Source of the DNA: Akkermansia muciniphila | GTDB lineage: Bacteria > Verrucomicrobiota > Verrucomicrobiia > Verrucomicrobiales > Akkermansiaceae | NCBI GenBank assembly: GCA_945874895.1 | Contig: CAMCIC010000002.1 | Coordinates: 62,001-126,000 of the forward strand | Reading direction: 5' to 3' | Length of the DNA stretch: 64,000 nt | Part shown: positions 1-64,000 of the stretch, piece by piece | How the letters are laid out: each line of letters starts with the position of its first letter | How positions within the stretch are numbered: the first letter of the stretch is position 1 | Notes under the pieces: model-generated | Told to the model about the DNA's origin: nothing | Seen by the model: the letters and a program-made list of their open reading frames with translations, nothing else | Databases searched by the model: none | Position numbers and translations under genes: made by a program

Positions 1-767
1 CCGGGCATGGCAGAGGCGGCCACGATCCAAAATGCGGCACTGGAAATATCGCCCGGCACACGGAAGTCGCGCGCTTGAGGTGTTTGCCCACCGGTCAAGC
101 GGATGGCCTGGCCCTCGCGCTGTGTTTGCACCCCAAAGGCCTCGAGCATGCGCTCGGTATGGTCTCGAGTTTCCGCCGGCTGAATCACGGTTGTCACACC
201 TTCACAAAACAGCCCCGCGAGTAGCACTGCGCTCTTTACCTGAGCACTGGCTACCGGCATTGTGTAGGAAATCGGCTGCAAGGAACAACCGTGGATACGC
301 AAAGGCGCGCATCCGGTTTTTTCACCAAGGGCATCGATCTTGGCGCCCATTTGCGAAAGCGGATTGATCACCCGCCCCATAGGACGTGAGGACAAAGATT
401 CGTCTCCGAACAATTCGCATTCGAAGGGCTGGGCTGCCAGCAATCCCGCCAACAAGCGCATGCCGGTGCCGGAATTGCCGCAATCAATGGGCTTCTGCGG
501 CGCCTGGAGCTTGCCCTTTCGACCGTGGATGCGCAAGGCGATAGGCCCGAAGCCGACCATCTCCTCCAACACCTCATACGAAACCCCTGCCGCCGCCATG
601 GCATGCAGCGTATTGAGACAATCCTCACTGGGCAAAAAATTGCGAATCAACGAATCGCCGTCGGCAAGCCCGGCAATGATCGCGGCGCGGTGTGACATGC
701 TTTTGTCTCCTGGCACGCTCAATTCCGCTTGCAGGCTCTGGATGGCTTTTACTTGAAAATGACTCAT
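1..767 (-). CDS. aroA: 3-phosphoshikimate 1-carboxyvinyltransferase (EPSP synthase), N-terminal part
   Basis: This gene runs off the left edge, so only about the first 255 of the usual ~430 residues are present. EPSP synthase joins phosphoenolpyruvate to shikimate-3-phosphate in chorismate and aromatic amino acid synthesis, in the cytoplasm. The translation from the ATG at 765-767 starts MSHFQVKAIQSL and shows the family landmarks in order: GDKSMSHR at about residues 21-28, GNSGTGMRLL, SAQVKSAVLLAG, ETRDHTERML and DISSAAFW. The frame has no stop down to base 1. It is divergent from the transglutaminase-like gene. No break or missing key residue is visible in the part present. Confidence 0.95.
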   Translation of the reverse strand, partial: MSHFQVKAIQSLQAELSVPGDKSMSHRAAIIAGLADGDSLIRNFLPSEDCLNTLHAMAAAGVSYEVLEEMVGFGPIALRIHGRKGKLQAPQKPIDCGNSGTGMRLLAGLLAAQPFECELFGDESLSSRPMGRVINPLSQMGAKIDALGEKTGCAPLRIHGCSLQPISYTMPVASAQVKSAVLLAGLFCEGVTTVIQPAETRDHTERMLEAFGVQTQREGQAIRLTGGQTPQARDFRVPGDISSAAFWIVAASAMP

Positions 768-945
768 TCGCGATGTGATGGAGGATGAAATCGGCCATAC
801 GCCATCGACCCTTGGATCCCATGCGCGCAAGCCGCAGACATCCAAGCGAAGAAGCCGAAAATTGCAAGCCCATTCCCCGCTCGTTTTGCGCAATTCATGG
901 TATTTTTGCCATCGCCAAACGAAGCAACATTTGCGAAAAAAACCC

Positions 946-2124
946 ATGCGTTTGCCTCTGCTTGTGGTCTGTCTGCTCCATATTCCTATCTTTTCCGCAG
1001 AAACGACTCTGCCCCCCACCCTCGCGATGCGCATCGAAAAGGAACAGGCATCCTCCAAAGAATTCAAGACAGCCTGGCAGCAATGCCCTGCCGAACAGCG
1101 CCCCGGCATGGAATTCCTGCTGATCCACATGTCCACCCGCGATGCCTCTTCGCTCCCATCGGAATTTCTGTTAGAAAATATCAAACTCGCCTATCAAGCA
1201 CGTCAAGAGATGCCATGGGGCAAGGACATTCCCGACGAGATTTTTTTCAATGACGTATTGCCCTACGCCGTGCTCGATGAGAAACGCGACAACTGGCGTG
1301 CGGATTTTTACCAGCGCTTCAAGAAAATCGCCGGTGATGCGACCACCTCTTCCCAGGCCTTGGAGCGCATCAATGCCGCCATCGCCAAGGAATTGGGCGT
1401 GGAATACAACACCAAGCGCCGCGCGCCGAACCAGGGTCCCCACGAGTCGATGAAACTGAAAATGGCCTCCTGCACGGGGCTATCCATCCTGCTGGCCGAT
1501 GCTCTGCGTTCCGTCTGCATCCCCTGCCGCATCGCTGGCACCGCGATGTGGACAACGAAGGAAGGCAATCACAATTGGAACGAAGTCTGGCTGCCCGAGC
1601 ACAAGCGCTGGCTTTTTACCGAATACCATCCGGATAAAAATGGCCTCGATCACGGTTGGCTGATGGCCGATGCCGCTCGCGGTGTCCCGGGATCGGTCGC
1701 CCATGGCGTGTATGCGACCTCTTGGAAAAAAACCAACGCGCATTTCCCGATGATCTGGAACATGAGAGACACTAGCGTAGCGGGTGTGGATGTCACGCAG
1801 CGCTACATCGATCTCGGAGCCAAGACCATGATCCAACCGGGCGACTGCGAATTGCGCATCGATGCCTTCCTCCTTCAAGCTGATGGCAGCAAAAAACGCG
1901 AGGCGCTCGACGTGGAAGTCCGTCAATTCGACGTGGTCGTAGCTAAAGGAAAAACCCCTTCTACGACTGCAGACATGAACGATTTTCTGAGCATCCGTGT
2001 CCCGCAAGGAGTGCGTTACCAAGTCGTCATCCCCACAGATAACCCCAATCGTCCGCGCGCGATAGAAGCGATCGCGCCGAAGAACAAAGATGAGTTTCTA
2101 CGCGTGAAACTGGAGGTGAAATAA
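946..2124 (+). CDS. Secreted transglutaminase-like (papain-fold) domain protein
   Basis: The protein is 392 residues from the ATG at 946. That start was chosen because it opens directly with a signal peptide (MRLPLLVVCLLHIPIFSAE); the open frame extends 57 codons further upstream but that part looks noncoding. A transglutaminase-like core follows: Cys176 in SCTGLS, His209 in GNHNWNEVW and an acidic residue near 230 (EYHPD), matching the Cys-His-Asp arrangement of the family. Members act as proteases or amidases on proteins or peptidoglycan; the substrate here cannot be read from sequence. The region after about 290 looks like a beta-sandwich tail. It stands alone, between aroA (divergent) and rpsD (convergent). 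Confidence 0.8.
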   Translation: MRLPLLVVCLLHIPIFSAETTLPPTLAMRIEKEQASSKEFKTAWQQCPAEQRPGMEFLLIHMSTRDASSLPSEFLLENIKLAYQARQEMPWGKDIPDEIFFNDVLPYAVLDEKRDNWRADFYQRFKKIAGDATTSSQALERINAAIAKELGVEYNTKRRAPNQGPHESMKLKMASCTGLSILLADALRSVCIPCRIAGTAMWTTKEGNHNWNEVWLPEHKRWLFTEYHPDKNGLDHGWLMADAARGVPGSVAHGVYATSWKKTNAHFPMIWNMRDTSVAGVDVTQRYIDLGAKTMIQPGDCELRIDAFLLQADGSKKREALDVEVRQFDVVVAKGKTPSTTADMNDFLSIRVPQGVRYQVVIPTDNPNRPRAIEAIAPKNKDEFLRVKLEVK

Positions 2125-2183
2125 ACTCAGGGTCTCATCATTTGAACTCAGGCTTAGAGGCATAGTGACTCCGCCACGGCAAC

Positions 2184-2215
2184 AAAAAACCTCGCGACCC
2201 GAAGGTGGCGAGGTT
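2184..2215 (-). terminator. Intrinsic terminator of the rpsM-rpsK-rpsD run
   Basis: Read on the minus strand, an 8-bp stem AACCTCGC/GCGAGGTT continues past one mismatch as ACC/GGT, closes on a UUCG tetraloop and runs into TTTTTT. It lies 22 bases after the rpsD stop and so ends the ribosomal protein transcript. The plus-strand side has only a weak T run. Confidence 0.9.
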
Positions 2216-2237
2216 CTTTGGTTCGTTGCGAGAACGA

Positions 2238-2849
2238 TTAGCGGGAGTAGAGCTCCACGATGAGCTGCTCATTCACCATTGGATCGATGTCCGAACGCTC
2301 AGGCACGCGGGAGATGGTGCCTTCCAGAGCGGCGCGATCGAGAGTCAACCAATCGACCAATGGCACGGCTTGGGTGAGATCGAGCATGCGCAGACCCATT
2401 TGCTGAGATGAGGGCTTTGCGGCGAGTTTGATCACATCACCGGCTTTGCACTCGTAGCTGGCCACATCGACCACTTTGCCATTGACCAGGACGTGACCGT
2501 GATTGACCAACTGACGGGCTGCTTGGCGAGTATTGCCAAAACCGAGGCGGTAGCAAACATTGTCGAGGCGCAGCTCAAGCAATTGAAGGATGATTTCACC
2601 TGTGATGCCACGACGGCGTGCGGCTTCCTCGTAGTATCCGCGGAATTGTTTCTCGAGAACTCCGTATTGAAAGCGGAGCTTTTGTTTCTCGCCGAGAGCC
2701 ACCGAGTATTCACTCTTTTTCTTACGACCTGCGCGAATGCCGTGCTGACCGGGTGGGAAATTGCGACGCTCCAACGACTTGTTGGAACCAAACAACGGCA
2801 CACCGAAGCGGCGGCTGATTCTTGTGCGGGGACCTGTGTAACGTGCCAT
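2238..2849 (-). CDS. rpsD: 30S ribosomal protein S4
   Basis: S4 is a primary 16S rRNA binder that starts assembly of the 30S body. The 203 residues are full length. The start MARYTGPRTRISRRFGVPLFG, the FPPGQHG motif and the S4 RNA-binding domain (LELRLDNVCYRLGFGNTRQAARQLVNHGHVLVNG, here at about 95-128) are typical. The N-terminal segment carries no zinc-binding Cys cluster, so this is the Cys-less form. It is the last gene of a minus-strand run after rpsM and rpsK and is followed at once by a strong terminator. The usual downstream rpoA and rplQ are absent. Confidence 0.98.
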   Translation of the reverse strand: MARYTGPRTRISRRFGVPLFGSNKSLERRNFPPGQHGIRAGRKKKSEYSVALGEKQKLRFQYGVLEKQFRGYYEEAARRRGITGEIILQLLELRLDNVCYRLGFGNTRQAARQLVNHGHVLVNGKVVDVASYECKAGDVIKLAAKPSSQQMGLRMLDLTQAVPLVDWLTLDRAALEGTISRVPERSDIDPMVNEQLIVELYSR

Positions 2850-2873
2850 GATCTTGAGTGGTAAAAGTGGGGA

Positions 2874-3389
2874 TTAGACGCGACGGGCTTTCTTTGGACG
2901 GCAACCGTTGTGTGGAACGGGAGTCACATCGTCGATCGAGATGATTTCGATACCGATGGTTTGCACGGCACGAACAGCGGACTCACGACCGGAGCCGGGG
3001 CCCTTGACGCGGACTTCCGCTTCGCGAAGACCGTGACCCATGGCTTGGCGGCAAGCATCTTGGCAAACGACCTGAGCGGCATATGCAGTGCTCTTACGAG
3101 AACCTTTGAAGCCCATTTTGCCAGCGCTGGACCAGCCGAGGGCATTGCCCAGAGCGTCCGTTACGGAAACGAGAGTGTTGTTGAAAGTGGAAGTGACATG
3201 CACGATCCCCTTGGTGATGTTTTTCGAGCCTTTGGCCTTGTGAATCTTGATGACCGGCTCCTCACCACCGGCGATCTCAGCGAAAATGTCGCGACGCTCA
3301 TCTTTTTTCGGAGCCACCACTTCTGCGGCTGGAGCTTCCACGGGAGCTGCTGCTTGCGGCTCAATTGCATTATTGTTTTCCTCAGACAT
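2874..3389 (-). CDS. rpsK: 30S ribosomal protein S11 with a long N-terminal extension
   Basis: S11 sits on the 30S platform near the mRNA exit. The conserved body begins around [12 protein letters not shown] (residues 60-71) and ends [13 protein letters not shown], as in all S11 proteins. The total of 171 residues exceeds the usual ~125-130. The excess is an N-terminal Ala/Pro/Glu-rich segment of about 45 residues ([20 protein letters not shown]...) followed by a charged KKDERRDIF stretch. No methionine lies close to the conserved body, so a late start does not remove the extension. It lies 16 bases after rpsM and 24 bases before rpsD, in one operon. Confidence 0.97.
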
Positions 3390-3405
3390 AGTAATGGAGA
3401 TCTAA

Positions 3406-3774
3406 TTATTTCTTCACACCCACGGTCTTCTTCTTGCCCTTGCGGGTGCGGGCGTTGGTGCGGGTGCGCTGACCACGGACAGGCAAACCACGCTTGTGAC
3501 GGATGCCACGGTAGCAGTTGATTGAGGTGAGACGCTTCAGAGCGACCTGACGTTCACGGCGAAGGTCACCTTCGATGGCGATGCCGTTGCTTTGGATCGC
3601 TTGGGCGATTTTCACGAGTTGCTCCTCGGAAAGCTGACCCGTGCGGATATCGGGATCAATCCCGGCTTGTTCGAGGATCTTCGTGGCAGTCGGGCGACCG
3701 ATGCCATAAATGAACGGAAGAGAAGCTTCGATGCGCTTCTCATTAGGAATTTCTATACCGAAAATGCGGGCCAT
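3406..3774 (-). CDS. rpsM: 30S ribosomal protein S13
   Basis: S13 lies in the 30S head and contacts the P-site tRNA and the 50S bridge. The start at 3774 gives 122 residues beginning [14 protein letters not shown], the normal S13 N terminus. An in-frame ATG 32 codons upstream would add a segment with no resemblance to S13 and is rejected. The H2TH region ([11 protein letters not shown]) and the basic tail ([17 protein letters not shown]) are present. There is no clear Shine-Dalgarno just ahead of the chosen start. It is first in the rpsM-rpsK-rpsD run; no rpmJ is found in the 142 bases upstream. Confidence 0.97.
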
Positions 3775-3916
3775 GATATTTGCGTAGATTCGCGTTGAGG
3801 CGCATGCAACAGAGTCGATGAAGCGATGCGGGGCGGCGTTGATACCAGAGTTAGATGTACTGGCAAGCATGAAATGAAAAAAAAATGATTTTTTCTTCGA
3901 ATCAGGGGGATTTTTT

Positions 3917-4405
3917 TCATTTTTGCGTGTTTTCGGTCGATTCTGCGGTAAAATTGCCGTTTTCCCATGCCCAGGCCACGAGTTTTTCCTGCGCTTGTTC
4001 CATCACGTTCCTAACTTCTGGCGCATCATCCAAATGCCCTGCCAAGTGCAGCATGCCATGGATGATGTAGCGGAGCAATTCCCGCATCAGCGGCTCACCA
4101 TGTTCTTGCGCTTGGCGTTGAGCGACCGCAGGACAAATGATCAATTCACCATGCAAAAAAGTAATCACATCCGTTTCTCCGGGAACATTCATGAACTCGC
4201 GATGAATGCGGTCCGATTCGACGGTATCGACGAACGCTATTTCTAACAACTCGAGTTCGTCGAGATGATGTGCCTCGCATTGATACGATGTCAACAAGGG
4301 CAAGACTTGCGCTGTGGCGAGGCGCAAAACATCCAACGATTCATCCGAGAGCGGAACCTGCTGCTGGTGGTCGATAATCTCCACGTCCCATGTCTTACTC
4401 CTCAT
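3917..4405 (-). CDS. ybeY: Endoribonuclease YbeY (rRNA maturation factor)
   Basis: YbeY is a metal-dependent RNase used in 16S rRNA 3' maturation and ribosome quality control. The start at 4405 ([10 protein letters not shown]) gives 162 residues and overlaps the end of the HD gene by 11 bases; an earlier ATG at 4456 would overlap by 62. Family marks are [11 protein letters not shown] and the metal motif HGMLHLAGH. In the textbook motif the third ligand is a His six residues after the second; here that place holds Asp ([12 protein letters not shown]), a variant I recall from other phyla. Pairing with a 7TM-HD protein is a widespread arrangement; the usual third partner phoH is instead at 33.6 kb. 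Confidence 0.93.
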
Positions 4406-6026
4406 GGGATGGTCGGACTGTGGATTTGGCTCCCGCCGATTTGCGTTCTCCGGCATCTTCTGTTTTTGTGTAGCTGATGCGACTGTGCATCATACTGCGC
4501 AGGGTAGTAGCAAAGCTGTCGCGCACCTTAGATAACTCGCGCAGAGTAAGTGAGCAATCATCGAGTTGGCCATCGGCCAGACGGGCGCGAACGATGTCAT
4601 CCACCAGACCTCGAATCTTGATCGGGTTGGGTTTTTGCAAACTGCGTGAGGCGCTTTCGATGGCATCGGCCAAGCTAAGAATGCCCGTCTCTTTGGATCG
4701 GGGCCGCGGGCCGGGATAGCGGAAGTTTTTATCGTCGATCTGTGGCAAGTCTTCTTCGTTCTCCAATCCCTTGTCCACCTTGTCTTCTTCCTTCGCCTTG
4801 AGTTCTTGGCATTTGCGATAGAAATAATAAACCATGCTATCGCCATGGTGCTCGAGAATCGCATCGATGATGCGCGGATTGAGTTTGTACTTGAGAGCCA
4901 TATCCACGCCATCTTTGACGTGGGCGATGATGACGAGAGAGCTCATCGTGGGAGTCAGTGCATCATGGGGATTCTCCATACCATCTGCCTGATTCTCGAT
5001 AAAATATTCCGGTTTCTTCAGCTTGCCCACGTCGTGAAAATAGGCGCATGCACGGCACAAGGCGGCATTCGCACCGATCGCCTCCGCTGCCGACTCCGCG
5101 AGCGATGCCACGACCAAGCTGTGATGAAATGTGCCAGGGGCATCCAACTGCATTTGTTTTAGCAACGGATGATTCAGATCACAAAGTTCGAGCCAGCTGA
5201 TGTTCGTGGTGAGAGAAAAAGCACCTTCGAGCATAGGTAGCAGACCGCTGACAATCAGCGCCGTAGTAAATCCGACGCCGAAGGCAACGGCGCACATCGT
5301 GCCGTCCGATGTCCATTGCTGCTGATGATTCCCATCCAAGACATGCAAGATGTGACCATAGATCACACCGAACAAGAGCGAGAGCCCCCCTGCATAGATG
5401 CCTGAGCGAAGCAACTGCGCCCGCTTGCGTACCCGACTGGTGAGCACCACGACAGCCATGCAACAGGCAAGGCTCGTGATCAGATAGACCACCATTTCGC
5501 TCGAAGGCATCAACAGGGTCCCGGCGATGCTAACAAAAATCGCGCTAAAAGTCCCGGCGCGCCGCCCCAGCAAAACCGAGTGAACCATGGGTGCAAGAGC
5601 AAACGGAATGAGCAGCAACTGATATTCCTTGCGCCATTGGTAGGTGGCCACCCAATGGGAAATCCAACAAACCACACCGAGATGCAACAACAAGCCTCCC
5701 AGAAGCAACAAGGCCACACTGTTCTTGCGCATCAAATCGCGATGATTCAATCGCAACATGATCACGGCCGTGATAGCGACGACAGCCGCACTCATGATCT
5801 GCTGCCAGAGTTGCTCGGACCACTTGCCCACCTCATCGTGAGGCTGTTGTGTTACCAGTGCGATGAGACTCACCACAAAGGCGACGATCAACAGCCACTG
5901 GATCCAACGCGCATTTCCCAACAGAGATACGATGCGCCCTTCCGCATCATAGACGCGACGCTTTTTTCCGGAAGACAGACCCTGCTGTGCCAACTTCCAT
6001 CGTTTGAACGCATCCCAAAATCCCAC
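4395..6026 (-). CDS. 7TM-HD family phosphohydrolase (PgpH/YqfF-like)
   Basis: This is a membrane protein of 543 residues with a GTG start. A short cytoplasmic N terminus is followed by hydrophobic segments between about 45 and 265, then a cytoplasmic HD domain with FHHSLVVASLAE, FHDVGK, EHHGDS and a later LADAIES, the metal-ligand pattern of HD phosphohydrolases. The closest family I recognise is the PgpH type, which cleaves cyclic di-AMP. PgpH proteins are usually near 700 residues because of a large extracytoplasmic 7TMR-HDED domain; that domain is missing here. It lies directly upstream of and overlaps ybeY, as in many bacteria. No c-di-AMP cyclase is in the window, so the substrate is inferred. 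Confidence 0.85.
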   Translation of the reverse strand: MGFWDAFKRWKLAQQGLSSGKKRRVYDAEGRIVSLLGNARWIQWLLIVAFVVSLIALVTQQPHDEVGKWSEQLWQQIMSAAVVAITAVIMLRLNHRDLMRKNSVALLLLGGLLLHLGVVCWISHWVATYQWRKEYQLLLIPFALAPMVHSVLLGRRAGTFSAIFVSIAGTLLMPSSEMVVYLITSLACCMAVVVLTSRVRKRAQLLRSGIYAGGLSLLFGVIYGHILHVLDGNHQQQWTSDGTMCAVAFGVGFTTALIVSGLLPMLEGAFSLTTNISWLELCDLNHPLLKQMQLDAPGTFHHSLVVASLAESAAEAIGANAALCRACAYFHDVGKLKKPEYFIENQADGMENPHDALTPTMSSLVIIAHVKDGVDMALKYKLNPRIIDAILEHHGDSMVYYFYRKCQELKAKEEDKVDKGLENEEDLPQIDDKNFRYPGPRPRSKETGILSLADAIESASRSLQKPNPIKIRGLVDDIVRARLADGQLDDCSLTLRELSKVRDSFATTLRSMMHSRISYTKTEDAGERKSAGAKSTVRPSHEE

Positions 6027-6195
6027 GGCTCGATTTGATTGTGTTAGCTGGCGAAAGCGAATTCAACACTCACTGTCGCAGGCGGCAAAAGCTACGTAGC
6101 AAGCGGCAGCATGGCAAGAATAGTTTATCAAACACCCGTTTCACAGCAATGCCCTGCCATCCGCATACAGAAGCACCTGGGGCAATCTGTATCAC

Positions 6196-6420
6196 TCAAG
6201 CAGCGATTTCGTAAAACTCGGCGATCTTTTTGAAAATCCTATCGCGTCTTTCGCGGGCCTTTTCCAAATCCTTTGTTTTCAGAGAAAAACGCATTCTCTC
6301 CGAGGTCGCATCCGATTTGTGAATCGTCACGTGACACCACCAGATGCCGCGGTTGTTCCAAAGATGATGATTGGCGTTATCATCGTTGATTTTCATGACG
6401 ATTTTCGAGGTTTTCTTCAT
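6196..6420 (-). CDS. Small protein, tandem paralogue 1 (integrase arm-domain-like)
   Basis: This 74-residue protein is 42 of 58 residues identical (my alignment) to the product at 6508-6738 on the same strand. The shared core is NNRG(I/V)WWCH(V/L)TIH, then RMRFSLKT, then EKAR, then RRDRIF. The pattern of a short WW-containing beta hairpin followed by SLKT.D.EKAR..RD resembles the N-terminal arm-DNA-binding segment of tyrosine recombinases, but no catalytic domain follows. Function is unknown; DNA binding is an inference. An 8-bp inverted repeat (GATCTGTA/TACAGATC) lies in the gap between the two genes. Confidence 0.6.
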   Translation of the reverse strand: MKKTSKIVMKINDDNANHHLWNNRGIWWCHVTIHKSDATSERMRFSLKTKDLEKARERRDRIFKKIAEFYEIAA

Positions 6421-6507
6421 GCATGAAAATTTTTGCGTGATCTGTATGACATCTGCAACAAAAAAAAACAGAAATTGGTACAGATCTGCTAATCAGTACA
6501 GAATCGA

Positions 6508-6738
6508 TCAAGCGGCGCAATGGGGTGTTTCGCCCAACTGCTGGAAGATGCGATCACGACGAGTGCGTGCTTTTTCGATGTCGCGAGTTTTGAGTGAAAA
6601 GCGCATACGCTTGGCCGTGCCATCGGATTGGTGAATCGTCAGATGGCACCACCAGACACCGCGATTGTTCCACAAATGATGGTTTTCATTGGCGTCATTC
6701 ACGCGCAGCGACAACTTGGTGACGGTATTTGTGCTCAT
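6508..6738 (-). CDS. Small protein, tandem paralogue 2 (integrase arm-domain-like)
   Basis: This 76-residue protein is the upstream copy of the tandem pair; see 6196-6420. It differs mostly by conservative changes (I/V, L/I, K/R), which points to selection on both copies rather than decay. The C-terminal end (QQLGETPHCAA) diverges, though the last Ala-Ala and the DNA just around the stop are similar in both copies, so the duplicated unit includes 3' flanking sequence. No transposase, integrase or att-like repeat is adjacent. A cytoplasmic DNA-binding or decoy role is possible but not shown. Confidence 0.6.
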   Translation of the reverse strand: MSTNTVTKLSLRVNDANENHHLWNNRGVWWCHLTIHQSDGTAKRMRFSLKTRDIEKARTRRDRIFQQLGETPHCAA

Positions 6739-6791
6739 AGGGTTTACACGTCCACACTACTCTCGCTCCCTATTTTCGTCCATGTGACTAC

Positions 6792-6816
6792 GCGCAAAAA
6801 AAATGTGTTTTTGCGC
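6792..6816. repeat. Perfect inverted repeat, possible operator or terminator
   Basis: GCGCAAAAA and TTTTTGCGC are separated by 7 bases. It lies 14 bases past the stop of the PLP-enzyme gene and 53 bases upstream of the start of the 76-residue microprotein. The T run is inside the stem, unlike a standard intrinsic terminator, so an operator for the microprotein pair is equally possible. Confidence 0.35.
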
Positions 6817-6830
6817 AAATCCAACAATCC

Positions 6831-8300
6831 TTACAATGCATCGAGAGCATCGCGAAAGGCATCACAGATGACCTGCGCGCCCTCGCTGCCGACACTTACA
6901 CGGAGTAGATGGCTAGGCACACCGCAACCTTCAGCCCACGGCAGTTCACGGTAGTGAGCCAACAACGTGTAGGGACAAACCAGTGTGAACGGAGTGCCGA
7001 ACGATGGTCCCTTGCTAAATTTGATGGAGTCGTATAATTTAGCGGTTTTTTTCGGAGACTTCAGTGCAAAAGACAATAATCCGCCGTAACCTCCATCGGG
7101 TTTGCGCAAGGCATCGTATTCCGTGCGGCAAGTGACGGATGGATGCCACACTTTATCGACGGCGGGATGCGATTGGAGCAATCCCACCAAGGCCAGTGCG
7201 CTTTCATTGGCCGCATGCCACAATGGTTCGCTGTGACGCAGATTGGATAGCAATGCCAAGCTGTCACCCGCATACAAGGGAGCGCATTCGCTGACTTCAC
7301 CAGCAAGAGATACGGAGAAGTCCGCGCTGAAGGGGCTATCCTCACGCACACATGCCATACCAGCCATCACATCACCCGCACCAGAGATCCATTTCGTGAG
7401 ACTAGTCGTTACGACATCGGCATAACGAAGCACTTCGACATTGCCGGGACAAGCGGTGGAGTCATCGATGATGAGAGGCGTGCCGCTCAATCGACAGGCC
7501 TCAGCGATGACAGGAAGATTCACCGTACGCAGCAAGGGGTTGCTGGGAACCTCCAGAAACACCCCGGCAAATTCACCTTGGCGCACGCGATGCAAGGCTT
7601 CGTCGAGCGACTCGCCTTCTCCCTGATTCAAAAAAACCACGCCGTTGCCGAACATCTCTTGGACTTTCAAGCAGTCCACGTAGGGAAATTCGATCTGTAG
7701 TGTTTTTTTCCCCATGCGTAAGCCGGGCAAACTTCGCAGCACGGAGGTGCAGGCTGCCATACCGCTGGCGAACACAAAAATCTGGTCTTTGCCGACCCCG
7801 ACGATCTTGCCAATTTTCGCACGGAGAATTTTCGAGCGACCGGAAGGCGCGGGATTACCGTCGAGGATGTCCATGGCTTGTCGGCTACTGACCACTTCTC
7901 CGGAGAAACGCCAGTAATCGATAGCGACCTGCGCCGCTTTTTCCGGAACGATGAGCGCCTGCAAACCGTGAAAACTAGCGACTCGCGTGGCCACCTCCGC
8001 GCGGCGCTCAACAAAGCGTTGGGCCCGCTGGGCTGACACTCTTGAAGGAAAAAGCATCACCGATTGACCATCGCCGGCCAGTTCTTTTTTTGCCACCTCA
8101 AACAAACGTTCCACAGCGGGATGACGGAAAAACCTTGGATATCCCGCGCGCATTTTACGGACAACGCGATCGCGACCTTCCTCGTAATCCAGCACGGCTT
8201 TCCAGTTCGGCAGACACACCGAGACGGCGTGGAGGGAATCGGGAATTGCAATGCCAAGATCCTCTTCACTCCACGCTGGGTTTTCTTTCAGGTCGCGCAT
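6831..8300 (-). CDS. Cys/Met-metabolism PLP-dependent enzyme (cystathionine gamma-synthase-like)
   Basis: This is a 489-residue cytoplasmic enzyme. The C-terminal ~340 residues carry the family fold: FASGMAACTSVL (about 178-188, cofactor phosphate binding), IIDDSTACPGN (cofactor ring Asp near 280) and TTSLTKWISGAGD with the Schiff-base Lys at 303. The sequence resembles fungal-type cystathionine gamma-synthases, which also carry an extra N-terminal domain; here about 140 residues precede the PLP core. The likely role is transsulfuration toward cystathionine/methionine, but gamma-lyase or O-acylhomoserine sulfhydrylase activity cannot be excluded. It follows the MpaB-type gene by 51 bases on the same strand. 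Confidence 0.8.
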   Translation of the reverse strand: MRDLKENPAWSEEDLGIAIPDSLHAVSVCLPNWKAVLDYEEGRDRVVRKMRAGYPRFFRHPAVERLFEVAKKELAGDGQSVMLFPSRVSAQRAQRFVERRAEVATRVASFHGLQALIVPEKAAQVAIDYWRFSGEVVSSRQAMDILDGNPAPSGRSKILRAKIGKIVGVGKDQIFVFASGMAACTSVLRSLPGLRMGKKTLQIEFPYVDCLKVQEMFGNGVVFLNQGEGESLDEALHRVRQGEFAGVFLEVPSNPLLRTVNLPVIAEACRLSGTPLIIDDSTACPGNVEVLRYADVVTTSLTKWISGAGDVMAGMACVREDSPFSADFSVSLAGEVSECAPLYAGDSLALLSNLRHSEPLWHAANESALALVGLLQSHPAVDKVWHPSVTCRTEYDALRKPDGGYGGLLSFALKSPKKTAKLYDSIKFSKGPSFGTPFTLVCPYTLLAHYRELPWAEGCGVPSHLLRVSVGSEGAQVICDAFRDALDAL

Positions 8301-8351
8301 TGCTGCTCAGTGGTTACCAGCCACCCACCCACTTGCCAAGAAAAAAGATGA

Positions 8352-9254
8352 TCACTCGACGGGTGCCGAACCGCGTTTCATTCGCTCCAGAGCAGCGTCC
8401 TGTATGGGGTTTTCTGGCCCTATCACCCAGCGCAATGCTCGCAGAAACCATCTTGTTATGGGAATCACCAAAGCACGCGGCCAGACAGGCATTCCGATCA
8501 TTGCCTGATACGATGCCGGCAGTGTCAGATAAGCAGCTTGGTAGAGCAGACGGTAGGCGATGCTCGCCACGAAAGGAAGAGGTGGTTTGCGCAACCATTG
8601 CAGGACCTCGCGCGTTTGATCCGAGACCGTCAATTCCTCATGGAATGAGTCGATTGTTGCCAGCATATCTGCCTCACTGTGCGGAGCGCCCAATAGACCG
8701 AGAGGCTCGACGGATTTCGCCCAAAGTCGGATGTAATCATCGGCGCCGCCGGGAATGGGGGTAAACGAATATGTTTGATGACAACGGAGAAACGATTCCA
8801 TGAAGGCAATGTGCACCCACATCAACAAATGAGGATCAGAGGCATCATACGTGCGTTCTTGGCCGTGAGAATCCGTGTATGTGCCGCGTACTTTCCCGTG
8901 CATACCGCGCACCCGGCCCGCCTCTCGCATGATGGACTCACGGGCGGCGAATGTGGTGACGGTCAGCCACTGAATGGTACCCGCAAGTCGCCCTAAGGGA
9001 TCATTTTCATAACGCGAGTGATTGCGAACACCCGCTAAACTGCCGGGATGGAGGGCCTGCATCAGCAACGCTCGCACGCCGCCTACCAGCGTCGCCATAT
9101 CTCCATGCACAATCCACGGCGCGTCCTCAGGCAGAAAAAAACCAGGGCCCTGCCCCGCAGCAACGGCACCCAACCAAGGCGGTTGACCACTGGGATCACC
9201 GCAGAGCAAAGCGCGGAATTTTTTTCCCATGGTGTTTTGCAACAGGCGTATCAT
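8352..9254 (-). CDS. Oxygenase MpaB family protein (DUF2236)
   Basis: This is a 300-residue, mostly helical protein. The family pattern is clear: VHGDMATLVGGVRALLMQALHP at about 48-69, SRYENDPLGRLAGTIQWL, and DPHLLMWVHIAFMESFL. Members include MpaB and the latex-clearing protein Lcp and can bind b-type heme through conserved His residues; His in VHGD, ALHP and MWVHIAF are the visible candidates. Substrate is unknown. It follows the DUF2237 gene by only 4 bases and is probably co-transcribed with it and truA. Confidence 0.85.
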   Translation of the reverse strand: MIRLLQNTMGKKFRALLCGDPSGQPPWLGAVAAGQGPGFFLPEDAPWIVHGDMATLVGGVRALLMQALHPGSLAGVRNHSRYENDPLGRLAGTIQWLTVTTFAARESIMREAGRVRGMHGKVRGTYTDSHGQERTYDASDPHLLMWVHIAFMESFLRCHQTYSFTPIPGGADDYIRLWAKSVEPLGLLGAPHSEADMLATIDSFHEELTVSDQTREVLQWLRKPPLPFVASIAYRLLYQAAYLTLPASYQAMIGMPVWPRALVIPITRWFLRALRWVIGPENPIQDAALERMKRGSAPVE

Positions 9255-9258
9255 GACA

Positions 9259-9633
9259 TCAATCTTCTGTCTTGGGATTCCACTCGTGTTCCATCAGAAC
9301 ATCACGATCCACAAACTCCGCCACCGAGGCATGCGTAGCATCAAGAACTACCGGAGGCGCACATCCCGCCTCCCGTGCCTCCATCCATCGCCCCAGACAA
9401 ACACACCATCGATTCCCTGCTTTCAAGCCGGGGAAATCGAACTCGGGCCGTGGTGTGATCAGATCATTTCCCATCGCCCGACTGTAGCGCAAAAATTCTT
9501 CTGTCATCACCGCGCACACCGTGTGCATGCCGCGGTCATCGCCGCTCGTGTTGCAACAACCGTCACGAAAGAATCCAGTTTTGGGATTCATGGAACATGG
9601 CTGTAAGTCATCGCCCAAAACATTTTTTGCCAT
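9259..9633 (-). CDS. DUF2237 family protein
   Basis: This is a 124-residue cytoplasmic protein of unknown function. It shows the family sequence LGDDLQPCSMNPKTGFFRDGCCNT, here within residues 5-28, then HTVCAVMTEEFLRYSRAMGNDL, WCVCLGRWMEA and VVLDATHASV. The ATG at 9633 was preferred over an in-frame TTG four codons earlier. Several conserved Cys residues (PC, GCC, HTVC, WCVC) suggest metal binding or redox chemistry, which is inference. It sits between truA and the MpaB-type gene. Confidence 0.9.
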   Translation of the reverse strand: MAKNVLGDDLQPCSMNPKTGFFRDGCCNTSGDDRGMHTVCAVMTEEFLRYSRAMGNDLITPRPEFDFPGLKAGNRWCVCLGRWMEAREAGCAPPVVLDATHASVAEFVDRDVLMEHEWNPKTED

Positions 9634-9688
9634 GACGCTACTCAAGCGCGGATTCTGATTTGTTCAACCATAAATGCGCAACCGTCGA

Positions 9689-10447
9689 TCAACGGTAGAA
9701 GACTTGCTTGAGCGTGAGCCCATCTGCAGGAGCGCAGTGCGGACATGTGTTCGAGTAGTGGACGTCACCGGGATCAATGAAATCCAGCAGCTGTTGGCGC
9801 GACATTTTTCCCTGCGCCACCATGATCGCGGCGCCCGTCATGAGACGCACCATACGATAGAAAAAACCTTCGCCCGAAAATGTCAGAACATAACCGTCGT
9901 CCCGCGCGGTCACCGATGCCTGATCGATGCGGCGATGGTAATCCATGCCTGGAGTTTCATTGCCTCGCACCGCGGCGAAACATACGAAATTATGACGCCC
10001 TAGGTAACACGAGAGAGCATCACGCAACACATCGACGTCGAACAGTTTCGGCAAATGCCAGGCAAGTCCCGCCGACAAGGGAGGCAGAACCGGCCATGTG
10101 CAAATCCGGTATTCGTAGGTTTTTCCGATGGCGGAAAATCGTGCGTGAAAATCCTCGGATACTTCGTCGCATTCCATTACGCGGAGTGTGGGCGGAAGTT
10201 TCGCATTGATGGCCGGCAGCCAGTTGTAGGGATTCATGCTGAGGTGCCCGGGGGCATCGAAGTGAGCCACCTGCCCGAGGGCATGGACCCCAGCGTCGGT
10301 CCGCCCCGATAGATGGGCACGTAAGGGCACCTTGGCGGTATCGCTGATCGCGCGTTCCAGATGATCCTGCACCGTGTTTCCTCCCGCCTGCGATTGCGAA
10401 CCGGAAAAGGCCCGTCCGTCGTAGGCCAACGTCAGCTTGATGCGCAT
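9689..10447 (-). CDS. truA: tRNA pseudouridine(38-40) synthase TruA
   Basis: TruA isomerises uridines 38-40 in the tRNA anticodon arm. The 252 residues are full length. The start MRIKLTLAYDG is typical, the catalytic Asp lies in SGRTDAGVHALGQ at about 47-59, and FFYRMVRLMTGA near 200 is the usual C-terminal motif. It lies 19 bases after mscL and 55 bases before the DUF2237 gene on the same strand. Confidence 0.97.
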   Translation of the reverse strand: MRIKLTLAYDGRAFSGSQSQAGGNTVQDHLERAISDTAKVPLRAHLSGRTDAGVHALGQVAHFDAPGHLSMNPYNWLPAINAKLPPTLRVMECDEVSEDFHARFSAIGKTYEYRICTWPVLPPLSAGLAWHLPKLFDVDVLRDALSCYLGRHNFVCFAAVRGNETPGMDYHRRIDQASVTARDDGYVLTFSGEGFFYRMVRLMTGAAIMVAQGKMSRQQLLDFIDPGDVHYSNTCPHCAPADGLTLKQVFYR

Positions 10448-10466
10448 GAGCCAAATCTGCCCACAA

Positions 10467-10883
10467 TTATTTTTTCAGCAAGTCCCGAATTTCTGCGAGC
10501 AACACTTCCTGAGTGCAGGGAGCGGGCGGTGCTACAGGAGTTTCCGCATCGGTCTTTTTGAGTTTGTTCATGGCCTTCACCACCAAAAACATCACGAAGG
10601 CGATGATGAGGAAATTGATGGCAATGGAGACAAAATTGCCCCACGCCACTACGGGGCCAAGCTTTCTGGCATCCAGCAATGCTAGGTCAGGCGGAACTTT
10701 TTCCGTAAGAGGAATGTAGGAGTTGGAGAAATCCATCCCGCTACTGATCTTCGCCACGAAAGGCATGATCAGGTCATCGATGAATGAACCAGAAAACTTG
10801 GTAAAGGCCGCACCCATGACAAAAGCCACGGACATGTCGATGAGATTTCCTTTGAGAGCAAATTCTTTGAATTCTTTGAGCAT
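10467..10883 (-). CDS. mscL: Large-conductance mechanosensitive channel MscL
   Basis: MscL is an inner-membrane homopentamer that releases solutes on hypo-osmotic shock. The 138 residues show the canonical N terminus (MLKEFKEFALKGNLIDMSVAFVMG, within residues 1-24), the pore-lining first helix with GAAFTKF, a periplasmic loop of about 40 residues, a second helix near 80-103 (FVSIAINFLIIAFVMFLVVK) and the cytoplasmic helical bundle (LLAEIRDLL). It precedes truA and lies 93 bases after the helicase gene. Confidence 0.97.
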   Translation of the reverse strand: MLKEFKEFALKGNLIDMSVAFVMGAAFTKFSGSFIDDLIMPFVAKISSGMDFSNSYIPLTEKVPPDLALLDARKLGPVVAWGNFVSIAINFLIIAFVMFLVVKAMNKLKKTDAETPVAPPAPCTQEVLLAEIRDLLKK

Positions 10884-10975
10884 AAGAGGATTGGGTTTTT
10901 ATAGAGATGTACGATTTGGTATCCCATATAAGATCAAAGTTTTCAAACCACAATCTCAAAATGAAATGCTTCTCA

Positions 10976-12973
10976 TCAACCACCTAGCATTTCTTTCATG
11001 CTACTGAAGAAGTTGCTGAGTTCGTCATCACTGGCTTCACGCCCGAAGATTTCCTCGTAACTGGTAACGAGGAGGTGCTCTCCATCGAGTTCGTCGAGGA
11101 AGGTGCTGGGCTGTGATCGGACCGTCTCGCCGAATTTGATGCGTGTGGCACAATAGGTGAGCGTTAGTTTTTCTCTGGCACGGGTGATCCCCACGTAAAA
11201 CAATCGGCGCTCCTCATCCCGCGTTCCTTCACTGATGCTGCGCTTGTGTGGCAGAGTGCCCTCTTCCAAGCCCACCAAATAAACGTGAGGAAACTCGAGA
11301 CCTTTGGAGGCATGAAGAGTGATGAGAGTGACACCCTGTTTGCTCTCGAGGTCATCTTCTTTTTCGGAACTGAGCGAGATGGCATCGAGAAATTGCTGCA
11401 AGGTCTTACCGCGGTTGGAGTAGTCCTCCAGTTGGCGGATGATGCTGCCTATGCCCTCAGTGCGAGCATCGCGCTCTTTCTCCGTCTTGCATCCGCGCAT
11501 CAACCATGCGACGTAATCCATTTCCGCGACCATCTCGCGCAACACCTGCCCGGCATTTTGTTTCGCGACATCGATGCGTGCCTTGGCGTTCGAAACCAGA
11601 GCGACGAATTCCTCGATCGCCACTCGGGTCTTGGCTCCCAGAGTATGAGTAAAATTCGGATCGCACAGTGCCTCCCATACACTTTTGTGTGTCTCGCGAC
11701 TGAAATCGGTAGCAAGTAGGGCCGTGGCTTGACCGATGCCACGATTCGGCGCGTTCAAGACCCTCAGCAGAGCCACATCCGATTCCGGTGCGGCTAGCAA
11801 CTGAGCATAGGCAATCACATCGCGGATCTCGCGACGGTCAAAGAAACTCTGGGCCCCCACCATGCGATAGGGGATTTTTCTCTCGCGCAGAGCCTCCTCG
11901 AGCAAGCGGCACTGACCATTGGTGCGGAATAAGATGGCAAAATCTTCCCAAGCTTTTTTCGATAGGCCTTTTTCCTCAATGATCTCTTCTGCAATGAACT
12001 CGGCTTCCTCCGCATCGCCGGGCATAGCCACCACTCGCACGGGAGCACCACCCGCCTTGGTGCTGATCAGCACCTTGGGACGTCGACCGATATTGTGTTT
12101 GATCAGGCTATTCGCCGTGTGGAGAACGGCATGGGTGCTGCGATAGTTTTCCTCTAAAAGAATGATGCGTGGATGGGGGAAGAATTTCTCAAATTGCAGA
12201 ATATTGGCCATTTGCGCCCCACGCCAGCCGTAGATCGATTGATCGTCATCGCCCACCACACAAACATGATAGGGGGCACCAACCAACTGCTGCAGCAGTC
12301 TCATTTGCAGCGAATTCGTGTCCTGGAACTCATCCACGGTGACCCGCTGGTAATAATCCCGATAGATTTGACGAACGTCTTCGTGTTCCGTGAGCAACTT
12401 TTCCGCCAGCACGAGGAGGTCATCGAAGTCGACGGCGTTCTGCGCACGCAACTCGTTTTGATAGGCAGTGGCAATGATGCCGATGAAGTCATCGTCCTGC
12501 TGCGAGGGATCGAGCCCTGCATTTTTTGCTTTGGAGATCGCCCCTAGGATTTGTTCGGGCTTGAGCGTGGAGTTCGCCCCCCCCTTGCGGACCATGATTT
12601 GCTTGATCAAACCGACCTGATCGCTGCCGGTGTAAATGGCGAAATTGTTCTTGTAACCGAGACGATCGATTCCTCCGCGAAGCAAACGAACGCAGAGCGA
12701 GTGGAACGTGCACACCGTCATATCCTCGGCCGCCTGTTTCGAAACCATGCCGCCGATCCGCTCGCGCATCTCAGCGGCGGCCTTATTGGTGAAGGTCACA
12801 GCGAGGACATTTTTCGCGGCCACGCCGCGCTCCAGCATGTTGGCAATGCGACAGGTGACCGTACGGGTTTTTCCCGTGCCAGCTCCCGCGAGAATCAGAA
12901 CGGGACCATCGATGGCAGCCACGGCATCGCGTTGAGCTTTATTGAGAGAATCGAACGAAAAAGCACCAGCCAT
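10976..12973 (-). CDS. UvrD/Rep-family ATP-dependent DNA helicase
   Basis: This is a 665-residue superfamily 1A 3'-5' helicase. Visible motifs are Q motif (LNKAQRDAV), Walker A (AGAGTGKT, about 31-38), motif Ia (TFTNKAAAEMRERI), Walker B (VDEFQDTN), motif III (VVGDDDQSIYGWRGA), motif IV (EENYRS), motif V (LITLHASKGLEFPHVYLVGLEEG, around 560) and motif VI (RLFYVGITRAREKL). The length and short C terminus fit Rep/PcrA better than E. coli UvrD; the exact orthologue is uncertain. Roles are repair and replication restart. It lies upstream of mscL and downstream of the TPR gene on the minus strand. Confidence 0.93.
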   Translation of the reverse strand: MAGAFSFDSLNKAQRDAVAAIDGPVLILAGAGTGKTRTVTCRIANMLERGVAAKNVLAVTFTNKAAAEMRERIGGMVSKQAAEDMTVCTFHSLCVRLLRGGIDRLGYKNNFAIYTGSDQVGLIKQIMVRKGGANSTLKPEQILGAISKAKNAGLDPSQQDDDFIGIIATAYQNELRAQNAVDFDDLLVLAEKLLTEHEDVRQIYRDYYQRVTVDEFQDTNSLQMRLLQQLVGAPYHVCVVGDDDQSIYGWRGAQMANILQFEKFFPHPRIILLEENYRSTHAVLHTANSLIKHNIGRRPKVLISTKAGGAPVRVVAMPGDAEEAEFIAEEIIEEKGLSKKAWEDFAILFRTNGQCRLLEEALRERKIPYRMVGAQSFFDRREIRDVIAYAQLLAAPESDVALLRVLNAPNRGIGQATALLATDFSRETHKSVWEALCDPNFTHTLGAKTRVAIEEFVALVSNAKARIDVAKQNAGQVLREMVAEMDYVAWLMRGCKTEKERDARTEGIGSIIRQLEDYSNRGKTLQQFLDAISLSSEKEDDLESKQGVTLITLHASKGLEFPHVYLVGLEEGTLPHKRSISEGTRDEERRLFYVGITRAREKLTLTYCATRIKFGETVRSQPSTFLDELDGEHLLVTSYEEIFGREASDDELSNFFSSMKEMLGG

Positions 12974-13052
12974 GCGGCGCTATCCAAAACGCATTGCCGC
13001 GCTGTTGACAATCACGAAACGAGACAAGCGAAAAAAGCGCTCATAAAATCAA

Positions 13053-14708
13053 TCAATTTTCTCGTTTGATCGACTGGATGAGATCATGGGTTGACTTGGC
13101 GCCGGCCTCGTCCTGAGAAGTCACTTGCAATTGACGCAAGGACTCCAGAAGAAGGAGATCGCGTGGCCAGTATTGCAAACCCTCCAGATACATCTCCTTG
13201 GCTCGATCCAGCTGGCTTTTGCTCTCATAATAACGCCCTAAGGGCACATTCATCGGCAGCAAAAATACGGGAGGCATCATGCGCGATGCCAAGACCTGAC
13301 GTTCACGGGCACCGCTGTACCAGTTGTAGGCAATGCCAGCATTACTCCCCCCTTTGCCCAAGGCGATATCGCCCTTCAATTTCAAAACGGCAATTTCCAG
13401 GAAGGAATAAGCTCTCAAAAATGGTGCCAACTCGCCCAACATAACGGCATCGCGACGCACCTGATCCATCAACGGCAAGTGCATGGTCAATGCCTGCTGA
13501 ACTTCCTCCAATCGTTTGGAATTCTTTTGCGAAAGGGCGATTTGCCCATCTAGAACCATGGCCAGCCCTTGGTAGTAAAAGGCAACTTTCGAGTGGGGTA
13601 TCATCGAGTTGACGGCAACTTTCGATGGAAGTGATGCCTTGGCACGCTCATAATCCCCTTTGCCACCGCGCCTCATCAAGAGTCGGGCCTGAAGCGTATG
13701 AGCCTCCCACCACATCATGCGAGCTCCGGCCGACTTCATTCGATCATCAGGCAATTTCACTTTTACAAGAGATTGAGACACGGCCAAAGCGGCATCCTCT
13801 TGGCCCGAAGACGCCAAAGCGATCGCCCGATATGTCTCCGCCCGGATCCACTCTGGACAATCAGCCATCGTCATGCCGGAATCCTTCATCCACTTCAAAT
13901 ACAAGTCTCCACATCGGGAAAAGGCAGTGGCGGCTTCGTGGTGATTGCCACAGCGCCACTCGTAATGACCTAACAGATGCAGATAAGGAGGATAGTCCGG
14001 GACCATCTGGCATAGACGGCGAGCCATAGGCAAGTCCTCAGCCATTGCCAGATTCTCCGTTCGCATCATCAGCCACGCGTGCATCAACAAGGGAGAATCC
14101 GGTTGATTTTTCATCAGAACGGATAACTGATCCTGAGCCACTTTTTGATCGGGATTGGGCGAGCCGTATTCATCAAAACCACTGCGGCGAAAGTATACCT
14201 CGAACAACTTCAACTGCCAGTCACCTGGGAACTTCTTCGCCACCTCAGCAAAGGCACTGGCCGCGTCTCCGGGCCCCTCTTCCAGAAGTCGCGTCATTGC
14301 ATGAATGTAGCCACGTTCCAATTCTGTACCTTTACCCGCCTGAATCAATGCCAGAGCCCGATCCGCCGCGGCCATGCGCGGCTTCATGAATTCACTCTCC
14401 GTTTCCAATAGGCTGAACACCACCCCGAAGTGGGCCATGATGCAATCGGGATCCATGCGCAAGGCCGCGATGAAATGCCGATAGGCTTGAAAATCCCAGC
14501 CGCCATGAATGAGATTGAGCCCTTGAATCACATGCTTCTGCGCTTTCTCATCGGTAGCACTAATGGCCATCGTGATTCCGCTGGGAACCGCACTCATTTC
14601 GACCTCGGCTGCCCCCTGAAGCTTAGGGAGGATCAGATCCTTGACTTCGGGCAAAGACTCTGCCGCCCATGACATGCCAGCCATTCCCATCAATATCAAA
14701 ATTCTCAC
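13053..14708 (-). CDS. Secreted TPR-repeat protein
   Basis: The GTG at 14708 gives 551 residues beginning with a signal peptide (MRILILMGMAGMSWAAES). The frame is open 77 codons further upstream, but that part crosses the proC start region and lacks coding character. The body is helical repeats: FQAYRHFIAALRMDPDCIMAHFG, AASAFAEVAKKFPGDWQLKLFEV and YPPYLHLLGHYEWRCGNHHEAATAF are TPR-like units (quoted across residue ranges ~110-330). No enzymatic domain is seen. The role is probably protein-protein contacts in the periplasm. It is divergent from proC, with 81 bases between starts. Confidence 0.7.
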   Translation of the reverse strand: MRILILMGMAGMSWAAESLPEVKDLILPKLQGAAEVEMSAVPSGITMAISATDEKAQKHVIQGLNLIHGGWDFQAYRHFIAALRMDPDCIMAHFGVVFSLLETESEFMKPRMAAADRALALIQAGKGTELERGYIHAMTRLLEEGPGDAASAFAEVAKKFPGDWQLKLFEVYFRRSGFDEYGSPNPDQKVAQDQLSVLMKNQPDSPLLMHAWLMMRTENLAMAEDLPMARRLCQMVPDYPPYLHLLGHYEWRCGNHHEAATAFSRCGDLYLKWMKDSGMTMADCPEWIRAETYRAIALASSGQEDAALAVSQSLVKVKLPDDRMKSAGARMMWWEAHTLQARLLMRRGGKGDYERAKASLPSKVAVNSMIPHSKVAFYYQGLAMVLDGQIALSQKNSKRLEEVQQALTMHLPLMDQVRRDAVMLGELAPFLRAYSFLEIAVLKLKGDIALGKGGSNAGIAYNWYSGARERQVLASRMMPPVFLLPMNVPLGRYYESKSQLDRAKEMYLEGLQYWPRDLLLLESLRQLQVTSQDEAGAKSTHDLIQSIKREN

Positions 14709-14789
14709 ACGTCGAGCATGACCAGATTTTTTCCTGATCCAAGCAAAAATCCTACTCGCCTGATCAGACTTTGCTGCTATGATCGGCCC

Positions 14790-15596
14790 ATGAACTTCGG
14801 AGTGATAGGCTGTGGAAAAATGGGTTCGGCTCTGATTGCCGGCGCGGTGCGCAGCGGTGCGCTGACCCCCACTGAAGTCTGGGGCTATGATGCTATCGCT
14901 GCCGCCACGGAAGATTTTTGCCGCCAAACCCAATGTCATGCCGCCGCATCCTTGCAGGAATTAGCGCAAAAGTGTGATACCTTTTTACTCGCCACCAAAC
15001 CCTATCAGGTGCGCGATGTTCTCTCCCAGTTGGGACAATCATTGGGAACGAAACCGGCGCTGCTCATTTCCGTAGCAGCCGGGATTCCCCTTGCTGTATT
15101 AGAAGATTGTCTTCCTGCCACCGTTCGAGTGATCCGCACCATGCCCAATACTCCTGCACTCGTGGGAAAGGGCGCCAGTGCGTATGCTCTCGGTGCCCGC
15201 TCCACCAGCAGTGACGCAGAAGTAGCCTCGACCCTTTTCTCCTCAGTAGGTCTTGCGATTGCGACACCCGAGTCTCTCCTGGATGCCGTAACTGGTCTAT
15301 CTGGTTCAGGTCCTGCTTACGGATTCGTGATCATTGAAGCGCTTGCCGACGCGGGAGTGCGTCAAGGTCTGCCCCGCAACGATGCGATCCAGCTCGCAGC
15401 ACAGACCCTTCTGGGAGCAGCCGCCATGGTGCTCGAAACGGGCATGCATCCGGCGCAACTGAAAGACATGGTAGCATCGCCGGGCGGTACGACCATAGCA
15501 GGCATCGCCGCACTGGAGCAGAACTCTCTTCGTCACGCATTGCACGAAGCAGTCTCCGCAGCTACTCAACGTTCCCGTGAACTCTCCCATTCTTAA
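14790..15596 (+). CDS. proC: Pyrroline-5-carboxylate reductase
   Basis: ProC reduces pyrroline-5-carboxylate to proline with NAD(P)H. The ATG at 14790 gives 268 residues beginning with the Rossmann motif MNFGVIGCGKMGSALIAG. VIRTMPNTPALVGKGA and the C-terminal signature (MVASPGGTTIAGIAALE, about 228-244) are typical. A TATGAT element lies only a few bases ahead of the start, so a very short leader is possible. The next gene starts 18 bases after the stop. Confidence 0.97.
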   Translation: MNFGVIGCGKMGSALIAGAVRSGALTPTEVWGYDAIAAATEDFCRQTQCHAAASLQELAQKCDTFLLATKPYQVRDVLSQLGQSLGTKPALLISVAAGIPLAVLEDCLPATVRVIRTMPNTPALVGKGASAYALGARSTSSDAEVASTLFSSVGLAIATPESLLDAVTGLSGSGPAYGFVIIEALADAGVRQGLPRNDAIQLAAQTLLGAAAMVLETGMHPAQLKDMVASPGGTTIAGIAALEQNSLRHALHEAVSAATQRSRELSHS

Positions 15597-15614
15597 CCCA
15601 GCGCCATCCCATCC

Positions 15615-16553
15615 ATGAAAAAAGTTTTCGCTCTTCTCTTCCTCTGCCTTGCCCCGCTGCTATTCGTTTCTTGCGGCTCGGATCCCGATGATGGACCTCC
15701 TTTGGTAGGCATGGCCAAGGCCTCGGCAGGACCAGCTCGTGCCGCTTACGAAAAAGCATTAACTGCAGATCAGGCCGGAAAAAGCAGAAAGGCCCGGAAG
15801 CTCTACACCCATATGGCGAACAATTATCCCACCGCAGCGGATGCTCCGCAGGCTCGATTCCGCCAAGCGCAATTGCAGGAACAACAAGGAGATTTGGTTG
15901 CAGCTTTCGACTCATACAGTGATGTGCTGAAGCGTTATCAATCCAGCAAACTCTACTCCCCTGCCCTAGAACGTCAGACAGCAATTTCTCAACTTGCCCT
16001 CGATGGAAAGGTGAAATCAGGATTTATTTTCGGCACGAAAATCGATAGCGGAAAAATGATTGAAATGCTCGACAAAGTCAGAGACGCCGCTCCCGAAGCC
16101 GCATCAGCACCCAAAGCTCAATTTCAGATCGGTCAAGTCCATCAAGAGCGAGGCAAAGTCGCCGAGTCGATCGCAGCCTACCGCAAGGTTGTGTCCGATT
16201 GGCCCGATAGCGAACAAGCTCCCGAGTCACAATTCCGCATCGGACTGATCCTGATCGAACAAGCGAAACGCGGCAATCAGGACATGGGCAATCTCGATCG
16301 CGCGCGCGAAGCTTTTCAGGATTACCTGACGGTATACCCTAACGGGTCACGAGCCGCGGAAGCACGCACACAAGTGGCCAGTCTGGAACAACAGGATGTG
16401 CAACGATCTCTCGACGTTGCCCATTTTTACAAACGCAAAGGCGACCTCGAATCGGCCCGCTTCTATTACAACGAAGTGCTGAAAAAACACGCGTCCGGAT
16501 CTCTTCACGATCAGGCTCAAGCGGGCATACAATCCCTCTCAACACCCGAGTGA
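15615..16553 (+). CDS. TPR lipoprotein, BamD-like outer membrane assembly protein
   Basis: This is a 312-residue lipoprotein with lipobox FVSC (signal peptide residues 1-20). Several TPR units of the BamD/YbgF type follow: KARKLYTHMANNYPTAADAPQARF, RQAQLQEQQGDLVAAFDSY, and KVAESIAAYRKVVSDWPDSEQAPESQF, each describing about 34-residue helix pairs. BamD anchors the BAM complex that inserts beta-barrels in the outer membrane. Position beside an LptE-like gene supports an envelope assembly role. A tol-pal YbgF-type role is the main alternative. It lies 18 bases after proC. Confidence 0.7.
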   Translation: MKKVFALLFLCLAPLLFVSCGSDPDDGPPLVGMAKASAGPARAAYEKALTADQAGKSRKARKLYTHMANNYPTAADAPQARFRQAQLQEQQGDLVAAFDSYSDVLKRYQSSKLYSPALERQTAISQLALDGKVKSGFIFGTKIDSGKMIEMLDKVRDAAPEAASAPKAQFQIGQVHQERGKVAESIAAYRKVVSDWPDSEQAPESQFRIGLILIEQAKRGNQDMGNLDRAREAFQDYLTVYPNGSRAAEARTQVASLEQQDVQRSLDVAHFYKRKGDLESARFYYNEVLKKHASGSLHDQAQAGIQSLSTPE

Positions 16554-16561
16554 ATACCATC

Positions 16562-17092
16562 ATGCGCCACTTCTCTCCTAAATCGGTGATATGCACAGGT
16601 ATCATCATCTCAGTGACGGGCTTGATTTCCTGCGCTGGTTATCACCTCGAAGGACAGCGCCCGCAAGCTCTCGTGCATGTGAAAAACATACGCGTTCCCC
16701 TGTTTGAAAACAAAACTCTCATTCCACGCGGCGAGGCGCTTGCCACGAACTCATTGATCGATGCCATTGCCAGTGACGGCACCTATCGCATCGCCAATGA
16801 CGCAACGGCAGACGCCGTATTGAAAGGCACGGTGGAATCCATCAACTACGATCAGGTTCGAGCCACACGACTTGATACCCTGCGCTCTGAGGAATTGGAA
16901 AACACCATTACTCTGAGCTGGGAATTGCGTGATGCAAAAAATCCACTCAAAGTCCTCGCGAAAGGAAGTGCTACGGGCGTGTCGCGATTCGCCATCGATG
17001 CCAACTTGCAAACCGCAAGAACCAGCGCCTTGCCTGATGCGATGCAGCGCGCGGCGACCCAAGTGGTGGGCCGTCTGACCGACGATTATTGA
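16562..17092 (+). CDS. LptE-like LPS-assembly lipoprotein
   Basis: The 176 residues start at the ATG at 16562; a GTG at 16550 overlapping the previous stop by 4 bases is an equally plausible start. A signal peptide ends in the lipobox LISC, followed by AGYHLEG, then VKNIRVPLFENKT and EALATNSLIDAI, which match the LptE family. LptE plugs the LptD barrel that delivers lipopolysaccharide to the outer leaflet. The gene sits between the BamD-like gene and rsmI; waaA, for Kdo transfer, lies 6 kb downstream on the same strand. Confidence 0.78.
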   Translation: MRHFSPKSVICTGIIISVTGLISCAGYHLEGQRPQALVHVKNIRVPLFENKTLIPRGEALATNSLIDAIASDGTYRIANDATADAVLKGTVESINYDQVRATRLDTLRSEELENTITLSWELRDAKNPLKVLAKGSATGVSRFAIDANLQTARTSALPDAMQRAATQVVGRLTDDY

Positions 17093-17103
17093 TACCCACC
17101 ACC

Positions 17104-17793
17104 ATGTCTACCGGCTCCATCTACCTCATCCCAACGCCTATCGGAAACCGCGACGACATCACGCTGCGTGCCCTCAAGGTCCTCGGGGAAGTCGATGCGA
17201 TTGCCTGCGAAGACACCCGCCATTCATCTCCCCTGCTACAGCATCACGGGATACAGAAGCCACTGATCTCACTTCACGAGCACAATGAAATCCGCCGCAT
17301 CCCCGAGCTCATCGAGAGGGTCCGGCAAGGAGAAAAAATCGCCGTCATCACTGATGCAGGCATGCCTGGAATATCGGATCCTGGTTATCGATTGGTGCAG
17401 CGTTGCATCGAGGATGAGATACCCTACGAGGTATTGCCCGGACCATCTGCGATACTCAACGCGCTGATCGGCTCGGGATTCCCTTGCCACAGCTTCAGCT
17501 TCGGCGGATTTCTCTCGGTCAAAAAAGGCAAACGCGCGCAAGCCTTGCAATCCGCATTGGCATCCGGGCAAACACATCTTTTTTTCGAGTCTCCCCATCG
17601 ACTGCCATCGACCTTGGAAATACTCGCCGGACTGCAGCCTGAAGCACGGGTCTGCGTGGCACGAGAATTGACCAAAAAATTCGAAACCTACCATCGCGAT
17701 ACAGCAGAAAAACTTTATGCGTATTTTCAGAACCATCCCCCCAAAGGGGAGATCGTGATTCTCATTCACGGCAACCCTGATGCCGCACCCTAA
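17104..17793 (+). CDS. rsmI: 16S rRNA (cytidine(1402)-2'-O)-methyltransferase RsmI
   Basis: RsmI methylates the ribose of C1402 in the decoding centre. The ATG at 17104 gives 229 residues beginning MSTGSIYLIPTPIGN, the classic start; an in-frame TTG five codons earlier is rejected. Family marks are LGEVDAIACEDTRHS, ITDAGMPGISDPGYRLV, VLPGPSAILNALIGSG and FFESPHRL. The stop lies 12 bases before the TIM-barrel gene. The protein is a little shorter than E. coli RsmI (286) because the C-terminal domain is missing, which is common in other phyla. Confidence 0.96.
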   Translation: MSTGSIYLIPTPIGNRDDITLRALKVLGEVDAIACEDTRHSSPLLQHHGIQKPLISLHEHNEIRRIPELIERVRQGEKIAVITDAGMPGISDPGYRLVQRCIEDEIPYEVLPGPSAILNALIGSGFPCHSFSFGGFLSVKKGKRAQALQSALASGQTHLFFESPHRLPSTLEILAGLQPEARVCVARELTKKFETYHRDTAEKLYAYFQNHPPKGEIVILIHGNPDAAP

Positions 17794-17805
17794 CGGATCG
17801 ACGCG

Positions 17806-18735
17806 ATGTTATCCTTTTCGACATGCTGGAACAACTCGCGCCACTCGGATGGCGAGGCGATGATCGACGAAATCCTAGCACTGGGCTTCCGGCACATCGA
17901 ACTCTCACACGGCATGACCATCTCCAAGCTGCCTGGCATTCGCAAAGCGCATCAGGATGGGAGATTTACGTGCTCAGGCGTTCACAACTTTTTCCCATCG
18001 CCGGTGGAAGTCATGATCGATGCACCAGATGCCTACGAATACACTTCTCATCGTCCATGGGATCGCAAGCGCGCTATGGAAATGAGCATGCAAACCTTGG
18101 AGCTGGCCGCAGAATTCCGCGCGAACTATATGGTTCTGCATATGGGATCCGTGCCACTTCATCCCAAAAAATACACCAAGCGTCTCACCTCCCTGGTGGC
18201 TGCAGGTCATCAACTCGAGGAAGTATTCACCAAGTCGAAGATACAGTTCGTCAAAAAAAGAGAAAAAATTTCACCGCTCTACTACGGGCGGGCGATTGAT
18301 GCCTTGGAGCAACTGGTCGTTCACGCCGAAAAATGCGGCGTAATCCTAGCAGTCGAGTCGCGCTCACGATTCGAAGACATGCCCAATGAGAGGGAGATGC
18401 TTCACTTGCAGGAACATTTCAAAGGCAATCCTTGGATCGGTTACTGGCATGACTTCGGACATGTGCAGTTGAAGCACAACTTGGGCTTGCTGGACCATCG
18501 CGACTGGCTAGGAAAAATTCAAAATCACATCATCGGTGCCCACATCCATGATGTCGAGTGGCCCGCACGCGATCATCGCACACCATTCACGGGCACACTG
18601 GACTACAAAACGCTGCTACCATTTTTCCCGACGGGTTGTCCTATCGTATGGGAGCTCTCCCCCTCCCGCAAAACCGATGAGATCCGACGTGCCCTGGAAG
18701 TGTGGAAACAGGTCTTTACCGATCGCCTCCCGTAG
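17806..18735 (+). CDS. TIM-barrel sugar phosphate isomerase/epimerase-like protein
   Basis: This 309-residue protein matches the xylose-isomerase-like/AP endonuclease 2 TIM barrel. It starts FSTCWNNSRHSDGEAMIDEILALGF and contains NYMVLHMGSV (near 107), GVILAVESRSRFEDMP (near 180), GYWHDFGHVQL (near 210), IGAHIHDVEWP (near 240) and PIVWELSPS (near 285). The Glu, Asp, His and Glu residues in the last four motifs are the expected divalent-metal ligands. No signal peptide. The substrate is unknown. It lies 12 bases downstream of rsmI. Confidence 0.75.
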   Translation: MLSFSTCWNNSRHSDGEAMIDEILALGFRHIELSHGMTISKLPGIRKAHQDGRFTCSGVHNFFPSPVEVMIDAPDAYEYTSHRPWDRKRAMEMSMQTLELAAEFRANYMVLHMGSVPLHPKKYTKRLTSLVAAGHQLEEVFTKSKIQFVKKREKISPLYYGRAIDALEQLVVHAEKCGVILAVESRSRFEDMPNEREMLHLQEHFKGNPWIGYWHDFGHVQLKHNLGLLDHRDWLGKIQNHIIGAHIHDVEWPARDHRTPFTGTLDYKTLLPFFPTGCPIVWELSPSRKTDEIRRALEVWKQVFTDRLP

Positions 18736-18843
18736 GTTTTCCTCAGATGCGAAAGTTGCGAACTTCATCGAAAATTCATGATTCGGTTCTTGATCATTCG
18801 ATCTGAACCGACAGCATGGACGACATCCAACGCACCAGCTCGA

Positions 18844-20670
18844 ATGAATTTTCTCACACGTCTCTTGATCGTTTGTCTCGCACTCCTGCCCAGTGGGCGG
18901 ATCGCGGCTCAAGAAAGCTTTTTTCGCAGTGTGTTTGAGCCTAAATCGGGCTCTTACGTTGAGGTGACTTCACTTTTCAGCAAACTTCCCTCCAGCGGTT
19001 TTGCGCCCATGCGCGTCACGATCGCCAATCGCACCGGAGTTCCCGTCAGCTTGTCGCTGCAGTTTCAATCGGAATCCAATACCACCTATTATAACAACGG
19101 CTCGCTGACTACAAAATCATCATTCACGGCATCATCGCCTGCGGGGATCGTCACCACCACGGATTGTCTCGTTCCAGTCGCGCCGTCTGTAAAAAGAGTG
19201 TCTCACAGCACGGTCGCGTCTTCACAAAGCCTGCGATTGACCATGTCAGGTGCCAACAATACCACACACACGCAGACCAGCACCAACCATTCCGATTTCC
19301 CCTACCTACTCATGTCGGAGTCTCTGAGCACACCGAATGCTTCGGCTCTGGATAGTGAATTGAACAAACACCTCCATGGTGCGAGCGGTGGCTACATGCC
19401 GGGCAATCTCTCATTCGCGGGCAAATTCGATCCTAAGACGATGCCGGAAGACTGGCGTGCCTTCATCGGCCATGACGGCATCCTGCTCACTGATCAAGAT
19501 TGGTTGAACATGACGCCTGGGGCCCGCTCTGCCTTATTGCAATGGAACCGGCAAGGCGGATATCTGCGACTTTTTGCTAGCAACTCCAGCAGCACTCTCG
19601 AGACGTTGGGGATTCCAACCGAAGAATGGAACGGAAAAAGAATGCGCAGCAAGGGAGTCGTCAAAATGAGTTCCATTCCCGCAGCACTCACGCTCGATGC
19701 TTCTCCTACACTCGCGGAAATCATATCCACAAGCAATCTCTGGCCATGCCAAAACAAATCGGCAGCAGAAGATTTCAGCAATGGCAGTTGGGGACTGCAC
19801 CAAGCATTGGGCACGAAAACCTTTCACTTCCTACTCTTCATCTTTGTATTGATCGCCTTCGGGATCCTGGTCGGCCCTATCAATCTGTTCGTTTTTGCCA
19901 AATCTGGAAGACGTCACAAGTTGTTCATCACCACACCGCTGATCGCCATCGGAGCCAGCGTGGTAATGGTCATTCTCATCTTCGTGCAAGACGGACTCGG
20001 TGGACGTGGCATTCGGGTCCAATGGATGGAACTGGTGCGCGAGAACAGCGATCATAACGCCTACATTCATCAGGAGCAGGTATCACGCACAGGTGTTCTC
20101 GTGGGCAATCGATTTTTGCTCAGCGATCCGAGCAGCATCACTCCCTTGCCCATGGCAAGCAGCCAGTGGACACGCTTGACCCAATCCAGTTCGAATGATC
20201 AATCGTATGAAATCAACACCGTAGACAAAGGCTTGCAAATTTCCGGTGACTGGTTCCAGTCTCGCTCGGAACAAGCCCAGATGATTCGGGCTGTCGTGCC
20301 CACACGAGCTAGGATCGAGTCCACGGATCCCGCCAACGAACTGGCACTGTTGTCCAATTTTGAATACGAGATTGATCAGATCTACTATCGAGGCAAAGGA
20401 GGCAAATTCTGGTGCGCGCAAAAAATCCCCTCTGGTAAAAACTTCCTCGCCCGTGCGTGCACTCAGGCGGAGTTCGTTCATTTCGTCCGCATGGCGGGAG
20501 CGAATCTTAGCAAAAGCCAGCAACAACAACTGGAACGACTTGCCGAGCGTCAAGGGTATTTCATCGCGCAGACATCGCAGGCACCCATGATCGAAACCTA
20601 CTCCGCCATCCGCTGGACAGAAAATACCACCATCATCACAGGACGCGTGCAAAGTCCGGAAACACCCTAA
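18844..20670 (+). CDS. Membrane-anchored extracytoplasmic protein of an ABC exporter cluster
   Basis: The ATG at 18844 gives 608 residues starting with a signal peptide (MNFLTRLLIVCLALLPSGRI). Upstream codons from 18778 look noncoding. A long extracytoplasmic region follows, then two hydrophobic segments near 328-382 (FLLFIFVLIAFGILVGPINLFVF and a second one) and a C-terminal extracytoplasmic domain of about 220 residues. The phrase VGPINLFVFAKSGRRHKLF is common in membrane proteins beside ABC-2 exporters in PVC bacteria. It lies 13 bases upstream of the ATPase gene and is probably a part of that exporter. The transported substrate is unknown. Confidence 0.65.
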   Translation: MNFLTRLLIVCLALLPSGRIAAQESFFRSVFEPKSGSYVEVTSLFSKLPSSGFAPMRVTIANRTGVPVSLSLQFQSESNTTYYNNGSLTTKSSFTASSPAGIVTTTDCLVPVAPSVKRVSHSTVASSQSLRLTMSGANNTTHTQTSTNHSDFPYLLMSESLSTPNASALDSELNKHLHGASGGYMPGNLSFAGKFDPKTMPEDWRAFIGHDGILLTDQDWLNMTPGARSALLQWNRQGGYLRLFASNSSSTLETLGIPTEEWNGKRMRSKGVVKMSSIPAALTLDASPTLAEIISTSNLWPCQNKSAAEDFSNGSWGLHQALGTKTFHFLLFIFVLIAFGILVGPINLFVFAKSGRRHKLFITTPLIAIGASVVMVILIFVQDGLGGRGIRVQWMELVRENSDHNAYIHQEQVSRTGVLVGNRFLLSDPSSITPLPMASSQWTRLTQSSSNDQSYEINTVDKGLQISGDWFQSRSEQAQMIRAVVPTRARIESTDPANELALLSNFEYEIDQIYYRGKGGKFWCAQKIPSGKNFLARACTQAEFVHFVRMAGANLSKSQQQQLERLAERQGYFIAQTSQAPMIETYSAIRWTENTTIITGRVQSPETP

Positions 20671-20683
20671 CCTTTTTTTCCTC

Positions 20684-21703
20684 ATGAGCCAGCACGCCAT
20701 TCGCGTTCACAATCTCTATCGCTACTTCGGCCCGCTCAAAGCGGTGAATGGAGTCAGCTTCGAAATCCCCCACGGCTCCGTCTGCGGTTTCGTAGGTGCA
20801 AACGGCGCAGGTAAGACCACCACCATGCGCATTCTCGCATCGCTGGACTACCCTACTCTCGGCACGGCAGAAATCTGCGGCTACAATGTGGTGAGCCATC
20901 CCGATGAAGTGCGAAGACTCATCGGTTGGATGCCCGATCATTTCGGCAACTACGAACACATGACCGTAGTCGAGTATCTCGATTTCTACGCGCGCGCCCT
21001 TGGTTTCAAAGGCAAGGAGAGGCGGCAACGAGTGCAGGAGGTGATGGAGTTCACCGACCTCGTGCCACTGGCCGATCGCTTTTCTAACAAATTATCAAAA
21101 GGTAACACCCAACGACTCGGACTCGGGAGAGCCTTGCTGCAAGATCCGCAGGTGTTGATCATGGATGAACCAGCCGCGGGACTGGATCCCAAGGCCCGTG
21201 TGGAACTCAAGAGCCTGATTCGCGTCCTCGCAAACGAGGGAAAAACCATATTCATTTCTTCCCACATTCTATCCGAGCTGGGGGAAATGTGTGATTCGCT
21301 GCTCTTCATCAATGGCGGGCGCATCGTTCACCACGGTGATGCGGAAAGCATGAAACGCGAAACGGACAGCGGCGGTGGGCTTTTGTTCGACGTTCAGCTT
21401 CTGGGCAATGCCGAGGACCTATCCGAATGGTGCTTGCTGCAAGCTCAAGTCGAACTGATCGAAGCACGAAAACACGGTGGTCGCGTGCGCATCAACTCCG
21501 CCGATCTCAACGATGCGGCGCAGGCTTTGCAGCGCATGATCAAGGACGGACTCCGAGTCACGGAGTTCCACCGTGAAGAACGGAATCTAGAGGACGCCTT
21601 CATCGACATGTTAGGAAAACTCGACCGCGGCGAAATCGGCGGCAGCAAGCCACCCCCCATGCCGGATAGGAAAGCCTTCAACCCACCTGCACCTGAAGCA
21701 TGA
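20684..21703 (+). CDS. ABC transporter ATP-binding protein (ABC-2 exporter type)
   Basis: The 339 residues show Walker A GANGAGKTT near 40, Q-loop WMPDHFGNY, signature KLSKGNTQRLGLGRALL and Walker B VLIMDEPAAGLDP. The signature reads LSKGN rather than LSGGQ, a common variant in CcmA/NatA-type ATPases. The C-terminal ~100 residues resemble the DUF4162-type tail. It overlaps the permease gene by 4 bases (ATGA). With the upstream membrane protein and the permease it forms a three-gene exporter unit. Confidence 0.93.
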   Translation: MSQHAIRVHNLYRYFGPLKAVNGVSFEIPHGSVCGFVGANGAGKTTTMRILASLDYPTLGTAEICGYNVVSHPDEVRRLIGWMPDHFGNYEHMTVVEYLDFYARALGFKGKERRQRVQEVMEFTDLVPLADRFSNKLSKGNTQRLGLGRALLQDPQVLIMDEPAAGLDPKARVELKSLIRVLANEGKTIFISSHILSELGEMCDSLLFINGGRIVHHGDAESMKRETDSGGGLLFDVQLLGNAEDLSEWCLLQAQVELIEARKHGGRVRINSADLNDAAQALQRMIKDGLRVTEFHREERNLEDAFIDMLGKLDRGEIGGSKPPPMPDRKAFNPPAPEA

Positions 21704-23205
21704 GCCAAGAAACCACCATTCCCGCGATCGAAATGAGTGCCGCGGATCGCAGCACGGAGAAACTCAATGATTTCTCAGATCGCCTGCCGCCCATGCTCGT
21801 CAAGGAATTGCGCCAGGGACTGAGAGCAAAAACGTTTGTCGGCGTGTTTCTCGGACTACAACTGTTTCTCGGCATCGTCATGCTCTTCGCCACCACGGCT
21901 TCCGGACTTGACGGAGCAGGAGAGGCCGTCTCACGCATCATCTTCCTGTTCTTTTCCCTTGCCGTTCTCGTCGTGCAACCGTTGCGCGCGATCAATGCGC
22001 TTCACTCAGAAATCAAGTCTACCACACTCGACATGATGGTGCTCACAAGACTGAATGCGCGGCGTATCGTTGCAGGCAAATGGGCATCGATCGTGGGCCA
22101 AACGCTGCTGCTCTTTGTCTCCATCGTTCCGTATCTGATACTCCGCTACTTTTTCGGTGGCATGAACCTCTTTGCCGAATTGCTCGCGCTGGGATCGATT
22201 TGCGCATTCTCCGCCTGCCTCACGGCATTTAACATAGGCTTGTCGTCAAACGCCGCCATCATCGTGCGCGGAATCGTGCCAATGATTGTCGCTGTGATTC
22301 TCTTTAGTTTTTTGATGGCCATGCTGACAGAGTTCGACGATTTTCTGGAGTTTTTCTCACTGGCTGACCCGGATGCGATGGCGCTGTATTGGGGGCTTTT
22401 CATCGGATCCATCTACCTTGCTTGGATCACTTTCGGCCTCGGTGTCTCGGCGATAGCTCCTGCCGCAGAAAACCACAGTTCGCTGAACCGCTTGATCACA
22501 CTGGTGATGATGGCGATCGCCGCCGTCATCATGCATCTTGCCCATGCCGACGAAGTGATCATTCCATTCATCATCGGCGCCGTAGCATTTCCCGGCTTAT
22601 TGGCGAGCCTGACAGAACCGAACCAGCTTTTGCCTCGCGTGACACTCCCTTTTATCCGTCGTGGCATCATCGGTAAATTATGCGGCGTATTTCTTTATCC
22701 ATGTTGGTTTTCTGGAGTGTGCTTTAGCGCTTTACTCTGTGTTTTCCTCTTGGCTCTCGGCGGTGTTTTTACCGCATACATGCCCATGTATCGTTTCGGT
22801 GAGGAGGAGTTTACGGTATTGTGTAGCCTCACAGGATCCGCCCTTTTTCCCGCGCTCTTTCTGGCCTTTTTCCAAAAACGCATACAAAATCGTCTGGGGA
22901 TCTACTTGGCGATTCTCATCGCCTCGTTCGCCCTAATGCTAGCACTCATGGCTGTTGCAGAAAGCACCAACGCGGATGCTTCGATGTGGCTCTTCGTTTG
23001 GCTACCGCCGGCGCAATTGTATCTGATCGATAACGCGGGCACCTCCGACACAGCTGTCCTGATTGCGAGCATCGTCTTCACCGGCCTGTATCTGGGAATC
23101 TTGCTGATTCACGCATGGTCGAAATACAAGCAGATACGTCAAGTGGAACAGGAAGCCGAGGAAACCTACCTCACTCCCGCTGAGTCGAGTCCCGAGCCCT
23201 CATAG
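21700..23205 (+). CDS. ABC-2 type exporter permease
   Basis: This is a 501-residue integral membrane protein. A cytoplasmic N terminus (DRLPPMLVKELRQGLRAKTF) leads into about twelve hydrophobic segments between 45 and 480. The PMLVKELRQGLR start is typical of ABC-2 permeases in planctomycetes and verrucomicrobia. It is translationally coupled to the ATPase by an ATGA overlap. The substrate cannot be read from sequence. Confidence 0.85.
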   Translation: MSQETTIPAIEMSAADRSTEKLNDFSDRLPPMLVKELRQGLRAKTFVGVFLGLQLFLGIVMLFATTASGLDGAGEAVSRIIFLFFSLAVLVVQPLRAINALHSEIKSTTLDMMVLTRLNARRIVAGKWASIVGQTLLLFVSIVPYLILRYFFGGMNLFAELLALGSICAFSACLTAFNIGLSSNAAIIVRGIVPMIVAVILFSFLMAMLTEFDDFLEFFSLADPDAMALYWGLFIGSIYLAWITFGLGVSAIAPAAENHSSLNRLITLVMMAIAAVIMHLAHADEVIIPFIIGAVAFPGLLASLTEPNQLLPRVTLPFIRRGIIGKLCGVFLYPCWFSGVCFSALLCVFLLALGGVFTAYMPMYRFGEEEFTVLCSLTGSALFPALFLAFFQKRIQNRLGIYLAILIASFALMLALMAVAESTNADASMWLFVWLPPAQLYLIDNAGTSDTAVLIASIVFTGLYLGILLIHAWSKYKQIRQVEQEAEETYLTPAESSPEPS

Positions 23206-23267
23206 GTGCTGGACAGATGGCAAAAGACCTGTTCTTGTTTCGCGGTCACTAGAAAGACATATCGCAC

Positions 23268-24578
23268 ATGATCCCATCGAACCGCGTGACCGACCCCTGG
23301 CGCTGGCGTCTAGCGATGACATGCTATCGTCTGCTGGCACCCTGTCTTTTGGGCATAGCGCTACCCGCATGGCTGAGAAAAATGGCGGCACGTGATGGAT
23401 GGTCGACGCCATTTGGCGAGCGCTTCAGCATCTATGGAATGGATCCCGAATGGGAGCCCTTTGGTCGCATTCATCTCCACGCCGTTAGCGTAGGTGAAAC
23501 CCTAATCGCACTCAAGTTTTTGCAATCCTGGCGTCATCAGCATGCTGATCCCGTCGTCCTTGCCGTAGGAACGGCAACCGCATATCAATTGGCCGTGGCG
23601 TCACAGGTGGAGAACCTCACCGTCGTGTATGCACCGCTCGACCTGTATGCCTTCGTCGTTAGATATCTCAACCGATTTTCGCCATCGATGATTGCTCTGG
23701 TGGAGGCGGAAGCTTGGCCTGAACTGATGACCCAATGCCAAAAGCGCGGTATACCCGTATGCATGATCAACGCGCGACTCTCGACTCGTTCCGAGCGTCG
23801 CTACCAGAAAGCAAAAAACTGGATCATGCCTTTGTTTCAAAAAATAACTCGGATCGGCTTGCAGGAACCAGAGGATGCCGCACGATTCGCGTCTCTGGGG
23901 CTGAATCCCGATCGTCTGTGGGTAACCGGAAGCATCAAATTCGATCCTGCAGCGGCCGTTCCTCCGCGTCAGCGCGACGAGTTTTCCGCCATCCTAGAGC
24001 CCATCCGCCATCATCGGCCGATCGTGCTCGCTGCCAGCACGCATCAGGGGGAAGAAATTTTGTTAGCCCAAGCCCTTACCCGTCAGGATGTTTTATTCGT
24101 ATGCGTGCCGCGCCATGCGGAGAGACGCGGCGAAGTATCACAAGCCCTCGCCGAAGTCGGCCTGCGGGTCTGGTTGCGCAGCGATGGAATTCCGCCCGCA
24201 GGATCGCAGGTCGATGTGCTGATCGTTGACAGCACGGGGGAATTGCGCGATTGGACTGCCCATGCCGATATTGCCATCATCGGCAAAAGTTTTCTTTCGA
24301 CCGGCGGACAGAATCCTGCTGAGGCCATACTCGCTCACAAGCCCGTCATTGTCGGCCCCCATATGGAAAATTTCGAACCGCTCGCCAGTCAACTGCTGGC
24401 GGTGGATGGCATCATACGCGTCGATAACGCGAATGATTTGTCGAGCGCATTGGCATCTCTTTTGGCCAATCCGGCGCGTTGTGAAATCATGTCGTCACGC
24501 TCTCAGAAAATTCTGGAACAGCATGCCGGTTCCACCCAGCGGAGCATCGAGATGCTGGAGTCTGCTTTACAGCGTTGA
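23268..24578 (+). CDS. waaA: 3-deoxy-D-manno-octulosonic acid (Kdo) transferase
   Basis: WaaA moves Kdo from CMP-Kdo onto lipid A precursors at the inner membrane. The 436 residues are full length. An N-terminal membrane-associated helix is followed by GRIHLHAVSVGETLIALKFL (catalytic-Glu region, about 65-84), VEAEAWPELM, VCMINARLSTRSERRY, VTGSIKFD, LAASTHQGEE, and the CMP-Kdo site SFLSTGGQNPAEAI near 343. This supports a true LPS-bearing outer membrane, consistent with the LptE-like gene upstream. It lies 62 bases after the exporter permease and converges on the epimerase gene. Confidence 0.93.
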   Translation: MIPSNRVTDPWRWRLAMTCYRLLAPCLLGIALPAWLRKMAARDGWSTPFGERFSIYGMDPEWEPFGRIHLHAVSVGETLIALKFLQSWRHQHADPVVLAVGTATAYQLAVASQVENLTVVYAPLDLYAFVVRYLNRFSPSMIALVEAEAWPELMTQCQKRGIPVCMINARLSTRSERRYQKAKNWIMPLFQKITRIGLQEPEDAARFASLGLNPDRLWVTGSIKFDPAAAVPPRQRDEFSAILEPIRHHRPIVLAASTHQGEEILLAQALTRQDVLFVCVPRHAERRGEVSQALAEVGLRVWLRSDGIPPAGSQVDVLIVDSTGELRDWTAHADIAIIGKSFLSTGGQNPAEAILAHKPVIVGPHMENFEPLASQLLAVDGIIRVDNANDLSSALASLLANPARCEIMSSRSQKILEQHAGSTQRSIEMLESALQR

Positions 24579-24652
24579 GTGTCTTCCTCATTTCGTTGCT
24601 GGTTCATGGCAGGGATCGAAGCGATGGAGGCATCTCACTCGCGAATCCTCAG

Positions 24653-25570
24653 TCAAGGCCCGCCGCGGGTGTGACTGGCCTCCGCGCACAATGCAGCGAA
24701 GGCACTTTCCGCTGTGCCATACTGGAAAACAAATCCCGCCTGCTCCCAGACACGTGGCTGCACCCGCTGACCTCCTAATAGAAAATCACCGAACTCGCCA
24801 AAGATCATACGCAAGACAAATCCCGGAGCTACCCAAGGCGCGGGACGTCGCAACGCCTTCGCGAGCTTTCGGGTGAAATCACGATTTCTCTCAGGTGCTG
24901 GAGCCACTCCATTCACTGGGCCCGTCAGTGAAGAGTGATCGAAAGAAAAGAGAATGCCCGCCACCAAATCATCGATGTGAATCCATGGCATCCATTGACT
25001 GCCATCGCCTAACCTTGCTCCCGCTCCTAAGGAAAAGACCAAGCGCAGCCGATCCCAAGCCATTCCTCCCCTACCGAGCACCATGCCGATTCTCACCATC
25101 ACACAACGAACCCCAAGTCGCTCCGCCCCTGATGTCGCGCGCTCCCAGTCGATACACAGCCGAGCCAGATACCCTTGACCAGGCAATGAGGATTCATCAA
25201 CCCATTCGTCATTCCGATTGCCATAATATCCCACAGCGGAAGCATTGACCCAGACCTTGGGGCGCTCCGTATCAGGCATTTGCGATAAGGCATCGACGAT
25301 TGCTCGAGTCACCCCGATCCGACTTTGCTCAAACTTTTCCTTATGAGCAGAGCTCCAACGTTGATCGACTCTTTCGCCAGCCAAATTGATGATGCCATCG
25401 AGCCCAGAAAAATCCCATTCTCCTGATTTTCGCCACTCCTTCACACAGCTCACATCGCCGTAGCCGCTGCGACTGAAGCCGACCACCTCGTCACCTCGGG
25501 CGGCAAGCGCCGCGGCCACATAGCGGCCGACAAATCCCGTGACTCCCACAATTCCCACTCGCTGTTTCAT
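24653..25570 (-). CDS. TIGR01777-family NAD-dependent epimerase/SDR protein
   Basis: The ATG at 25570 gives 305 residues beginning MKQRVGIVGVTGFVGRYVAA, with the extended-SDR dinucleotide motif GxxGFxG. A start ten codons earlier lacks support. Further family marks are IINLAGERVDQRW, VNASAVGYYGN (Ser and Tyr of the active site) and WERATSGAERLGVRCVMVRIGMVLG. DUF1731-like sequence closes the C terminus (LRMIFGEFGDFLLGGQRV). The biochemical role of this YfcH-like family is unknown. It is divergent from the secreted protein gene at 25758. Confidence 0.88.
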   Translation of the reverse strand: MKQRVGIVGVTGFVGRYVAAALAARGDEVVGFSRSGYGDVSCVKEWRKSGEWDFSGLDGIINLAGERVDQRWSSAHKEKFEQSRIGVTRAIVDALSQMPDTERPKVWVNASAVGYYGNRNDEWVDESSLPGQGYLARLCIDWERATSGAERLGVRCVMVRIGMVLGRGGMAWDRLRLVFSLGAGARLGDGSQWMPWIHIDDLVAGILFSFDHSSLTGPVNGVAPAPERNRDFTRKLAKALRRPAPWVAPGFVLRMIFGEFGDFLLGGQRVQPRVWEQAGFVFQYGTAESAFAALCAEASHTRGGP

Positions 25571-25757
25571 GACAGATGAATGCCACGTTTCCCGCAACAA
25601 TGCAAATCATCTCCGCCTCGACTCTGCGTGTGATCAGTGCCTCGAAAAAGGTCAAGGCATCCATGATCGGCATCGAGCGCGCCTGAGCCTAACTTCGCGC
25701 GCATAGCTGCCCCTTTTTGTTTGGCAAAGTCCATAGAATCCCCTACGCTAGTGCCTG

Positions 25758-26438
25758 ATGAACCGCTGCATTCTTCTCACCCTTGTGCTTCTGCTATCGC
25801 AGTCACTGGGCTGGGCGGATCATGTGGTGCTTTGCGGTGGTCCGTCTTTAAAGCGCTGGGAACAATACCGCGTCCCCGAGGACCAGCATGACCGGTGGTG
25901 GGCGAACTTCATCCGAGGCGGTACAATGCGCATGGACGAAATCCGCAAAGTCTATGGCCATGCGGCTCCAATCGTGTGGATCGTTTATCGCCCCGCCTAC
26001 GAATTGCGTGGTCGAGAAGACGGACAAAACTACATCAGTATGATTCAACAACAAGCAAGCAAGCGAGGCGCTTCGTTGATCTGGATCGAGAGCGGTCAGG
26101 ACTTGATCCGCACGCTCAATTCCCGCAGTCGAGGTTCCATCCAAACCTTCGACTATTTTGGCCACTCGAACAAACATTGTTTCTGCCTCGACTATGGCAC
26201 CGAAATCATCGCCACATGCACGCAATGGCTCCACGAGAGCGATCTAGGCAAGATACGGTCCTCCGTATTTGACCGGAATGCTTACTGCAAATCCTGGGGC
26301 TGCCACAGTGGCGAAAGCATGTCCGGACAATGGAAATCCCAGCTCGGCGTGGCACTGGAAGGTGCCCGAGGCAAAACCGACTACCGCACTCTTGCCGAAG
26401 GAAAATTCCCTGCCGTATCCGGCGGATGGATGCGCTAA
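25758..26438 (+). CDS. Secreted protein with possible caspase-clan His/Cys dyad
   Basis: The 226 residues begin with a signal peptide (MNRCILLTLVLLLSQSLGWA). I do not recognise a named family. Two motifs stand out: FDYFGHSNKHCF with His136 and SWGCHSGESMSG with Cys182, each after a hydrophobic strand. Clan CD peptidases (caspase, CHAT, gingipain, clostripain) place catalytic His after a strand in a GH motif and Cys after the next strand, so a small papain-independent protease fold is possible. This is inference from spacing and motif only. It ends 18 bases before bioB. Confidence 0.6.
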   Translation: MNRCILLTLVLLLSQSLGWADHVVLCGGPSLKRWEQYRVPEDQHDRWWANFIRGGTMRMDEIRKVYGHAAPIVWIVYRPAYELRGREDGQNYISMIQQQASKRGASLIWIESGQDLIRTLNSRSRGSIQTFDYFGHSNKHCFCLDYGTEIIATCTQWLHESDLGKIRSSVFDRNAYCKSWGCHSGESMSGQWKSQLGVALEGARGKTDYRTLAEGKFPAVSGGWMR

Positions 26439-26456
26439 CTCCAACGATTCTCTCTC

Positions 26457-27449
26457 ATGACATACGACCAACTCACCTCACTCTACCAACTTCCTCTCTT
26501 TGAACTGATTGACCGTTCTCGTGCAGTGCACAAAGAACATTGGCCTGTGCAGGAAGTTCAACTCTGCACCTTGTTATCGATCAAAACCGGAGGATGCTCT
26601 GAGGACTGCTCCTACTGCGCCCAATCGGCCCGCTACAAATCAGGAGTGGAAGTGGAGCGCTTGATGTCGAAGGAGGCAGTCATGGAGCGAGCACTCCAGG
26701 CCCGAGAAACCGGCTCCACCCGCTTTTGCATGGGCGCGGCTTGGCGCGGGGTGCGCATGGGCACACAAAGATTCGAACAGGTGCTGGATATCGTGAGCGA
26801 TGTCGCAAAGCTAGGCATGGAGGTCTGCGTTACGCTGGGAGAACTGGGTCAGGAAGAAGCCAAAGCACTCAAAGAAGCGGGAGTCACTGCCTACAATCAC
26901 AATGTGGACACATCACCCGAGCATTATCCCAACATCGTCAGCACCCATACGTTTGAAGACAGGTTGCGCACCATTCGCCATGCACAGGATGCAGGCATGT
27001 CCGTGTGCTGCGGCGGGATCCTAGGACTGGGTGAAACCATTGAAGATCGCCTGAAAATGCTGGAAGTGATCTCGGAGTTCAACCCACAACCCGAATCCAT
27101 TCCGATCAACGCGCTCATGCCCATGCCAGGAACACCGCTATCGGAAAATCCGCAAGTGGATCCGCTGGACTTGGTGCGGATGATCGCCGTTACTCGCATT
27201 GCTGTTCCCAAAGCCAAGGTGAGACTCTCCGCAGGTCGCACTATGCTCAGCGAAGAAGCACAAACCTTGTGCTTTTATGCCGGGGCCAATTCCATTTTCT
27301 ATGGCGACAAGCTACTGACTGCAAAAAATCCCGCCGTTGAGAAAGACCGCAATCTACTGGCCAAGCTCGGATTGGGTGCACAGGCGCCTGATCCAAGTCT
27401 CGAAGCTCCCTGTTGCGATAAAGAAAAACAACCGTCCCCCTGTTGTTAG
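26457..27449 (+). CDS. bioB: Biotin synthase
   Basis: BioB is the radical SAM enzyme that inserts sulfur into dethiobiotin. The 330 residues include the [4Fe-4S] motif GGCSEDCSYCAQS (Cys47, Cys51, Cys54), AAWRGVRMGTQRFEQV, YNHNVDTSPEHY, CCGGILGLGE and the C-terminal SAGRTMLSEEAQ and ANSIFYGDKLLT. The last residues form an unusual Cys-rich tail (APCCDKEKQPSPCC). No other bio gene is adjacent. It overlaps an upstream extension of the next frame but not its likely start. Confidence 0.96.
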   Translation: MTYDQLTSLYQLPLFELIDRSRAVHKEHWPVQEVQLCTLLSIKTGGCSEDCSYCAQSARYKSGVEVERLMSKEAVMERALQARETGSTRFCMGAAWRGVRMGTQRFEQVLDIVSDVAKLGMEVCVTLGELGQEEAKALKEAGVTAYNHNVDTSPEHYPNIVSTHTFEDRLRTIRHAQDAGMSVCCGGILGLGETIEDRLKMLEVISEFNPQPESIPINALMPMPGTPLSENPQVDPLDLVRMIAVTRIAVPKAKVRLSAGRTMLSEEAQTLCFYAGANSIFYGDKLLTAKNPAVEKDRNLLAKLGLGAQAPDPSLEAPCCDKEKQPSPCC

Positions 27450-27616
27450 CTCGACTCACCTCGCCGGTGCCCTGCTGGAATCCCCTCCTTGGGCGCAACT
27501 TGCCCCCCTCGCGGACGACTAGCGACCGTGACTCGATCGGGAAATGCCTTGCCCGCAAGGAAATCGCCCACTATTCTGAACCCGTGACCTGCAAACCAGG
27601 CAAATCCCTGCGTGAG

Positions 27617-30169
27617 ATGATGATCCGGCATACGTTACTTAGCCTGATCATCTGCCTGTTTTCACACGCCGCAGTCCCCCCTTCGGACCTAGAAAAACAG
27701 GGACGTGAAGCAATGGCAGCGCATCTCCCTGATGTGGCCGCCGCGCGCTTTGAAGCACGTCTTGCCCATCTGCCTGCCGATGCAGAAGAAACGACCCGCC
27801 TTCTGCTGCTTTTAGGAGAATCTCAGGTGCGGGCCCATCAATCCCAAAAAGCTCTCACGACACTATCCCACGAACTTCTGAGGGACTCTTCGCTGGCTCT
27901 TTTTTGGAAAGCGCAAGCCCATCGAGCAGAGGGTGAATTGCAACGGGCGATCGAGCTTCTGGACCAAGTCATCACAATCAAAAGTTTTCCTTATTTCGGA
28001 GAAGCCGTGCTGACTCGTTCACGCCTCCTCTCCGCCTTGGGCAACCAGCGTGCCGCCATCGATGGCCTCAATCTGCTCACAAGCACCAAGTCAGCCCTCG
28101 CCAACCGCGCCAAGCTCGACCAAGCGCGATTGCTGCTGATAACGGGGAAAACGGAAGAGGCTCGCAAAATACTGCCTAGTGCGAAATCTCTCAAGGGTGG
28201 CGAGGCGCTCGATGCAAAACTATTGAATGCCGCACTCTTGCATACCGAAAGCAAATTCCCACAAGCGGTGGCTGAGTATCAAAACATTCTCAAATCCTAC
28301 GAAAAAGAAGGAGAACCTCTGCCGGCCTTTATCCATGAGGCTGCGATCGGAATGGCGCGAGCCCGCGCATCACTCAACCAAAGAACTGAAGCCACAGACG
28401 CACTTCTATCCTTTCTCCAAAACCAACCAGACTCGCCTGTTCTTGATGAAGCTTTTTCCCTTCTAGAAACTCTCGCGCTCAAGGAGTCCGCAGCAGATGA
28501 CCCCGTTGTCTCCTTGATCGATGCACGCCTCAAGCAATGGTCCATAACCCCACAAGTCAAGTTGCCCGCCCTCCTTCCCCAGTCATCGACAGGAGTCGCC
28601 GATCGCCTGCCCACTTTGACTGAATTTGATCATTCCGAACTTCACGCCCACGCCCTCTACTTGCGCATCCGCCAGCAGTCACAGCTCCAAGAGGCTGAGA
28701 ACCTTGATCTTCTCCGTCGTCTCGTAACGCAGTTGCACTGGGAACATCCGGATCACCCGCTCGCACAAAAAGGCACCATCGCCCTAGCGCGCGCGCTTTT
28801 CCGCGAAAAACAGTTCGATAAAGCGGCCCATCTGCTCGAAAACCTCATTGGTTGCGCAGTGGGTGGAACCGCAGAAACAGAAGCACACCTCTTGCTAGCT
28901 CGGGAGTTTTTCCGACAACAAAACTTCAGTGAAGCAGCCGGAGCTTTCGAAAAGGCCGCTCAAGCACTTTTACCGCTGGCACAAAACAATGCGCAGTTCA
29001 ATGCGGGGATTTCCTGGCTGCTTGCCGGTGATATCGGTCAATGGCAGCAACTGCTGGACGCAGCCACACCGCAGCTCAAGGCTAGTTTGCAGCTCGAGCA
29101 GGCGCTCCTTGCTGCGCAGCAACAACCGGAACGTGGGTTGCCGATGCTGGACCGCTTCATCATCGATCATCCGAACCACTACCGCATCATCGAGGCGCGC
29201 TTGGCAATGACGTTTTGCGCGCTTGATCAAGTGCCCCCATCGATCGCTCTCGCCCGGACATTGCTCGATTCGCTAGCGGGACAAAGCGAGTTTTCCGAGG
29301 AAATTCTGCTTGCTCAAATCCAACTGGCCACCGCCACCCGGGAAAATTCCGCAGCCATTGGCTTGAGCAGGAAATTTCTCAGCACTTATCCTGAATCCCC
29401 CCAACTCGCCAACGTAACCCTCTCGCTGGGCATTGCACTCTATCAAAACGGAGACCTCAACGATGCTCGCCAAACCCTGCAGAAGTTGGAAAAAAGTCAT
29501 CCAGAAAAAGCCGCGCCGGCACTTTTGATTGCCGCCAGAGCGGCCGCGCGAACAGGCACACCGCAATCATTGACAGAAGCGATGGAACTGTTTGACCGCA
29601 TCATCCGATCCAAGTCTTCTCTCTCCGCCTTTGCCGCCCTGGAAAAAGCACGCACACTCATCGACACCAAATCCACCGCATCCCTCCAGTTGGCGACGAC
29701 AGAACTGGAAACCCTGCACGGGACCTTGGAACATAACCCCTCCTTGCAGATCACGGCCGGTTTGCTCTGGATGGAAACCCTCCACGCTCTCAGCGGATCC
29801 GACACCAAACGACTTCAAGAAGGTCTTTCTCTGCAGCGCAAACTGCTCGATCACCCGCTGCTGGCCGACGATGACCGCAACCGCGTGATCTACTTTCGCG
29901 GCCTGACACTCGAGCAACTCAACCAAGCGGATCAGGCTTTGGACGCCTACTATCAAGTCATAGAGACCGCGAGCAAACAAGCTCCTTCGCAGTGGGACTA
30001 CTTCGAACGCTGTGGTTTCAATGCCATCGCTCTACTGGAAAAAAACCGTCGATGGGAGCCGGCGATCGCACTAGCAAAAAAACTGGCGACCTTTCCTTCG
30101 CCTCGCGCCAAGGAAGCCGAACAACGCGCCGAGAGGCTCAGCCTCGAGCACATGATCCTAGATCAATGA
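27617..30169 (+). CDS. Large secreted TPR-repeat protein
   Basis: The tandem ATG at 27617/27620 gives about 850 residues with a signal peptide (MIRHTLLSLIICLFSHAA). The open frame starts at 27443 inside bioB, but that segment is not plausible protein. Many TPR-like helix pairs fill the rest, for example EGELQRAIELLDQVITIKSF, EKQFDKAAHLLENLIG and QADQALDAYYQVIETASKQ. Length and arrangement resemble YbgF/BamD-type periplasmic scaffold proteins. No catalytic domain is seen. Confidence 0.7.
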   Translation: MMIRHTLLSLIICLFSHAAVPPSDLEKQGREAMAAHLPDVAAARFEARLAHLPADAEETTRLLLLLGESQVRAHQSQKALTTLSHELLRDSSLALFWKAQAHRAEGELQRAIELLDQVITIKSFPYFGEAVLTRSRLLSALGNQRAAIDGLNLLTSTKSALANRAKLDQARLLLITGKTEEARKILPSAKSLKGGEALDAKLLNAALLHTESKFPQAVAEYQNILKSYEKEGEPLPAFIHEAAIGMARARASLNQRTEATDALLSFLQNQPDSPVLDEAFSLLETLALKESAADDPVVSLIDARLKQWSITPQVKLPALLPQSSTGVADRLPTLTEFDHSELHAHALYLRIRQQSQLQEAENLDLLRRLVTQLHWEHPDHPLAQKGTIALARALFREKQFDKAAHLLENLIGCAVGGTAETEAHLLLAREFFRQQNFSEAAGAFEKAAQALLPLAQNNAQFNAGISWLLAGDIGQWQQLLDAATPQLKASLQLEQALLAAQQQPERGLPMLDRFIIDHPNHYRIIEARLAMTFCALDQVPPSIALARTLLDSLAGQSEFSEEILLAQIQLATATRENSAAIGLSRKFLSTYPESPQLANVTLSLGIALYQNGDLNDARQTLQKLEKSHPEKAAPALLIAARAAARTGTPQSLTEAMELFDRIIRSKSSLSAFAALEKARTLIDTKSTASLQLATTELETLHGTLEHNPSLQITAGLLWMETLHALSGSDTKRLQEGLSLQRKLLDHPLLADDDRNRVIYFRGLTLEQLNQADQALDAYYQVIETASKQAPSQWDYFERCGFNAIALLEKNRRWEPAIALAKKLATFPSPRAKEAEQRAERLSLEHMILDQ

Positions 30170-30239
30170 GAGCAGTCTCCTGCCATCAATTTTATGATTT
30201 GGTGATTGGACATTGCTCGGGATCGATTATCATTTTCCC

Positions 30240-31088
30240 ATGCCACGACCGGTTGACATCGTGATCGATTTTTTACGCGAACAACAGTCACGCGGCATCA
30301 CGCATGTGGACTTGGATGATTCCGCCCGCGCGTTTCTCAATCAACTTTCTTCTCGGAGAACCGAATCGCCTGCACTGGCTGCATCGCGAGCCGTCATAAA
30401 GCACGAGGACACCGAACCCACGAGAGCCACGGAACCCGTCGTGCGAACGCCCTGGCAAACGCAAGGACAAACCAAAGCCGAGCGTCTGGCGGATCTTCGC
30501 CGCCAATTGGCGGACCTACCCCGCCGTCATTCATTGGAGCAATTGCGCACTCAAATGGTATTCTCTCAAGGCAACCCAGATGCGGAGATCGCATTCATCG
30601 GGGAAAGTCCATCCCATCATGATGAACAACACGGCTTCCCCTTCGCGGGAGCAGTGGGTGAGAAATTCGACTTGATTCTCAAGGCCATGAACCTCAGTCG
30701 TGCAGAGGTTTACATCACTCATTTTGTCAAATTTCGGCCTGCCACAAAAAATCAAACCACCAACAACCGGGCGCCGAGCAACCACGAAATCGAGGCGTTT
30801 CTCCCCGCCCTGGCGCACGAAATGGAAATCATATCTCCTCGTGTGATTGTGACTCTCGGATCCCTAACCTCCACTCGACTCTGTCCGTCCGCTTCATCGG
30901 CGGATGAACTCCGTGGTCAATGGCACATGTGGAACGGTATTTCGCTGCGCACAACGGATGCCCCGTCCTTTCTCCTGACTGCCGTTCACCAGAAAAAACG
31001 CAAATTTTGGGAGGACATGCTCGCTGTCATGGAAAAGCTCAGCCTGCCCATCAGCGAAAAACAACGCGGCTTCTTTTTGCCGAAATGA
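30240..31088 (+). CDS. Divergent uracil-DNA glycosylase-fold protein lacking the Fe-S cysteines
   Basis: The ATG at 30240 gives 282 residues. Residues ~107-260 match family 4/5 UDGs: VFSQGNPDAEIAFIGESPS, GFPFAGAVGEKFDLILKAM, LSRAEVYITHFVKFRP, and RVIVTLGSL (quoted in pieces). Family 4 enzymes hold a [4Fe-4S] cluster with four Cys; here the equivalent places read LPRRHS, KFRP and EAFLP, so all are absent. GEAPG has become GESPS, and the HP(A/S)xLL motif is HQKKRKF near 250. A ~100-residue N-terminal extension is unlike the family. Glycosylase activity is therefore doubtful; binding of DNA or another fold-related role is possible. Confidence 0.7.
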   Translation: MPRPVDIVIDFLREQQSRGITHVDLDDSARAFLNQLSSRRTESPALAASRAVIKHEDTEPTRATEPVVRTPWQTQGQTKAERLADLRRQLADLPRRHSLEQLRTQMVFSQGNPDAEIAFIGESPSHHDEQHGFPFAGAVGEKFDLILKAMNLSRAEVYITHFVKFRPATKNQTTNNRAPSNHEIEAFLPALAHEMEIISPRVIVTLGSLTSTRLCPSASSADELRGQWHMWNGISLRTTDAPSFLLTAVHQKKRKFWEDMLAVMEKLSLPISEKQRGFFLPK

Positions 31089-31187
31089 GAGTCATGGAAT
31101 CGCCCAGTGATGCGAATTTTTGATCTTGCTTCGTCTATCTTTGCCTGAGGCAAGTTACGACGAACCCGAAGAAGTCTCTACAAGATA

Positions 31188-31216
31188 ACGAGGGAACGCT
31201 CGCTGCGCTCCCTCGT
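31188..31216 (-). terminator. Hairpin downstream of the redoxin gene, possible terminator
   Basis: ACGAGGGA/TCCCTCGT with inner CGC/GCG pairs forms a strong stem 20 bases after the redoxin stop. On the minus strand only TATCTTG follows, so the T run is poor; it may act as a weak terminator between the two convergent genes. Confidence 0.45.
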
Positions 31217-31235
31217 ATGGAATTCCGCGTAAGAA

Positions 31236-31841
31236 TCAATATTTCACACCGCAACCATACGGTTCGGTTTTGGCATTACTGACTTCCTTGCCAGCCAGCA
31301 CTTCATCCAGCGCTTTGGCCACGAAGTTCTCAGCACCTGCGATGTCTGCGGCATTGGTCGTTTTTTTCGAATCAATGGCTCCATGATAGACGAGAATCCC
31401 TTCCTGATTGATCACAAACATGTGCGGTGTCGTCTTAGCCGCGTAGGCCTTGCCCATCGTCCCGCTTTCATCGGCAATCAGGTGCGTGGCCTTGCTGCCC
31501 TTTTCTGCGGAAATTTTGAGAAACGTCTCGTTATCGGTGAAGGATCCACTGGCTTTGGAACCGGAGTTGATGGTGATCCACACCACGCCCTTACCAGTAT
31601 AGGTCTCCTGCAATTTCTGCATGTTTTGCGAGCCATAGTGCTTCACGACGAAGGGGCAACCGTGATTGACCCATTCGAGAACCACGACTTTTCCTTTCAA
31701 AGTTGCAAGAGATACATCCACCCCCTTGGCATCTTTGGAGGAAAATGCGGGAGCTGGCTTACCAATTTCCGCAGCATGGGCAGAAATGGAGAGGGAGATG
31801 GCACTGACCATCGCGGCGAACATGTTCTTAGCTGTCATCAT
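31236..31841 (-). CDS. Secreted redoxin (AhpC/TSA-thioredoxin fold)
   Basis: The 201 residues start with a signal peptide (KNMFAAMVSAISLSISAHA). The domain shows IGKPAPAFSSKDAKG, LKGKVVVLEWVNHGCPFVVKHY and TTPHMFVINQEG, the peroxiredoxin/TlpA pattern with a cis-Pro. The active site keeps a single Cys (GCPFV) where thioredoxins have CxxC, and a C-terminal YGCGVKY provides another Cys. This form is common in proteins annotated as redoxin family. A DsbD-like N-domain protein is the next gene upstream on the same strand, which fits a periplasmic thiol redox pair. Confidence 0.85.
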   Translation of the reverse strand: MMTAKNMFAAMVSAISLSISAHAAEIGKPAPAFSSKDAKGVDVSLATLKGKVVVLEWVNHGCPFVVKHYGSQNMQKLQETYTGKGVVWITINSGSKASGSFTDNETFLKISAEKGSKATHLIADESGTMGKAYAAKTTPHMFVINQEGILVYHGAIDSKKTTNAADIAGAENFVAKALDEVLAGKEVSNAKTEPYGCGVKY

Positions 31842-31951
31842 ATCAATCGAATCTGGAGTTGGTTGTTTTTACCCGTTTGATGGCGAATTTCTTTCGCAAA
31901 TCGGGTGAATGATTTTCCTCATTTGAGGAGGCAGTCCAATAGGAAAATGCA

Positions 31952-32770
31952 CTATTTTTTCCACTCAATGCGAATGGGATTTGCCCCTTGTGGCGGCACC
32001 ACAACCAGGACGAGGCTCGTCAAGGCAACTGTAGAGTATTCGTTTTTTTTGACACGAGTCTTGAATCCGTCAGAGGATTTTTGCAAGACCATCGGCTTAC
32101 TCGGATCGAGCGCCTGCTCGGTTACAGGGAAAACTTGCGCACCATCCCATGCCAGGTGATCCGCTCCCTTTAGCATGAGCTCTACCCAACCATCCGCTTC
32201 CTTCACATCCAGAGTCAATCGAGCATCGGTTTGGGGCAATTTTTCAAAGGCCTGCCGAATGGCGAGGGCTCGCTGTGGATCCGCAGTTGCCGCATCAGCC
32301 AAATCAACCTTGATCGCCGCTTCTCCCGCAGCACATTCCTTTTCGTTGCATGCCAGCCAAGAAACGGTAGCCTCGACCTGTCCTGCTCCCTGCCCTTTCT
32401 CGGAAACCGTCAGCAAAACGGGTAATAGCACTTCGCCTGTGTAACCGTAGCACGCCAATTCTCCTGTCATTTCTCTCTTTGGTGCGGGAAAAAGAACTTC
32501 ACCCACTGAGATGCCCTCGGGCAACTTCCAGGTGACCTCTGTTTTCATGCCACCTTCTCCCGGATTGATCCAATAGCCGTGCCAACCTTTTTCATAAACC
32601 ATGCGAATGGCAGCAGGAATGAGTGTGGGGCTTCCTTGTTTCACTACCGGTGGCGATAACCATAACTCAGCGCTGGCATGTCCGCTTGCCAGAGAGAATC
32701 GCTGTGTCATCATCCAAATTCCGATGAGTAGAATCAAGCGCACGCGCCAGTCGAGCAGGATGACCATCAT
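31952..32770 (-). CDS. Stand-alone DsbD N-terminal-like (DsbC-like) domain protein
   Basis: The ATG at 32770 gives 272 residues with a signal peptide. The core matches the N-terminal periplasmic domain of DsbD-type thiol:disulfide interchange proteins: GWHGYWINPGEGGMKTEVTW (about 61-80), ACYGYTGEVLLPVLLTV and WLACNEKECAAGEA. The membrane electron-transfer domain and C-terminal thioredoxin domain of full DsbD are absent. The Cys residues in ACYGY and LACNEKEC are candidates for redox chemistry. Its downstream neighbour is a secreted redoxin. Confidence 0.8.
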   Translation of the reverse strand: MMVILLDWRVRLILLIGIWMMTQRFSLASGHASAELWLSPPVVKQGSPTLIPAAIRMVYEKGWHGYWINPGEGGMKTEVTWKLPEGISVGEVLFPAPKREMTGELACYGYTGEVLLPVLLTVSEKGQGAGQVEATVSWLACNEKECAAGEAAIKVDLADAATADPQRALAIRQAFEKLPQTDARLTLDVKEADGWVELMLKGADHLAWDGAQVFPVTEQALDPSKPMVLQKSSDGFKTRVKKNEYSTVALTSLVLVVVPPQGANPIRIEWKK

Positions 32771-32787
32771 GTGCAACAGAAAAATGG

Positions 32788-33015
32788 TTACAGCAAATCC
32801 GTGGAGGTGACAGAGTTCTGCTCGCGCGCTCCCAGCAATTTGGCTTGGGCAATCACCCGGAGGGTTGATTCGTCAAAACGAAAAGAATGGCAGTTCGGAC
32901 ATAACACCGTGCGAATGCCCACGATCGAATCGCAACCTTCGCACACCTTATACGATGCGGCATTGGCGGCGATTTTACGGGCTTTCTCCTGTCGTGTTTC
33001 GGAATGGCTCATCAT
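32788..33015 (-). CDS. Small zinc-ribbon protein
   Basis: The 75-residue cytoplasmic protein carries one CxxC pair in VCEGCDS and one in LCPNCHS, spaced 14 residues apart, the pattern of a small zinc ribbon. A charged N-terminal helix precedes the ribbon. Function is unknown; nucleic-acid or ribosome binding is the usual role of such ribbons. It lies just downstream of the rpsT terminator and 17 bases upstream of the DsbD-like gene. Confidence 0.72.
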   Translation of the reverse strand: MMSHSETRQEKARKIAANAASYKVCEGCDSIVGIRTVLCPNCHSFRFDESTLRVIAQAKLLGAREQNSVTSTDLL

Positions 33016-33032
33016 GAGGGCAGATAAGGGCG

Positions 33033-33068
33033 AAAAAAAGCGGACGAGGCATGAGCCAGTCCGCTTTT
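33033..33068 (-). terminator. Intrinsic terminator of rpsT
   Basis: On the minus strand AAAAGCGGAC pairs with GTCCGCTTTT around a 13-base loop and continues into a run of seven T. It begins 22 bases after the rpsT stop, separating rpsT from the zinc-ribbon gene. Confidence 0.9.
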
Positions 33069-33089
33069 GCTAAATGACAGAGTGTCTGA

Positions 33090-33356
33090 TCAAGCGCTGG
33101 CCGATGCCAGAGCCTTGGCAGCCTTGCTCTTGATGTTCGCAGCCTTGTTGCTGTGAATGAGGTTGGTCTTGGAAGCCTTATCTACGGCGGAAGCCAACTC
33201 GCTCACGGCAGTCGTGGCAGCCACTTTGTCGCCGGTGGTAAGGGCTTCCGCAACTTTTTTGCGAAGCGTTCTGATACGGCTTTTCGCAGCGCGATTACGT
33301 TCCGTGCGCACTTCGGTTTGGCGGATGCGCTTCTGGGCAGATTTGGTGTGGGCCAT
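33090..33356 (-). CDS. rpsT: 30S ribosomal protein S20
   Basis: S20 binds 16S rRNA helices at the bottom of the 30S body. The ATG at 33356 gives 88 residues beginning MAHTKSAQKRIRQTEVR, the canonical start; an in-frame ATG 13 codons upstream is rejected. The rest is a basic helical bundle with VDKASKTNLIHSNKAANIKSK. It is monocistronic, with a strong terminator, and divergent from phoH across a 287-base gap that must hold both promoters. Confidence 0.96.
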   Translation of the reverse strand: MAHTKSAQKRIRQTEVRTERNRAAKSRIRTLRKKVAEALTTGDKVAATTAVSELASAVDKASKTNLIHSNKAANIKSKAAKALASASA

Positions 33357-33643
33357 GATAAAAAAATGACTGAGTTGAAGATGATCGAACGACAATTCCG
33401 CATGCGCGGGGCGAGAAACCTACCGTTTTTCAGTGAGGTGTCAAGAAAAAGGCGTAAATCGCGGCAAAAAAATCGACAACGGAAAAAAACCATTCATTTG
33501 AAGGCGATTTTTGGACTTTTCGATTGATTCAGTCTCAGGATGCGCAACAGTAAAGGTAACTTAAAGATGTCATTTTTTCATTTGCTCCCTATGGCTACAG
33601 AATCGGATCATTTCCAGAGAAATACTCTCCGACAAAGCTTGCC

Positions 33644-35194
33644 ATGTCCGAGAAAAAAACAATGATTCAGTCCGACAAAAACGAATTGATCGAAACCATT
33701 TCCCACCATACTACCGTGCCAGCCAAACGAATCAAATCTACCCCAACAGCGCTGGGAAGCGCGGCGCCTCAGGAATACGGACTGGTCGCTCCGACTCAGG
33801 ATGTGAAGAATTATGTTCTCGATACCAATGTCCTCCTCCACGATCCCGCATGTCTCGGGCGCTTCAAGGAAAACCACATTTGTGTGCCCGCCGATGTGCT
33901 AGCCGAACTGGATAAATTCAAAAGTGAACAAACCGAACGCGGCGCGAATGCTCGCAAGGTGCACCGCATGCTGATGGAAATGTTTGCTGGCTCCGACACT
34001 GTGACGCAAGGAGTCCCCACGCAAGGAGGCGGCACGGTGCGGATGGTGATTTATGATCCCCAGATTTGCCAGAAGAATACCGAACGACTGGACCAGTTTC
34101 ATCGGATCTTCCCCGATCGCGAGAGAATGGACCATCGCATCCTCGCGTGCGTGCTTCTGATTACTCAATACAACGAGTCGCCCGTAATCCTTGTCACGAA
34201 GGATCTGAACATGCACCTGAAGGCGCGCGCCGTGGGATTGAACTGTGAGGACTATCTCAACGACAAAGTCAGACCTGAGGAAATCGCGAATTACGAAAAC
34301 AAACGCATCCCCGTAGATGCATCGGAACTTCAACGCTTCGCCAGCAGCGGGGAACTCGATCTGGAAGAAAGTCGCATCGAGGGCTTGAGCGTGAATGAAT
34401 ACGTATTGCTCGATGCCGGAGATCATCATCACATGCCCGCACGCGTGGACGCCCATGGCATGCTGGTTCGATTGCTGTGCCCAGATGTGCTAAAAATTCC
34501 CGATGGTCACAATCTGAAGCCTCTCAACATCGGACAAAAATGCCTGATCGACGCTCTGCTGAATCCTGACATTTCCCTCGTCACATGCTATGGTCATGCT
34601 GGCACAGGGAAAACCCTGGTGGCCGTGGCAGTGGGTCTCCATGAAATGTTCAATCGCCGCTACAATGGCGTTACGATCAGCCGTCCTGTGGTCGCCATGG
34701 GTGACCAGCTCGGTTTCCTCCCGGGGACCTTGGAAGAAAAAATGCGTCCCTGGCTCCAGCCCATCCACGATGCACTGGACCTATTGATGCGCCCCACCAT
34801 GCCGCCAGGCCCGCGTCGCAAGCAGATGAAAAAAGAAACGCCTGATCCCAAAGTCAAAAAACCATGGGAGTTGTTGATGGATCAAGGCATCATCGAAATC
34901 GAGGCACTCTGCTACATCCGCGGTCGCTCGATTCCCAATCGCTTTTTCATTCTCGACGAAGCACAGCAACTTACGCCGCAGGAGGCGAAAACCGTAGTAA
35001 CCCGCATGAGCCGAGGCTCCAAGCTCGTGCTCGTTGGCGATCCCGCACAGATCGATAACCCCTACGTTGACAGCCGCAGCAATGGTCTCGTTTACACACG
35101 CAATCGGCTCAAGGACCAGTCCTTCACCGCCCACGTAGCCCTTACCCGCGGCGAGCGCTCGGAGTTGGCAGACGTCGGGGCACGCCTCATGTAA
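33644..35194 (+). CDS. PIN-domain/PhoH-like ATPase fusion
   Basis: The 516-residue protein joins an N-terminal PIN nuclease domain (YVLDTNVLLHDP with Asp60 near residues 57-68, then DVLAELDKFK and DHRILACVLL with its acidic residues) to a C-terminal PhoH P-loop ATPase (CYGHAGTGKTLVAVA near 315, FILDEAQQLTPQEAKTVVTRM near 432, LVGDPAQID). Such PhoH2-type proteins act as RNA helicases/nucleases in characterised cases. The first ~50 residues are a low-complexity lead. It is not beside ybeY, unlike the single-domain phoH of many bacteria. The C terminus reads RGERSELADVGARLM, typical for the family. Confidence 0.93.
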   Translation: MSEKKTMIQSDKNELIETISHHTTVPAKRIKSTPTALGSAAPQEYGLVAPTQDVKNYVLDTNVLLHDPACLGRFKENHICVPADVLAELDKFKSEQTERGANARKVHRMLMEMFAGSDTVTQGVPTQGGGTVRMVIYDPQICQKNTERLDQFHRIFPDRERMDHRILACVLLITQYNESPVILVTKDLNMHLKARAVGLNCEDYLNDKVRPEEIANYENKRIPVDASELQRFASSGELDLEESRIEGLSVNEYVLLDAGDHHHMPARVDAHGMLVRLLCPDVLKIPDGHNLKPLNIGQKCLIDALLNPDISLVTCYGHAGTGKTLVAVAVGLHEMFNRRYNGVTISRPVVAMGDQLGFLPGTLEEKMRPWLQPIHDALDLLMRPTMPPGPRRKQMKKETPDPKVKKPWELLMDQGIIEIEALCYIRGRSIPNRFFILDEAQQLTPQEAKTVVTRMSRGSKLVLVGDPAQIDNPYVDSRSNGLVYTRNRLKDQSFTAHVALTRGERSELADVGARLM

Positions 35195-35239
35195 TGAAGC
35201 ACGGAAGAGGGCAATCCGTGCACAGGATCGAATACGGTC

Positions 35240-35728
35240 TCACAGTCTCACTCCGAAAAAATCCTTCAGCACCTGACGATAGACGTCGTGCTTGAATGGA
35301 GGCAGCCAATGGAGATCAAATTCCGTCGGCTGGATCCAGCGGTAGGCGGAAAACTCCTTGGCGCAATGGCTGACGTTGATGGCCGGCGCGTCGGCTTTGA
35401 TTTGGCAGAGAAAATAGGTTTGCTCCTGACCGTGGAATCCATGTTTTTTGCGTTTTTTCAGTCGAGCATCCAGCGGATACATGTAGCGGTAACCGGATTC
35501 CTGACGCAGGATCTCGTAATGTTCCGGCCGTAAGCCGATTTCCTCCCACACCTCACGGGCCAGAGCCTGATCGAAGGTCTCACCGGCATCCACCCCGCCT
35601 TGCGGAAATTGCCAGGAGCCAGGAAAGGTCGTGCGCTCGCAGACCAAGAGCTGTCCTTCCGGTCGCACAAAAAGCGCTGCAACATTGGGGCGAAAACGAA
35701 CCACGGACCAACGATAAAGATGTCTCAT
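35240..35728 (-). CDS. rppH: RppH-like Nudix hydrolase
   Basis: The ATG at 35728 gives 162 residues; 27 upstream codons are not plausible protein. The start FRPNVAALFVRPEGQLLVCER, then WQFPQGGVDAGE and the Nudix box GGVDAGETFDQAL...REVWEEIG are clear. QESGYRYMYP and GQEQTYFLC match RppH, which removes pyrophosphate from mRNA 5' ends to start decay. A dinucleoside polyphosphatase role is possible, as for other members. It converges on phoH and is divergent from the Asn-rich protein gene. Confidence 0.85.
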   Translation of the reverse strand: MRHLYRWSVVRFRPNVAALFVRPEGQLLVCERTTFPGSWQFPQGGVDAGETFDQALAREVWEEIGLRPEHYEILRQESGYRYMYPLDARLKKRKKHGFHGQEQTYFLCQIKADAPAINVSHCAKEFSAYRWIQPTEFDLHWLPPFKHDVYRQVLKDFFGVRL

Positions 35729-35810
35729 CCACTTGCAAGAGCCAAGTTTCCGGCGCGAATCCGATTCTTCGCTGGTCAAAAGACTCGGGGTATGCCACAA
35801 TCTGCCCATA

Positions 35811-36359
35811 ATGAAAGCAACGATCTTTTCCCTGCTCTTTGCCGCAAGCTCCTTGCTGCTCGCTCAAAATACCAATAACAACCAGAACAACAATCAGAAC
35901 AACTTGGAAGCGCGGGTCAAAGAGCTCGAAACACCAAGCAATCCTCGTTTTTGGCAATGCAACGTCAATGGCGGTGAGATTATGGTAGCGGTGGATCGCA
36001 TCGGAGCGATCAGCAAAAGCCAATACCTGCTCGATGGCGGACTCCTGTGCACAGAGGTCACGATCGATACACTCGGTGGACAGTCTCTGACCCGGATTTA
36101 TCACGTCGTTCCCGCCACCGAGGCGGTTGCCACAAATGCAGCCACGAAGATGGTGGATCGCGCGAAAGAAGTGGTGAGCAACACCTCGGCGCGCACCGGT
36201 TCCAAGCTTCACGAGATGGTGCAAAAAAGCTACCCCAATACCACCCATGCCCACACCGTGGAATTCCGCGTGATGGATTTGCAAGATCTGGAGGCCCTTT
36301 ACTCCAGCCTCAAAGCGACATGGACATCAGGCAAGGGCCGCACGTTTACGATCCGATGA
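35811..36359 (+). CDS. Secreted protein with Asn/Gln-rich linker, family unknown
   Basis: The ATG at 35811 gives 182 residues. A signal peptide (MKATIFSLLFAASSLLLA) is followed by a tract of Asn and Gln (NTNNNQNNNQNN, about 20-31) and a short predicted helix. The rest (FWQCNVNGGEIMVAVDRIGAISKSQYLL and TRIYHVVPATEAVATNAA) has no family I recognise. Its stop overlaps the start of the next gene by the ATGA pattern, so the two are translationally coupled. Confidence 0.65.
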   Translation: MKATIFSLLFAASSLLLAQNTNNNQNNNQNNLEARVKELETPSNPRFWQCNVNGGEIMVAVDRIGAISKSQYLLDGGLLCTEVTIDTLGGQSLTRIYHVVPATEAVATNAATKMVDRAKEVVSNTSARTGSKLHEMVQKSYPNTTHAHTVEFRVMDLQDLEALYSSLKATWTSGKGRTFTIR

Positions 36360-37165
36360 GCTTGCAGGGAAAAATCTTTCGTCTCGCGGATCCAGCACCT
36401 CTCGAGGATGATCTCTCCTACGTATGGCGCAAAGCCTTGCGCGGACAACAACTCGATGCCGTTCAGCTAGCTCAGCGTTGCGGCGTGGAAAAAACCGCCA
36501 TCGATGCCCTGATTTCGGGACAGGCGGACTCCGCCCTGCTCGACCAAGCAGCGGACGTTCTCAACCTCCATGCGGATGCGATCCGTCGGCACGGAGACAT
36601 TCGTCCTGTGATTCCCCATCTTCACGGAGTCAGCCGCCTACAATTGCCTTTCGAGCAGGACTCCGTGAACGCCTGGTTGATTCGCGATGAGGACCAAACC
36701 CTACTTTTCGATACGGGATTCGAGCGGGATTCGGCGCGAGTGTTACTCCAGAGCACGGGAATCGCACCACTAGATCTTTTTATCACCCACGACCACCGCG
36801 ACCATGTGGGAGGCATCTTAGGATTGCGCCCCTTAGTCAAAAAACACCACGAAATGAGCTATGGTCAATCTCTCCGCATCGGCGGGCTGGATGTGAAATG
36901 CTTCGACTTGTCGGGACACTGCATTCCTGCGTATGGCTACCTGATCCATGGACTTTCACGACCCATCTGCGTCGTCGGCGATGCCCTGTTCGCTGGATCC
37001 ATCGGCGGATGCTCGGATTCTTTCACCTATCATATGGCACTGCGCAACCTGCGCCAGCACGTCATATCGCTTCCCGATGACACCATCCTGCTCACGGGTC
37101 ACGGACCTGCTACCACGGTGGGACAAGAAAAACGAAGCAATCCTTTTTTGGCGGCTCGGGCGTGA
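36356..37165 (+). CDS. HTH plus metallo-beta-lactamase fold hydrolase
   Basis: The ATG at 36356, overlapping the previous stop, gives 269 residues. Residues ~30-75 look like a Cro/XRE-type helix-turn-helix (QQLDAVQLAQRCGVEKTAID). A metallo-beta-lactamase domain follows with THDHRDHVGG (His145, His147, Asp149, His150), SGHCIPAYGYLI (His188), VGDALFAG (Asp209) and TGHGP (His249). This is the glyoxalase II-like set of ligands for two metal ions. The DNA-binding-like N-terminal part is unusual for the fold. Substrate unknown. It is coupled to the Asn-rich secreted protein. Confidence 0.82.
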   Translation: MSLQGKIFRLADPAPLEDDLSYVWRKALRGQQLDAVQLAQRCGVEKTAIDALISGQADSALLDQAADVLNLHADAIRRHGDIRPVIPHLHGVSRLQLPFEQDSVNAWLIRDEDQTLLFDTGFERDSARVLLQSTGIAPLDLFITHDHRDHVGGILGLRPLVKKHHEMSYGQSLRIGGLDVKCFDLSGHCIPAYGYLIHGLSRPICVVGDALFAGSIGGCSDSFTYHMALRNLRQHVISLPDDTILLTGHGPATTVGQEKRSNPFLAARA

Positions 37166-37248
37166 TTTCCGCGCCTAGCACAGGACTGCGTATGTCACTC
37201 GAGCTTCAAGAAAAGATGCGGACTGAAGTCACGCGCTCCATGGAGGCA

Positions 37249-38163
37249 TCACCTGTCGCAAGCTTGTTGAATTCGCGTGAGCAATCGCTCCCAGTGCGGC
37301 AATGACAGACCTCTGCTTTGCGCACGGCGCAGCGGCTCACCCCAGATGGCATCGATCTCCACCTCCCTGCCCTCCTGCCAATCGATGAGACTGCTCGGGC
37401 GATAGGGTCCCATTGGTCGAGTGCGTTCGATGTTCCAATCGATCCATTTCGGATCCAAAACAAATCCTCTGGCTGCAGCGGCACTCACTACTTCATTCAT
37501 CAGTGCGCGAATCTCCGCCACCGTCGTTTCATCCGCAAGCAGAAGGTCCGTGGTTTTTCCTCCCTCAGCAATGGCGAGCCCATTGAACGGCACGTTCCAA
37601 ATCAATTTCTTCCATGCCGTCTCCTCGACGTCTCGCTCCACCACCGTTTCAACCTTCGCCGCCGCAAACATCTCGGCCAAGGCCAGGGACCGACCAGGCA
37701 CCCCGGGGGCAAATTCTCCCATCGCCATTCTGCCACCTGCTGTGTGATGGATCACTCCGGGAGCCATCCGATTGATACAGACAAAACACAGAGCCGCCAT
37801 GACTCGCTCAGCTCCTGTGATTTTGGCGATCGCCTCACAATTGCCCATACCATTTTGCAAGGTAACGACCTGCGTTTTTTCATGCAGCAGTGATGGCAGA
37901 ATGTCCTGCAACATCCTATTGCTGGTTGCCTTCCATGCCACGATCACCAAATCCACAGCACCGATGTCTTCCGCGTTGCGAAAGGCTGGGACGGGGTGGA
38001 GATGAAAATCACCATGGACGCTCTGACATCTGATGCCTTCCCTCAAAACGGCATCATAATCGCTCCGCATGAGAAAGCGGACATCATGTCCAGCTTCAGC
38101 CAACCTTCCGCCGTAATAGAGCCCAATCGCTCCCGATCCTACAATGGCAATGGTGGAAAACAT
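37249..38163 (-). CDS. panE: 2-dehydropantoate 2-reductase (ketopantoate reductase family)
   Basis: The 304 residues start MFSTIAIVGSGAIGLYYGGRLAEAGHDVRFL, a Rossmann motif of the ApbA/PanE family (positions 1-31). Family marks are VVTLQNGMGNCEAIAKI near 98, RVMAALCFVCI, and ETAWKKLIWNVPFNGLAI with the catalytic Lys near 190. The enzyme makes pantoate for coenzyme A. Paralogues in this family also act on other 2-keto acids, so the pantothenate role is likely but not certain. It follows the HDAC-fold gene by 12 bases. Confidence 0.88.
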   Translation of the reverse strand: MFSTIAIVGSGAIGLYYGGRLAEAGHDVRFLMRSDYDAVLREGIRCQSVHGDFHLHPVPAFRNAEDIGAVDLVIVAWKATSNRMLQDILPSLLHEKTQVVTLQNGMGNCEAIAKITGAERVMAALCFVCINRMAPGVIHHTAGGRMAMGEFAPGVPGRSLALAEMFAAAKVETVVERDVEETAWKKLIWNVPFNGLAIAEGGKTTDLLLADETTVAEIRALMNEVVSAAAARGFVLDPKWIDWNIERTRPMGPYRPSSLIDWQEGREVEIDAIWGEPLRRAQSRGLSLPHWERLLTRIQQACDR

Positions 38164-38175
38164 GACGAAAAATGG

Positions 38176-39090
38176 TTAGATGCCGCGATACTCCTGTGCC
38201 AGCTTTTTCGCCATCGCGACCGTGTTGCGATGGATTTTTGCGGTGAATTCCGGTTGGCGATTGTAGCCACCCCCATACAGCACGGCGATGGGAATGCGGT
38301 TGCGAATCATCGCTTTCAATAACACTTCATCGCGTCTTTGCATGTCCTTGAGGGTGAGCATCATTTGACCAAATCGGTCATTGAGATGATTGTCAGCGCC
38401 GGCGATCCAGATCACCAGGTCCGGACTGAACACATCCAAGGCCGCCGCCAAGGTGCTGAAAAGTTGTTTCAAATACATCTCCCCTTCCACGTAGCGCACG
38501 GTTTCCACATCCATTGTTCCCGAACATTGGTTGGTCAGGTAATTTTTACCGACATGGATCGAATAGGTAAAAACGCGCGGGTCGTCCTGCAAAATGGCAT
38601 TCATCCCATTGCCCTGCTGGGCATCCGTATCCACCACCATCACTTTGATGCCAGAACGCCAATCCTGCAAGTCACGGATGGCGGCCGCCACATCATTGAA
38701 GACTGAATAGCCTTCACCATGTTCGCGAAACGCATGGTGGGTGCCGCCCGCAAGACAAACAGCCACGCCTTCCTCCAAGGCGGCACGGCAGGCCATGCGT
38801 GTCGCCTCGACCTCTGTGGCACTGCGACGGTAGAGTTGTGGGGTCACTGGCAACCCGAGACGTAGCTCTTCTTTGCGATCGACCGCACAGCTGTAGATTT
38901 TCCCCAAGTAATCGCGATCATGCACTCGCTGCAAAATGTGCGAATCTGCCATGCGAACTTCCACGATTTCCTCAGGCTTGATCACCCCACCCTCCACCAG
39001 CATGTCTTTCGACACGCGGAATTTGTCCATAGGAAAAGGGTGATCGGAGGGCAAAACCAACTCGAAATCATGGGAATAGAAACAACGCAT
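38176..39090 (-). CDS. Histone-deacetylase-fold protein with a Gln in place of a zinc-ligand His
   Basis: The 304 residues belong to the HDAC/AcuC/class IV family. GGTHHAFREHGEGYSVFNDVAAAI (about 115-138) holds the paired active-site His118/119, and YGGGYNR closes the pocket. The zinc motif of relatives reads D-x-D-x-H-Q-G-N-G. Here it reads DTDAQQGNG, so Asp156 remains but the His ligand is Gln158. The third ligand Asp233 (AGADNH) is present. Codons on the minus strand are CAG CAG, so this is not a misreading of the frame. The change may weaken zinc binding or signal a different chemistry. Lies 12 bases upstream of panE. Confidence 0.88.
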   Translation of the reverse strand: MRCFYSHDFELVLPSDHPFPMDKFRVSKDMLVEGGVIKPEEIVEVRMADSHILQRVHDRDYLGKIYSCAVDRKEELRLGLPVTPQLYRRSATEVEATRMACRAALEEGVAVCLAGGTHHAFREHGEGYSVFNDVAAAIRDLQDWRSGIKVMVVDTDAQQGNGMNAILQDDPRVFTYSIHVGKNYLTNQCSGTMDVETVRYVEGEMYLKQLFSTLAAALDVFSPDLVIWIAGADNHLNDRFGQMMLTLKDMQRRDEVLLKAMIRNRIPIAVLYGGGYNRQPEFTAKIHRNTVAMAKKLAQEYRGI

Positions 39091-39341
39091 GTCAGAAGTT
39101 CATACAAGCAAACACAGATGCTTGCGTAAAGCCTGATGTGCAAGAGCGATAGGCAAGGAGATCAAGCGAGGGAGAGAATCTTCCCTGAGAGAAACGCAAG
39201 CTGGCCATTGTGAGTGGTTTTGACACAATTTCAGTATTTTTCCGAATTTCGCCATGGCCATCGTCCCGCTATCGAAAAAAACCGATCCTCTTTTCACAAC
39301 CAGGGAGGGCATGGCGTTCCCAGGCGGAATCACCATGGAGA

Positions 39342-40862
39342 TCAGGGAGCTTCTTTTTCGCGTTTTTGACCTTTGGTTTTCCCTGTCGAGAACTTGCCAG
39401 TTTGCTTCGGACCGCCCCCGAACTGCTGCCAATACAAAACCTTCAACGGGTTTTGTGCAGGTCCATCGAGATTCTCGTTCACCAGCAAGGGCTGTATCTC
39501 CTGCCACCAGCCGTCATAGTGGGCGCGCAATTGGGAAACCACCTCCGGATGTTGATCGATGACATTTCGCATTTCCCCGGGATCCGCCTTCAGGTCATAA
39601 AGTTCACGATTGTTTACGAGAGAATAATGGGCATTTTGAATCGACATTTTTTGATACTTCGCCTTCTCCGCCTGACCTCGCTCCCAGCGCCCCACATGGT
39701 GCACGAGAATCCGGTCCGACCACTGTGCCGCAGGTTGTTTCATCAACGGCAGCAAACTGCGGCCCTCCACTTGTGATCTTGCCGACTCTGGCATCGTCGC
39801 CCCTGTCATTTCCATCAAGGTGGGAAAAAGATCGAGATGCGCGGTGAGCGCATGGCATTCGCTTCCCGCGGTTACTCCGCCAGCGGGCCAACGCATGAGA
39901 CAGGGAACACGGGTGCCCCCTTGGTAGGGAGTGCCCTTGGTGCCGCGCATGCCAGCAGGGAAAACCCTCGTTCCCACCGTGCCCCCATTGTCACCACCGA
40001 TGTAAATGACCAAGGTATCACGCTCCAAGCCCCAGTCACGCAGCTTGCCTAACAGCTTGCCGAAATTCCGATCGATGTTTTCGATCATGCCAAAAAATTT
40101 CGCTGCGTCCTCATCGACTCCCGGTTTACCCAAGTAGTGTTGGTAATAGGACTCGGGCACGACGAGGGGCGAGTGCGCTGCATTGAGGGTGACATAGGCG
40201 AAAAACGGCGGTTTCTGCTTTCGTGTATCATCGATCCACCGCAGTGCCTGATCGAAAAAAAGATCCGTGCAATACCCGTTGGTTTTGACGAACTTGCCAT
40301 TGTGCCAGAGAGCTGGATTCATGTTGGTATTGCCGGGGGCATCGCCACACGAACCGGGGTAAGTCTGCCCGATTCCACCGCCACCGTGGATGTAGACTTC
40401 ATCAAAGCCACGGCTCTCAGGACGATATTCCGCCTCATCTCCCAGATGCCATTTGCCGAAAATCCCGGTCGTGTAGCCCACAGATTTGAGCATTTGTGGC
40501 AGCGTATAGGTCTTGAGACTGAGTCGTTCGCGTTCGGAGATGGTATGCGTGACACCGTTTTTGAACTCATGCCTACCGCTCATCAAGGCGGAACGCGTGG
40601 GTGCACAGGTGGGGCTGACATGAAATTGGCGAAAAAGCAGGCTTTGTTGGCGAAACCCATCCACCGATGGAGTTTTGATCACCGGATTCCCCATGCATGC
40701 GTAATCACCGTATCCCACATCGTCGGGCATCACGAGAATGATGTTTGGCTGGCTCGTCGCACCAAGCGAAACCATCGATAGAAACAAAGCCTGTGAAAGC
40801 ACCGCAACCGAGCAACCGCCTAGGGAAAATCGGAGTAACATTCTTTTTCGCATGGGATTCAT
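39342..40862 (-). CDS. Secreted arylsulfatase-type sulfatase
   Basis: The ATG at 40862 (or 40853) gives about 506 residues with a signal peptide ending near GATS. The alkaline phosphatase-superfamily core shows NIILVMPDDVGYGD (metal ligands), SPTCAPTRSALMSGR with the formylglycine Cys86 of C-x-P-x-R, GIFGKWHLGD and VIYIGGDNGG. The C-terminal tail is Lys/Gly-rich. Such enzymes remove sulfate from polysaccharides or glycans outside the cytoplasm. No formylglycine-generating enzyme is in the window. It is divergent from the DUF4407 gene with 89 bases between starts. Confidence 0.93.
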   Translation of the reverse strand: MNPMRKRMLLRFSLGGCSVAVLSQALFLSMVSLGATSQPNIILVMPDDVGYGDYACMGNPVIKTPSVDGFRQQSLLFRQFHVSPTCAPTRSALMSGRHEFKNGVTHTISERERLSLKTYTLPQMLKSVGYTTGIFGKWHLGDEAEYRPESRGFDEVYIHGGGGIGQTYPGSCGDAPGNTNMNPALWHNGKFVKTNGYCTDLFFDQALRWIDDTRKQKPPFFAYVTLNAAHSPLVVPESYYQHYLGKPGVDEDAAKFFGMIENIDRNFGKLLGKLRDWGLERDTLVIYIGGDNGGTVGTRVFPAGMRGTKGTPYQGGTRVPCLMRWPAGGVTAGSECHALTAHLDLFPTLMEMTGATMPESARSQVEGRSLLPLMKQPAAQWSDRILVHHVGRWERGQAEKAKYQKMSIQNAHYSLVNNRELYDLKADPGEMRNVIDQHPEVVSQLRAHYDGWWQEIQPLLVNENLDGPAQNPLKVLYWQQFGGGPKQTGKFSTGKTKGQKREKEAP

Positions 40863-40951
40863 ACAGCGACAGCGGACGCTTCTTTGCAAAGAACCAAAAA
40901 ATCGATCGACGCCATGATAATTCGACCTTTCGCGGGCGTAGAGGTAGTTTG

Positions 40952-42637
40952 ATGAAAAGCTCACCAATCAAACGATTTTTCTTCTGGCTCTCTGGAGCCG
41001 GCAGCGAAACCCTGGAGCAATGCCCGAATTGGGAGCAGCGCAAGTATGTGGCATTCGGCTGCACGGTCCTCGTGCCTTGCGCTTTTGCCTTCATCGCCTG
41101 CGCCTACGCCTTGTCCACCCTCACCGATCGCCCCGTGGTGATCTACGGCGTGGCTACCGTATGGGCCTTCATCATTTTGAGCATCGACCGCGCGCTGCTC
41201 GCTTCCTATCGGCCGTTCATGTCATTTTTCCGGAAAATCGGACAGTTTGCCCTGCGTTTCGTCGTCGCCATGCTGATGGGTATCACCATCGCCCACCCCA
41301 TGGTGCTGTTGCTGTTTCGCGACACCATTTCCACTGTGATCGAGGCTGATCGCTATGTGGCAATCGAAAACACGCGGAAACATTTTGACACAGAAAAGGC
41401 CAGTGTGCGCAGAAATATCACCGCACTCGAAGCCAACATCGCCGAGCAACGGCAGAAATGGAACGAATCCTTTCAGGCGAAATTCATCATTCAGGAAAAC
41501 GAGGATGCATCCACCCAGGTGCCGGGCCTGACCGCAGCCCAGCAAGCGGAGCTAAAAAAAGCCACCGACGAGGCGACGAAACCGTTCACAGAACGACTCA
41601 CAGCGATCGAGGCACAATCCGCCGAACTGACGCCGCAATACAACAAGATCCAAACCGAACTGGGCTACTGGCAAGCAGAATTCGAGCGCGAACTCAACGG
41701 CCAGCGCTCCGGACTTTCGGGAGAAGGCCCGCGCGCGCGCTCCATCCGCTCCGACCAACTCGATCCACGCCGCGAAGATGCCCGCAGGCTCGGCGGACTG
41801 CTGGAACACTTGACGACGGAAAAAAAGGCCCTCGAATCGCAAATCCGCTCAGCCGAGGCATCCGCCATCGCTGCGTTTGAAGAAAAACTCAAGGAAATCG
41901 AACTGGCCAACGTCGCTGAACAGGAGCGCGTCGCCGAACTCAAACGCAAAGTAGAAAGCGACCAAGCCGCCGCCTTCACTGCCCAACAAAACGCCTTGCG
42001 GGAGACCATCAAACAACAGATCGATACGAGACTGACCGAACTCGCTCGCGTGCAAGAGGAACTCTCACGCGTGGCCGCCGATGAGCGATCCACCATCGAT
42101 GCTCTGCGGGCTGAACCGCGCAAGGATGTGCTGACCCAGACATTGGCACTCCACAAGCTCTTCGAAGACGGCAACAAGGGCGGCTCATTCGCCTACTTCA
42201 CCTACCTCATTCTCACCGCCCTTTTCATGCTGGTGGACACCATTCCGCTCATTGTGAAGTTTTTCACCAAAACCGGACCCTACGATGCCTTGCTGGACCG
42301 GGAAGAGCGATCCATCGATGGCGAGCACAAGAATTTCGTCAAACATCACAAGCACTACATGACCCAGTCATCGGTCAGCAATCTTTTCGGCGTCACCCGC
42401 AACAAGCGCTTGGAAGCCGCGTTGGTGGATGGCGTGGAGCATTCGCGCGCCGCACGCGAGTTCATCGACAGCCTGATCGAGATGGAACAGGCCTTCGCGG
42501 AAAAAATGAAACAACAAGAAGCCCTGCGCGAACAGTCCTCTCCCGAACAAATCGCCGCCCTAGAAGCGATGAAAAAGAGTTTCTATGAGGACCTGCATCG
42601 CCGCATGCAAACTTTCTTCCAACCCCAGGCAAGCTGA
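40952..42637 (+). CDS. DUF4407 membrane protein with long coiled coil
   Basis: The ATG at 40952, preceded by a GAGG ribosome-binding site, gives 561 residues. The N-terminal part (WLSGAGSETLEQCPNWEQRKYVAFG, then hydrophobic segments at about 33-85 and 95-122) is diagnostic for DUF4407. A long Glu/Ala/Lys/Arg-rich coiled coil spans about 140-400, followed by a further membrane segment (YFTYLILTALFMLVDTIPLI, ~414-433) and a cytoplasmic tail. The function of the family is unknown; the architecture suggests a large periplasmic or cytoplasmic stalk between membrane segments. It ends 12 bases before the DCC gene. Confidence 0.88.
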   Translation: MKSSPIKRFFFWLSGAGSETLEQCPNWEQRKYVAFGCTVLVPCAFAFIACAYALSTLTDRPVVIYGVATVWAFIILSIDRALLASYRPFMSFFRKIGQFALRFVVAMLMGITIAHPMVLLLFRDTISTVIEADRYVAIENTRKHFDTEKASVRRNITALEANIAEQRQKWNESFQAKFIIQENEDASTQVPGLTAAQQAELKKATDEATKPFTERLTAIEAQSAELTPQYNKIQTELGYWQAEFERELNGQRSGLSGEGPRARSIRSDQLDPRREDARRLGGLLEHLTTEKKALESQIRSAEASAIAAFEEKLKEIELANVAEQERVAELKRKVESDQAAAFTAQQNALRETIKQQIDTRLTELARVQEELSRVAADERSTIDALRAEPRKDVLTQTLALHKLFEDGNKGGSFAYFTYLILTALFMLVDTIPLIVKFFTKTGPYDALLDREERSIDGEHKNFVKHHKHYMTQSSVSNLFGVTRNKRLEAALVDGVEHSRAAREFIDSLIEMEQAFAEKMKQQEALREQSSPEQIAALEAMKKSFYEDLHRRMQTFFQPQAS

Positions 42638-42649
42638 ACCATCGTAGAT

Positions 42650-43048
42650 ATGCATTAGATCGTTTTTTTTGATGGAAAATGCGGTCTATGTACGAGCTTG
42701 ATACGTTTTATCGCCCACGCCGATCATCGGGATCATCTGCGTTTCGCCCCGCTGCAAGGAAAAACAGCGGCGACCCAACGATTGAGCCAGCATGCCGACG
42801 AGGAAAACGGCACCGTAGTCGTATGGCGCGAGGCTGATGGCTCAATCTTCCTACGCTCTGACGCCGTATGGGAAATCGCCCGCGCACTGGGTGGTTTCTG
42901 GAATCTGTTGCGTTTGCTGAGCATTATTCCGTACTCGTGGTGTGAATTACTCTACCGCTCCGTCGCCCGCCATCGCAGCCGGTGGTTCGGAACGGCAGCG
43001 ACCTGCGAAATGGCCGATGAGAGGCTGCGGTCACGATTGCTGCCCTGA
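42650..43048 (+). pseudogene. DCC-family thiol-disulfide oxidoreductase (DUF393) with an amber codon at position 3
   Basis: Read in one frame, ATG CAT TAG ATC GTT TTT TTT GAT GGA AAA TGC gives MH*IVFFDGKCGLC followed by TSLIRFIAHADHRDHLRFAPLQGKTA and a C-terminal helix pair to 43048. FDGKCGLC is the DCC-family redox motif, so nothing essential is lost after the stop. The upstream context fits M-H-x-I-V-F-F-D-G with a Gln (CAG) or Lys (AAG) codon turned to TAG. No ATG, GTG or TTG lies between the stop and the CxxC. Use of ATC as start, a sequencing error, or a real nonsense mutation are alternatives. It sits 12 bases after DUF4407. Confidence 0.7.
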
Positions 43049-43062
43049 AACGTCTCCACAAC

Positions 43063-43530
43063 TCAATTCGATGGCAAGGGCACTGGCTCGATTGCAGGCA
43101 CGGGAGCTGTCTCAACCGCGGCTGGAGGCATTGCTGCAGGTTTATTTGGTGGATCGGGAGAGCCCTGAGGACCGACCGCTGGAGCCTGAGCCGACCCCTT
43201 CGTGCGATGATAGACGGCATCACCGACCGATACCTCGCCCGATTTCACATCAGCCGCCACGAATTGCCCGAGCTTTTCGCCACTGGTCTCCAGCGTCGCA
43301 GATCTGCCGTCGATGCCGTAGGAATGTAGGATCACCCCCTCGTCGAGCGTCCACTTGCCATAGGCTTCGAGCAATACAAAATCCTTGTTGCCTGGCTGGG
43401 ATTGCACACGGGCCACCAGTTGCATGGTCTCCCCCTCAGCCGCGGGCTTTTTCTCCGCGGATTCTTGATCTTGGCTGGCACATGCCACCAGCAGCAAGCT
43501 CATCGCAGCGTATCGTGTCACATTCCACAC
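43063..43530 (-). CDS. Putative lipoprotein with Pro/Ala-rich tail
   Basis: The GTG at 43530 gives 155 residues with lipobox LVAC at about 14-17. A mixed beta region (LVARVQSQPGNKDFVLLEAYGKWTLD) is followed by a Pro/Ala-rich end (NKPAAMPPAAVETAPVPAIEP). No family is recognised. It is convergent with the DCC gene and probably sits in the outer membrane, as the lipobox is followed by Ala-Ser. Function unknown. Confidence 0.65.
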   Translation of the reverse strand: MWNVTRYAAMSLLLVACASQDQESAEKKPAAEGETMQLVARVQSQPGNKDFVLLEAYGKWTLDEGVILHSYGIDGRSATLETSGEKLGQFVAADVKSGEVSVGDAVYHRTKGSAQAPAVGPQGSPDPPNKPAAMPPAAVETAPVPAIEPVPLPSN

Positions 43531-43690
43531 ACCTGCAATCCATCACATCGGCAGCAAATTTCAAGCACAGAAGAAGCCGCGACCGCCTCCCTTCCCCGAC
43601 TCGGAAAATAAATCAAAAAAAGTGCGCCAAAGGATTGACGCACACGATCAAATGGGTGTATCTCTCGCGCGACCCGCACGTCGAGTATTA

Positions 43691-43777
43691 GGAGCGATGG
43701 CTGAGTGGTCGAAAGTACTCCCTTGCTAAGGGAGCGTGGGGGTGACCTCACCGAGGGTTCGAATCCCTCTCGCTCCG
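43691..43777 (+). tRNA. tRNA-Ser(GCU)
   Basis: GGAGCGA at 43691-43697 pairs with TCGCTCC at 43770-43776, followed by the discriminator G. The anticodon stem CTCCC/GGGAG holds the loop TTGCTAA with anticodon GCT at 43725-43727. A long variable arm (class II) with GGGGGTGACCTC and a T arm GGGTTCGAATCCC complete the serine tRNA. CCA is not encoded. It decodes AGC/AGU. Confidence 0.97.
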
Positions 43778-43816
43778 CTCTCACCCCAATCCAGTTCATC
43801 TGGGTTGGGGTGAGAG
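43778..43816 (+). repeat. 17-bp perfect hairpin immediately after tRNA-Ser
   Basis: CTCTCACCCCAATCCAG (43778-43794), loop TTCAT, then CTGGGTTGGGGTGAGAG (43800-43816) pairs over 17 positions in RNA, counting one G-U pair. There is no T run, so it is not a standard terminator. It could be the 3' processing or termination structure of the tRNA, or a mark of a past insertion at the tRNA end. Confidence 0.8.
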
Positions 43817-43879
43817 CGTTTGAGGGGGATGAGATCCCTGCCCACAGGGCCATGGGTTCGGACGCCACGCGAGCGCTCT

Positions 43880-43926
43880 GCGTGCGCCCATCAGAAAATC
43901 CGCCTCCGGAGGAGGAGGCGGCACGC
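43880..43926. repeat. Second nested hairpin downstream of tRNA-Ser
   Basis: CCGCCTCC (43900-43907), loop GGAGGA, GGAGGCGG (43914-43921) form an 8-bp GC stem. The outer bases GCGTGC (43880-43885) and GCACGC (43921-43926) can pair as an alternative or extended stem. It lies in DNA with no supported gene. Confidence 0.6.
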
Positions 43927-44131
43927 AATTCACGAGCGTGTCGCTAGGCTGGAAAATCAAATTCTCCATCCCAAAAGTGAATGACAAGCATGGGAAATTC
44001 CCTGTTGCCTGAGGCATTTGCAGATTGCCGAGCTTTTGGAAAAAGAGCAAAATCCATCCGTAAGACGATTGCGGGAGCTGGGAAAAGCTAATGAAACCAC
44101 CAAAAAACAATGCAAAGAGCTCGAAAAAATG
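43927..44131. other. Gene-poor stretch with a coiled-coil-like coding remnant
   Basis: Together with the hairpins before it, this makes about 315 bases without a supported gene between tRNA-Ser and the short gene at 44132. One plus-strand frame ending at the TGA near 44149 reads LQIAELLEKEQNP, then VRRLRELGKANETTKKQ, which looks like the end of a helical protein, but no start is in frame nearby. I treat it as a remnant, not a gene. Confidence 0.4.
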
Positions 44132-44368
44132 TTACCATGCGAGGACTGACCCGAATGGCACAGCCCCAGATGCGCCCGGCTTGCGATCCATGCCGTTGAT
44201 CATCGCGCCTGGTCGGACGTCATCCTGAAACTCTGCGCCCGGATTGGCAAGCACGACCGGCAGTTCGAAATTGTTGAGACGGACTCCGGACGGCTTGGAG
44301 TCATCGGCGCACAGCGCGGTCAGAGGTGCGAGCAGCAGAGCGGTGAGAAGGGTGTGGGTGTGTTTCAT
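44132..44368 (-). CDS. Short secreted protein after the sulfatase, possibly truncated
   Basis: The ATG at 44368 gives 78 residues with a clear signal peptide (MKHTHTLLTALLLAPLTALCA) and then about 57 residues with no family (NFELPVVLANPGAEF is the most ordered part). The start is the kind seen on much larger secreted PVC proteins, and the frame ends abruptly in gene-poor DNA, so it may be the truncated front of a larger gene. The ATG lies 2 bases after the sulfatase stop, so it is transcribed with it. Confidence 0.5.
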   Translation of the reverse strand: MKHTHTLLTALLLAPLTALCADDSKPSGVRLNNFELPVVLANPGAEFQDDVRPGAMINGMDRKPGASGAVPFGSVLAW

Positions 44369-44370
44369 GG

Positions 44371-46272
44371 TCAGAAGGTCCATCGGCGTGGTTTGCCCTG
44401 TGGAGAGGTGAGGACGATGTCGTCGAGGTCAACGGACGCGGATCCCGAGGGGAGATACAGTCTCAGGATGCCCGCCTTTTCCTTCACTGGCAGTTCGAGG
44501 GTCACGGTCTCCCACACGGATTCGCCCGCCACCTTGTAGGGCACGGAGAGTGTCGCCGTGGCGCCCGCTTCGTTGAGCAGCGTGACTCGTCCTTCTCCGG
44601 CCTGAGGTGCTCGCACGCGGAAGGAGAAGCGGGCGGTGCCGGTGGTCAGTCCCGCGCCGACGCCGAGGAAGGAGCTGGCCCCCTTCGATTGGATATTGAG
44701 GATGCCATCGCGGACGGTGGCTGTCCCGGCCCGGTTCTTCCAACCGTCAGGGAGATCGTCCGGTGCTGGCGATTTCTTCTCGGGGGCGGCTTTGGCGGAC
44801 GACGCAGCCTTGCCGAAGTTGGGATTGAGCGTCGGAATAATCGCGGCGTTGTCCATCAGATGGCGTTGCAAGAGTTCGTTGAGCTTGGCGGCGATCTCGG
44901 GCTTCACTTTGGCGAGGTTGTGGCGTTCGCCGGAGTCCTGGGAGAGGTCGTAAAGTTCGAGTTCATCGGAGCCGTCATCAGCCCGAGCGTAGAAGCGGAT
45001 GAGCTTGAGGTCGCCCTCGCGGATGTAGGAACCGGCGTAGAAGCCGTCCATGACGGCGTCGCGCGGCGCATCACCATGCGGGAAGTGGCAGAAGACGTGC
45101 GTCCGCGGGGGTGGTCCGCCCTTGAGCGCGGGCAACTGGTCGAAGCCGTCAATCTTTTGGGCGGCCTTGGGTGCCACGCCGCAGGCCGCGATGATGGTCG
45201 GGTAGAGGTCGGTGGACTGCATGAGGAAGTCGGCGGTGGTGCCGGGCTTCACTTGGCCGGGCCATACGACGATGCCGGGTTCGCGCGTGCCGCCTTCGTA
45301 GAGCGATGCCTTGCCGCTGCGGAAGGGTAGGTTGCTGGTGGCGGGAATCTCAGCGTAACCCTCGGGGTCGGTCGTCTTAGGCGGGTAGGCGTAGCCGCCG
45401 TTGTCGGACCAGAACACGATGAGGGTGTTGTCGGCCTCGCCCGAATCATCGAGGTGGCGCAGCAGACGTCCCACCGCGTCGTCCATGCTCTTGACCATGG
45501 CGGCGTAGAGCGGGTTCCTCTGTGGATTGGCAGGGTCGATCTTTTTCTTGAAGTGCTCAATATAGTCAGCGCGCGCGTTCCAAGGCGAGTGGACGGAGAA
45601 CAGCCAGAAGTTGATGAAGAAAGGACGACCCTTGCTGGCGCGGATGAACTTGCCCGCCTCGTCAGCCATGCGCTCGTCCACGTGGCGGCCCGGCTCGTCT
45701 GTGATCGCGGGGTCGTTGATAAACTTGCTCCACGGCGCGAGGTAGCCTCCGCCGGGGCCCGCAGCGCGCGGGACGTGCGGCCAGTCCACATCGAAGCCCT
45801 GGTCCTTCGGCTCGTAGGCATCGCCTGGAGCCATGTTGTGCCCGAGGTGCCATTTTCCAAAATGAGCGGTGGCGTAACCAGCGCCCTTCAGCGCCTCGGC
45901 AAGGGTATGGTAGTCGGGCTTCAGACGTGTGACCGAGTTCGCGACGTTCACCCGCGCATTACCCGACAAGAGCTGCTTCTTGAGGGTCACTTTCGGAAGA
46001 TGGCAACTCGGAGCGGTGATGCCGGTGCGCGCGGGATTCTGCCCCACCATGATGCTCGATCGCGTGGGCGAGCAGAGCGGGCTGGCGGAGTAGGCATGAG
46101 TCAGCCGCACGCCCCGCGAAGCGAGGCGGTCGAGGTTCGGTGTCTCGTAGTAGTTGCTGCCGAAGCAACCCAGATCGCGGGCACCAAGATCGTCGGCGAG
46201 AATCAGCACTACGTTCGGCTGCGCCCCATAGAGTGAAGAGAAGAGGATGAAGATGTAAACTAGGTGCTTCAT
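44371..46272 (-). CDS. Secreted sulfatase with C-terminal beta-sandwich domain
   Basis: The 633 residues start with a signal peptide (MKHLVYIFILFSSLYGA). The sulfatase core has NVVLILADDLGARDLGCFG, SASPLCSPTRSSIM with the formylglycine Cys67 of C-x-P-x-R, AHFGKWHLGH and IVFWSDNGGY. After about 505 an Ala/Lys/Pro linker leads to a ~120-residue beta-rich domain (GTARFSFRVRAPQ, ESVWETVTLELPV), possibly carbohydrate binding. Codon choice is more GC-rich than in neighbouring genes, and both flanks are gene-poor, hinting at acquisition. The substrate is unknown. Confidence 0.92.
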   Translation of the reverse strand: MKHLVYIFILFSSLYGAQPNVVLILADDLGARDLGCFGSNYYETPNLDRLASRGVRLTHAYSASPLCSPTRSSIMVGQNPARTGITAPSCHLPKVTLKKQLLSGNARVNVANSVTRLKPDYHTLAEALKGAGYATAHFGKWHLGHNMAPGDAYEPKDQGFDVDWPHVPRAAGPGGGYLAPWSKFINDPAITDEPGRHVDERMADEAGKFIRASKGRPFFINFWLFSVHSPWNARADYIEHFKKKIDPANPQRNPLYAAMVKSMDDAVGRLLRHLDDSGEADNTLIVFWSDNGGYAYPPKTTDPEGYAEIPATSNLPFRSGKASLYEGGTREPGIVVWPGQVKPGTTADFLMQSTDLYPTIIAACGVAPKAAQKIDGFDQLPALKGGPPPRTHVFCHFPHGDAPRDAVMDGFYAGSYIREGDLKLIRFYARADDGSDELELYDLSQDSGERHNLAKVKPEIAAKLNELLQRHLMDNAAIIPTLNPNFGKAASSAKAAPEKKSPAPDDLPDGWKNRAGTATVRDGILNIQSKGASSFLGVGAGLTTGTARFSFRVRAPQAGEGRVTLLNEAGATATLSVPYKVAGESVWETVTLELPVKEKAGILRLYLPSGSASVDLDDIVLTSPQGKPRRWTF

Positions 46273-46998
46273 GCTTTGAGTAATTCAGTAGATAATCACG
46301 GGCTAATTTTGATGAAAGACGCAACGGATGCCATTATAAAACCAGAGAGTCCGAGAAGTTGCGGGGTTATTGAATTGACCATAGACAAGGAAGTTTCAGA
46401 AGTCACTAGTCCCACCAATCGAAACCGTGCCGAGACAAGAGGTAAGTTCGTCCAAATGAGGGCTCCGATATTCTTTCCCAAGCCGCCATTAGGAACCGCC
46501 AAGAAGCTTGGCATTCCGCAGTCGCAACATCGACCTTGATCCGACTCGCCGATTTGGCAGATATATGAAGGATGGACATGAAATTGACCAACTAAGCCAG
46601 CTACCGGAATTCCGTAATACTGCTTCTTTCGGCTGGGTTTCCAGGCCATCCTACATGCTGGGACAGAATGACGGTTTTTCCGACGGATTTCTGACAAAGA
46701 TCCGTGTCGTCAATTGTCGTTCTGGGCAACCCGGAAAATCCAACGACCCAGTAAAACCAATGAAATCAATAGATCAAAAACCATCCGCAGGCTTCCCGCC
46801 CGCTTCCGCCATCCACAGAATGAGCTGTGACAACGTCGGTATCGACAAAATCCGAGATGAATCGGCATAAAATGCATGATTCCTCAGCAGTCTCAAGGTG
46901 GGAGCCCCATGGCAGACTTGGAAAACCGTCGAAAAATCGGCAAAACGCGCATTTTGCAGTTTCCCAATCGCCCATCCTCGCGTAAGTCATTGCGCGCC
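46273..46998. other. Unexplained 0.7-kb interval between sulfatase and lysS
   Basis: No open frame here has a convincing start, ribosome site and protein family. Two overlapping minus-strand frames (46296-46697 and 46406-46591) read partly protein-like, but they occupy the same DNA in different frames and cannot both be real. A stem-loop around 46668-46720 can form from ACGGAT/ATCCGT inside TGACG/CGTCA. It could hold a decayed gene, a small RNA or the lysS promoter; I cannot decide. Confidence 0.45.
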
Positions 46999-48468
46999 AT
47001 GTCAGACGATGCCACGCACCATTCCACCGAAGCCGAACTGATCGCCGTACGCCGCGCAAAGTTGGCGAAGCTGCGCGAATTGGGAGTAGATCCCTATGGT
47101 GCCCGTTACGAGACCACCACAACGCCTGCCACCTTGCAGGAAAATTTCACCGAAGGAGTGCAGGTCAGGGTGGCTGGTCGCATCACTGGGTTGCGTGACA
47201 TGGGCAAGTCGGTGTTTTTCCACCTCGGCGATGTGCTAGGCGGGATCCAAGGCTACGTCGGCCTGAAGACTCTCAGCGAAGAACAGGTGGCGATCTGGCA
47301 ATGCTTGGATCGCGGCGACTGGATCGGCGTAGAGGGTGAAACCTTCCTCACCCGCACCGGAGAGCCCACCATCAAGGTGGAACGTTTCACGGTGCTTTCG
47401 AAGTCCCTGCGTCCCATGCCCGACAAATGGCACGGTGTGGCCGATCGTGAGATCAAGTATCGCAAACGCCACCTCGACTTGATGGGCAACCCACAGAGCG
47501 CAGACGTGTTCGTAAAACGCATTCTCATGATCGCGGAGATCCGCCGTTTTTTCCAGGATCGCGGTTTCCTCGAAGTCGAGACCCCCATGTTGCAGGATGT
47601 GGCGGGCGGCGCGGCGGCACGGCCTTTTGAAACCTATCACAACGCGCTCGGCATGCCACTCACGCTGCGCATTGCCCCCGAGCTTTTCCTCAAGCGCTTG
47701 CTCGTGGGCGGATTCACGAAAATTTTCGAACTCAACCGCAACTTCCGCAACGAGGGCATTTCCCGTCGTCACAATCCTGAGTTCACGATGCTGGAAGCCT
47801 ACTGGGCCTTCTCTGATTTTGAAGAAATGGCGAATCTCGTCGAGGAAATGACCTGCTCTCTCGCGGAAAAATTCTGCGGCGGCTTGCAGATCGAACACAA
47901 GGACGAGGAAGGAAACGTGGTGCGCACCATCGATTTGCAACGTCCCTGGAAACGCGCCGGCTACCACGATCTCATCAAGGGAGCGGCGGGAGACGATTTC
48001 TTCGATATCACCGCGGCTCAACGTCGCGAACGCTGTGCTGAATTGGGAGTGGAGATTTCCCCGCTCATGGAAGACTACGAGGTCGTGCAACAGGTTTTCG
48101 AAAAGCTGGTGGAAGAAAAAACTTTCGATCCTTGCTTCGTCACTCGAGTGGCCTCCGAACTAGTGCCTCTCGCCAAAGTCACCCCCGGCGGTAAAACGGT
48201 GGAGGTCTATGAGCTGATCATCAACGGCCAGGAAATTTCGCCTGGATACTCGGAACTGAATGACCCTGATGTGCAACGCGATCGCCTCGAACATCAATCG
48301 GGCGGCGAAGAGCAGAAGGTCGATTACGATTTTATCGAAACCCTCGAGCACGGCATGCCTCCGGCAGGTGGCATCGGCATCGGCATCGATCGACTGATCA
48401 TGATGCTAACCGGTGCACCGACCATTCGCGACGTCGTATTTTTCCCACAGCTCAAGAAAAAAGACTGA
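46999..48468 (+). CDS. lysS: Lysyl-tRNA synthetase, class II
   Basis: LysRS charges tRNA-Lys. The ATG at 46999 gives 489 residues beginning MSDDATHHSTEAELIAVRRAKL; the 41 upstream codons are rejected because they lack family similarity. The OB-fold anticodon domain (about 55-150) precedes the class II core: motif 1 FFQDRGFLEVETPML, motif 2 NRNFRNEGISRRHNPEFTMLE and motif 3 GGIGIGIDRLIMMLT near 455. The RHNPEFT sequence is typical of LysRS. Confidence 0.97.
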   Translation: MSDDATHHSTEAELIAVRRAKLAKLRELGVDPYGARYETTTTPATLQENFTEGVQVRVAGRITGLRDMGKSVFFHLGDVLGGIQGYVGLKTLSEEQVAIWQCLDRGDWIGVEGETFLTRTGEPTIKVERFTVLSKSLRPMPDKWHGVADREIKYRKRHLDLMGNPQSADVFVKRILMIAEIRRFFQDRGFLEVETPMLQDVAGGAAARPFETYHNALGMPLTLRIAPELFLKRLLVGGFTKIFELNRNFRNEGISRRHNPEFTMLEAYWAFSDFEEMANLVEEMTCSLAEKFCGGLQIEHKDEEGNVVRTIDLQRPWKRAGYHDLIKGAAGDDFFDITAAQRRERCAELGVEISPLMEDYEVVQQVFEKLVEEKTFDPCFVTRVASELVPLAKVTPGGKTVEVYELIINGQEISPGYSELNDPDVQRDRLEHQSGGEEQKVDYDFIETLEHGMPPAGGIGIGIDRLIMMLTGAPTIRDVVFFPQLKKKD

Positions 48469-48472
48469 TGCT

Positions 48473-49345
48473 ATGACTCGGCTTCTGCGTTGTTTCGCTT
48501 TTGGCATGGTTCTACTGACCACAGCGAGAGCGGAGGACTGGAGCCTGAGTTTTGTGAGCTACAACATCCGCTACGAGGCGAATGAGGATACTGGATGGCG
48601 CGCGTGGCCCCATCGATTGCATCGACTGATCGGCACCATACGGCGTATGAATCCCGATGTCATGGGCGTGCAGGAAGCCCTTCACTCCCAGGTCGCAGAT
48701 ATGCGACTGTCCTTACCCGATTATGATTTTTACGGATACGGTCGCGATGATGGCAAGACGCGAGGCGAGTATTCCGGAATTTTCTATCGGCGCGCGGGTT
48801 TCCAAGCCGATCCCGCCGATGCTGGGATGTTCTGGTTGTCCGCCACCCCCGAAGTCCCCGGATCGAAAACGTGGGGCAATCAGATTCCTCGCATCGCCAC
48901 GTGGATTCATCTACGAGATCGACAGAACCAGCGTGGTTTCACCGTCTTTAACACTCACTGGGATCACCGGCACCAAGGCTCACGAGTGGAGGCCGCTGCC
49001 TTGATCGCTCGGCGCATCGACACCCGCAAAGCCCTCAACGAGCCGCTCGTCTTGTTAGGCGATTTCAATGCCACGGAGGGGAATCCCGCGGTGGATTTGC
49101 TCGCGGGACGGAATCCCTCATGGTCGGGCGCCCTGCTCGATCCTTACCAGACTCTGCACGCGGAAGTACGATCGCGGCGCACTCTTCATTTCTGGGAAAA
49201 CAACAGAGACGGATGGGTGAAGGTTGATCACATTCTGGTCTCACGTCCGGCCCATATCCTCAAAGCCGAAATCATCTATCCCGAGGGCAAGGAAAAGCCT
49301 GCATCAGATCACTACCCCGTCAGCGCTACCATCGCGTGGCCGTGA
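48473..49345 (+). CDS. Secreted endonuclease/exonuclease/phosphatase-family protein
   Basis: The ATG at 48473 gives 290 residues with a signal peptide (MTRLLRCFAFGMVLLTTARA). The EEP fold is clear: LSFVSYNIRYE, DVMGVQEALHSQ (metal Glu), YSGIFYRR, FTVFNTHWDHR, LLGDFNATEGNPAV (Asp and Asn), VDHILVS and ASDHYPV (Asp/His). Secreted members hydrolyse phosphodiesters in nucleic acids, lipids or sugars; the substrate here is open. It begins 4 bases after lysS and converges closely on the next gene. Confidence 0.9.
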   Translation: MTRLLRCFAFGMVLLTTARAEDWSLSFVSYNIRYEANEDTGWRAWPHRLHRLIGTIRRMNPDVMGVQEALHSQVADMRLSLPDYDFYGYGRDDGKTRGEYSGIFYRRAGFQADPADAGMFWLSATPEVPGSKTWGNQIPRIATWIHLRDRQNQRGFTVFNTHWDHRHQGSRVEAAALIARRIDTRKALNEPLVLLGDFNATEGNPAVDLLAGRNPSWSGALLDPYQTLHAEVRSRRTLHFWENNRDGWVKVDHILVSRPAHILKAEIIYPEGKEKPASDHYPVSATIAWP

Positions 49346-49352
49346 AGGACCG

Positions 49353-49697
49353 TCACTGCCGCGAGGCGATTTCATCCAGCAGTATCTGCTGCTCTTCCGC
49401 GCGTTTTTTGATCGCCTTGGCTTGCAGTAGAATCATGAAGACACCGGCGAAAAACAATGCTTGGGAGCATGTCGGTAACAGGGCGAGAACATAGGATAAG
49501 GAATTCGTACTGCCGGAGGCATAGAAACCAGCTCTGACGATGATACCCAAAGCGTAAATCAAACAAGTGAATAGAGGAGCAACGATCATCATCCAACCAG
49601 CGGATTTGCTGACTTTGAGGGTCATGATGCCCAGAATCAATTGCATGATCTGAAACAAAAGCGCAAAAATTCCAAACATTCCAAATCCGTAGGACAT
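49353..49697 (-). CDS. Small integral membrane protein, unknown function
   Basis: The ATG at 49697 gives 114 residues with about three to four hydrophobic segments (FGIFALLFQIMQLILGIMTL, WMMIVAPLFTCLIYALGIIV and ALLPTCSQALFFAGVFMILL) and a charged cytoplasmic tail (KAIKKRAEEQQILLDE). The frame extends 17 codons upstream without support. No family is recognised. It ends 7 bases from the EEP gene on the other strand. Confidence 0.65.
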   Translation of the reverse strand: MSYGFGMFGIFALLFQIMQLILGIMTLKVSKSAGWMMIVAPLFTCLIYALGIIVRAGFYASGSTNSLSYVLALLPTCSQALFFAGVFMILLQAKAIKKRAEEQQILLDEIASRQ

Positions 49698-49826
49698 AGC
49701 TAATGCTGGGCGGGGAAATGCCACACTGGCAAGAACTCTTTGCGGCAATCGTTGGTTGCCGAGTTCCCTTCATGCGACGCAAAACACATTGACGGCGAGC
49801 ACCCAGAGCGCCATCGTGCGGGGGAA

Positions 49827-50591
49827 GTGATACGATCGTATTTCGGCTGTCTGATTTTGTTTCTGCTGCTTTGGTTTTCAGGAGTGGCTCTTCATCTGCC
49901 CCAAACCCAGCGTGACCTTGCGATCCAGACCACAAAATTGTTAAATCAAAGCCAACACGATGGTGTTTACGACAAGATAGTCGTCACCTTTTCTGGACAA
50001 GAAGCCACACTGACGGGCGCGGTCGCAAGGGAGGAAGAAAAATTGTCGTTAGAGAACATCGTTCGGAATCAAGTGTGTTTGCGCGATGATCAACCTGAGC
50101 GCAATCCTGTCACCGCTGTGCATAATCTGGTGGAGGTCAATCCCGCCGCCGCGCCGCACCGCAACCATGTGTGGTTGTTGGTGGCAGTGTATGGATCACA
50201 AAAACGCATGGAAGGCGTGCTGAAGTCTCCGATCCAACGATTGGCCTTTTTGGAGAAAATCGAAAAACTTCGTCCCGCGCAGGATGCGGCCGGTCGTGAC
50301 AGAGCCAATCAAATCATCATCGATGAACGCGCCTGGCCCGCCTCCGATTGGGACAAAACCCTGGCCAACGTGCCGGACTTTTCTGCGCGTGCAACAGCGC
50401 AACAAAATCACTCTCTGATCGCGATCAGCACAGGCGATGGTCAGTGGCAGACCTTCGATCCATCCGCGAGTGACGCGGCAATCGCCCACGCACTGGCGCA
50501 CGCTGGGGTGTCCGAACGTGATGTGACCCTTGCCCTGAACGATTTCCGCATTCACCAATCAGCACATACTCCCAACCCTCCCCCACCCTAA
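49827..50591 (+). CDS. Membrane-anchored protein with BON-like domain
   Basis: The GTG at 49827, preceded by GGGGGAA, gives 254 residues; the frame is open back to a TTG at 49740, so the start is uncertain. A single N-terminal membrane segment (FGCLILFLLLWFSGVALHL) is followed by a region with BON-like character (VVTFSGQEATLTGAV, then a helix and AVHNLVEVNP) and a Pro-rich end. BON domains bind membranes or peptidoglycan-linked partners. Function is unknown. It precedes the 55-residue microprotein by 22 bases. Confidence 0.6.
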   Translation: MIRSYFGCLILFLLLWFSGVALHLPQTQRDLAIQTTKLLNQSQHDGVYDKIVVTFSGQEATLTGAVAREEEKLSLENIVRNQVCLRDDQPERNPVTAVHNLVEVNPAAAPHRNHVWLLVAVYGSQKRMEGVLKSPIQRLAFLEKIEKLRPAQDAAGRDRANQIIIDERAWPASDWDKTLANVPDFSARATAQQNHSLIAISTGDGQWQTFDPSASDAAIAHALAHAGVSERDVTLALNDFRIHQSAHTPNPPPP

Positions 50592-50613
50592 TCCGCAACA
50601 CCCGTAAACACCT

Positions 50614-50781
50614 ATGGAAGGAAACCTCTGGTTTATCATCAAGCTAGTCCCCTATCTCGGCTTTTGCTGTTTGATCTCGGGCTTTGTTGGTTGGACGCTT
50701 CGCGCGCGCTCGAGCCCAAGCTCCTCTCCTGAGTCATCTCAAACTACCATCAAACCCAAAACTCGCAAGAAGCGCTCATGA
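50614..50781 (+). CDS. 55-residue single-pass membrane microprotein
   Basis: ATG at 50614 opens a 55-residue frame ending at TGA 50779-50781. It has one hydrophobic segment (KLVPYLGFCCLISGFVGWTL, about 10-29) and a basic Ser/Thr/Lys/Arg-rich tail (KPKTRKKRS). The stop overlaps the ATG of the methyltransferase gene as ATGA, so the pair is translationally coupled, and it lies 22 bases after the BON-like gene on the same strand. These constraints make it more likely real than chance, but no family is recognised. Confidence 0.6.
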   Translation: MEGNLWFIIKLVPYLGFCCLISGFVGWTLRARSSPSSSPESSQTTIKPKTRKKRS

Positions 50782-51371
50782 ACGAGGTAAACTGGCAGGC
50801 ACGCTATGAAAATGCAGATACCCCATGGGACAAAGGCGAGCCCCATCCCATGATCGCTCGTTGGACCCAAGATCGTGAGGTTGAAGGCGATATCCTCGTT
50901 CCTGGATGTGGTCGTGGCTGGGATCTTCAGGCTTGGGGTGTCGCCTACCCACAACATGCCGTGATCGGCATCGACCTCGCACCTTCTGCCGTTTCTTCCG
51001 CCCGCAGGCTGTGCCAAGACTTGTCGAACGTCACCGTTCACGAAGCGGATTTTTTCTCGCTCGAATCATGGTATGAAGGGAATCGTGTAGGTCTCATTTG
51101 GGAACACACTTGTTTTTGTGCGATTCCACCTCCCCTGCGCGAGGTCTATGCAAAAACGGTTGCGGCGCTGCTGCCTAGCGGTGGCAGACTGATCGGCGCC
51201 TTTTTCACCGACATCACGGATCGAGCCTCCGGTCCGCCATGGAACACGACCATGAGTGACATCGAATGTCTCTTTTCCCCATGGTTTGTCATTGAGCAAC
51301 CCGTCGCTGAGCACCGCACCTTTGCCGGGCGTGAGGGCGAGGAACGAAGCCTCATCATGCACCGTCGTTAG
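50778..51371 (+). CDS. TPMT-family S-adenosylmethionine-dependent methyltransferase
   Basis: The 197 residues match the thiopurine/thiol methyltransferase family. It begins WQARYENADTPWDKGEPHPMI, has the SAM loop ILVPGCGRGWDLQAW near 40, AVIGIDLAPSAV, HEADFF and WEHTCFCAIPPPLREVYAKTV near 112. Members methylate thiols, halides or related small molecules. The FCAIPP segment is diagnostic. It follows the microprotein and ends in front of a bidirectional terminator. Confidence 0.9.
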   Translation: MNEVNWQARYENADTPWDKGEPHPMIARWTQDREVEGDILVPGCGRGWDLQAWGVAYPQHAVIGIDLAPSAVSSARRLCQDLSNVTVHEADFFSLESWYEGNRVGLIWEHTCFCAIPPPLREVYAKTVAALLPSGGRLIGAFFTDITDRASGPPWNTTMSDIECLFSPWFVIEQPVAEHRTFAGREGEERSLIMHRR

Positions 51372-51381
51372 AACGCAGCAC

Positions 51382-51421
51382 AAAAAAACGCGAAGAAGGT
51401 TTCCCCTCTCCGCGTTTTTTT
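51382..51421. terminator. Bidirectional intrinsic terminator
   Basis: AAAAAAACGCG at 51382-51392 pairs with CGCGTTTTTTT at 51411-51421, with further pairs AGA/TCT and GG/CC inside and two A-C mismatches. T runs flank the stem on both strands, so it ends the methyltransferase transcript and the convergent esterase transcript. Confidence 0.85.
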
Positions 51422-51435
51422 AATCTACGGATGGA

Positions 51436-52548
51436 TTACTTGCTCTGCAGCATTTTTTTCATTTCCTCTCCCATGGCAAGACCAACGTCCATGTAGGTTT
51501 TGGCGTTGCCGCTGTAGTGGCTGTTGCCGCTTCCGCCGTTGCTCATGGGATGAGTGTAGACGGTGGCGACGTTTCCTTTGAACTCTGGGTATTTGCCGCT
51601 ATCACCACTGACGGCAAACATGCCATCGAGGATTTTGCCACTGTTGCCTGTGTCGCCTTTTTTCACTTCGCCAATCGTTCCCATGACAAACTTCGCCTGT
51701 GGTGCATTGAATTCCTTGCGAAGAGCCTTGATGAGTGTCACGAGATTCTTTTCGTAATGGACGGCGTGCGCTTCATTGCCAGCATCTTTTTCCCCCTGCC
51801 ACCAGAAGAATCCTGCCACTTCGTATTTTGTGGCATCAGGATAATGTTTGGCCAGATCAGCGAGCACTTTTTTCGCATTGGCAATATCATCATCCCATTG
51901 TTTGCCCGCATACCAATCGATAGGATTTCCTTTTTTATCAAGCCACTCCTTCGGTGGCTCGGTGGCGAGACCCTTGGCTGGATCCGCATCCCACATGTCA
52001 GGTTTGTCCTTGTAGCCGGCAATCACCTTGCTCGACTTTTGGCCTGCTTTATCCGTAAATTCATGAAGCACACGAGCGCTTCCCGGTGGCAGCAGGTCCC
52101 ATCCTAGGCTACGATTGCCAATCGAGCTTTTCAACAACATCACAGGTTCCTGGATCGCATTTCCCAGCTGATGACCGATGCCGATTTCGATACCCATTTT
52201 CCCGCCACTGATGGTCAGCCAGTCGTTGCGGTAAAGGTTCATCTGATTGCCCTTCTGCATCACTCCGATGTTACGAACATCCATACGCTTGGTCCATTGA
52301 CCCGCATCATCGACGAGAAATGGATAGAGTTTCTCAGTTTTGACAGCCGTTTCCAGAGCCCCCGGCTTTTCCCCCTTTACCTGTCCCATTTCCAATGTAT
52401 TCGACTGCCCCATAATGAGAAAAACCTTCACCGGCTTCGATGTGTCAGCAGGTTTGCCATCGGGGCGAGGAATATCCGCAGCGAAGATCGAAGAAGAAGA
52501 CATCAGAGAGAGTCCGCACAAGGAAACAAGAAATTGGGTTCGATTCAT
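51436..52548 (-). CDS. Secreted sialate O-acetylesterase-like SGNH protein
   Basis: The 370 residues begin with a signal peptide (MNRTQFLVSLCGLSLMSSSSIFA). The catalytic Ser block KVFLIMGQSNTLEMG near 41-55 is the SASA-family nucleophile motif, FFWWQGEKDAGN near 250 is the second block, and HYSGNAKTYMDVG near 350 carries the C-terminal His. Members remove acetyl groups from carbohydrates such as sialic acid or xylan; the exact sugar is unknown. It converges on the methyltransferase and is divergent from pgi. Confidence 0.87.
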   Translation of the reverse strand: MNRTQFLVSLCGLSLMSSSSIFAADIPRPDGKPADTSKPVKVFLIMGQSNTLEMGQVKGEKPGALETAVKTEKLYPFLVDDAGQWTKRMDVRNIGVMQKGNQMNLYRNDWLTISGGKMGIEIGIGHQLGNAIQEPVMLLKSSIGNRSLGWDLLPPGSARVLHEFTDKAGQKSSKVIAGYKDKPDMWDADPAKGLATEPPKEWLDKKGNPIDWYAGKQWDDDIANAKKVLADLAKHYPDATKYEVAGFFWWQGEKDAGNEAHAVHYEKNLVTLIKALRKEFNAPQAKFVMGTIGEVKKGDTGNSGKILDGMFAVSGDSGKYPEFKGNVATVYTHPMSNGGSGNSHYSGNAKTYMDVGLAMGEEMKKMLQSK

Positions 52549-52671
52549 AACATACGCACATACCCGATCTAAGCAACGGTTCTTTCATTTCCATATCGTA
52601 GAGAGCAGGATGGCGTGAAATTTTCGCAATTCACTTGGAAGACCCGCGTGAGAGTGGTAGTGTTGCCACCT

Positions 52672-54225
52672 ATGGCATTTGATCGTTTTTCGCAACAGCT
52701 GCTTCGTTACCCTGCCCTCGGCTTCTCACTCGATACATCACGCATGGACATGGCTCCGGATTTTATTGAGCTGATGAATCCGAAGATCGCCCGTGCATGG
52801 GCCGACATGGCAGCCTTAGAAAGTGGAGCCATTGCGAATCCCGATGAAGGCCGAATGGTAGGTCACTACTGGCTGCGCAACGCCGAGTTGGCCCCCACTC
52901 CAGAACTCCGTGCTCAAATCACCGAACCCCTTGCTGCGCTGAAACATTTTGCACAGCAAATCCACTCAGCGCAGATCGCAGCCCCCTCGGGGGAGGAATT
53001 CCGACGCATCCTGCTGATCGGCATCGGTGGCTCCGCCCTCGGCCCCCAATTGGTGGCGGAAGCCCTGGGCAGCAGCGCCCGCATGCCGATTTCCTTTTTC
53101 GACAACACGGACCCCGATGGCATGGACCGCGTGTTGGCGTCGATTGGGCAAAAAAATCTCTCTTCCACGCTGGTTCTGGTGATTTCCAAGTCCGGCGGCA
53201 CTCCTGAAACCCGCAATGGCATGATCGAAGCCAAGGCTGCTTATGACGCCGTGGGACTGGACTTCGGCCAACATGCGGTCGCCATTACGGGCAAAGGTTC
53301 CAAACTCGATCAGTATGCCACGGAACTCGGATTCCTCGCCCGTTTTCCGATGGAAGACTGGGTAGGCGGGCGCACCAGCGTGCTGTCTACGGTAGGTTTG
53401 GTGCCGGCCGCCCTTCAGGGGATCGATATCAATGCCATGCTTGCTGGCGCCGCCGCGATGGATGCCGAAACGCGTAAGCCAGATGTCTCAAAAAATGCGG
53501 CGATGCGCTTGGCCCTCGCGTGGTATCATGGCTGCAATGGCAAAGGCGAAAAAGACATGGTCGTTTTGCCTTACAAGGACTCGTTGTGCCTGATGTCGAA
53601 GTATCTACAACAGCTCGTCATGGAATCGTTAGGCAAGGAACACGACCTCGACGGCAATCAAGTGTTTCAGGGCATCGCCGTCTATGGCAACAAAGGCTCC
53701 ACCGACCAACATGCCTACGTGCAACAACTGCGTGATGGTGTGCCAAACTTTTTTGCCACATTCATCGAAGTTCGCAAAGGACGCGAGGGCGACACCATTG
53801 AAGTCGAGCCCGGCAACACCAGTGCCGATTATTTGCAAGGGTTCCTGCGCGGTACTCGCAGCGCGCTCTATCAATCCGGTCGCAAATCCATCACCATCTC
53901 ACTGCCGGAAGTATCGCCCTTCCAAGTCGGTCTGCTCATCGCTCTCTACGAGCGTGCCGTTTCCTTCTACGCCTCATTGGTCAACATAAACGCCTATCAT
54001 CAACCTGGTGTGGAGGCGGGCAAGAAGGCCGCGGCCACCTTCCTCAGCACCCTCAATGCCGTAAGAGCGAGCCTGACAGCAGCGCCCAAGTGCGCCATGG
54101 AGATTGCCGCGTCAATCGATGCGGATGCCGAGGATGTCTATCACTGCCTGACGCACCTCAGTGCCAACGGTCAGGCCCATTGCATTCACGGTTCCAATCC
54201 CTCAGAAGATCGATTTGGATTGTAA
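52672..54225 (+). CDS. pgi: Glucose-6-phosphate isomerase
   Basis: PGI interconverts glucose-6-phosphate and fructose-6-phosphate. The ATG at 52672 gives 517 residues beginning [11 protein letters not shown]; the 19 upstream codons from a GTG at 52615 are not family-like. [15 protein letters not shown] near 130, [32 protein letters not shown] near 245 and [14 protein letters not shown] near 345 with the active-site residues are clear. It is monocistronic; a hairpin terminator at 54317-54352 lies about 90 bases after the stop, chiefly serving the convergent gene. Confidence 0.96.
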
Positions 54226-54316
54226 TCGTTGGATCCTACGGGCGCTGCGTTTCTGCCATTGAGATTCCTCAAAAAAACCGACGGAGTGGCTCGTAAAAAA
54301 ATCTGGTGACCCACTG

Positions 54317-54352
54317 AAAAAAAAGCCCGTTGGCGATGAACCAACGGGCTTT
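54317..54352 (-). terminator. Intrinsic terminator for the cytochrome fusion gene
   Basis: AAAGCCCGTTGG pairs with CCAACGGGCTTT around a 7-base loop. On the minus strand a run of eight T follows the stem, 21 bases after the stop of the fusion gene. On the plus strand only TTTG follows, giving pgi a weaker stop. Confidence 0.92.
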
Positions 54353-54372
54353 GCATATCAGGAATCTTGCGC

Positions 54373-57300
54373 TTACTTCATCGGGTGCTCCTTGAGCAAT
54401 TCGTCTACGGTGTAGAAGCTCTGGCGGGCCTTGGTGGCATCGCGGACTTTTTTGACCTGATCCGCTTGGATCGCAGGGCCTTTGTTGCCGAAGTTGTTCC
54501 GAACGTAGGTCAACACAGCAGCTACTTCATCGTCCTTCAGCATGCCGCCGAAGGGTGTCATCGGCACAGCGCCATCGTATTTTTTGCCATTCAGCTCAAA
54601 GGGCCCCATCAGACCATGCAGAGTCAGCTTGATCAATCGATCCGAATCCCCTGAAACCCATGGACTACTTGCCAATGGAGGGAAGGCAGGTGCCAGACCT
54701 TTGCCATCGGCTTGGTGGCAGGTAGCGCAATGAGCATCGCGATAATAAATCTCGTGACCTACCAGGAACTGCTTCTTCTCGGCATCGGACAAATGCGCTG
54801 GTGCAGGCGGCGCGGGGTGCTCGTCCACTTCTACCTCTGTCACTCCGGCGAGTCGATCGCTGGCGGTTTTCGCCGCGCCCTTGATCCAGTTATCCTGAGG
54901 CTGTGCCGAGGCGATGCTGACGACTTTTTTACCCGCTGCGTTATCCAACCAAGAGGCAGCTACGATGGCCTCGAGGCGCACGCGTCCTTCGGGATCGGTA
55001 GCGGCTTTTTCCAGTAGAGCGGCGTGATCGGGAATCGCGTGATAGTTGTAGCGAATGACCCGAACACCCGCCGCACGAGCACGGAAGTCCTTGGAGGCAA
55101 GCACCTGTTTCAATAAATCCTGGTCGACTTGATTCATCGCCCATGTCACGAAAAGCGCTTCAAGCACATGGTGTTCATAGCGGGCATCACTCTTATCGAG
55201 CTTGGCCACCCAGGCCTTGAGCGCGGGAAGCACCTTAGCCGCATCATGTCGACGGAGTTCGCAGCGAGTGCGATAGCGTGAGCGGTTTTCTGGCAATTTC
55301 AGGTTTTCCAATAGGGTAGCGATCGGAGCGCCAGCGATTTGTGCAGGCTTGACCAGAGGGCGCGATGGATAGGTGATGCGATAGACTCGACCGTGTATGT
55401 GGTCGCGCAGCGGGTCGCGGGCATTGTGCTGCATGTGACCAATCAGCACGTTGTGCCAGTCAATCACATACAAGGAACCATCGGGAGCAAATTCGAGATC
55501 GGCAGGACGGAAGTTTCCATCAGCAGATTTCAGCAGTTCATGACGGAAGCTGGTCTTATAACCGGTGCCATCGTCTTTGATCGCGTGTTGCTTGATCCCC
55601 AAAAAGCCGATGTTGTTGCAAAGGATGAGATCGCCCTGAACTTCATCGGGGAAGTGGCGGGAGGAAACCACCTCCAAGCCCGAGGTGGGACGTACTTTTT
55701 GACCTTCGGGAATCAGATCTGATGTAAGAGGAGTGGTGCGGCCGTAGTGCGGTTTGACCGAGGACGGCATCATCCAGTTCATGGTGGGTCCTGAGGTGTG
55801 GAGGAAAAAGTCCTGACCCCATTCATCAAACACAATCCCCCAAGGATTGGGAATGCTGACCTGAGCCGTGCGCTCGAGCATGCCACGCTGTGGACTGTAG
55901 CGCCAGAAGCCGCCATTTACGCCGCGCACGGCGCCGTAGGGAGTCTCCACGTTGCTGTGAAGGAAAACTCCTTCGCCCATCAGGAACGAACCAGATGGAT
56001 CGGCGGTGTAGGCACTGATCGCGTGGTGGGTATCGTGACTGTCAAATCCGCCCAAGACAATTTCACGAACGTCTGCTTTGTCGTCGCCATTGGTGTCGCG
56101 CAGTAGCATCAGGTTCGGCTCCTGCGAAACGTATACGCCCTCAGGGGCAAATTCGAAGCCAATGGGCAGATGCAATTTGTCCGCGAACACGATTTCTTTG
56201 TCGGCCTTGCCATCGTTGTTGGTATCTTCGTAAATCAGCAATTTGTCGTTCGGCAGAGCATCACCGGGGCGATAGTGCGGATAAATGGGCATCACAGCCA
56301 CCCACAAACGACCTTTGTTGTCGAAGGACAACTGCATGGGATTGGCGAGGTTGGGGAATTCTTTTTCTGAAGCAAACAACTGGACTTTGTAGCCATCGGG
56401 CACGGTCAACTTGCTCTCCGCATCCTTGCCGTAGAGGTATTCCGAGTTCCCGTTTTTACCGCCCGGGCGATAGTTGGTGGCCACTGGTGGCAGTGGGTGG
56501 GTTTTCGAGTCATCGACACTGAGTTGGGTCGTCTTACCAGAAGCTACCGCATGAATCAACTGGTCACGCAGCGCAGCCATTTCCCTCGTTTTTTTCACTT
56601 CATCCTGATAATTTTGCGGACCAAAAGGCGCGTAACGGCGACCGTGGGTATGAACACCGTTGAGAATGTTGTAATCATTTTGCCAGAACCAATCCTTCTG
56701 TTTCACGGCGGCATGAACTTTTTCTGGATCCGCTTTGGAAGCACGGGAAGCATGACCGTAGAGGCCGTTAGCCAACAAAACAGCAACTTGCTTGTAGCCC
56801 TCTTCGTCCGGAATGAAGCCATTGTTCGTGAAAGGGGTTTTCGCAGTGGCGTAATGCTCTTTGGTGGGAGTGAAGAGATCGATGAAGCTAAGATTGTGCT
56901 TTTTCGCCACGCGCTGCATGGCGGCACTGTAAAGAGCGAGATTAGCATTCTCTTTCTCTCCGTTCGGCAAATCACGCACTTTGCTGAGATTTTCGTAGGC
57001 GATCGGAGATACCAAAACCAATCGCGGTGCGGCCTTGCCATTGTAGGCCTTGCTCAGCGTGTGGGTGACAAATGCATTCAGCTCGGCTTCGTAGTTTTCT
57101 ACTCGATTGGGACCATCGAAGGATTCGTTGTATCCGAAAAAGGCGACGATCGTATCAGCTTCCAAGAAATGCAGCCACTGATCAGGCGTCGGGAAAAAAC
57201 CTTGTCCCGAGTGCACATTGAACTCCGGACGGAATTTTTCGGCACCGGGGAAAGCCCATTGGGACTTGCGACCTGGATGGGGACGAAACGCTGGCGTGTC

Positions 57301-58587
57301 ACCAGGGCGACCCATATTACGCAGCCACAAGGCCTTATCAGGGAAGCGCAAGTGCAGTTCGGTCTCGAGACGGCTGTAGTAGAGGTCGCGCTCGGCCAAT
57401 CCGTTACCGATCAATACGATGCGCTCACCTTTATCCGGAGCACTCACACCTTGTGGGCGAGCAGCGGTGGCAGTGGGAGGTTCTTCCGCGGGAGCATGAG
57501 TGGCATTAGGCGCCGTTTTTTTTGCTCCCGAGGCCGCTGGTGCGGTCGAGGAAGTAGCGGCCTTCGCCTGAGTGGATGGACTCTTGCCGAGGACGTAATC
57601 GGCAGGCTTCAGATTGCGTGTTTTAAAGAAATTGGCCTCTTTGATGAAACCGTAGTCCGAGGGTTGAAAGGGATCGACGTAGGCCAGATCCGATTTCGCT
57701 GGAGCTTTCATGCCCAGCAGATGATGCACCGTGTTCACCACCAGACGACGCAAGTCCTCATCGGCAAAATCGGTGGATGAGCCCATCGTGGTGCAAAATG
57801 CTTTGCCTTTGGTGGAGCCATTCGGCGCCGTGTATTCACGCAACCAGGCGATAGGCATCATTGGGTTATTTTTTGCACCATCGACATTTTTCGATTTGGG
57901 ATCGAGTGTCTCGGTTACGGCACCGCGAAGGAGAATCGTAGCGGCTTTTTGATCGAGATTGGCGATGCCGTATACATCGGTGGTCGCGAAAATTTCACCG
58001 ACACCCGCGAGAGCCGGATTCGAAGCATGAGCGGCTTCTACGACACTGCGCGTGCCCTCCTTCTTGTGAACGCCATGGTGGCTTACCCACTGTTCCCCCA
58101 GAATGTTGAGACCGAATTTGGCCCATGAAAAATCGCCCGTCTTGGCAGAACCGGTAAAGGCATGCGTCGCTGTGCGGAAGCCCATCACTGGCTTGCCGGC
58201 ATTCAGAAATTCGGCGAAATTCGCAAGCTGATTGTCGGGAAGTTGGCGGAATCGTGTGCCAATGATCATCAAGTCTGCCGACTTCAATGCCTCGGTGCCA
58301 GGAATGTTTTTCTGGTAATTCGAGTCGATGTAGCCTCCGTCCGGATTGATGGCAAAAAGCACCACACAATCGAAACCGTATTTCTGACTGAGGATTTTCG
58401 CCAGCATGGGACAGGACTCCTCGCTGCGATATTCCTCGTCACCGGAGACGAGCACAATTTTTTTGCCATTGGAGGTGCCAGCTTTCGCAGGCAGGACAAG
58501 CCACTCTTGAGCAGAGGCAATTCCAGCCGAGATGGCGAATAACGCCAAGCCCGTGCTCCATGATCTGAGGTTTCGAAGATACTTCAT
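54373..58587 (-). CDS. ThuA / SGNH / beta-propeller / HEAT / cytochrome c fusion protein (PVC-type)
   Basis: The ATG at 58587 gives 1404 residues with a signal peptide (ending near SAGIASAQ). In order: a ThuA-like domain (~43-315; KKIVLVSGDEEYRSEESCPML, FRTATHAF), an Ala/Pro/Thr linker (~345-390), an SGNH-hydrolase-like domain (~395-640; ADTIVAFFGYNESFDG, FIPDEEGYKQVA), a PVC-type beta-propeller (~729-1080; VQLFASEKEFPNLANPMQL, GRLWVAVMP, NGGFWRYSP, NPWGIVFDEWGQDFF), a HEAT-like helical part, and a C-terminal cytochrome c with CATCH near 1286 and likely axial Met in VPMTPFGGM. It is a periplasmic, probably electron-transferring, carbohydrate-linked protein; the substrate is unknown. Confidence 0.85.
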   Translation of the reverse strand: MKYLRNLRSWSTGLALFAISAGIASAQEWLVLPAKAGTSNGKKIVLVSGDEEYRSEESCPMLAKILSQKYGFDCVVLFAINPDGGYIDSNYQKNIPGTEALKSADLMIIGTRFRQLPDNQLANFAEFLNAGKPVMGFRTATHAFTGSAKTGDFSWAKFGLNILGEQWVSHHGVHKKEGTRSVVEAAHASNPALAGVGEIFATTDVYGIANLDQKAATILLRGAVTETLDPKSKNVDGAKNNPMMPIAWLREYTAPNGSTKGKAFCTTMGSSTDFADEDLRRLVVNTVHHLLGMKAPAKSDLAYVDPFQPSDYGFIKEANFFKTRNLKPADYVLGKSPSTQAKAATSSTAPAASGAKKTAPNATHAPAEEPPTATAARPQGVSAPDKGERIVLIGNGLAERDLYYSRLETELHLRFPDKALWLRNMGRPGDTPAFRPHPGRKSQWAFPGAEKFRPEFNVHSGQGFFPTPDQWLHFLEADTIVAFFGYNESFDGPNRVENYEAELNAFVTHTLSKAYNGKAAPRLVLVSPIAYENLSKVRDLPNGEKENANLALYSAAMQRVAKKHNLSFIDLFTPTKEHYATAKTPFTNNGFIPDEEGYKQVAVLLANGLYGHASRASKADPEKVHAAVKQKDWFWQNDYNILNGVHTHGRRYAPFGPQNYQDEVKKTREMAALRDQLIHAVASGKTTQLSVDDSKTHPLPPVATNYRPGGKNGNSEYLYGKDAESKLTVPDGYKVQLFASEKEFPNLANPMQLSFDNKGRLWVAVMPIYPHYRPGDALPNDKLLIYEDTNNDGKADKEIVFADKLHLPIGFEFAPEGVYVSQEPNLMLLRDTNGDDKADVREIVLGGFDSHDTHHAISAYTADPSGSFLMGEGVFLHSNVETPYGAVRGVNGGFWRYSPQRGMLERTAQVSIPNPWGIVFDEWGQDFFLHTSGPTMNWMMPSSVKPHYGRTTPLTSDLIPEGQKVRPTSGLEVVSSRHFPDEVQGDLILCNNIGFLGIKQHAIKDDGTGYKTSFRHELLKSADGNFRPADLEFAPDGSLYVIDWHNVLIGHMQHNARDPLRDHIHGRVYRITYPSRPLVKPAQIAGAPIATLLENLKLPENRSRYRTRCELRRHDAAKVLPALKAWVAKLDKSDARYEHHVLEALFVTWAMNQVDQDLLKQVLASKDFRARAAGVRVIRYNYHAIPDHAALLEKAATDPEGRVRLEAIVAASWLDNAAGKKVVSIASAQPQDNWIKGAAKTASDRLAGVTEVEVDEHPAPPAPAHLSDAEKKQFLVGHEIYYRDAHCATCHQADGKGLAPAFPPLASSPWVSGDSDRLIKLTLHGLMGPFELNGKKYDGAVPMTPFGGMLKDDEVAAVLTYVRNNFGNKGPAIQADQVKKVRDATKARQSFYTVDELLKEHPMK

Positions 58588-58727
58588 AAAGGGAACACAC
58601 ACTACGAACAAATCAGGTGAAATATTACGCAAGAATCAAAAAAATGAGTCAGCAAGATGATCTCACAGTTGCCAAAGTCCACATGCCCTGATCAATCACG
58701 TTTCGCAATGGCAGTCTTGGGACCTGA

Positions 58728-60422
58728 TCAGACCTTGAACAGCCCTCCGCGTTTCCCTGCGATCACGGCCGCGCCGATGATGGCAACCGAGAGGAACAAC
58801 ATGGCCCACACGCCCAATGCCGCAGCGAGTTGAACCCCATTCCCCAAAGTGCTTAGGAGGGTGTAAATCGCCTTAGTGATCGGATAGTGCTCCGTTTGCT
58901 GTGCCAATAGGAGACTGTCGCTCACTTCCAACATCGCAAAAGCGAATGCGAGAATCGCGCCAGCGGCAAGATTCGCACCAATCAAGGGCAGTGCGATCTT
59001 GCGCAGGGTGCGCTGCGGTGAGGCACCCAGCGACTTCGCCGCTTCCTCCAACACAGGATTGCTCTGCTGCAAGCCCGCAACGGCAGAACGAACGACGTAG
59101 GGCAATCGACGGAAAGCATAGGCTACGATCAACAACAAAGCGGGATTGCCATCGACACCGATCAAAAACGCAAAGGGCTTTCCTGGTTGCGATAGCGCCA
59201 AGTAACCGAAGGCCATCACTAGCCCCGGCACCGCCAACGGCAGCATCACCAACGAGTCGAGCAAGGCGCGACCGCGAATCTTGCTGCGCACCACTACCCA
59301 AGCGATCACCACCCCTAACAACAAATCAATGAGAGTCGCCATCGATGCATAAAAAAGGCTGTTTTGGATGGAAGGAACGACCAGTGAATGACCCAGCGCC
59401 TCATCGTAATGGCGCATCGTCAGAGCGCTGGGAAGGAGCGTCTGATACCAGTCGTCCGATACCGACAAAAAGATCACACCCAAGTGCGGCACGGAAGCGA
59501 GCAGGAATACACACAAAAAAATCGCCCCCACCAGCCATGAAGAAACACCGCGTAAGACCCGCTCGTTGTTGCGACCCTTCGGGCGTGGAGCCGTGCCCAA
59601 GGGGGAGCGCCCCAAAACCAACTTCGAGGCGGCAAACACGAGCGCCGAAATCACCAACATGATGGCGACGATTGCATAGGGCAAGGGATTGCCACCGAGG
59701 TCTTTGATGCCGTCATACACTTGCACTGGAGCCACGCGGGCGAAATCGAACACCAGCGGCACCCCCAACTCGGTGAAGGCCCAGATGAAAACGATGGACG
59801 AGCCGGCAAATACACCCGGCAGAGTGAGCGGAAAGGTGATTTTCCAAAAACGCCGCCAGGGCGGGCAACCGAGATTTTGCGCGGCCTGTTCCATGGTGGG
59901 ATCCAGATTCGATAAGGCCGCTGCGATGTTCATATAAAGAATCGGATAGAGATGCAGCGCATTCATCAACACAATGCCCGTGAACCTGCCGTTCGCCAGC
60001 CAGTCGTAAGGTCTCGATGCCTCCATCCACCCAAGATCAATGAGCAGCGCATTCCACGCACCATCCACGCCGAGCATTTCCTTCACGCCCACCGCGCCTA
60101 CAAAGGGTGGCAAAATGAGCGGCACCAGCACCAGCACACTCAGCCATTTTTTACCGATGAAATCATAACGATGCGAGAGCAGGGCCAGTGGGAAAGCGAG
60201 CATCAAGGTCACCGCTGTGCTGACGATGCCCAACGCAAATGCGTTCCAGAGCCCCTCCAGATAAACCGGATCGCGGAACACCGCTGCGATGTATGACATG
60301 GTGAATCCCCCACTCTTTTTCCAAAAGGCTTCACCCACAATCGTGCAGGCCGGATACACAAAAAACACGGCGAATAGAATGACCACCGTCACCATGATGC
60401 TCCAAGCGTAACCTTTTCTCAT
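58728..60422 (-). CDS. ABC importer permease, fused two-domain (FbpB-like)
   Basis: The 564 residues hold about twelve hydrophobic segments in two homologous halves. Each half carries the EAA motif: TMEQAAQNLGCPPWRRFWKI (near 178-197) and VLEEAAKSLGASPQRTLRKI (near 451-470). The two-in-one layout is that of the iron(III) FbpB / Fe-type permeases, also found in some thiamine or phosphonate importers. The ATG overlaps the stop of the binding-protein gene by 4 bases (ATGA). It forms one transcript after the ATPase and binding protein. Confidence 0.9.
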   Translation of the reverse strand: MRKGYAWSIMVTVVILFAVFFVYPACTIVGEAFWKKSGGFTMSYIAAVFRDPVYLEGLWNAFALGIVSTAVTLMLAFPLALLSHRYDFIGKKWLSVLVLVPLILPPFVGAVGVKEMLGVDGAWNALLIDLGWMEASRPYDWLANGRFTGIVLMNALHLYPILYMNIAAALSNLDPTMEQAAQNLGCPPWRRFWKITFPLTLPGVFAGSSIVFIWAFTELGVPLVFDFARVAPVQVYDGIKDLGGNPLPYAIVAIMLVISALVFAASKLVLGRSPLGTAPRPKGRNNERVLRGVSSWLVGAIFLCVFLLASVPHLGVIFLSVSDDWYQTLLPSALTMRHYDEALGHSLVVPSIQNSLFYASMATLIDLLLGVVIAWVVVRSKIRGRALLDSLVMLPLAVPGLVMAFGYLALSQPGKPFAFLIGVDGNPALLLIVAYAFRRLPYVVRSAVAGLQQSNPVLEEAAKSLGASPQRTLRKIALPLIGANLAAGAILAFAFAMLEVSDSLLLAQQTEHYPITKAIYTLLSTLGNGVQLAAALGVWAMLFLSVAIIGAAVIAGKRGGLFKV

Positions 60423-61915
60423 GGCGTTCCTCCTTTCTGCATCGACTCGCGGGCCATCGCCTCAGCCTTTTGATACTGCGCGCGAAAACGGGCACCCAGA
60501 GCAGAGGCCCGCTGCGCGGCTTCCAGAGCATCTGTAGAGCTAAGACCTGGGTCGCCCGTTTTCATCTTTTCGTAATCCAATCCCGACACATCAAAAAACA
60601 CTTTCATGGCCTCCTCAGGGAAATGCGCCTCGCCCAGAGCCTTCCATGCGCTCTTCATCTCTTCGTGCGAATCAATGCCCACAATCCTGACCAGCGAGCG
60701 GATCGTCCCGAAAGCCTTACCCGTGAGCTCGGGGCGATAGACAAAATTTCCCGTAGCCTCATACGGATGGATCTCGCCATCCGTAAAACGCGCGCGGTTT
60801 TCCGGTGTATAAATGTCACGACGCACAGGCATGCGGCGCAGCGCTTTGGATACGGGACCCTGTGGTGCGCCAGGCTTAGCATTCCAGAGAATCTGCCCTG
60901 CATCACTGATCACGAATTCCACAAAAGCCTGCGCCACTGATGGATTCGGACCACCGCGCAGCACGGCAATCGGGTCGCCACTCAAGGACGAACCTCCAAC
61001 CGGCGCCACCCAGCGCAAGCGCGAACTGCCATCCGGTCGCTTGAGTTCATCACTAAAAGATCGTCCGTAAAAATCGACACACATGCCTGCGACCGCATCC
61101 CCCTGCCCCACATCCTGTGGGATTTTGGATGCACTATCGGTAAAATAACGGGCATTCGCGCAGAGGCGCATGATGAGCTGCCAGCCCTTGGCCCAACCTT
61201 CCTGCAGCGCCATATCCTTGTTCTCCGTGGAAACCATGGCAGCCTGCATTTGTTGCTGAATGAGCAACTCAAAGGCCCTCGCTACCGAACCGCTCTTGCT
61301 GGGATCGGCCAAAGCCAGATCACCGGCGTAGCGCGGATCGCCCAAATCCTGCCAACTCTGTGGCACAGGCAATCCCAATCGGCGCAGAGCGTCCTCGTTG
61401 TAACAGATGCCGAATTGAGAGAGGCAGGCTGTCACCCAAGTGCGCTCGTCATTGTAATACTGCTCTCCCGAAAAATACTGACTCATCGCCTGTTCGCCGA
61501 ACCACTCGGGGTGCTTGTCAAAGACCTCCAAACGAACCAACCGTCCCGCTCCTTTTTTGGGTTTGTGCTGGGCCTTAAACTCGTAATCCCCACCTCCAAA
61601 AAACAAATCGATGCCCATCCCTTGGGCGCCGCGTGCCTCGGCGGCGGCATACCCAGAATCGAGCACTTTGCGGATCTCTGCCGTGCCGCCGGGTGTGCGC
61701 CAATCAACATACACCGTACGACCACTGCGGACTTTCCACCAGAGCGCGAAGGCTTCACCGAATTCATTACGGATGGATTCATTGTGCGGCGTGATGATCA
61801 CCAACCGGTCATCCGCCGCATCCGGCGCCGCCGTGGCAGACTCACGACGAAGCAGAACGGGCAACGCGACAATCGCGACCAGTAAGCCCAGGATGATGGA
61901 TATCCGTTTGATCAT
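60419..61915 (-). CDS. Extracellular solute-binding protein (FbpA-like, family 1)
   Basis: The ATG at 61915 gives 498 residues with an N-terminal hydrophobic segment (MIKRISIILGLLVAIVALPVLL). The solute-binding fold is visible: LVIITPHNESIRNEFGEAFALWW, TVYVDWRTPGGTAEIRKVL and DLALADPSKSGSVARAFELL near 205. FbpA proteins are about 340 residues; this one is longer, partly through a charged C-terminal segment (SALGARFRAQYQKAEAMARES). Metal or polyamine substrates are possible. It starts 7 bases after the ATPase gene. Confidence 0.85.
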   Translation of the reverse strand: MIKRISIILGLLVAIVALPVLLRRESATAAPDAADDRLVIITPHNESIRNEFGEAFALWWKVRSGRTVYVDWRTPGGTAEIRKVLDSGYAAAEARGAQGMGIDLFFGGGDYEFKAQHKPKKGAGRLVRLEVFDKHPEWFGEQAMSQYFSGEQYYNDERTWVTACLSQFGICYNEDALRRLGLPVPQSWQDLGDPRYAGDLALADPSKSGSVARAFELLIQQQMQAAMVSTENKDMALQEGWAKGWQLIMRLCANARYFTDSASKIPQDVGQGDAVAGMCVDFYGRSFSDELKRPDGSSRLRWVAPVGGSSLSGDPIAVLRGGPNPSVAQAFVEFVISDAGQILWNAKPGAPQGPVSKALRRMPVRRDIYTPENRARFTDGEIHPYEATGNFVYRPELTGKAFGTIRSLVRIVGIDSHEEMKSAWKALGEAHFPEEAMKVFFDVSGLDYEKMKTGDPGLSSTDALEAAQRASALGARFRAQYQKAEAMARESMQKGGTP

Positions 61916-61922
61916 GCGTCGA

Positions 61923-62975
61923 TTATCGTTCCAACAAAACCACATCCGCGGCATCAATGGCCAATGCCACCGGGTCCCCCAGTCCGTAGAGATGATGGGG
62001 ATTTTGCTCTACCACCTGCAAACGACCGATGGCGGTCTCCATCCCATATTGGATGCTCTGACCGAGATACACTTTTTCCACCACCGTAGCGGCCATAACG
62101 CCTCCCACCTCGATGCGCAGCGCCTCGGGGCGCATCGAGACTTTCACCTTTTCACCGTGACGCGGTTGCCAGGCGGGATTCGTGACGCGGGCTGACAAGA
62201 GATTTTCCCCCAGCCGGACAACAGTAGCGCCATCGATCGAATCCATGATACCGTCGCACAAATTCGTCTCACCAATGAATCCCGCGACATAGCTGGTGCG
62301 AGGATCGCGATAAACTTCCTCGGGCGTGCCGAGTTGCTCGATCACCCCGCGCGAGAGAATCGCCATGCGATCGGCCATGGCTAACGCCTCTTCCTGATCA
62401 TGCGTGACATAGATCGCCGTGAGTCCGAATTCTTTTACGATGCGTCGAATTTCACGACGCATCTCGATGCGGAGTTGGGCGTCGAGATTGGAGAGCGGTT
62501 CATCGAGCAAAAGGCATTTCGGACGGATCACCAGTGCCCGCGCCAGAGCCACACGCTGCTGCTGGCCGCCAGACATCGCATCGATCGAACGATCGCCGAA
62601 ACCCTCCAACTTCACCATGGCCAGCGCCTCGTCGACGCGGCGTTTGATCTCGTCCTTGGGCACCTTGCGCTCCTCCAGACCAAAAGAAATGTTTTTTGCC
62701 ACCGTAAGGTGCGGCCACAGCGCGTAGCTTTGAAACACCATCGCCGCCTCGCGTTTGTGAGGGGCAAGGGAAGTGACATTGCGATCACCGAAATGGATCG
62801 TGCCACTGGTAGGATTCTCCAGACCGGCGATGCAGCGCAGCAAGGTCGATTTCCCACAACCCGAGGCTCCCAGCAGGAAAAACAATTCCCCCGGAAGGAT
62901 TTCTAGAGTCACTCCATTCAGTGCCCGAGTTTCTCCAAAAGCCTTAACCAGATCTGTTGCGCGAATGGATTCCAT
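61923..62975 (-). CDS. ABC importer ATP-binding protein (FbpC/PotA-like)
   Basis: The 350 residues show Walker A GASGCGKST (36-44), Q-loop VFQSYALWPHLTV, signature AMSGGQQQRVALARAL, Walker B LLLDEPLSNLD and the H-loop VTHDQEEAL. A C-terminal TOBE-like domain follows (AGFIGETNLCDGIM and VSMRPEALRIEV). It is the first gene of the minus-strand importer unit ATPase, binding protein, permease. Substrate class: iron(III), polyamine or similar. Confidence 0.92.
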   Translation of the reverse strand: MESIRATDLVKAFGETRALNGVTLEILPGELFFLLGASGCGKSTLLRCIAGLENPTSGTIHFGDRNVTSLAPHKREAAMVFQSYALWPHLTVAKNISFGLEERKVPKDEIKRRVDEALAMVKLEGFGDRSIDAMSGGQQQRVALARALVIRPKCLLLDEPLSNLDAQLRIEMRREIRRIVKEFGLTAIYVTHDQEEALAMADRMAILSRGVIEQLGTPEEVYRDPRTSYVAGFIGETNLCDGIMDSIDGATVVRLGENLLSARVTNPAWQPRHGEKVKVSMRPEALRIEVGGVMAATVVEKVYLGQSIQYGMETAIGRLQVVEQNPHHLYGLGDPVALAIDAADVVLLER

Positions 62976-63131
62976 AATTGCAAGGTCAATCCACTACAGA
63001 ACGCCTCAGTTGGCAAGAAAACACGGAGGGAAAAGGAGCGCAGAATGCATTCCGCAACATCCTGTCTCGGATCACAATCGACCTTGTTTACCGATGATGG
63101 AACAACAGTTGCGTTCCGATCACGCGTGTCA

Positions 63132-63914
63132 TCATGGCTTCGATTCAATCACCGCATACGCGTTGTGATTGTGGATGGACTCGTAGTTTTCGGCTTCTAC
63201 GCGATACCAGGTGATTTGCTCGTGGGCGTTGCTGCGCGAAGCGATGTTGCGCACCAGGTCTTCGACGAATACGGGATTGTCGTAGGCTTTTTCGGTGACG
63301 TATTTTTCATCGGGCCGCTTGAGCAAACTGTAGAGCTCGCAGCTAGCGGAGCGCTCGACAAGGGCGATGAGGTCCTCGATCCAGATCGGCTTTTTCGAGC
63401 GGATCGAATACGTCACGAGCCCGCGCTGGTTGTGCGCACCGCGTTCACTGATGGCCTTGGAACAGGGGCAAAGCGTGGCGACGGGAACAAAAGTCGTCAG
63501 TATAAAGTCGGTAGCGCCATCACGTTCGTGATCGATCTCAAAACGCACTTCGTAATCGACAAGTCCTTCACCACCGCTGATGGGTGCCGCTTTTTTCATG
63601 AAGAACGGAAACTGAAAGGTTACATGGGCGCGCCGGGCATCGAGCCGGTTCAGCAATTCCTTGGGAATGGCGTTGATGGTGTGAACGTCGAGGCAGTTGC
63701 CGTGAGAATTGAGCACTTCCACAAAGCGGCTCATATGGGTGCCTTTGTAGTGCTGGGGCAGATCAACGGCGAGCGAGACTGTGGCCACTGTTTTCTGGGT
63801 GCCGCCGCATTTTTCCCGCACTTCCACGGGGAAGCGTAGGCTTTTCACGCCGACGCGGTCGATGGGCAGATTGCGGTCGTCCTTTTCGTTCTGGGTATCG
63901 GTGAGCTCTTGCAT
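63132..63914 (-). CDS. folE2: GTP cyclohydrolase IB (FolE2)
   Basis: FolE2 is the metal-versatile GTP cyclohydrolase that starts folate and related pterin synthesis. The 260 residues include DRVGVKSLRFPVEV near 19-32, HMSRFVEVL, TTFVPVATLCPCSKAISERGAHNQRG near 140-165 with the active-site Cys, and the C-terminal WYRVEAENYESIHNHNAYAV. The ATG at 63914 fits the family start. No typical Zur site could be identified by eye. It is separate from the ABC unit by 156 bases without a gene. Confidence 0.96.
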   Translation of the reverse strand: MQELTDTQNEKDDRNLPIDRVGVKSLRFPVEVREKCGGTQKTVATVSLAVDLPQHYKGTHMSRFVEVLNSHGNCLDVHTINAIPKELLNRLDARRAHVTFQFPFFMKKAAPISGGEGLVDYEVRFEIDHERDGATDFILTTFVPVATLCPCSKAISERGAHNQRGLVTYSIRSKKPIWIEDLIALVERSASCELYSLLKRPDEKYVTEKAYDNPVFVEDLVRNIASRSNAHEQITWYRVEAENYESIHNHNAYAVIESKP

Positions 63915-63950
63915 GCGAGGAAGCGGAGAGTATGGCAGGGCTTATAGGGA

Positions 63951-63989
63951 AAGGAAAAGGGCTTGCCCGATCGATGACGGACAAGCCCT
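63951..63989 (-). terminator. Intrinsic terminator of a gene beyond the right edge
   Basis: On the minus strand AGGGCTTGTCCG can pair with CGGGCAAGCCCT around an 8-base loop, followed by TTTTCCTTT. It lies 37 bases ahead of the folE2 start and probably ends an unseen minus-strand gene whose 3' end is just outside the window. Confidence 0.65.
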
Positions 63990-64000
63990 GAAAAACAAGA

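Follow-up and report, generated by a model that had tools for sequence, protein, structure and literature searches.

A stand-alone protein family of Verrucomicrobiota resembling integrase arm domains, and its possible role as a relay for a SAM-sensing RNA

Two small genes lying side by side on the same strand of the 64,000-nt stretch of DNA analysed here (the window; contig C2, positions 62001-126000, of a 2.9-Mb draft genome) raise the question of what proteins resembling the arm-binding N-terminus of a tyrosine recombinase might do on their own. A preliminary description of this DNA had reported products of 76 and 74 residues agreeing at 42 of 58 positions, and the open reading frames and the protein alignment match that account, with 42/58 core identities falling in residues 8-65 of the 76-aa protein and 62% identity overall (Table 1). 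The same tandem pair is kept in congeners, with orthologs of each copy. Comparison of each copy with its closest congener orthologs gave dN of 0.03-0.04 versus dS of 1.3-2.4 or saturated, and between copy 1 and copy 2 dN was 0.21 with dS saturated. As congeners carry orthologs of each copy in the same tandem arrangement and the family is widely spread, the pair is not due to chance; it is real, coding and under strong purifying selection, the last having already been suspected from the pattern of substitutions between the copies. The microprotein gene is thus duplicated in the window's genus, and a search of the window genome for a third copy found none.

Table 1 Features of the microprotein locus, with positions counted from the first letter of the window
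Feature	Position	Strand	Basis
Copy 2, paralog of copy 1, 74 aa, pI 9.9	6196..6420	-	Open reading frame, alignment, AlphaFold model
TATGACA (gene strand TGTCATA), upstream of copy 2	6445..6451	+	Heptamer conserved upstream of the gene phylum-wide
Copy-2 upstream tandem repeat, unit TCTGTACC	6477..6484	-	18-bp direct repeat
Copy-2 upstream tandem repeat, unit TCTGTACT	6495..6502	-	18-bp direct repeat
Copy 1, stand-alone arm-like protein, 76 aa, pI 10.4	6508..6738	-	Open reading frame, family and orthologs, dN/dS
Copy-1 upstream tandem repeat, unit TTTGCGCGTAGTCACA (gene strand)	6783..6798	-	21-bp direct repeat with the 6804..6819 unit
Copy-1 upstream tandem repeat, second unit TTTGCGCAAAAACACA (gene strand)	6804..6819	-	21-bp direct repeat
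Cys/Met-metabolism PLP enzyme, cystathionine gamma-synthase-like (CGS), long N-terminal extension	6831..8300	-	PF01053, E 6.8e-36

The two proteins belong to a phylum-wide single-domain family across Verrucomicrobiota, Akkermansia included. Further verrucomicrobial copies, which the preliminary description had proposed looking for, were found by protein search in 32 of 57 relatives and by family profile (A2) in 67 of 289 Verrucomicrobiota genomes, with a homolog in every Akkermansia-like genome listed in the latter search. Named records with a homolog include Akkermansia muciniphila, A. glycaniphila, Luteolibacter, Haloferula, Roseibacillus and Rubritalea. Members measure roughly 68-105 aa with the start codons chosen here, and all close homologs are stand-alone, with no fusion to a tyrosine recombinase catalytic domain; residues invariant across the family include HH..N.G.W, an R, SLxT, an A and R-D. 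The gene is chromosomal, in single or few copies per genome; searches of phage and plasmid collections returned no homolog, and one IMG/VR contig carries a relative. Some genomes hold three to five paralogs (G140, G224, G232, G235), and in G232 three of them each come with a separate copy of the heptamer TATGACA. The function proposed below is supplied for a family of which no description was found in a search of the literature for this gene.

Likeness to an integrase arm domain, which the preliminary description had proposed, is supported by sequence profiles at scores below the Pfam cut-off. The sole Pfam match is DUF6538 (PF20172), at E 4e-4 for the window proteins and at E <= 0.01 for 24 of 28 members (best 2e-5), all Pfam scores being lower than the gathering cut-off. 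Across genomes, the only matches of the family profile in long open reading frames (357-459 aa) were weak ones at the N-termini of tyrosine recombinases, and three of these recombinases, when scanned, contained Phage_integrase together with a weak DUF6538 or Arm-DNA-bind_2 match. Common to the microprotein and the tyrosine recombinase arm domains (DUF6538, PF20172; Arm-DNA-bind_2, PF12167) are an H-L-x-x-x-x-G-x-W/Y-W/Y hairpin and an R-x-x-SLxT-x-x-x-x-A-R-x-x-x-D strand-helix; unlike those domains, the microprotein is not followed by a recombinase and occupies a conserved, regulatory-style chromosomal locus. An hhalign comparison with integrase N-domains gave 98% probability over 45-47 columns, an agreement that is supportive rather than independent since the N-domains had been picked by the family profile itself. 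AlphaFold predicts a beta-beta-beta-alpha arrangement with a core pLDDT of about 90 (mean pLDDT 79 for the copy 2 model, of the same topology), but Foldseek searches of the predicted structure against PDB and BFVD gave no match with a significant E-value, so that the fold search did not add confirmation; two viral integrases stood among the top viral matches, with TM scores of 0.47-0.51. Arm-domain identity is therefore supported at the level of sequence, and the fold is a prediction. We lean towards a family that either descends from the N-terminal arm DNA-binding domain of tyrosine recombinases or has a common ancestor with it, a modest preference that is held jointly for the whole explanation offered here.

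For relatives beyond the main Akkermansiaceae clade, the usual arrangement is a lone microprotein gene preceded by a SAM-I/IV riboswitch (Rfam RF01725), a class whose variants have been mentioned mainly from metagenomes (PMC2864571). Among the 57 relatives, 11 of 13 RF01725 matches lie on the same strand 100-450 nt upstream of the gene, and in 36 further genomes all 17 matches are placed likewise; in the pooled sets, 28 of 30 directly precede the microprotein gene, a minority of these 28 scoring over the Rfam cut-off and the rest more weakly. There are two exceptions. At one (L076; G038:C301), a SAM-I/IV riboswitch and terminator precede a MoxR-like AAA ATPase gene with no microprotein there, and the other (L073; G002:C322:141-246) gave the top-scoring RF01725 match, at 62 bits, on a short contig with phage-like open reading frames that may be foreign to the host genome. 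A custom Verrucomicrobiota-specific covariance model, R1, built from 24 of these leaders, scores up to 91 bits on leaders and adds 12 cases among loci lacking an Rfam match, the last few of them weak. As a rule the aptamer is the single SAM-I/IV riboswitch of its genome, and nearly all of those found in Verrucomicrobiota precede the microprotein. A search of 19 of these genomes for SAM-I riboswitches (RF00162) found none, so the methionine genes there are without a riboswitch of that class of their own.

Compensatory changes occur at 12 of 17 helix pairs of the aptamers (P2/P3 covariation), and a SAM-IV-type pseudoknot between the P3 loop and the 3' tail forms 6.15 pairs compared with 5.30 when partners are swapped, above all 300 swaps. 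A strong intrinsic terminator is present in 19 of 24 leaders, its loop commonly repeating CCTGATGC, which is complementary to the 5' strand of P1 (P1-complementary stretch, 8.8 vs 6.2 nt). Such an anatomy is, as predicted from the RNA sequence, that of an OFF switch acting through termination. No SAM riboswitch was recognisable with Rfam or R1 upstream of the window pair or in the main Akkermansiaceae clade, and a hidden one was not found in Akkermansia leaders with Rfam, R1 or RNAalifold on the aligned leaders. The link to a SAM riboswitch is missing from the preliminary description because the feature is not visible within the window.

Upstream of promoter and aptamer lies a second conserved element, the heptamer TATGACA (consensus TTTATGACACA). 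Of 46 distinct upstream regions 34 carry it, where flanking sequence predicts 0.032 per region and 1.5 in total, a tally drawn from related loci of common ancestry rather than from a set of independent events. In riboswitch loci it mostly sits 47-49 or 56-58 nt before the aptamer, two positions about one helical turn apart; it is present too at loci without a detected riboswitch, and in reversed orientation upstream of most copy-2 genes in the window's genus. TATGACA is thus a candidate autoregulatory site that the microprotein may bind. A methionine regulon was also sought through sites of this type and was not found. TTATGACAMA occurs 31 times in 8 genomes versus 8 times for a reversed control, with some sites at the microprotein gene and two no more than about 30 nt away from Cys/Met PLP-enzyme genes. 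Exact TATGACA-type sites are rare, most of them fall in coding DNA, and there are none at Akkermansiaceae CGS promoters. With sites mostly coding and only two near Cys/Met genes, control of a methionine regulon through TATGACA was not supported by this search.

In the window itself, the preliminary description had proposed two inverted repeats, GATCTGTA (6439) with TACAGATC (6479) and GCGCAAAAA (6792) with TTTTTGCGC (6808), as candidate operators. Both are present at those positions, but their symmetry is not kept among congeners, and inverted-repeat operators were dropped as candidates; what congeners keep instead are two tandem direct repeats, one with a period of 18 bp and one of 21 bp. The 21-bp repeat is found in 6 of 6 congener copy-1 loci and the 18-bp repeat in 7 of 10 congener copy-2-type loci, and at <=1 mismatch the copy-2 repeat has a single occurrence in the window genome. 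Elsewhere, two congeners (L298, G006; L301, G001) have a copy-1-type repeat (TGCGCAAAAACACA...GTGCGC) ahead of a tryptophan-halogenase-like gene, and a similar site precedes a prepilin-like gene at L300 and L299, so targets need not be methionine genes.

The CGS-like gene lies on the same strand as copy 1, 92 nt upstream, and is the only PF01053 match in the window genome. Among the 12-kb loci examined, CGS adjoins the microprotein gene in 14, and it does so in about 28 named loci, an adjacency kept in several genera and many Akkermansiaceae loci. Akkermansia differs, its microprotein gene lying downstream of rpmB rather than of CGS. There and in near relatives, a nearly invariant TTTTTTGAACG followed after about 15-16 nt by GTGTCT is found upstream of the homolog (L097, L100, L105, L109, L112, L118 and about 17 other loci). 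We take this element to resemble an ECF-sigma promoter (GAAC ... GTCT), which suggests that the gene receives a different input in Akkermansia.

Two independent clues support a link of the family to sulfur-amino-acid or SAM supply: most lineages have the riboswitch, and in Akkermansiaceae the gene neighbours CGS. Our best explanation, held with somewhat more confidence than doubt, is that the microprotein is a DNA-binding mini-regulator, gated by SAM and probably controlling its own gene, that acts on sulfur-amino-acid or SAM physiology, in which binding of SAM, binding of DNA, autoregulation and targets are all put forward as predictions. When SAM is plentiful, the P1 helix of the aptamer would form, the terminator would follow and no protein would be made; once SAM runs short, P1's 5' strand would pair with the terminator loop and the protein would be produced. 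The protein would then bind DNA, adjusting transcription of its own gene via TATGACA and that of genes related to sulfur amino acids or SAM. No such RNA gate is recognisable in Akkermansiaceae. There the gene follows the CGS gene directly in the window's genus as well as in several others, and in the window's genus the duplicated gene carries tandem-repeat operator candidates in place of the RNA gate. The regulon is the weakest step of this scheme. Stated in its most general form, that these are phylum-wide mini transcription factors from an integrase arm domain serving as a protein relay for a SAM-sensing RNA, with one SAM-I/IV riboswitch per ~75-residue protein controlling its own promoter and a SAM/methionine regulon, the proposal is tentative and in our judgement falls slightly short of an even chance.

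The preliminary description had left open whether a free-standing arm domain would be a DNA-binding regulator or a modulator of recombination. The reading favoured here is a putative DNA-binding regulator. Arm-domain similarity itself, and an integrase gene near one distant copy (L061), would fit a role in modulating recombination or the remnant of an integrase from a mobile element, but homologs are stable and chromosomal in single or few copies, keep their stand-alone length phylum-wide, evolve under strong purifying selection behind a conserved regulatory leader, and have no match in phage or plasmid records. We regard this reading as very improbable, and a recombinase relic or phage gene was rejected given the lack of homologs in phage and plasmid records together with the purifying selection.

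The main rival is an RNA-binding protein, acting for example in post-transcriptional control of met mRNAs or of its own leader instead of as a transcription factor. A small, basic beta-beta-beta-alpha protein with conserved aromatics, encoded behind a regulatory RNA and with no DNA regulon found, would suit such a role; its sole detectable relatives, however, are DNA-binding arm domains of recombinases, and TATGACA precedes the promoter, beyond the transcribed region, and persists even where no riboswitch was detected. We consider RNA binding unlikely. About equally unlikely, in our estimate, is that the protein controls genes outside sulfur metabolism (e.g. those for stress or the envelope), the SAM level serving as a general nutrient signal and the CGS adjacency being incidental: the copy-1 repeat before halogenase-like and prepilin-like genes in two congeners and the rpmB context in Akkermansia speak for it, and the retention of CGS adjacency in several genera and the ligand class of the riboswitch, SAM, speak against it.

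If the proposal is true, the family would represent a SAM-sensing RNA feeding a protein relay and a bacterial case in which a regulator arose from an integrase DNA-binding domain. It would also offer the phylum to which Akkermansia belongs a candidate regulator of methionine/SAM. Riboswitches usually act in cis on metabolic genes, and SAM-I/IV riboswitches are normally expected ahead of metabolic or transport genes. The leaders described here share with RF01725 the aptamer core, P2/P3 covariation, the SAM-IV-type pseudoknot and a downstream terminator, but precede a lone putative DNA-binding microprotein. In Proteobacteria, methionine/SAM genes are likewise regulated by proteins or RNA, namely the methionine regulators MetJ, MetR and SahR and SAM riboswitches (PMC4239095). 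Unlike in those systems, here the RNA sensor would act via a protein relay. The folds of MetJ, MetR and SahR also differ from that predicted for the microprotein. For the arm-type domain, we read the family as a riboswitch-controlled regulator built from it, a reading that has a eukaryotic precedent in the ALOG-domain regulators of plants, in which a tyrosine-recombinase DNA-binding domain was turned into a stand-alone transcription regulator (PMC3537659). ALOG proteins differ in being eukaryotic, in deriving from another recombinase domain and in having no riboswitch, and the comparison is one of precedent, with no homology to the microprotein claimed.

Follow-up and report, generated by a model that had tools for sequence, protein, structure and literature searches.

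A class IV-type HDAC-fold protein of Akkermansia muciniphila with glutamine in place of a zinc-ligand histidine, and recurrent loss of active-site residues among its Akkermansiaceae orthologs

Results

An HDAC-fold gene next to panE

The window analysed here is a stretch of 64,000 nucleotides from Akkermansia muciniphila, in which positions 38176..39090 of the minus strand encode a protein of 304 amino acids that begins with ATG, contains no internal stop codon and matches the PF00850 profile with 162.8 bits against a curated cut-off of 27.9. Only 12 bp downstream and on the same strand lies panE/apbA (37249..38163), whose product is a 2-dehydropantoate 2-reductase (TIGR00745, 220.9 bits against a cut-off of 141.35). 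A sulfatase gene (PF00884, SGSH_C; 39342-40967, minus strand) is located directly upstream, in an adjacency that is not conserved beside the orthologs. Convergent with panE is the gene for a metallo-beta-lactamase-fold protein (PF00753; 36047-37165, plus strand), the true start of which is probably further in because its GTG start overlaps an open reading frame at 35733-36359, and a profile match identifies a DUF4407 protein (PF14362) at 40745-42637 of the plus strand.

The original prediction, which was made from the DNA letters and their open reading frames, described this gene as an otherwise intact member of the HDAC fold in close order with panE, and on each of these points the analysis agrees. 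An AlphaFold2 model built with 47 sequences has the arginase/deacetylase alpha/beta fold with a pLDDT of 94.5, its lowest confidence falling in block 181-190 (mean pLDDT 72), and it superimposes with a TM-score of 0.94 on 9gky and 0.89 on 9gz5. The best solved relatives by sequence are 9RJE (2e-49), 9GKV (2.7e-35) and 9GZ5 (1.1e-33), the next match being at 2.8e-19. The first of these is chrHDAC11-1/A of Chlamydomonas, as identified in PMC13325672, while 9GKV and 9GKY are HdaH of Vibrio cholerae and 9GZ5 is HDAC11 of Leptospira. Class IV (HDAC11-like) structures are thus nearest by both sequence and fold, ahead of those of classes I and II, and the window gene encodes a classical deacylase fold of class IV type; within that class, the best match (9RJE) hints at an affinity to clade A.

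Glutamine at codon 158

The zinc ligands of HDAC8 are D178, H180 and D267 (PMC9563588). By the standard mapping, the corresponding ligand positions of the window protein are Asp156, residue 158 and Asp233, and its catalytic residues are His118, His119 and Tyr276. Codon 158 (38617..38619, minus strand; plus-strand letters ctg) is CAG in an intact frame, which confirms the proposal that Gln has replaced the zinc-ligand His. The motif therefore reads DTDAQQGNG, in which codon 159, also CAG, specifies the usual Gln of HQG. That relatives carry D-x-D-x-H-Q-G likewise proved correct, since His158 is found in 9 of 9 other same-genus proteins (as CAT or CAC), in 132 of 149 Akkermansiaceae orthologs and in 56 of 56 proteins from other phyla.

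All other canonical residues are present, including those that the original prediction had listed as kept (His118/119, Asp156 and Asp233). On the minus strand these are the His118-His119 pair (38734..38739), both aspartates of Asp154-Thr155-Asp156 (38623..38631), Asp233 (38392..38394) and the catalytic Tyr276 (38263..38265). The window protein thus has six of the seven canonical residues (H118, H119, D154, D156, D233 and Y276), with a complete catalytic His pair and Tyr and with a zinc-ligand triad of Asp, His and Asp that is incomplete at position 158 only.

Recurrent loss of catalytic residues in the family

At an ortholog cut-off of E 1e-60, 152 of 260 family genomes had a match, and we compared 149 distinct Akkermansiaceae orthologs from genera that include Roseibacillus, Luteolibacter, Haloferula and Rubritalea. 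Five distant HDACs (L026-L030), a fragment (L170), duplicate gene copies and three genomes with an unlisted or partial match (G248, G252 and G266) were left out of the counts. Scoring of the seven canonical residues (H118, H119, D154, D156, H158, D233 and Y276) showed that all are kept in 119 orthologs and that at least one is gone in 30, spread over 8 of 10 genera. Losses were counted most often at H158 (17), followed by Y276 (13), H119 (12), D156 (6) and D233 (6), and none were seen at H118 or D154. In three Rubritalea proteins, four of the seven residues are missing. All ten genomes of the window's genus carry the gene, which has lost a catalytic residue in three of them, the other two (G004 and G008) having Cys for Tyr276.

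Among relatives from nine other phyla, represented by 56 of 80 loci, 55 keep all seven residues and the sole exception (L237) has D154A. The direction of change is therefore loss from an ancestor with a complete site. Because all seven residues are kept in 119 of the 149 orthologs, selection on the chemistry appears to continue in most of the family.

A tree from which the seven columns had been omitted requires 11 changes between intact and lost states, six of which are forced by starred, that is, well-supported, branches. Removing another 13 columns of the pocket leaves both figures unchanged, and H158 alone then requires 8 changes between wild-type and lost. A single clade for the 17 rows without His158 is rejected (p-AU 0.005), this group having been named after the alignment was viewed. 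Since the trees come from quick searches and have many weak branches, 11 is the figure for the best tree and 6 is the safer floor. On these sequence comparisons, the active site would have suffered losses independently about 11 times in the Akkermansiaceae, Gln158 being one such case.

Replacements at position 158 are diverse, with Asp in 5, Ala in 4, Arg in 4, Gln in 3 and Thr in 1 of the 17 rows. The three Gln158 proteins (L001 of the window, L145 and L159) belong to three separate lineages, and the other two lack further catalytic residues, L145 being without Tyr276 and L159 without His119 and Asp233. The alignment against related families that the original prediction had called for accordingly revealed no clade that shares Gln, and a clade with Gln158 as its standard residue is ruled out; nine same-genus orthologs carry His, so Gln158 is no clade rule. 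Nor did the 149 orthologs include a related group whose active members carry this Gln as a rule.

Gln can occasionally bind metal, and because only one residue is gone, residual activity in the window protein is possible. One can accordingly imagine that the protein is still a metallo-deacylase, with the side-chain oxygen of Gln158 holding zinc or another divalent metal and with altered or slow activity. The retention of Asp156, Asp233, His118, His119 and Tyr276 and the full fold of the predicted model would be compatible with such an enzyme, which we nevertheless regard as unlikely. Replacements elsewhere in the family offer no consistent ligand, the other Gln158 proteins have lost Tyr276 or both His119 and Asp233, and residues of the substrate channel decay in parallel (see below). 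Moreover, trypanosome DAC3 lost its activity on mutation H316A, which removes the zinc-ligand His at the equivalent position (PMC2941730), and for this reason the window protein probably has little or no activity. The suggestions of another metal and of a compensating change made in the original prediction therefore fare poorly, as the 17 rows without His158 contain neither a consistent replacement ligand nor a consistent compensating residue.

Decay of the pocket and channel

Changes within the family were counted in 146 rows, the Rubritalea trio being excluded, at the 53 columns for which conservation among the 56 outgroup proteins is 98% or more. No change in any of the 146 rows, 27 of them lost, was seen at 27 of these 53 columns. 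The columns that changed most are mainly pocket or active-site positions, namely P185 (23 changes), N183 (21), K188 (20), G127 (13), C129 (9) and H158 (9), followed by Y276 (7), D156 (5) and Q159 (5); also among the most changed are G68, T117, P20 and D249, the last being Asp or Glu in the family. Loop 181-188, to which several of these residues belong, is presumed by us from HDAC structures to line the acyl channel.

Several of these positions follow the fate of the active site. Cys129 is present in 56 of 56 outgroup proteins and in 96% of intact orthologs, compared with 30% of lost rows outside Rubritalea, where 19 of 27 lost orthologs have Ser129. K188 falls from 97% of intact rows to 22% of lost rows, and P185 from 89% to 11%. 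Across the family, P185, N183, K188, G181 and C129 disappear together with catalysis. This pattern speaks against an inactive acyl-lysine reader, whose pocket would bind an acylated ligand without cutting it. Although the window protein retains its His pair and Tyr276 as well as part of the channel, residues that vanish together with catalysis are the opposite of what a reader needs, and we consider this explanation very improbable. The 'inactive binder' of the original prediction thus survives in its first word, which the sequence comparisons support well, whereas binding is weakened by the changes in loop 181-188 and at C129.

The window protein carries this signature in addition to H158Q. 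It has Ser129 instead of Cys (38704..38706, minus strand), Met163 where nearly all relatives have Thr adjoining the D-x-D-x-H-Q-G-N-G motif (38602..38604, minus strand), and P185L and K188Q in the loop at 185-188 (38527..38538, minus strand), which is usually decayed where the active site is gone; a further change, G68C, is common to its genus mates. Conservation of C129, T163, P185 and K188 among the 56 outgroup proteins is 98-100%, and all four are altered here. The window protein departs at five of the 41 non-catalytic columns that are invariant in the outgroup; just two of the 119 intact orthologs reach this number, while lost rows range from 1 to 14. The intact rows L158 and L161 also have many pocket changes. 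Relative to three sisters, the window lineage has 15 derived changes, five of which fall at positions 129, 158, 163, 188 and 236, and none of the 13 derived changes of the sisters occurs at any of these five.

These changes also bear on whether Gln158 is simply a single-base error of sequencing or assembly. Gln158 occurs in just one genome of the species and is one base away from CAT or CAC, as an error would be. However, a lone error fails to explain the whole pattern, because C129, T163, P185 and K188 of the same protein also depart from the consensus at near-invariant columns, and 29 other orthologs show like losses with varied codons at 158. We consider an error highly implausible.

The statistical association of pocket change with loss needs to be read with relatedness in mind. 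A Mann-Whitney test gives p 2.7e-16 but ignores relatedness and hence is no proof. Among six phylogenetically independent pairs, C129 points in the same direction (about 3.2 against 0.3), and none of the single columns listed reaches significance over these pairs because just six starred pairs exist. Likewise, 27 of the 30 lost rows show no change at 21 structural columns, but these columns were chosen from unchanged ones, so that the observation is circular and is not evidence.

Purifying selection within lost clades

If a deacylase had merely become unneeded, its gene might be on the way out, and the proteins seen here would be young, decaying relics caught before disruption of the reading frame. 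Two observations lean that way, since the terminal branch of the window protein is longer than those of its three sisters (0.13 vs 0.023-0.059) and several of its pocket residues are altered. Relics, however, should show rising dN/dS. By the NG86 method, dN/dS is 0.02-0.14 in lost clades where dS could be estimated, compared with 0.01-0.18 for intact pairs, although the dS of many pairs, some of them lost, was saturated. The lost clades thus combine loss of catalytic residues with continued purifying selection, and the Rubritalea pair L168-L169, despite the absence of four residues, has a value of 0.036. In addition, the listed frames have no stops, and the 27 outgroup-invariant columns that never change include the lost rows in their constancy. 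Gradual disappearance of the gene is therefore a doubtful explanation.

For ten same-genus genes, a codon model yields an overall and background omega of 0.035 and a value of 0.038 on the window branch, and no relaxed selection on that branch was detected by this comparison (2dL 0.05). The window branch has a dS near 1 and its omega mixes the time before and after H158Q, so this value is no proof of selection after the loss. The two tips with Tyr-to-Cys, for which omega is 0.040, reflect an older loss because the change is common to both.

Association with panE

A panE relative is found downstream of the hdac gene on the same strand in 53 genomes of 7 genera, with a median gap of about 9 bp and in most cases no more than tens of bases, and this pairing includes lost lineages in genera g1, g7, g9, g15 and g16. 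Most g13 members lack it, and no case was observed in g10, g11 or g12; PanE is therefore no obligatory operon partner. No other conserved neighbour among the first 16 neighbour clusters is nearly as widespread. The genome of the window has panB and panC, and among its ApbA matches just the panE product scores strongly (138.7 bits, compared with 30.4 and 20.6). Judged from this gene content, the window PanE probably serves the CoA pathway as its ketopantoate reductase.

Discussion

We consider the window protein to be a recently formed pseudo-deacylase of class IV type that has been kept for a non-catalytic role, one its active ancestor probably already had, and we would put the chance that this is correct at roughly two in three. 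Without His158, metal binding at Asp156 and Asp233 would be weak or absent, and positions of the acyl-chain channel (C129S, P185L, K188Q and T163M) are already drifting. The family protein would then have two jobs, of which one, acyl hydrolysis, has been dispensable about eleven times, and the other depends on the scaffold and does not need zinc. Repeated loss of the site while the rest of the protein is kept suggests such a second job, for which the chemistry may not be needed. Two jobs are also most likely because the protein appears to be under purifying selection despite the loss, as are the lineages in which loss came earlier. One point against a pseudoenzyme is that the window protein lacks just one of the seven residues. 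The alternatives fit less well, as a relic predicts rising dN/dS, a new metal predicts consistent replacements and a reader predicts a kept channel. Another metal, or binding of the old substrate, is made less likely by replacements that are inconsistent and by a pocket that decays.

The most economical second job for the pseudo-deacylase would be binding and regulation of a partner. Given the pairing of hdac with panE, PanE would be the leading candidate, and the protein might in this way be tied to pantothenate and CoA supply. A partly similar arrangement is known from Escherichia coli. PanZ has a GNAT fold. As the activator of PanD, it is an example of an acyltransferase-type fold that partners an enzyme of the pantothenate pathway (PMC3496974), though fold and partner are both different from those of hdac and PanE, and the likeness is one of analogy alone.

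A bolder version of this scenario is that in Akkermansiaceae the main, selected function of the class IV HDAC gene is non-catalytic even in proteins with a complete zinc site, for example as a structural regulator of PanE and, through it, of CoA supply, that deacylation is an optional activity that can be lost, and that the species of the window has no recognisable active lysine deacetylase. We offer this tentatively and expect it to be clearly less likely to hold than to fail. A recent survey of 2026 describes clade A proteins as having no detectable peptide deacylase activity despite a complete site (PMC13325672). The window genome (G000; 2.92 Mb in 26 contigs, 97% complete) encodes one PF00850 protein, the one described here. 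At E 0.001 it yielded no SIR2 match, while three of the ten genus genomes did. The species may thus possess no functional lysine deacetylase, either classical or sirtuin-type. Across the family, a second HDAC does not seem to have taken over where the site was lost; a hand tally gave a single PF00850 match for 11 of the 30 genomes with losses and 50 of the 119 without (Fisher p 0.68), a count blurred by incomplete assemblies. Genus g3 has no PF00850 match in any of its 20 listed genomes, and 11 of the 16 family genera have one.

Proteins with an HDAC fold and no catalysis are not without precedent. Human HDAC10 has a pseudo-deacetylase domain that likewise keeps the fold without the chemistry (PMC11532494). 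That domain, however, is a C-terminal one fused to an active one, whereas the window protein is free-standing and its kind of loss has occurred many times among orthologs. Class IV HDACs such as HdaH (9GKV/9GKY) and chrHDAC11-1/A (9RJE) share the fold, and the D-x-D-x-H-Q-G-N-G type of motif is seen in the orthologs of the window protein; a complete zinc site is seen in the published structures of clades A and B (PMC13325672), in contrast to Gln158 in the window protein. A search of the openly accessible literature, supplements aside, listed no paper on active-site loss in HDACs of Verrucomicrobiota, and the string 'verrucomicrob' has no occurrence in the main text of PMC11532494 or PMC13325672. 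What would be new is the repeated origin of free-standing bacterial class IV pseudo-deacylases among orthologs; the fold and the idea of a pseudo-deacetylase domain were known.

For bacterial class IV (HDAC11-like) proteins, about eleven independent losses, together with intact orthologs in the same genus, provide a comparison that separates catalytic from non-catalytic functions. The window protein and a same-genus ortholog (L002) that is 89% identical and has His158 constitute a ready-made test pair. There is also a caution for annotation, in that 'histone deacetylase' assigned from the domain is doubtful with regard to activity in about a fifth of these proteins (30 of 149), and acetylome studies in these bacteria cannot presume that a working deacetylase is present.

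Some individual family members have features of their own. Residues 108-116 of the L158 protein (genome G229) contain a cluster of changes, G108R, A114E, G115R and G116V, just before an intact His pair, suggestive of a faulty assembly or of a local frameshift that was compensated. The proteins of Rubritalea and relatives (L167 at 1841-2740, L168, L169, L192, L193 and L195) retain the HDAC fold with four of the seven catalytic residues gone; they show the pattern H N D D D S N, a mutual identity of about 85% and a model pLDDT of 90.7.
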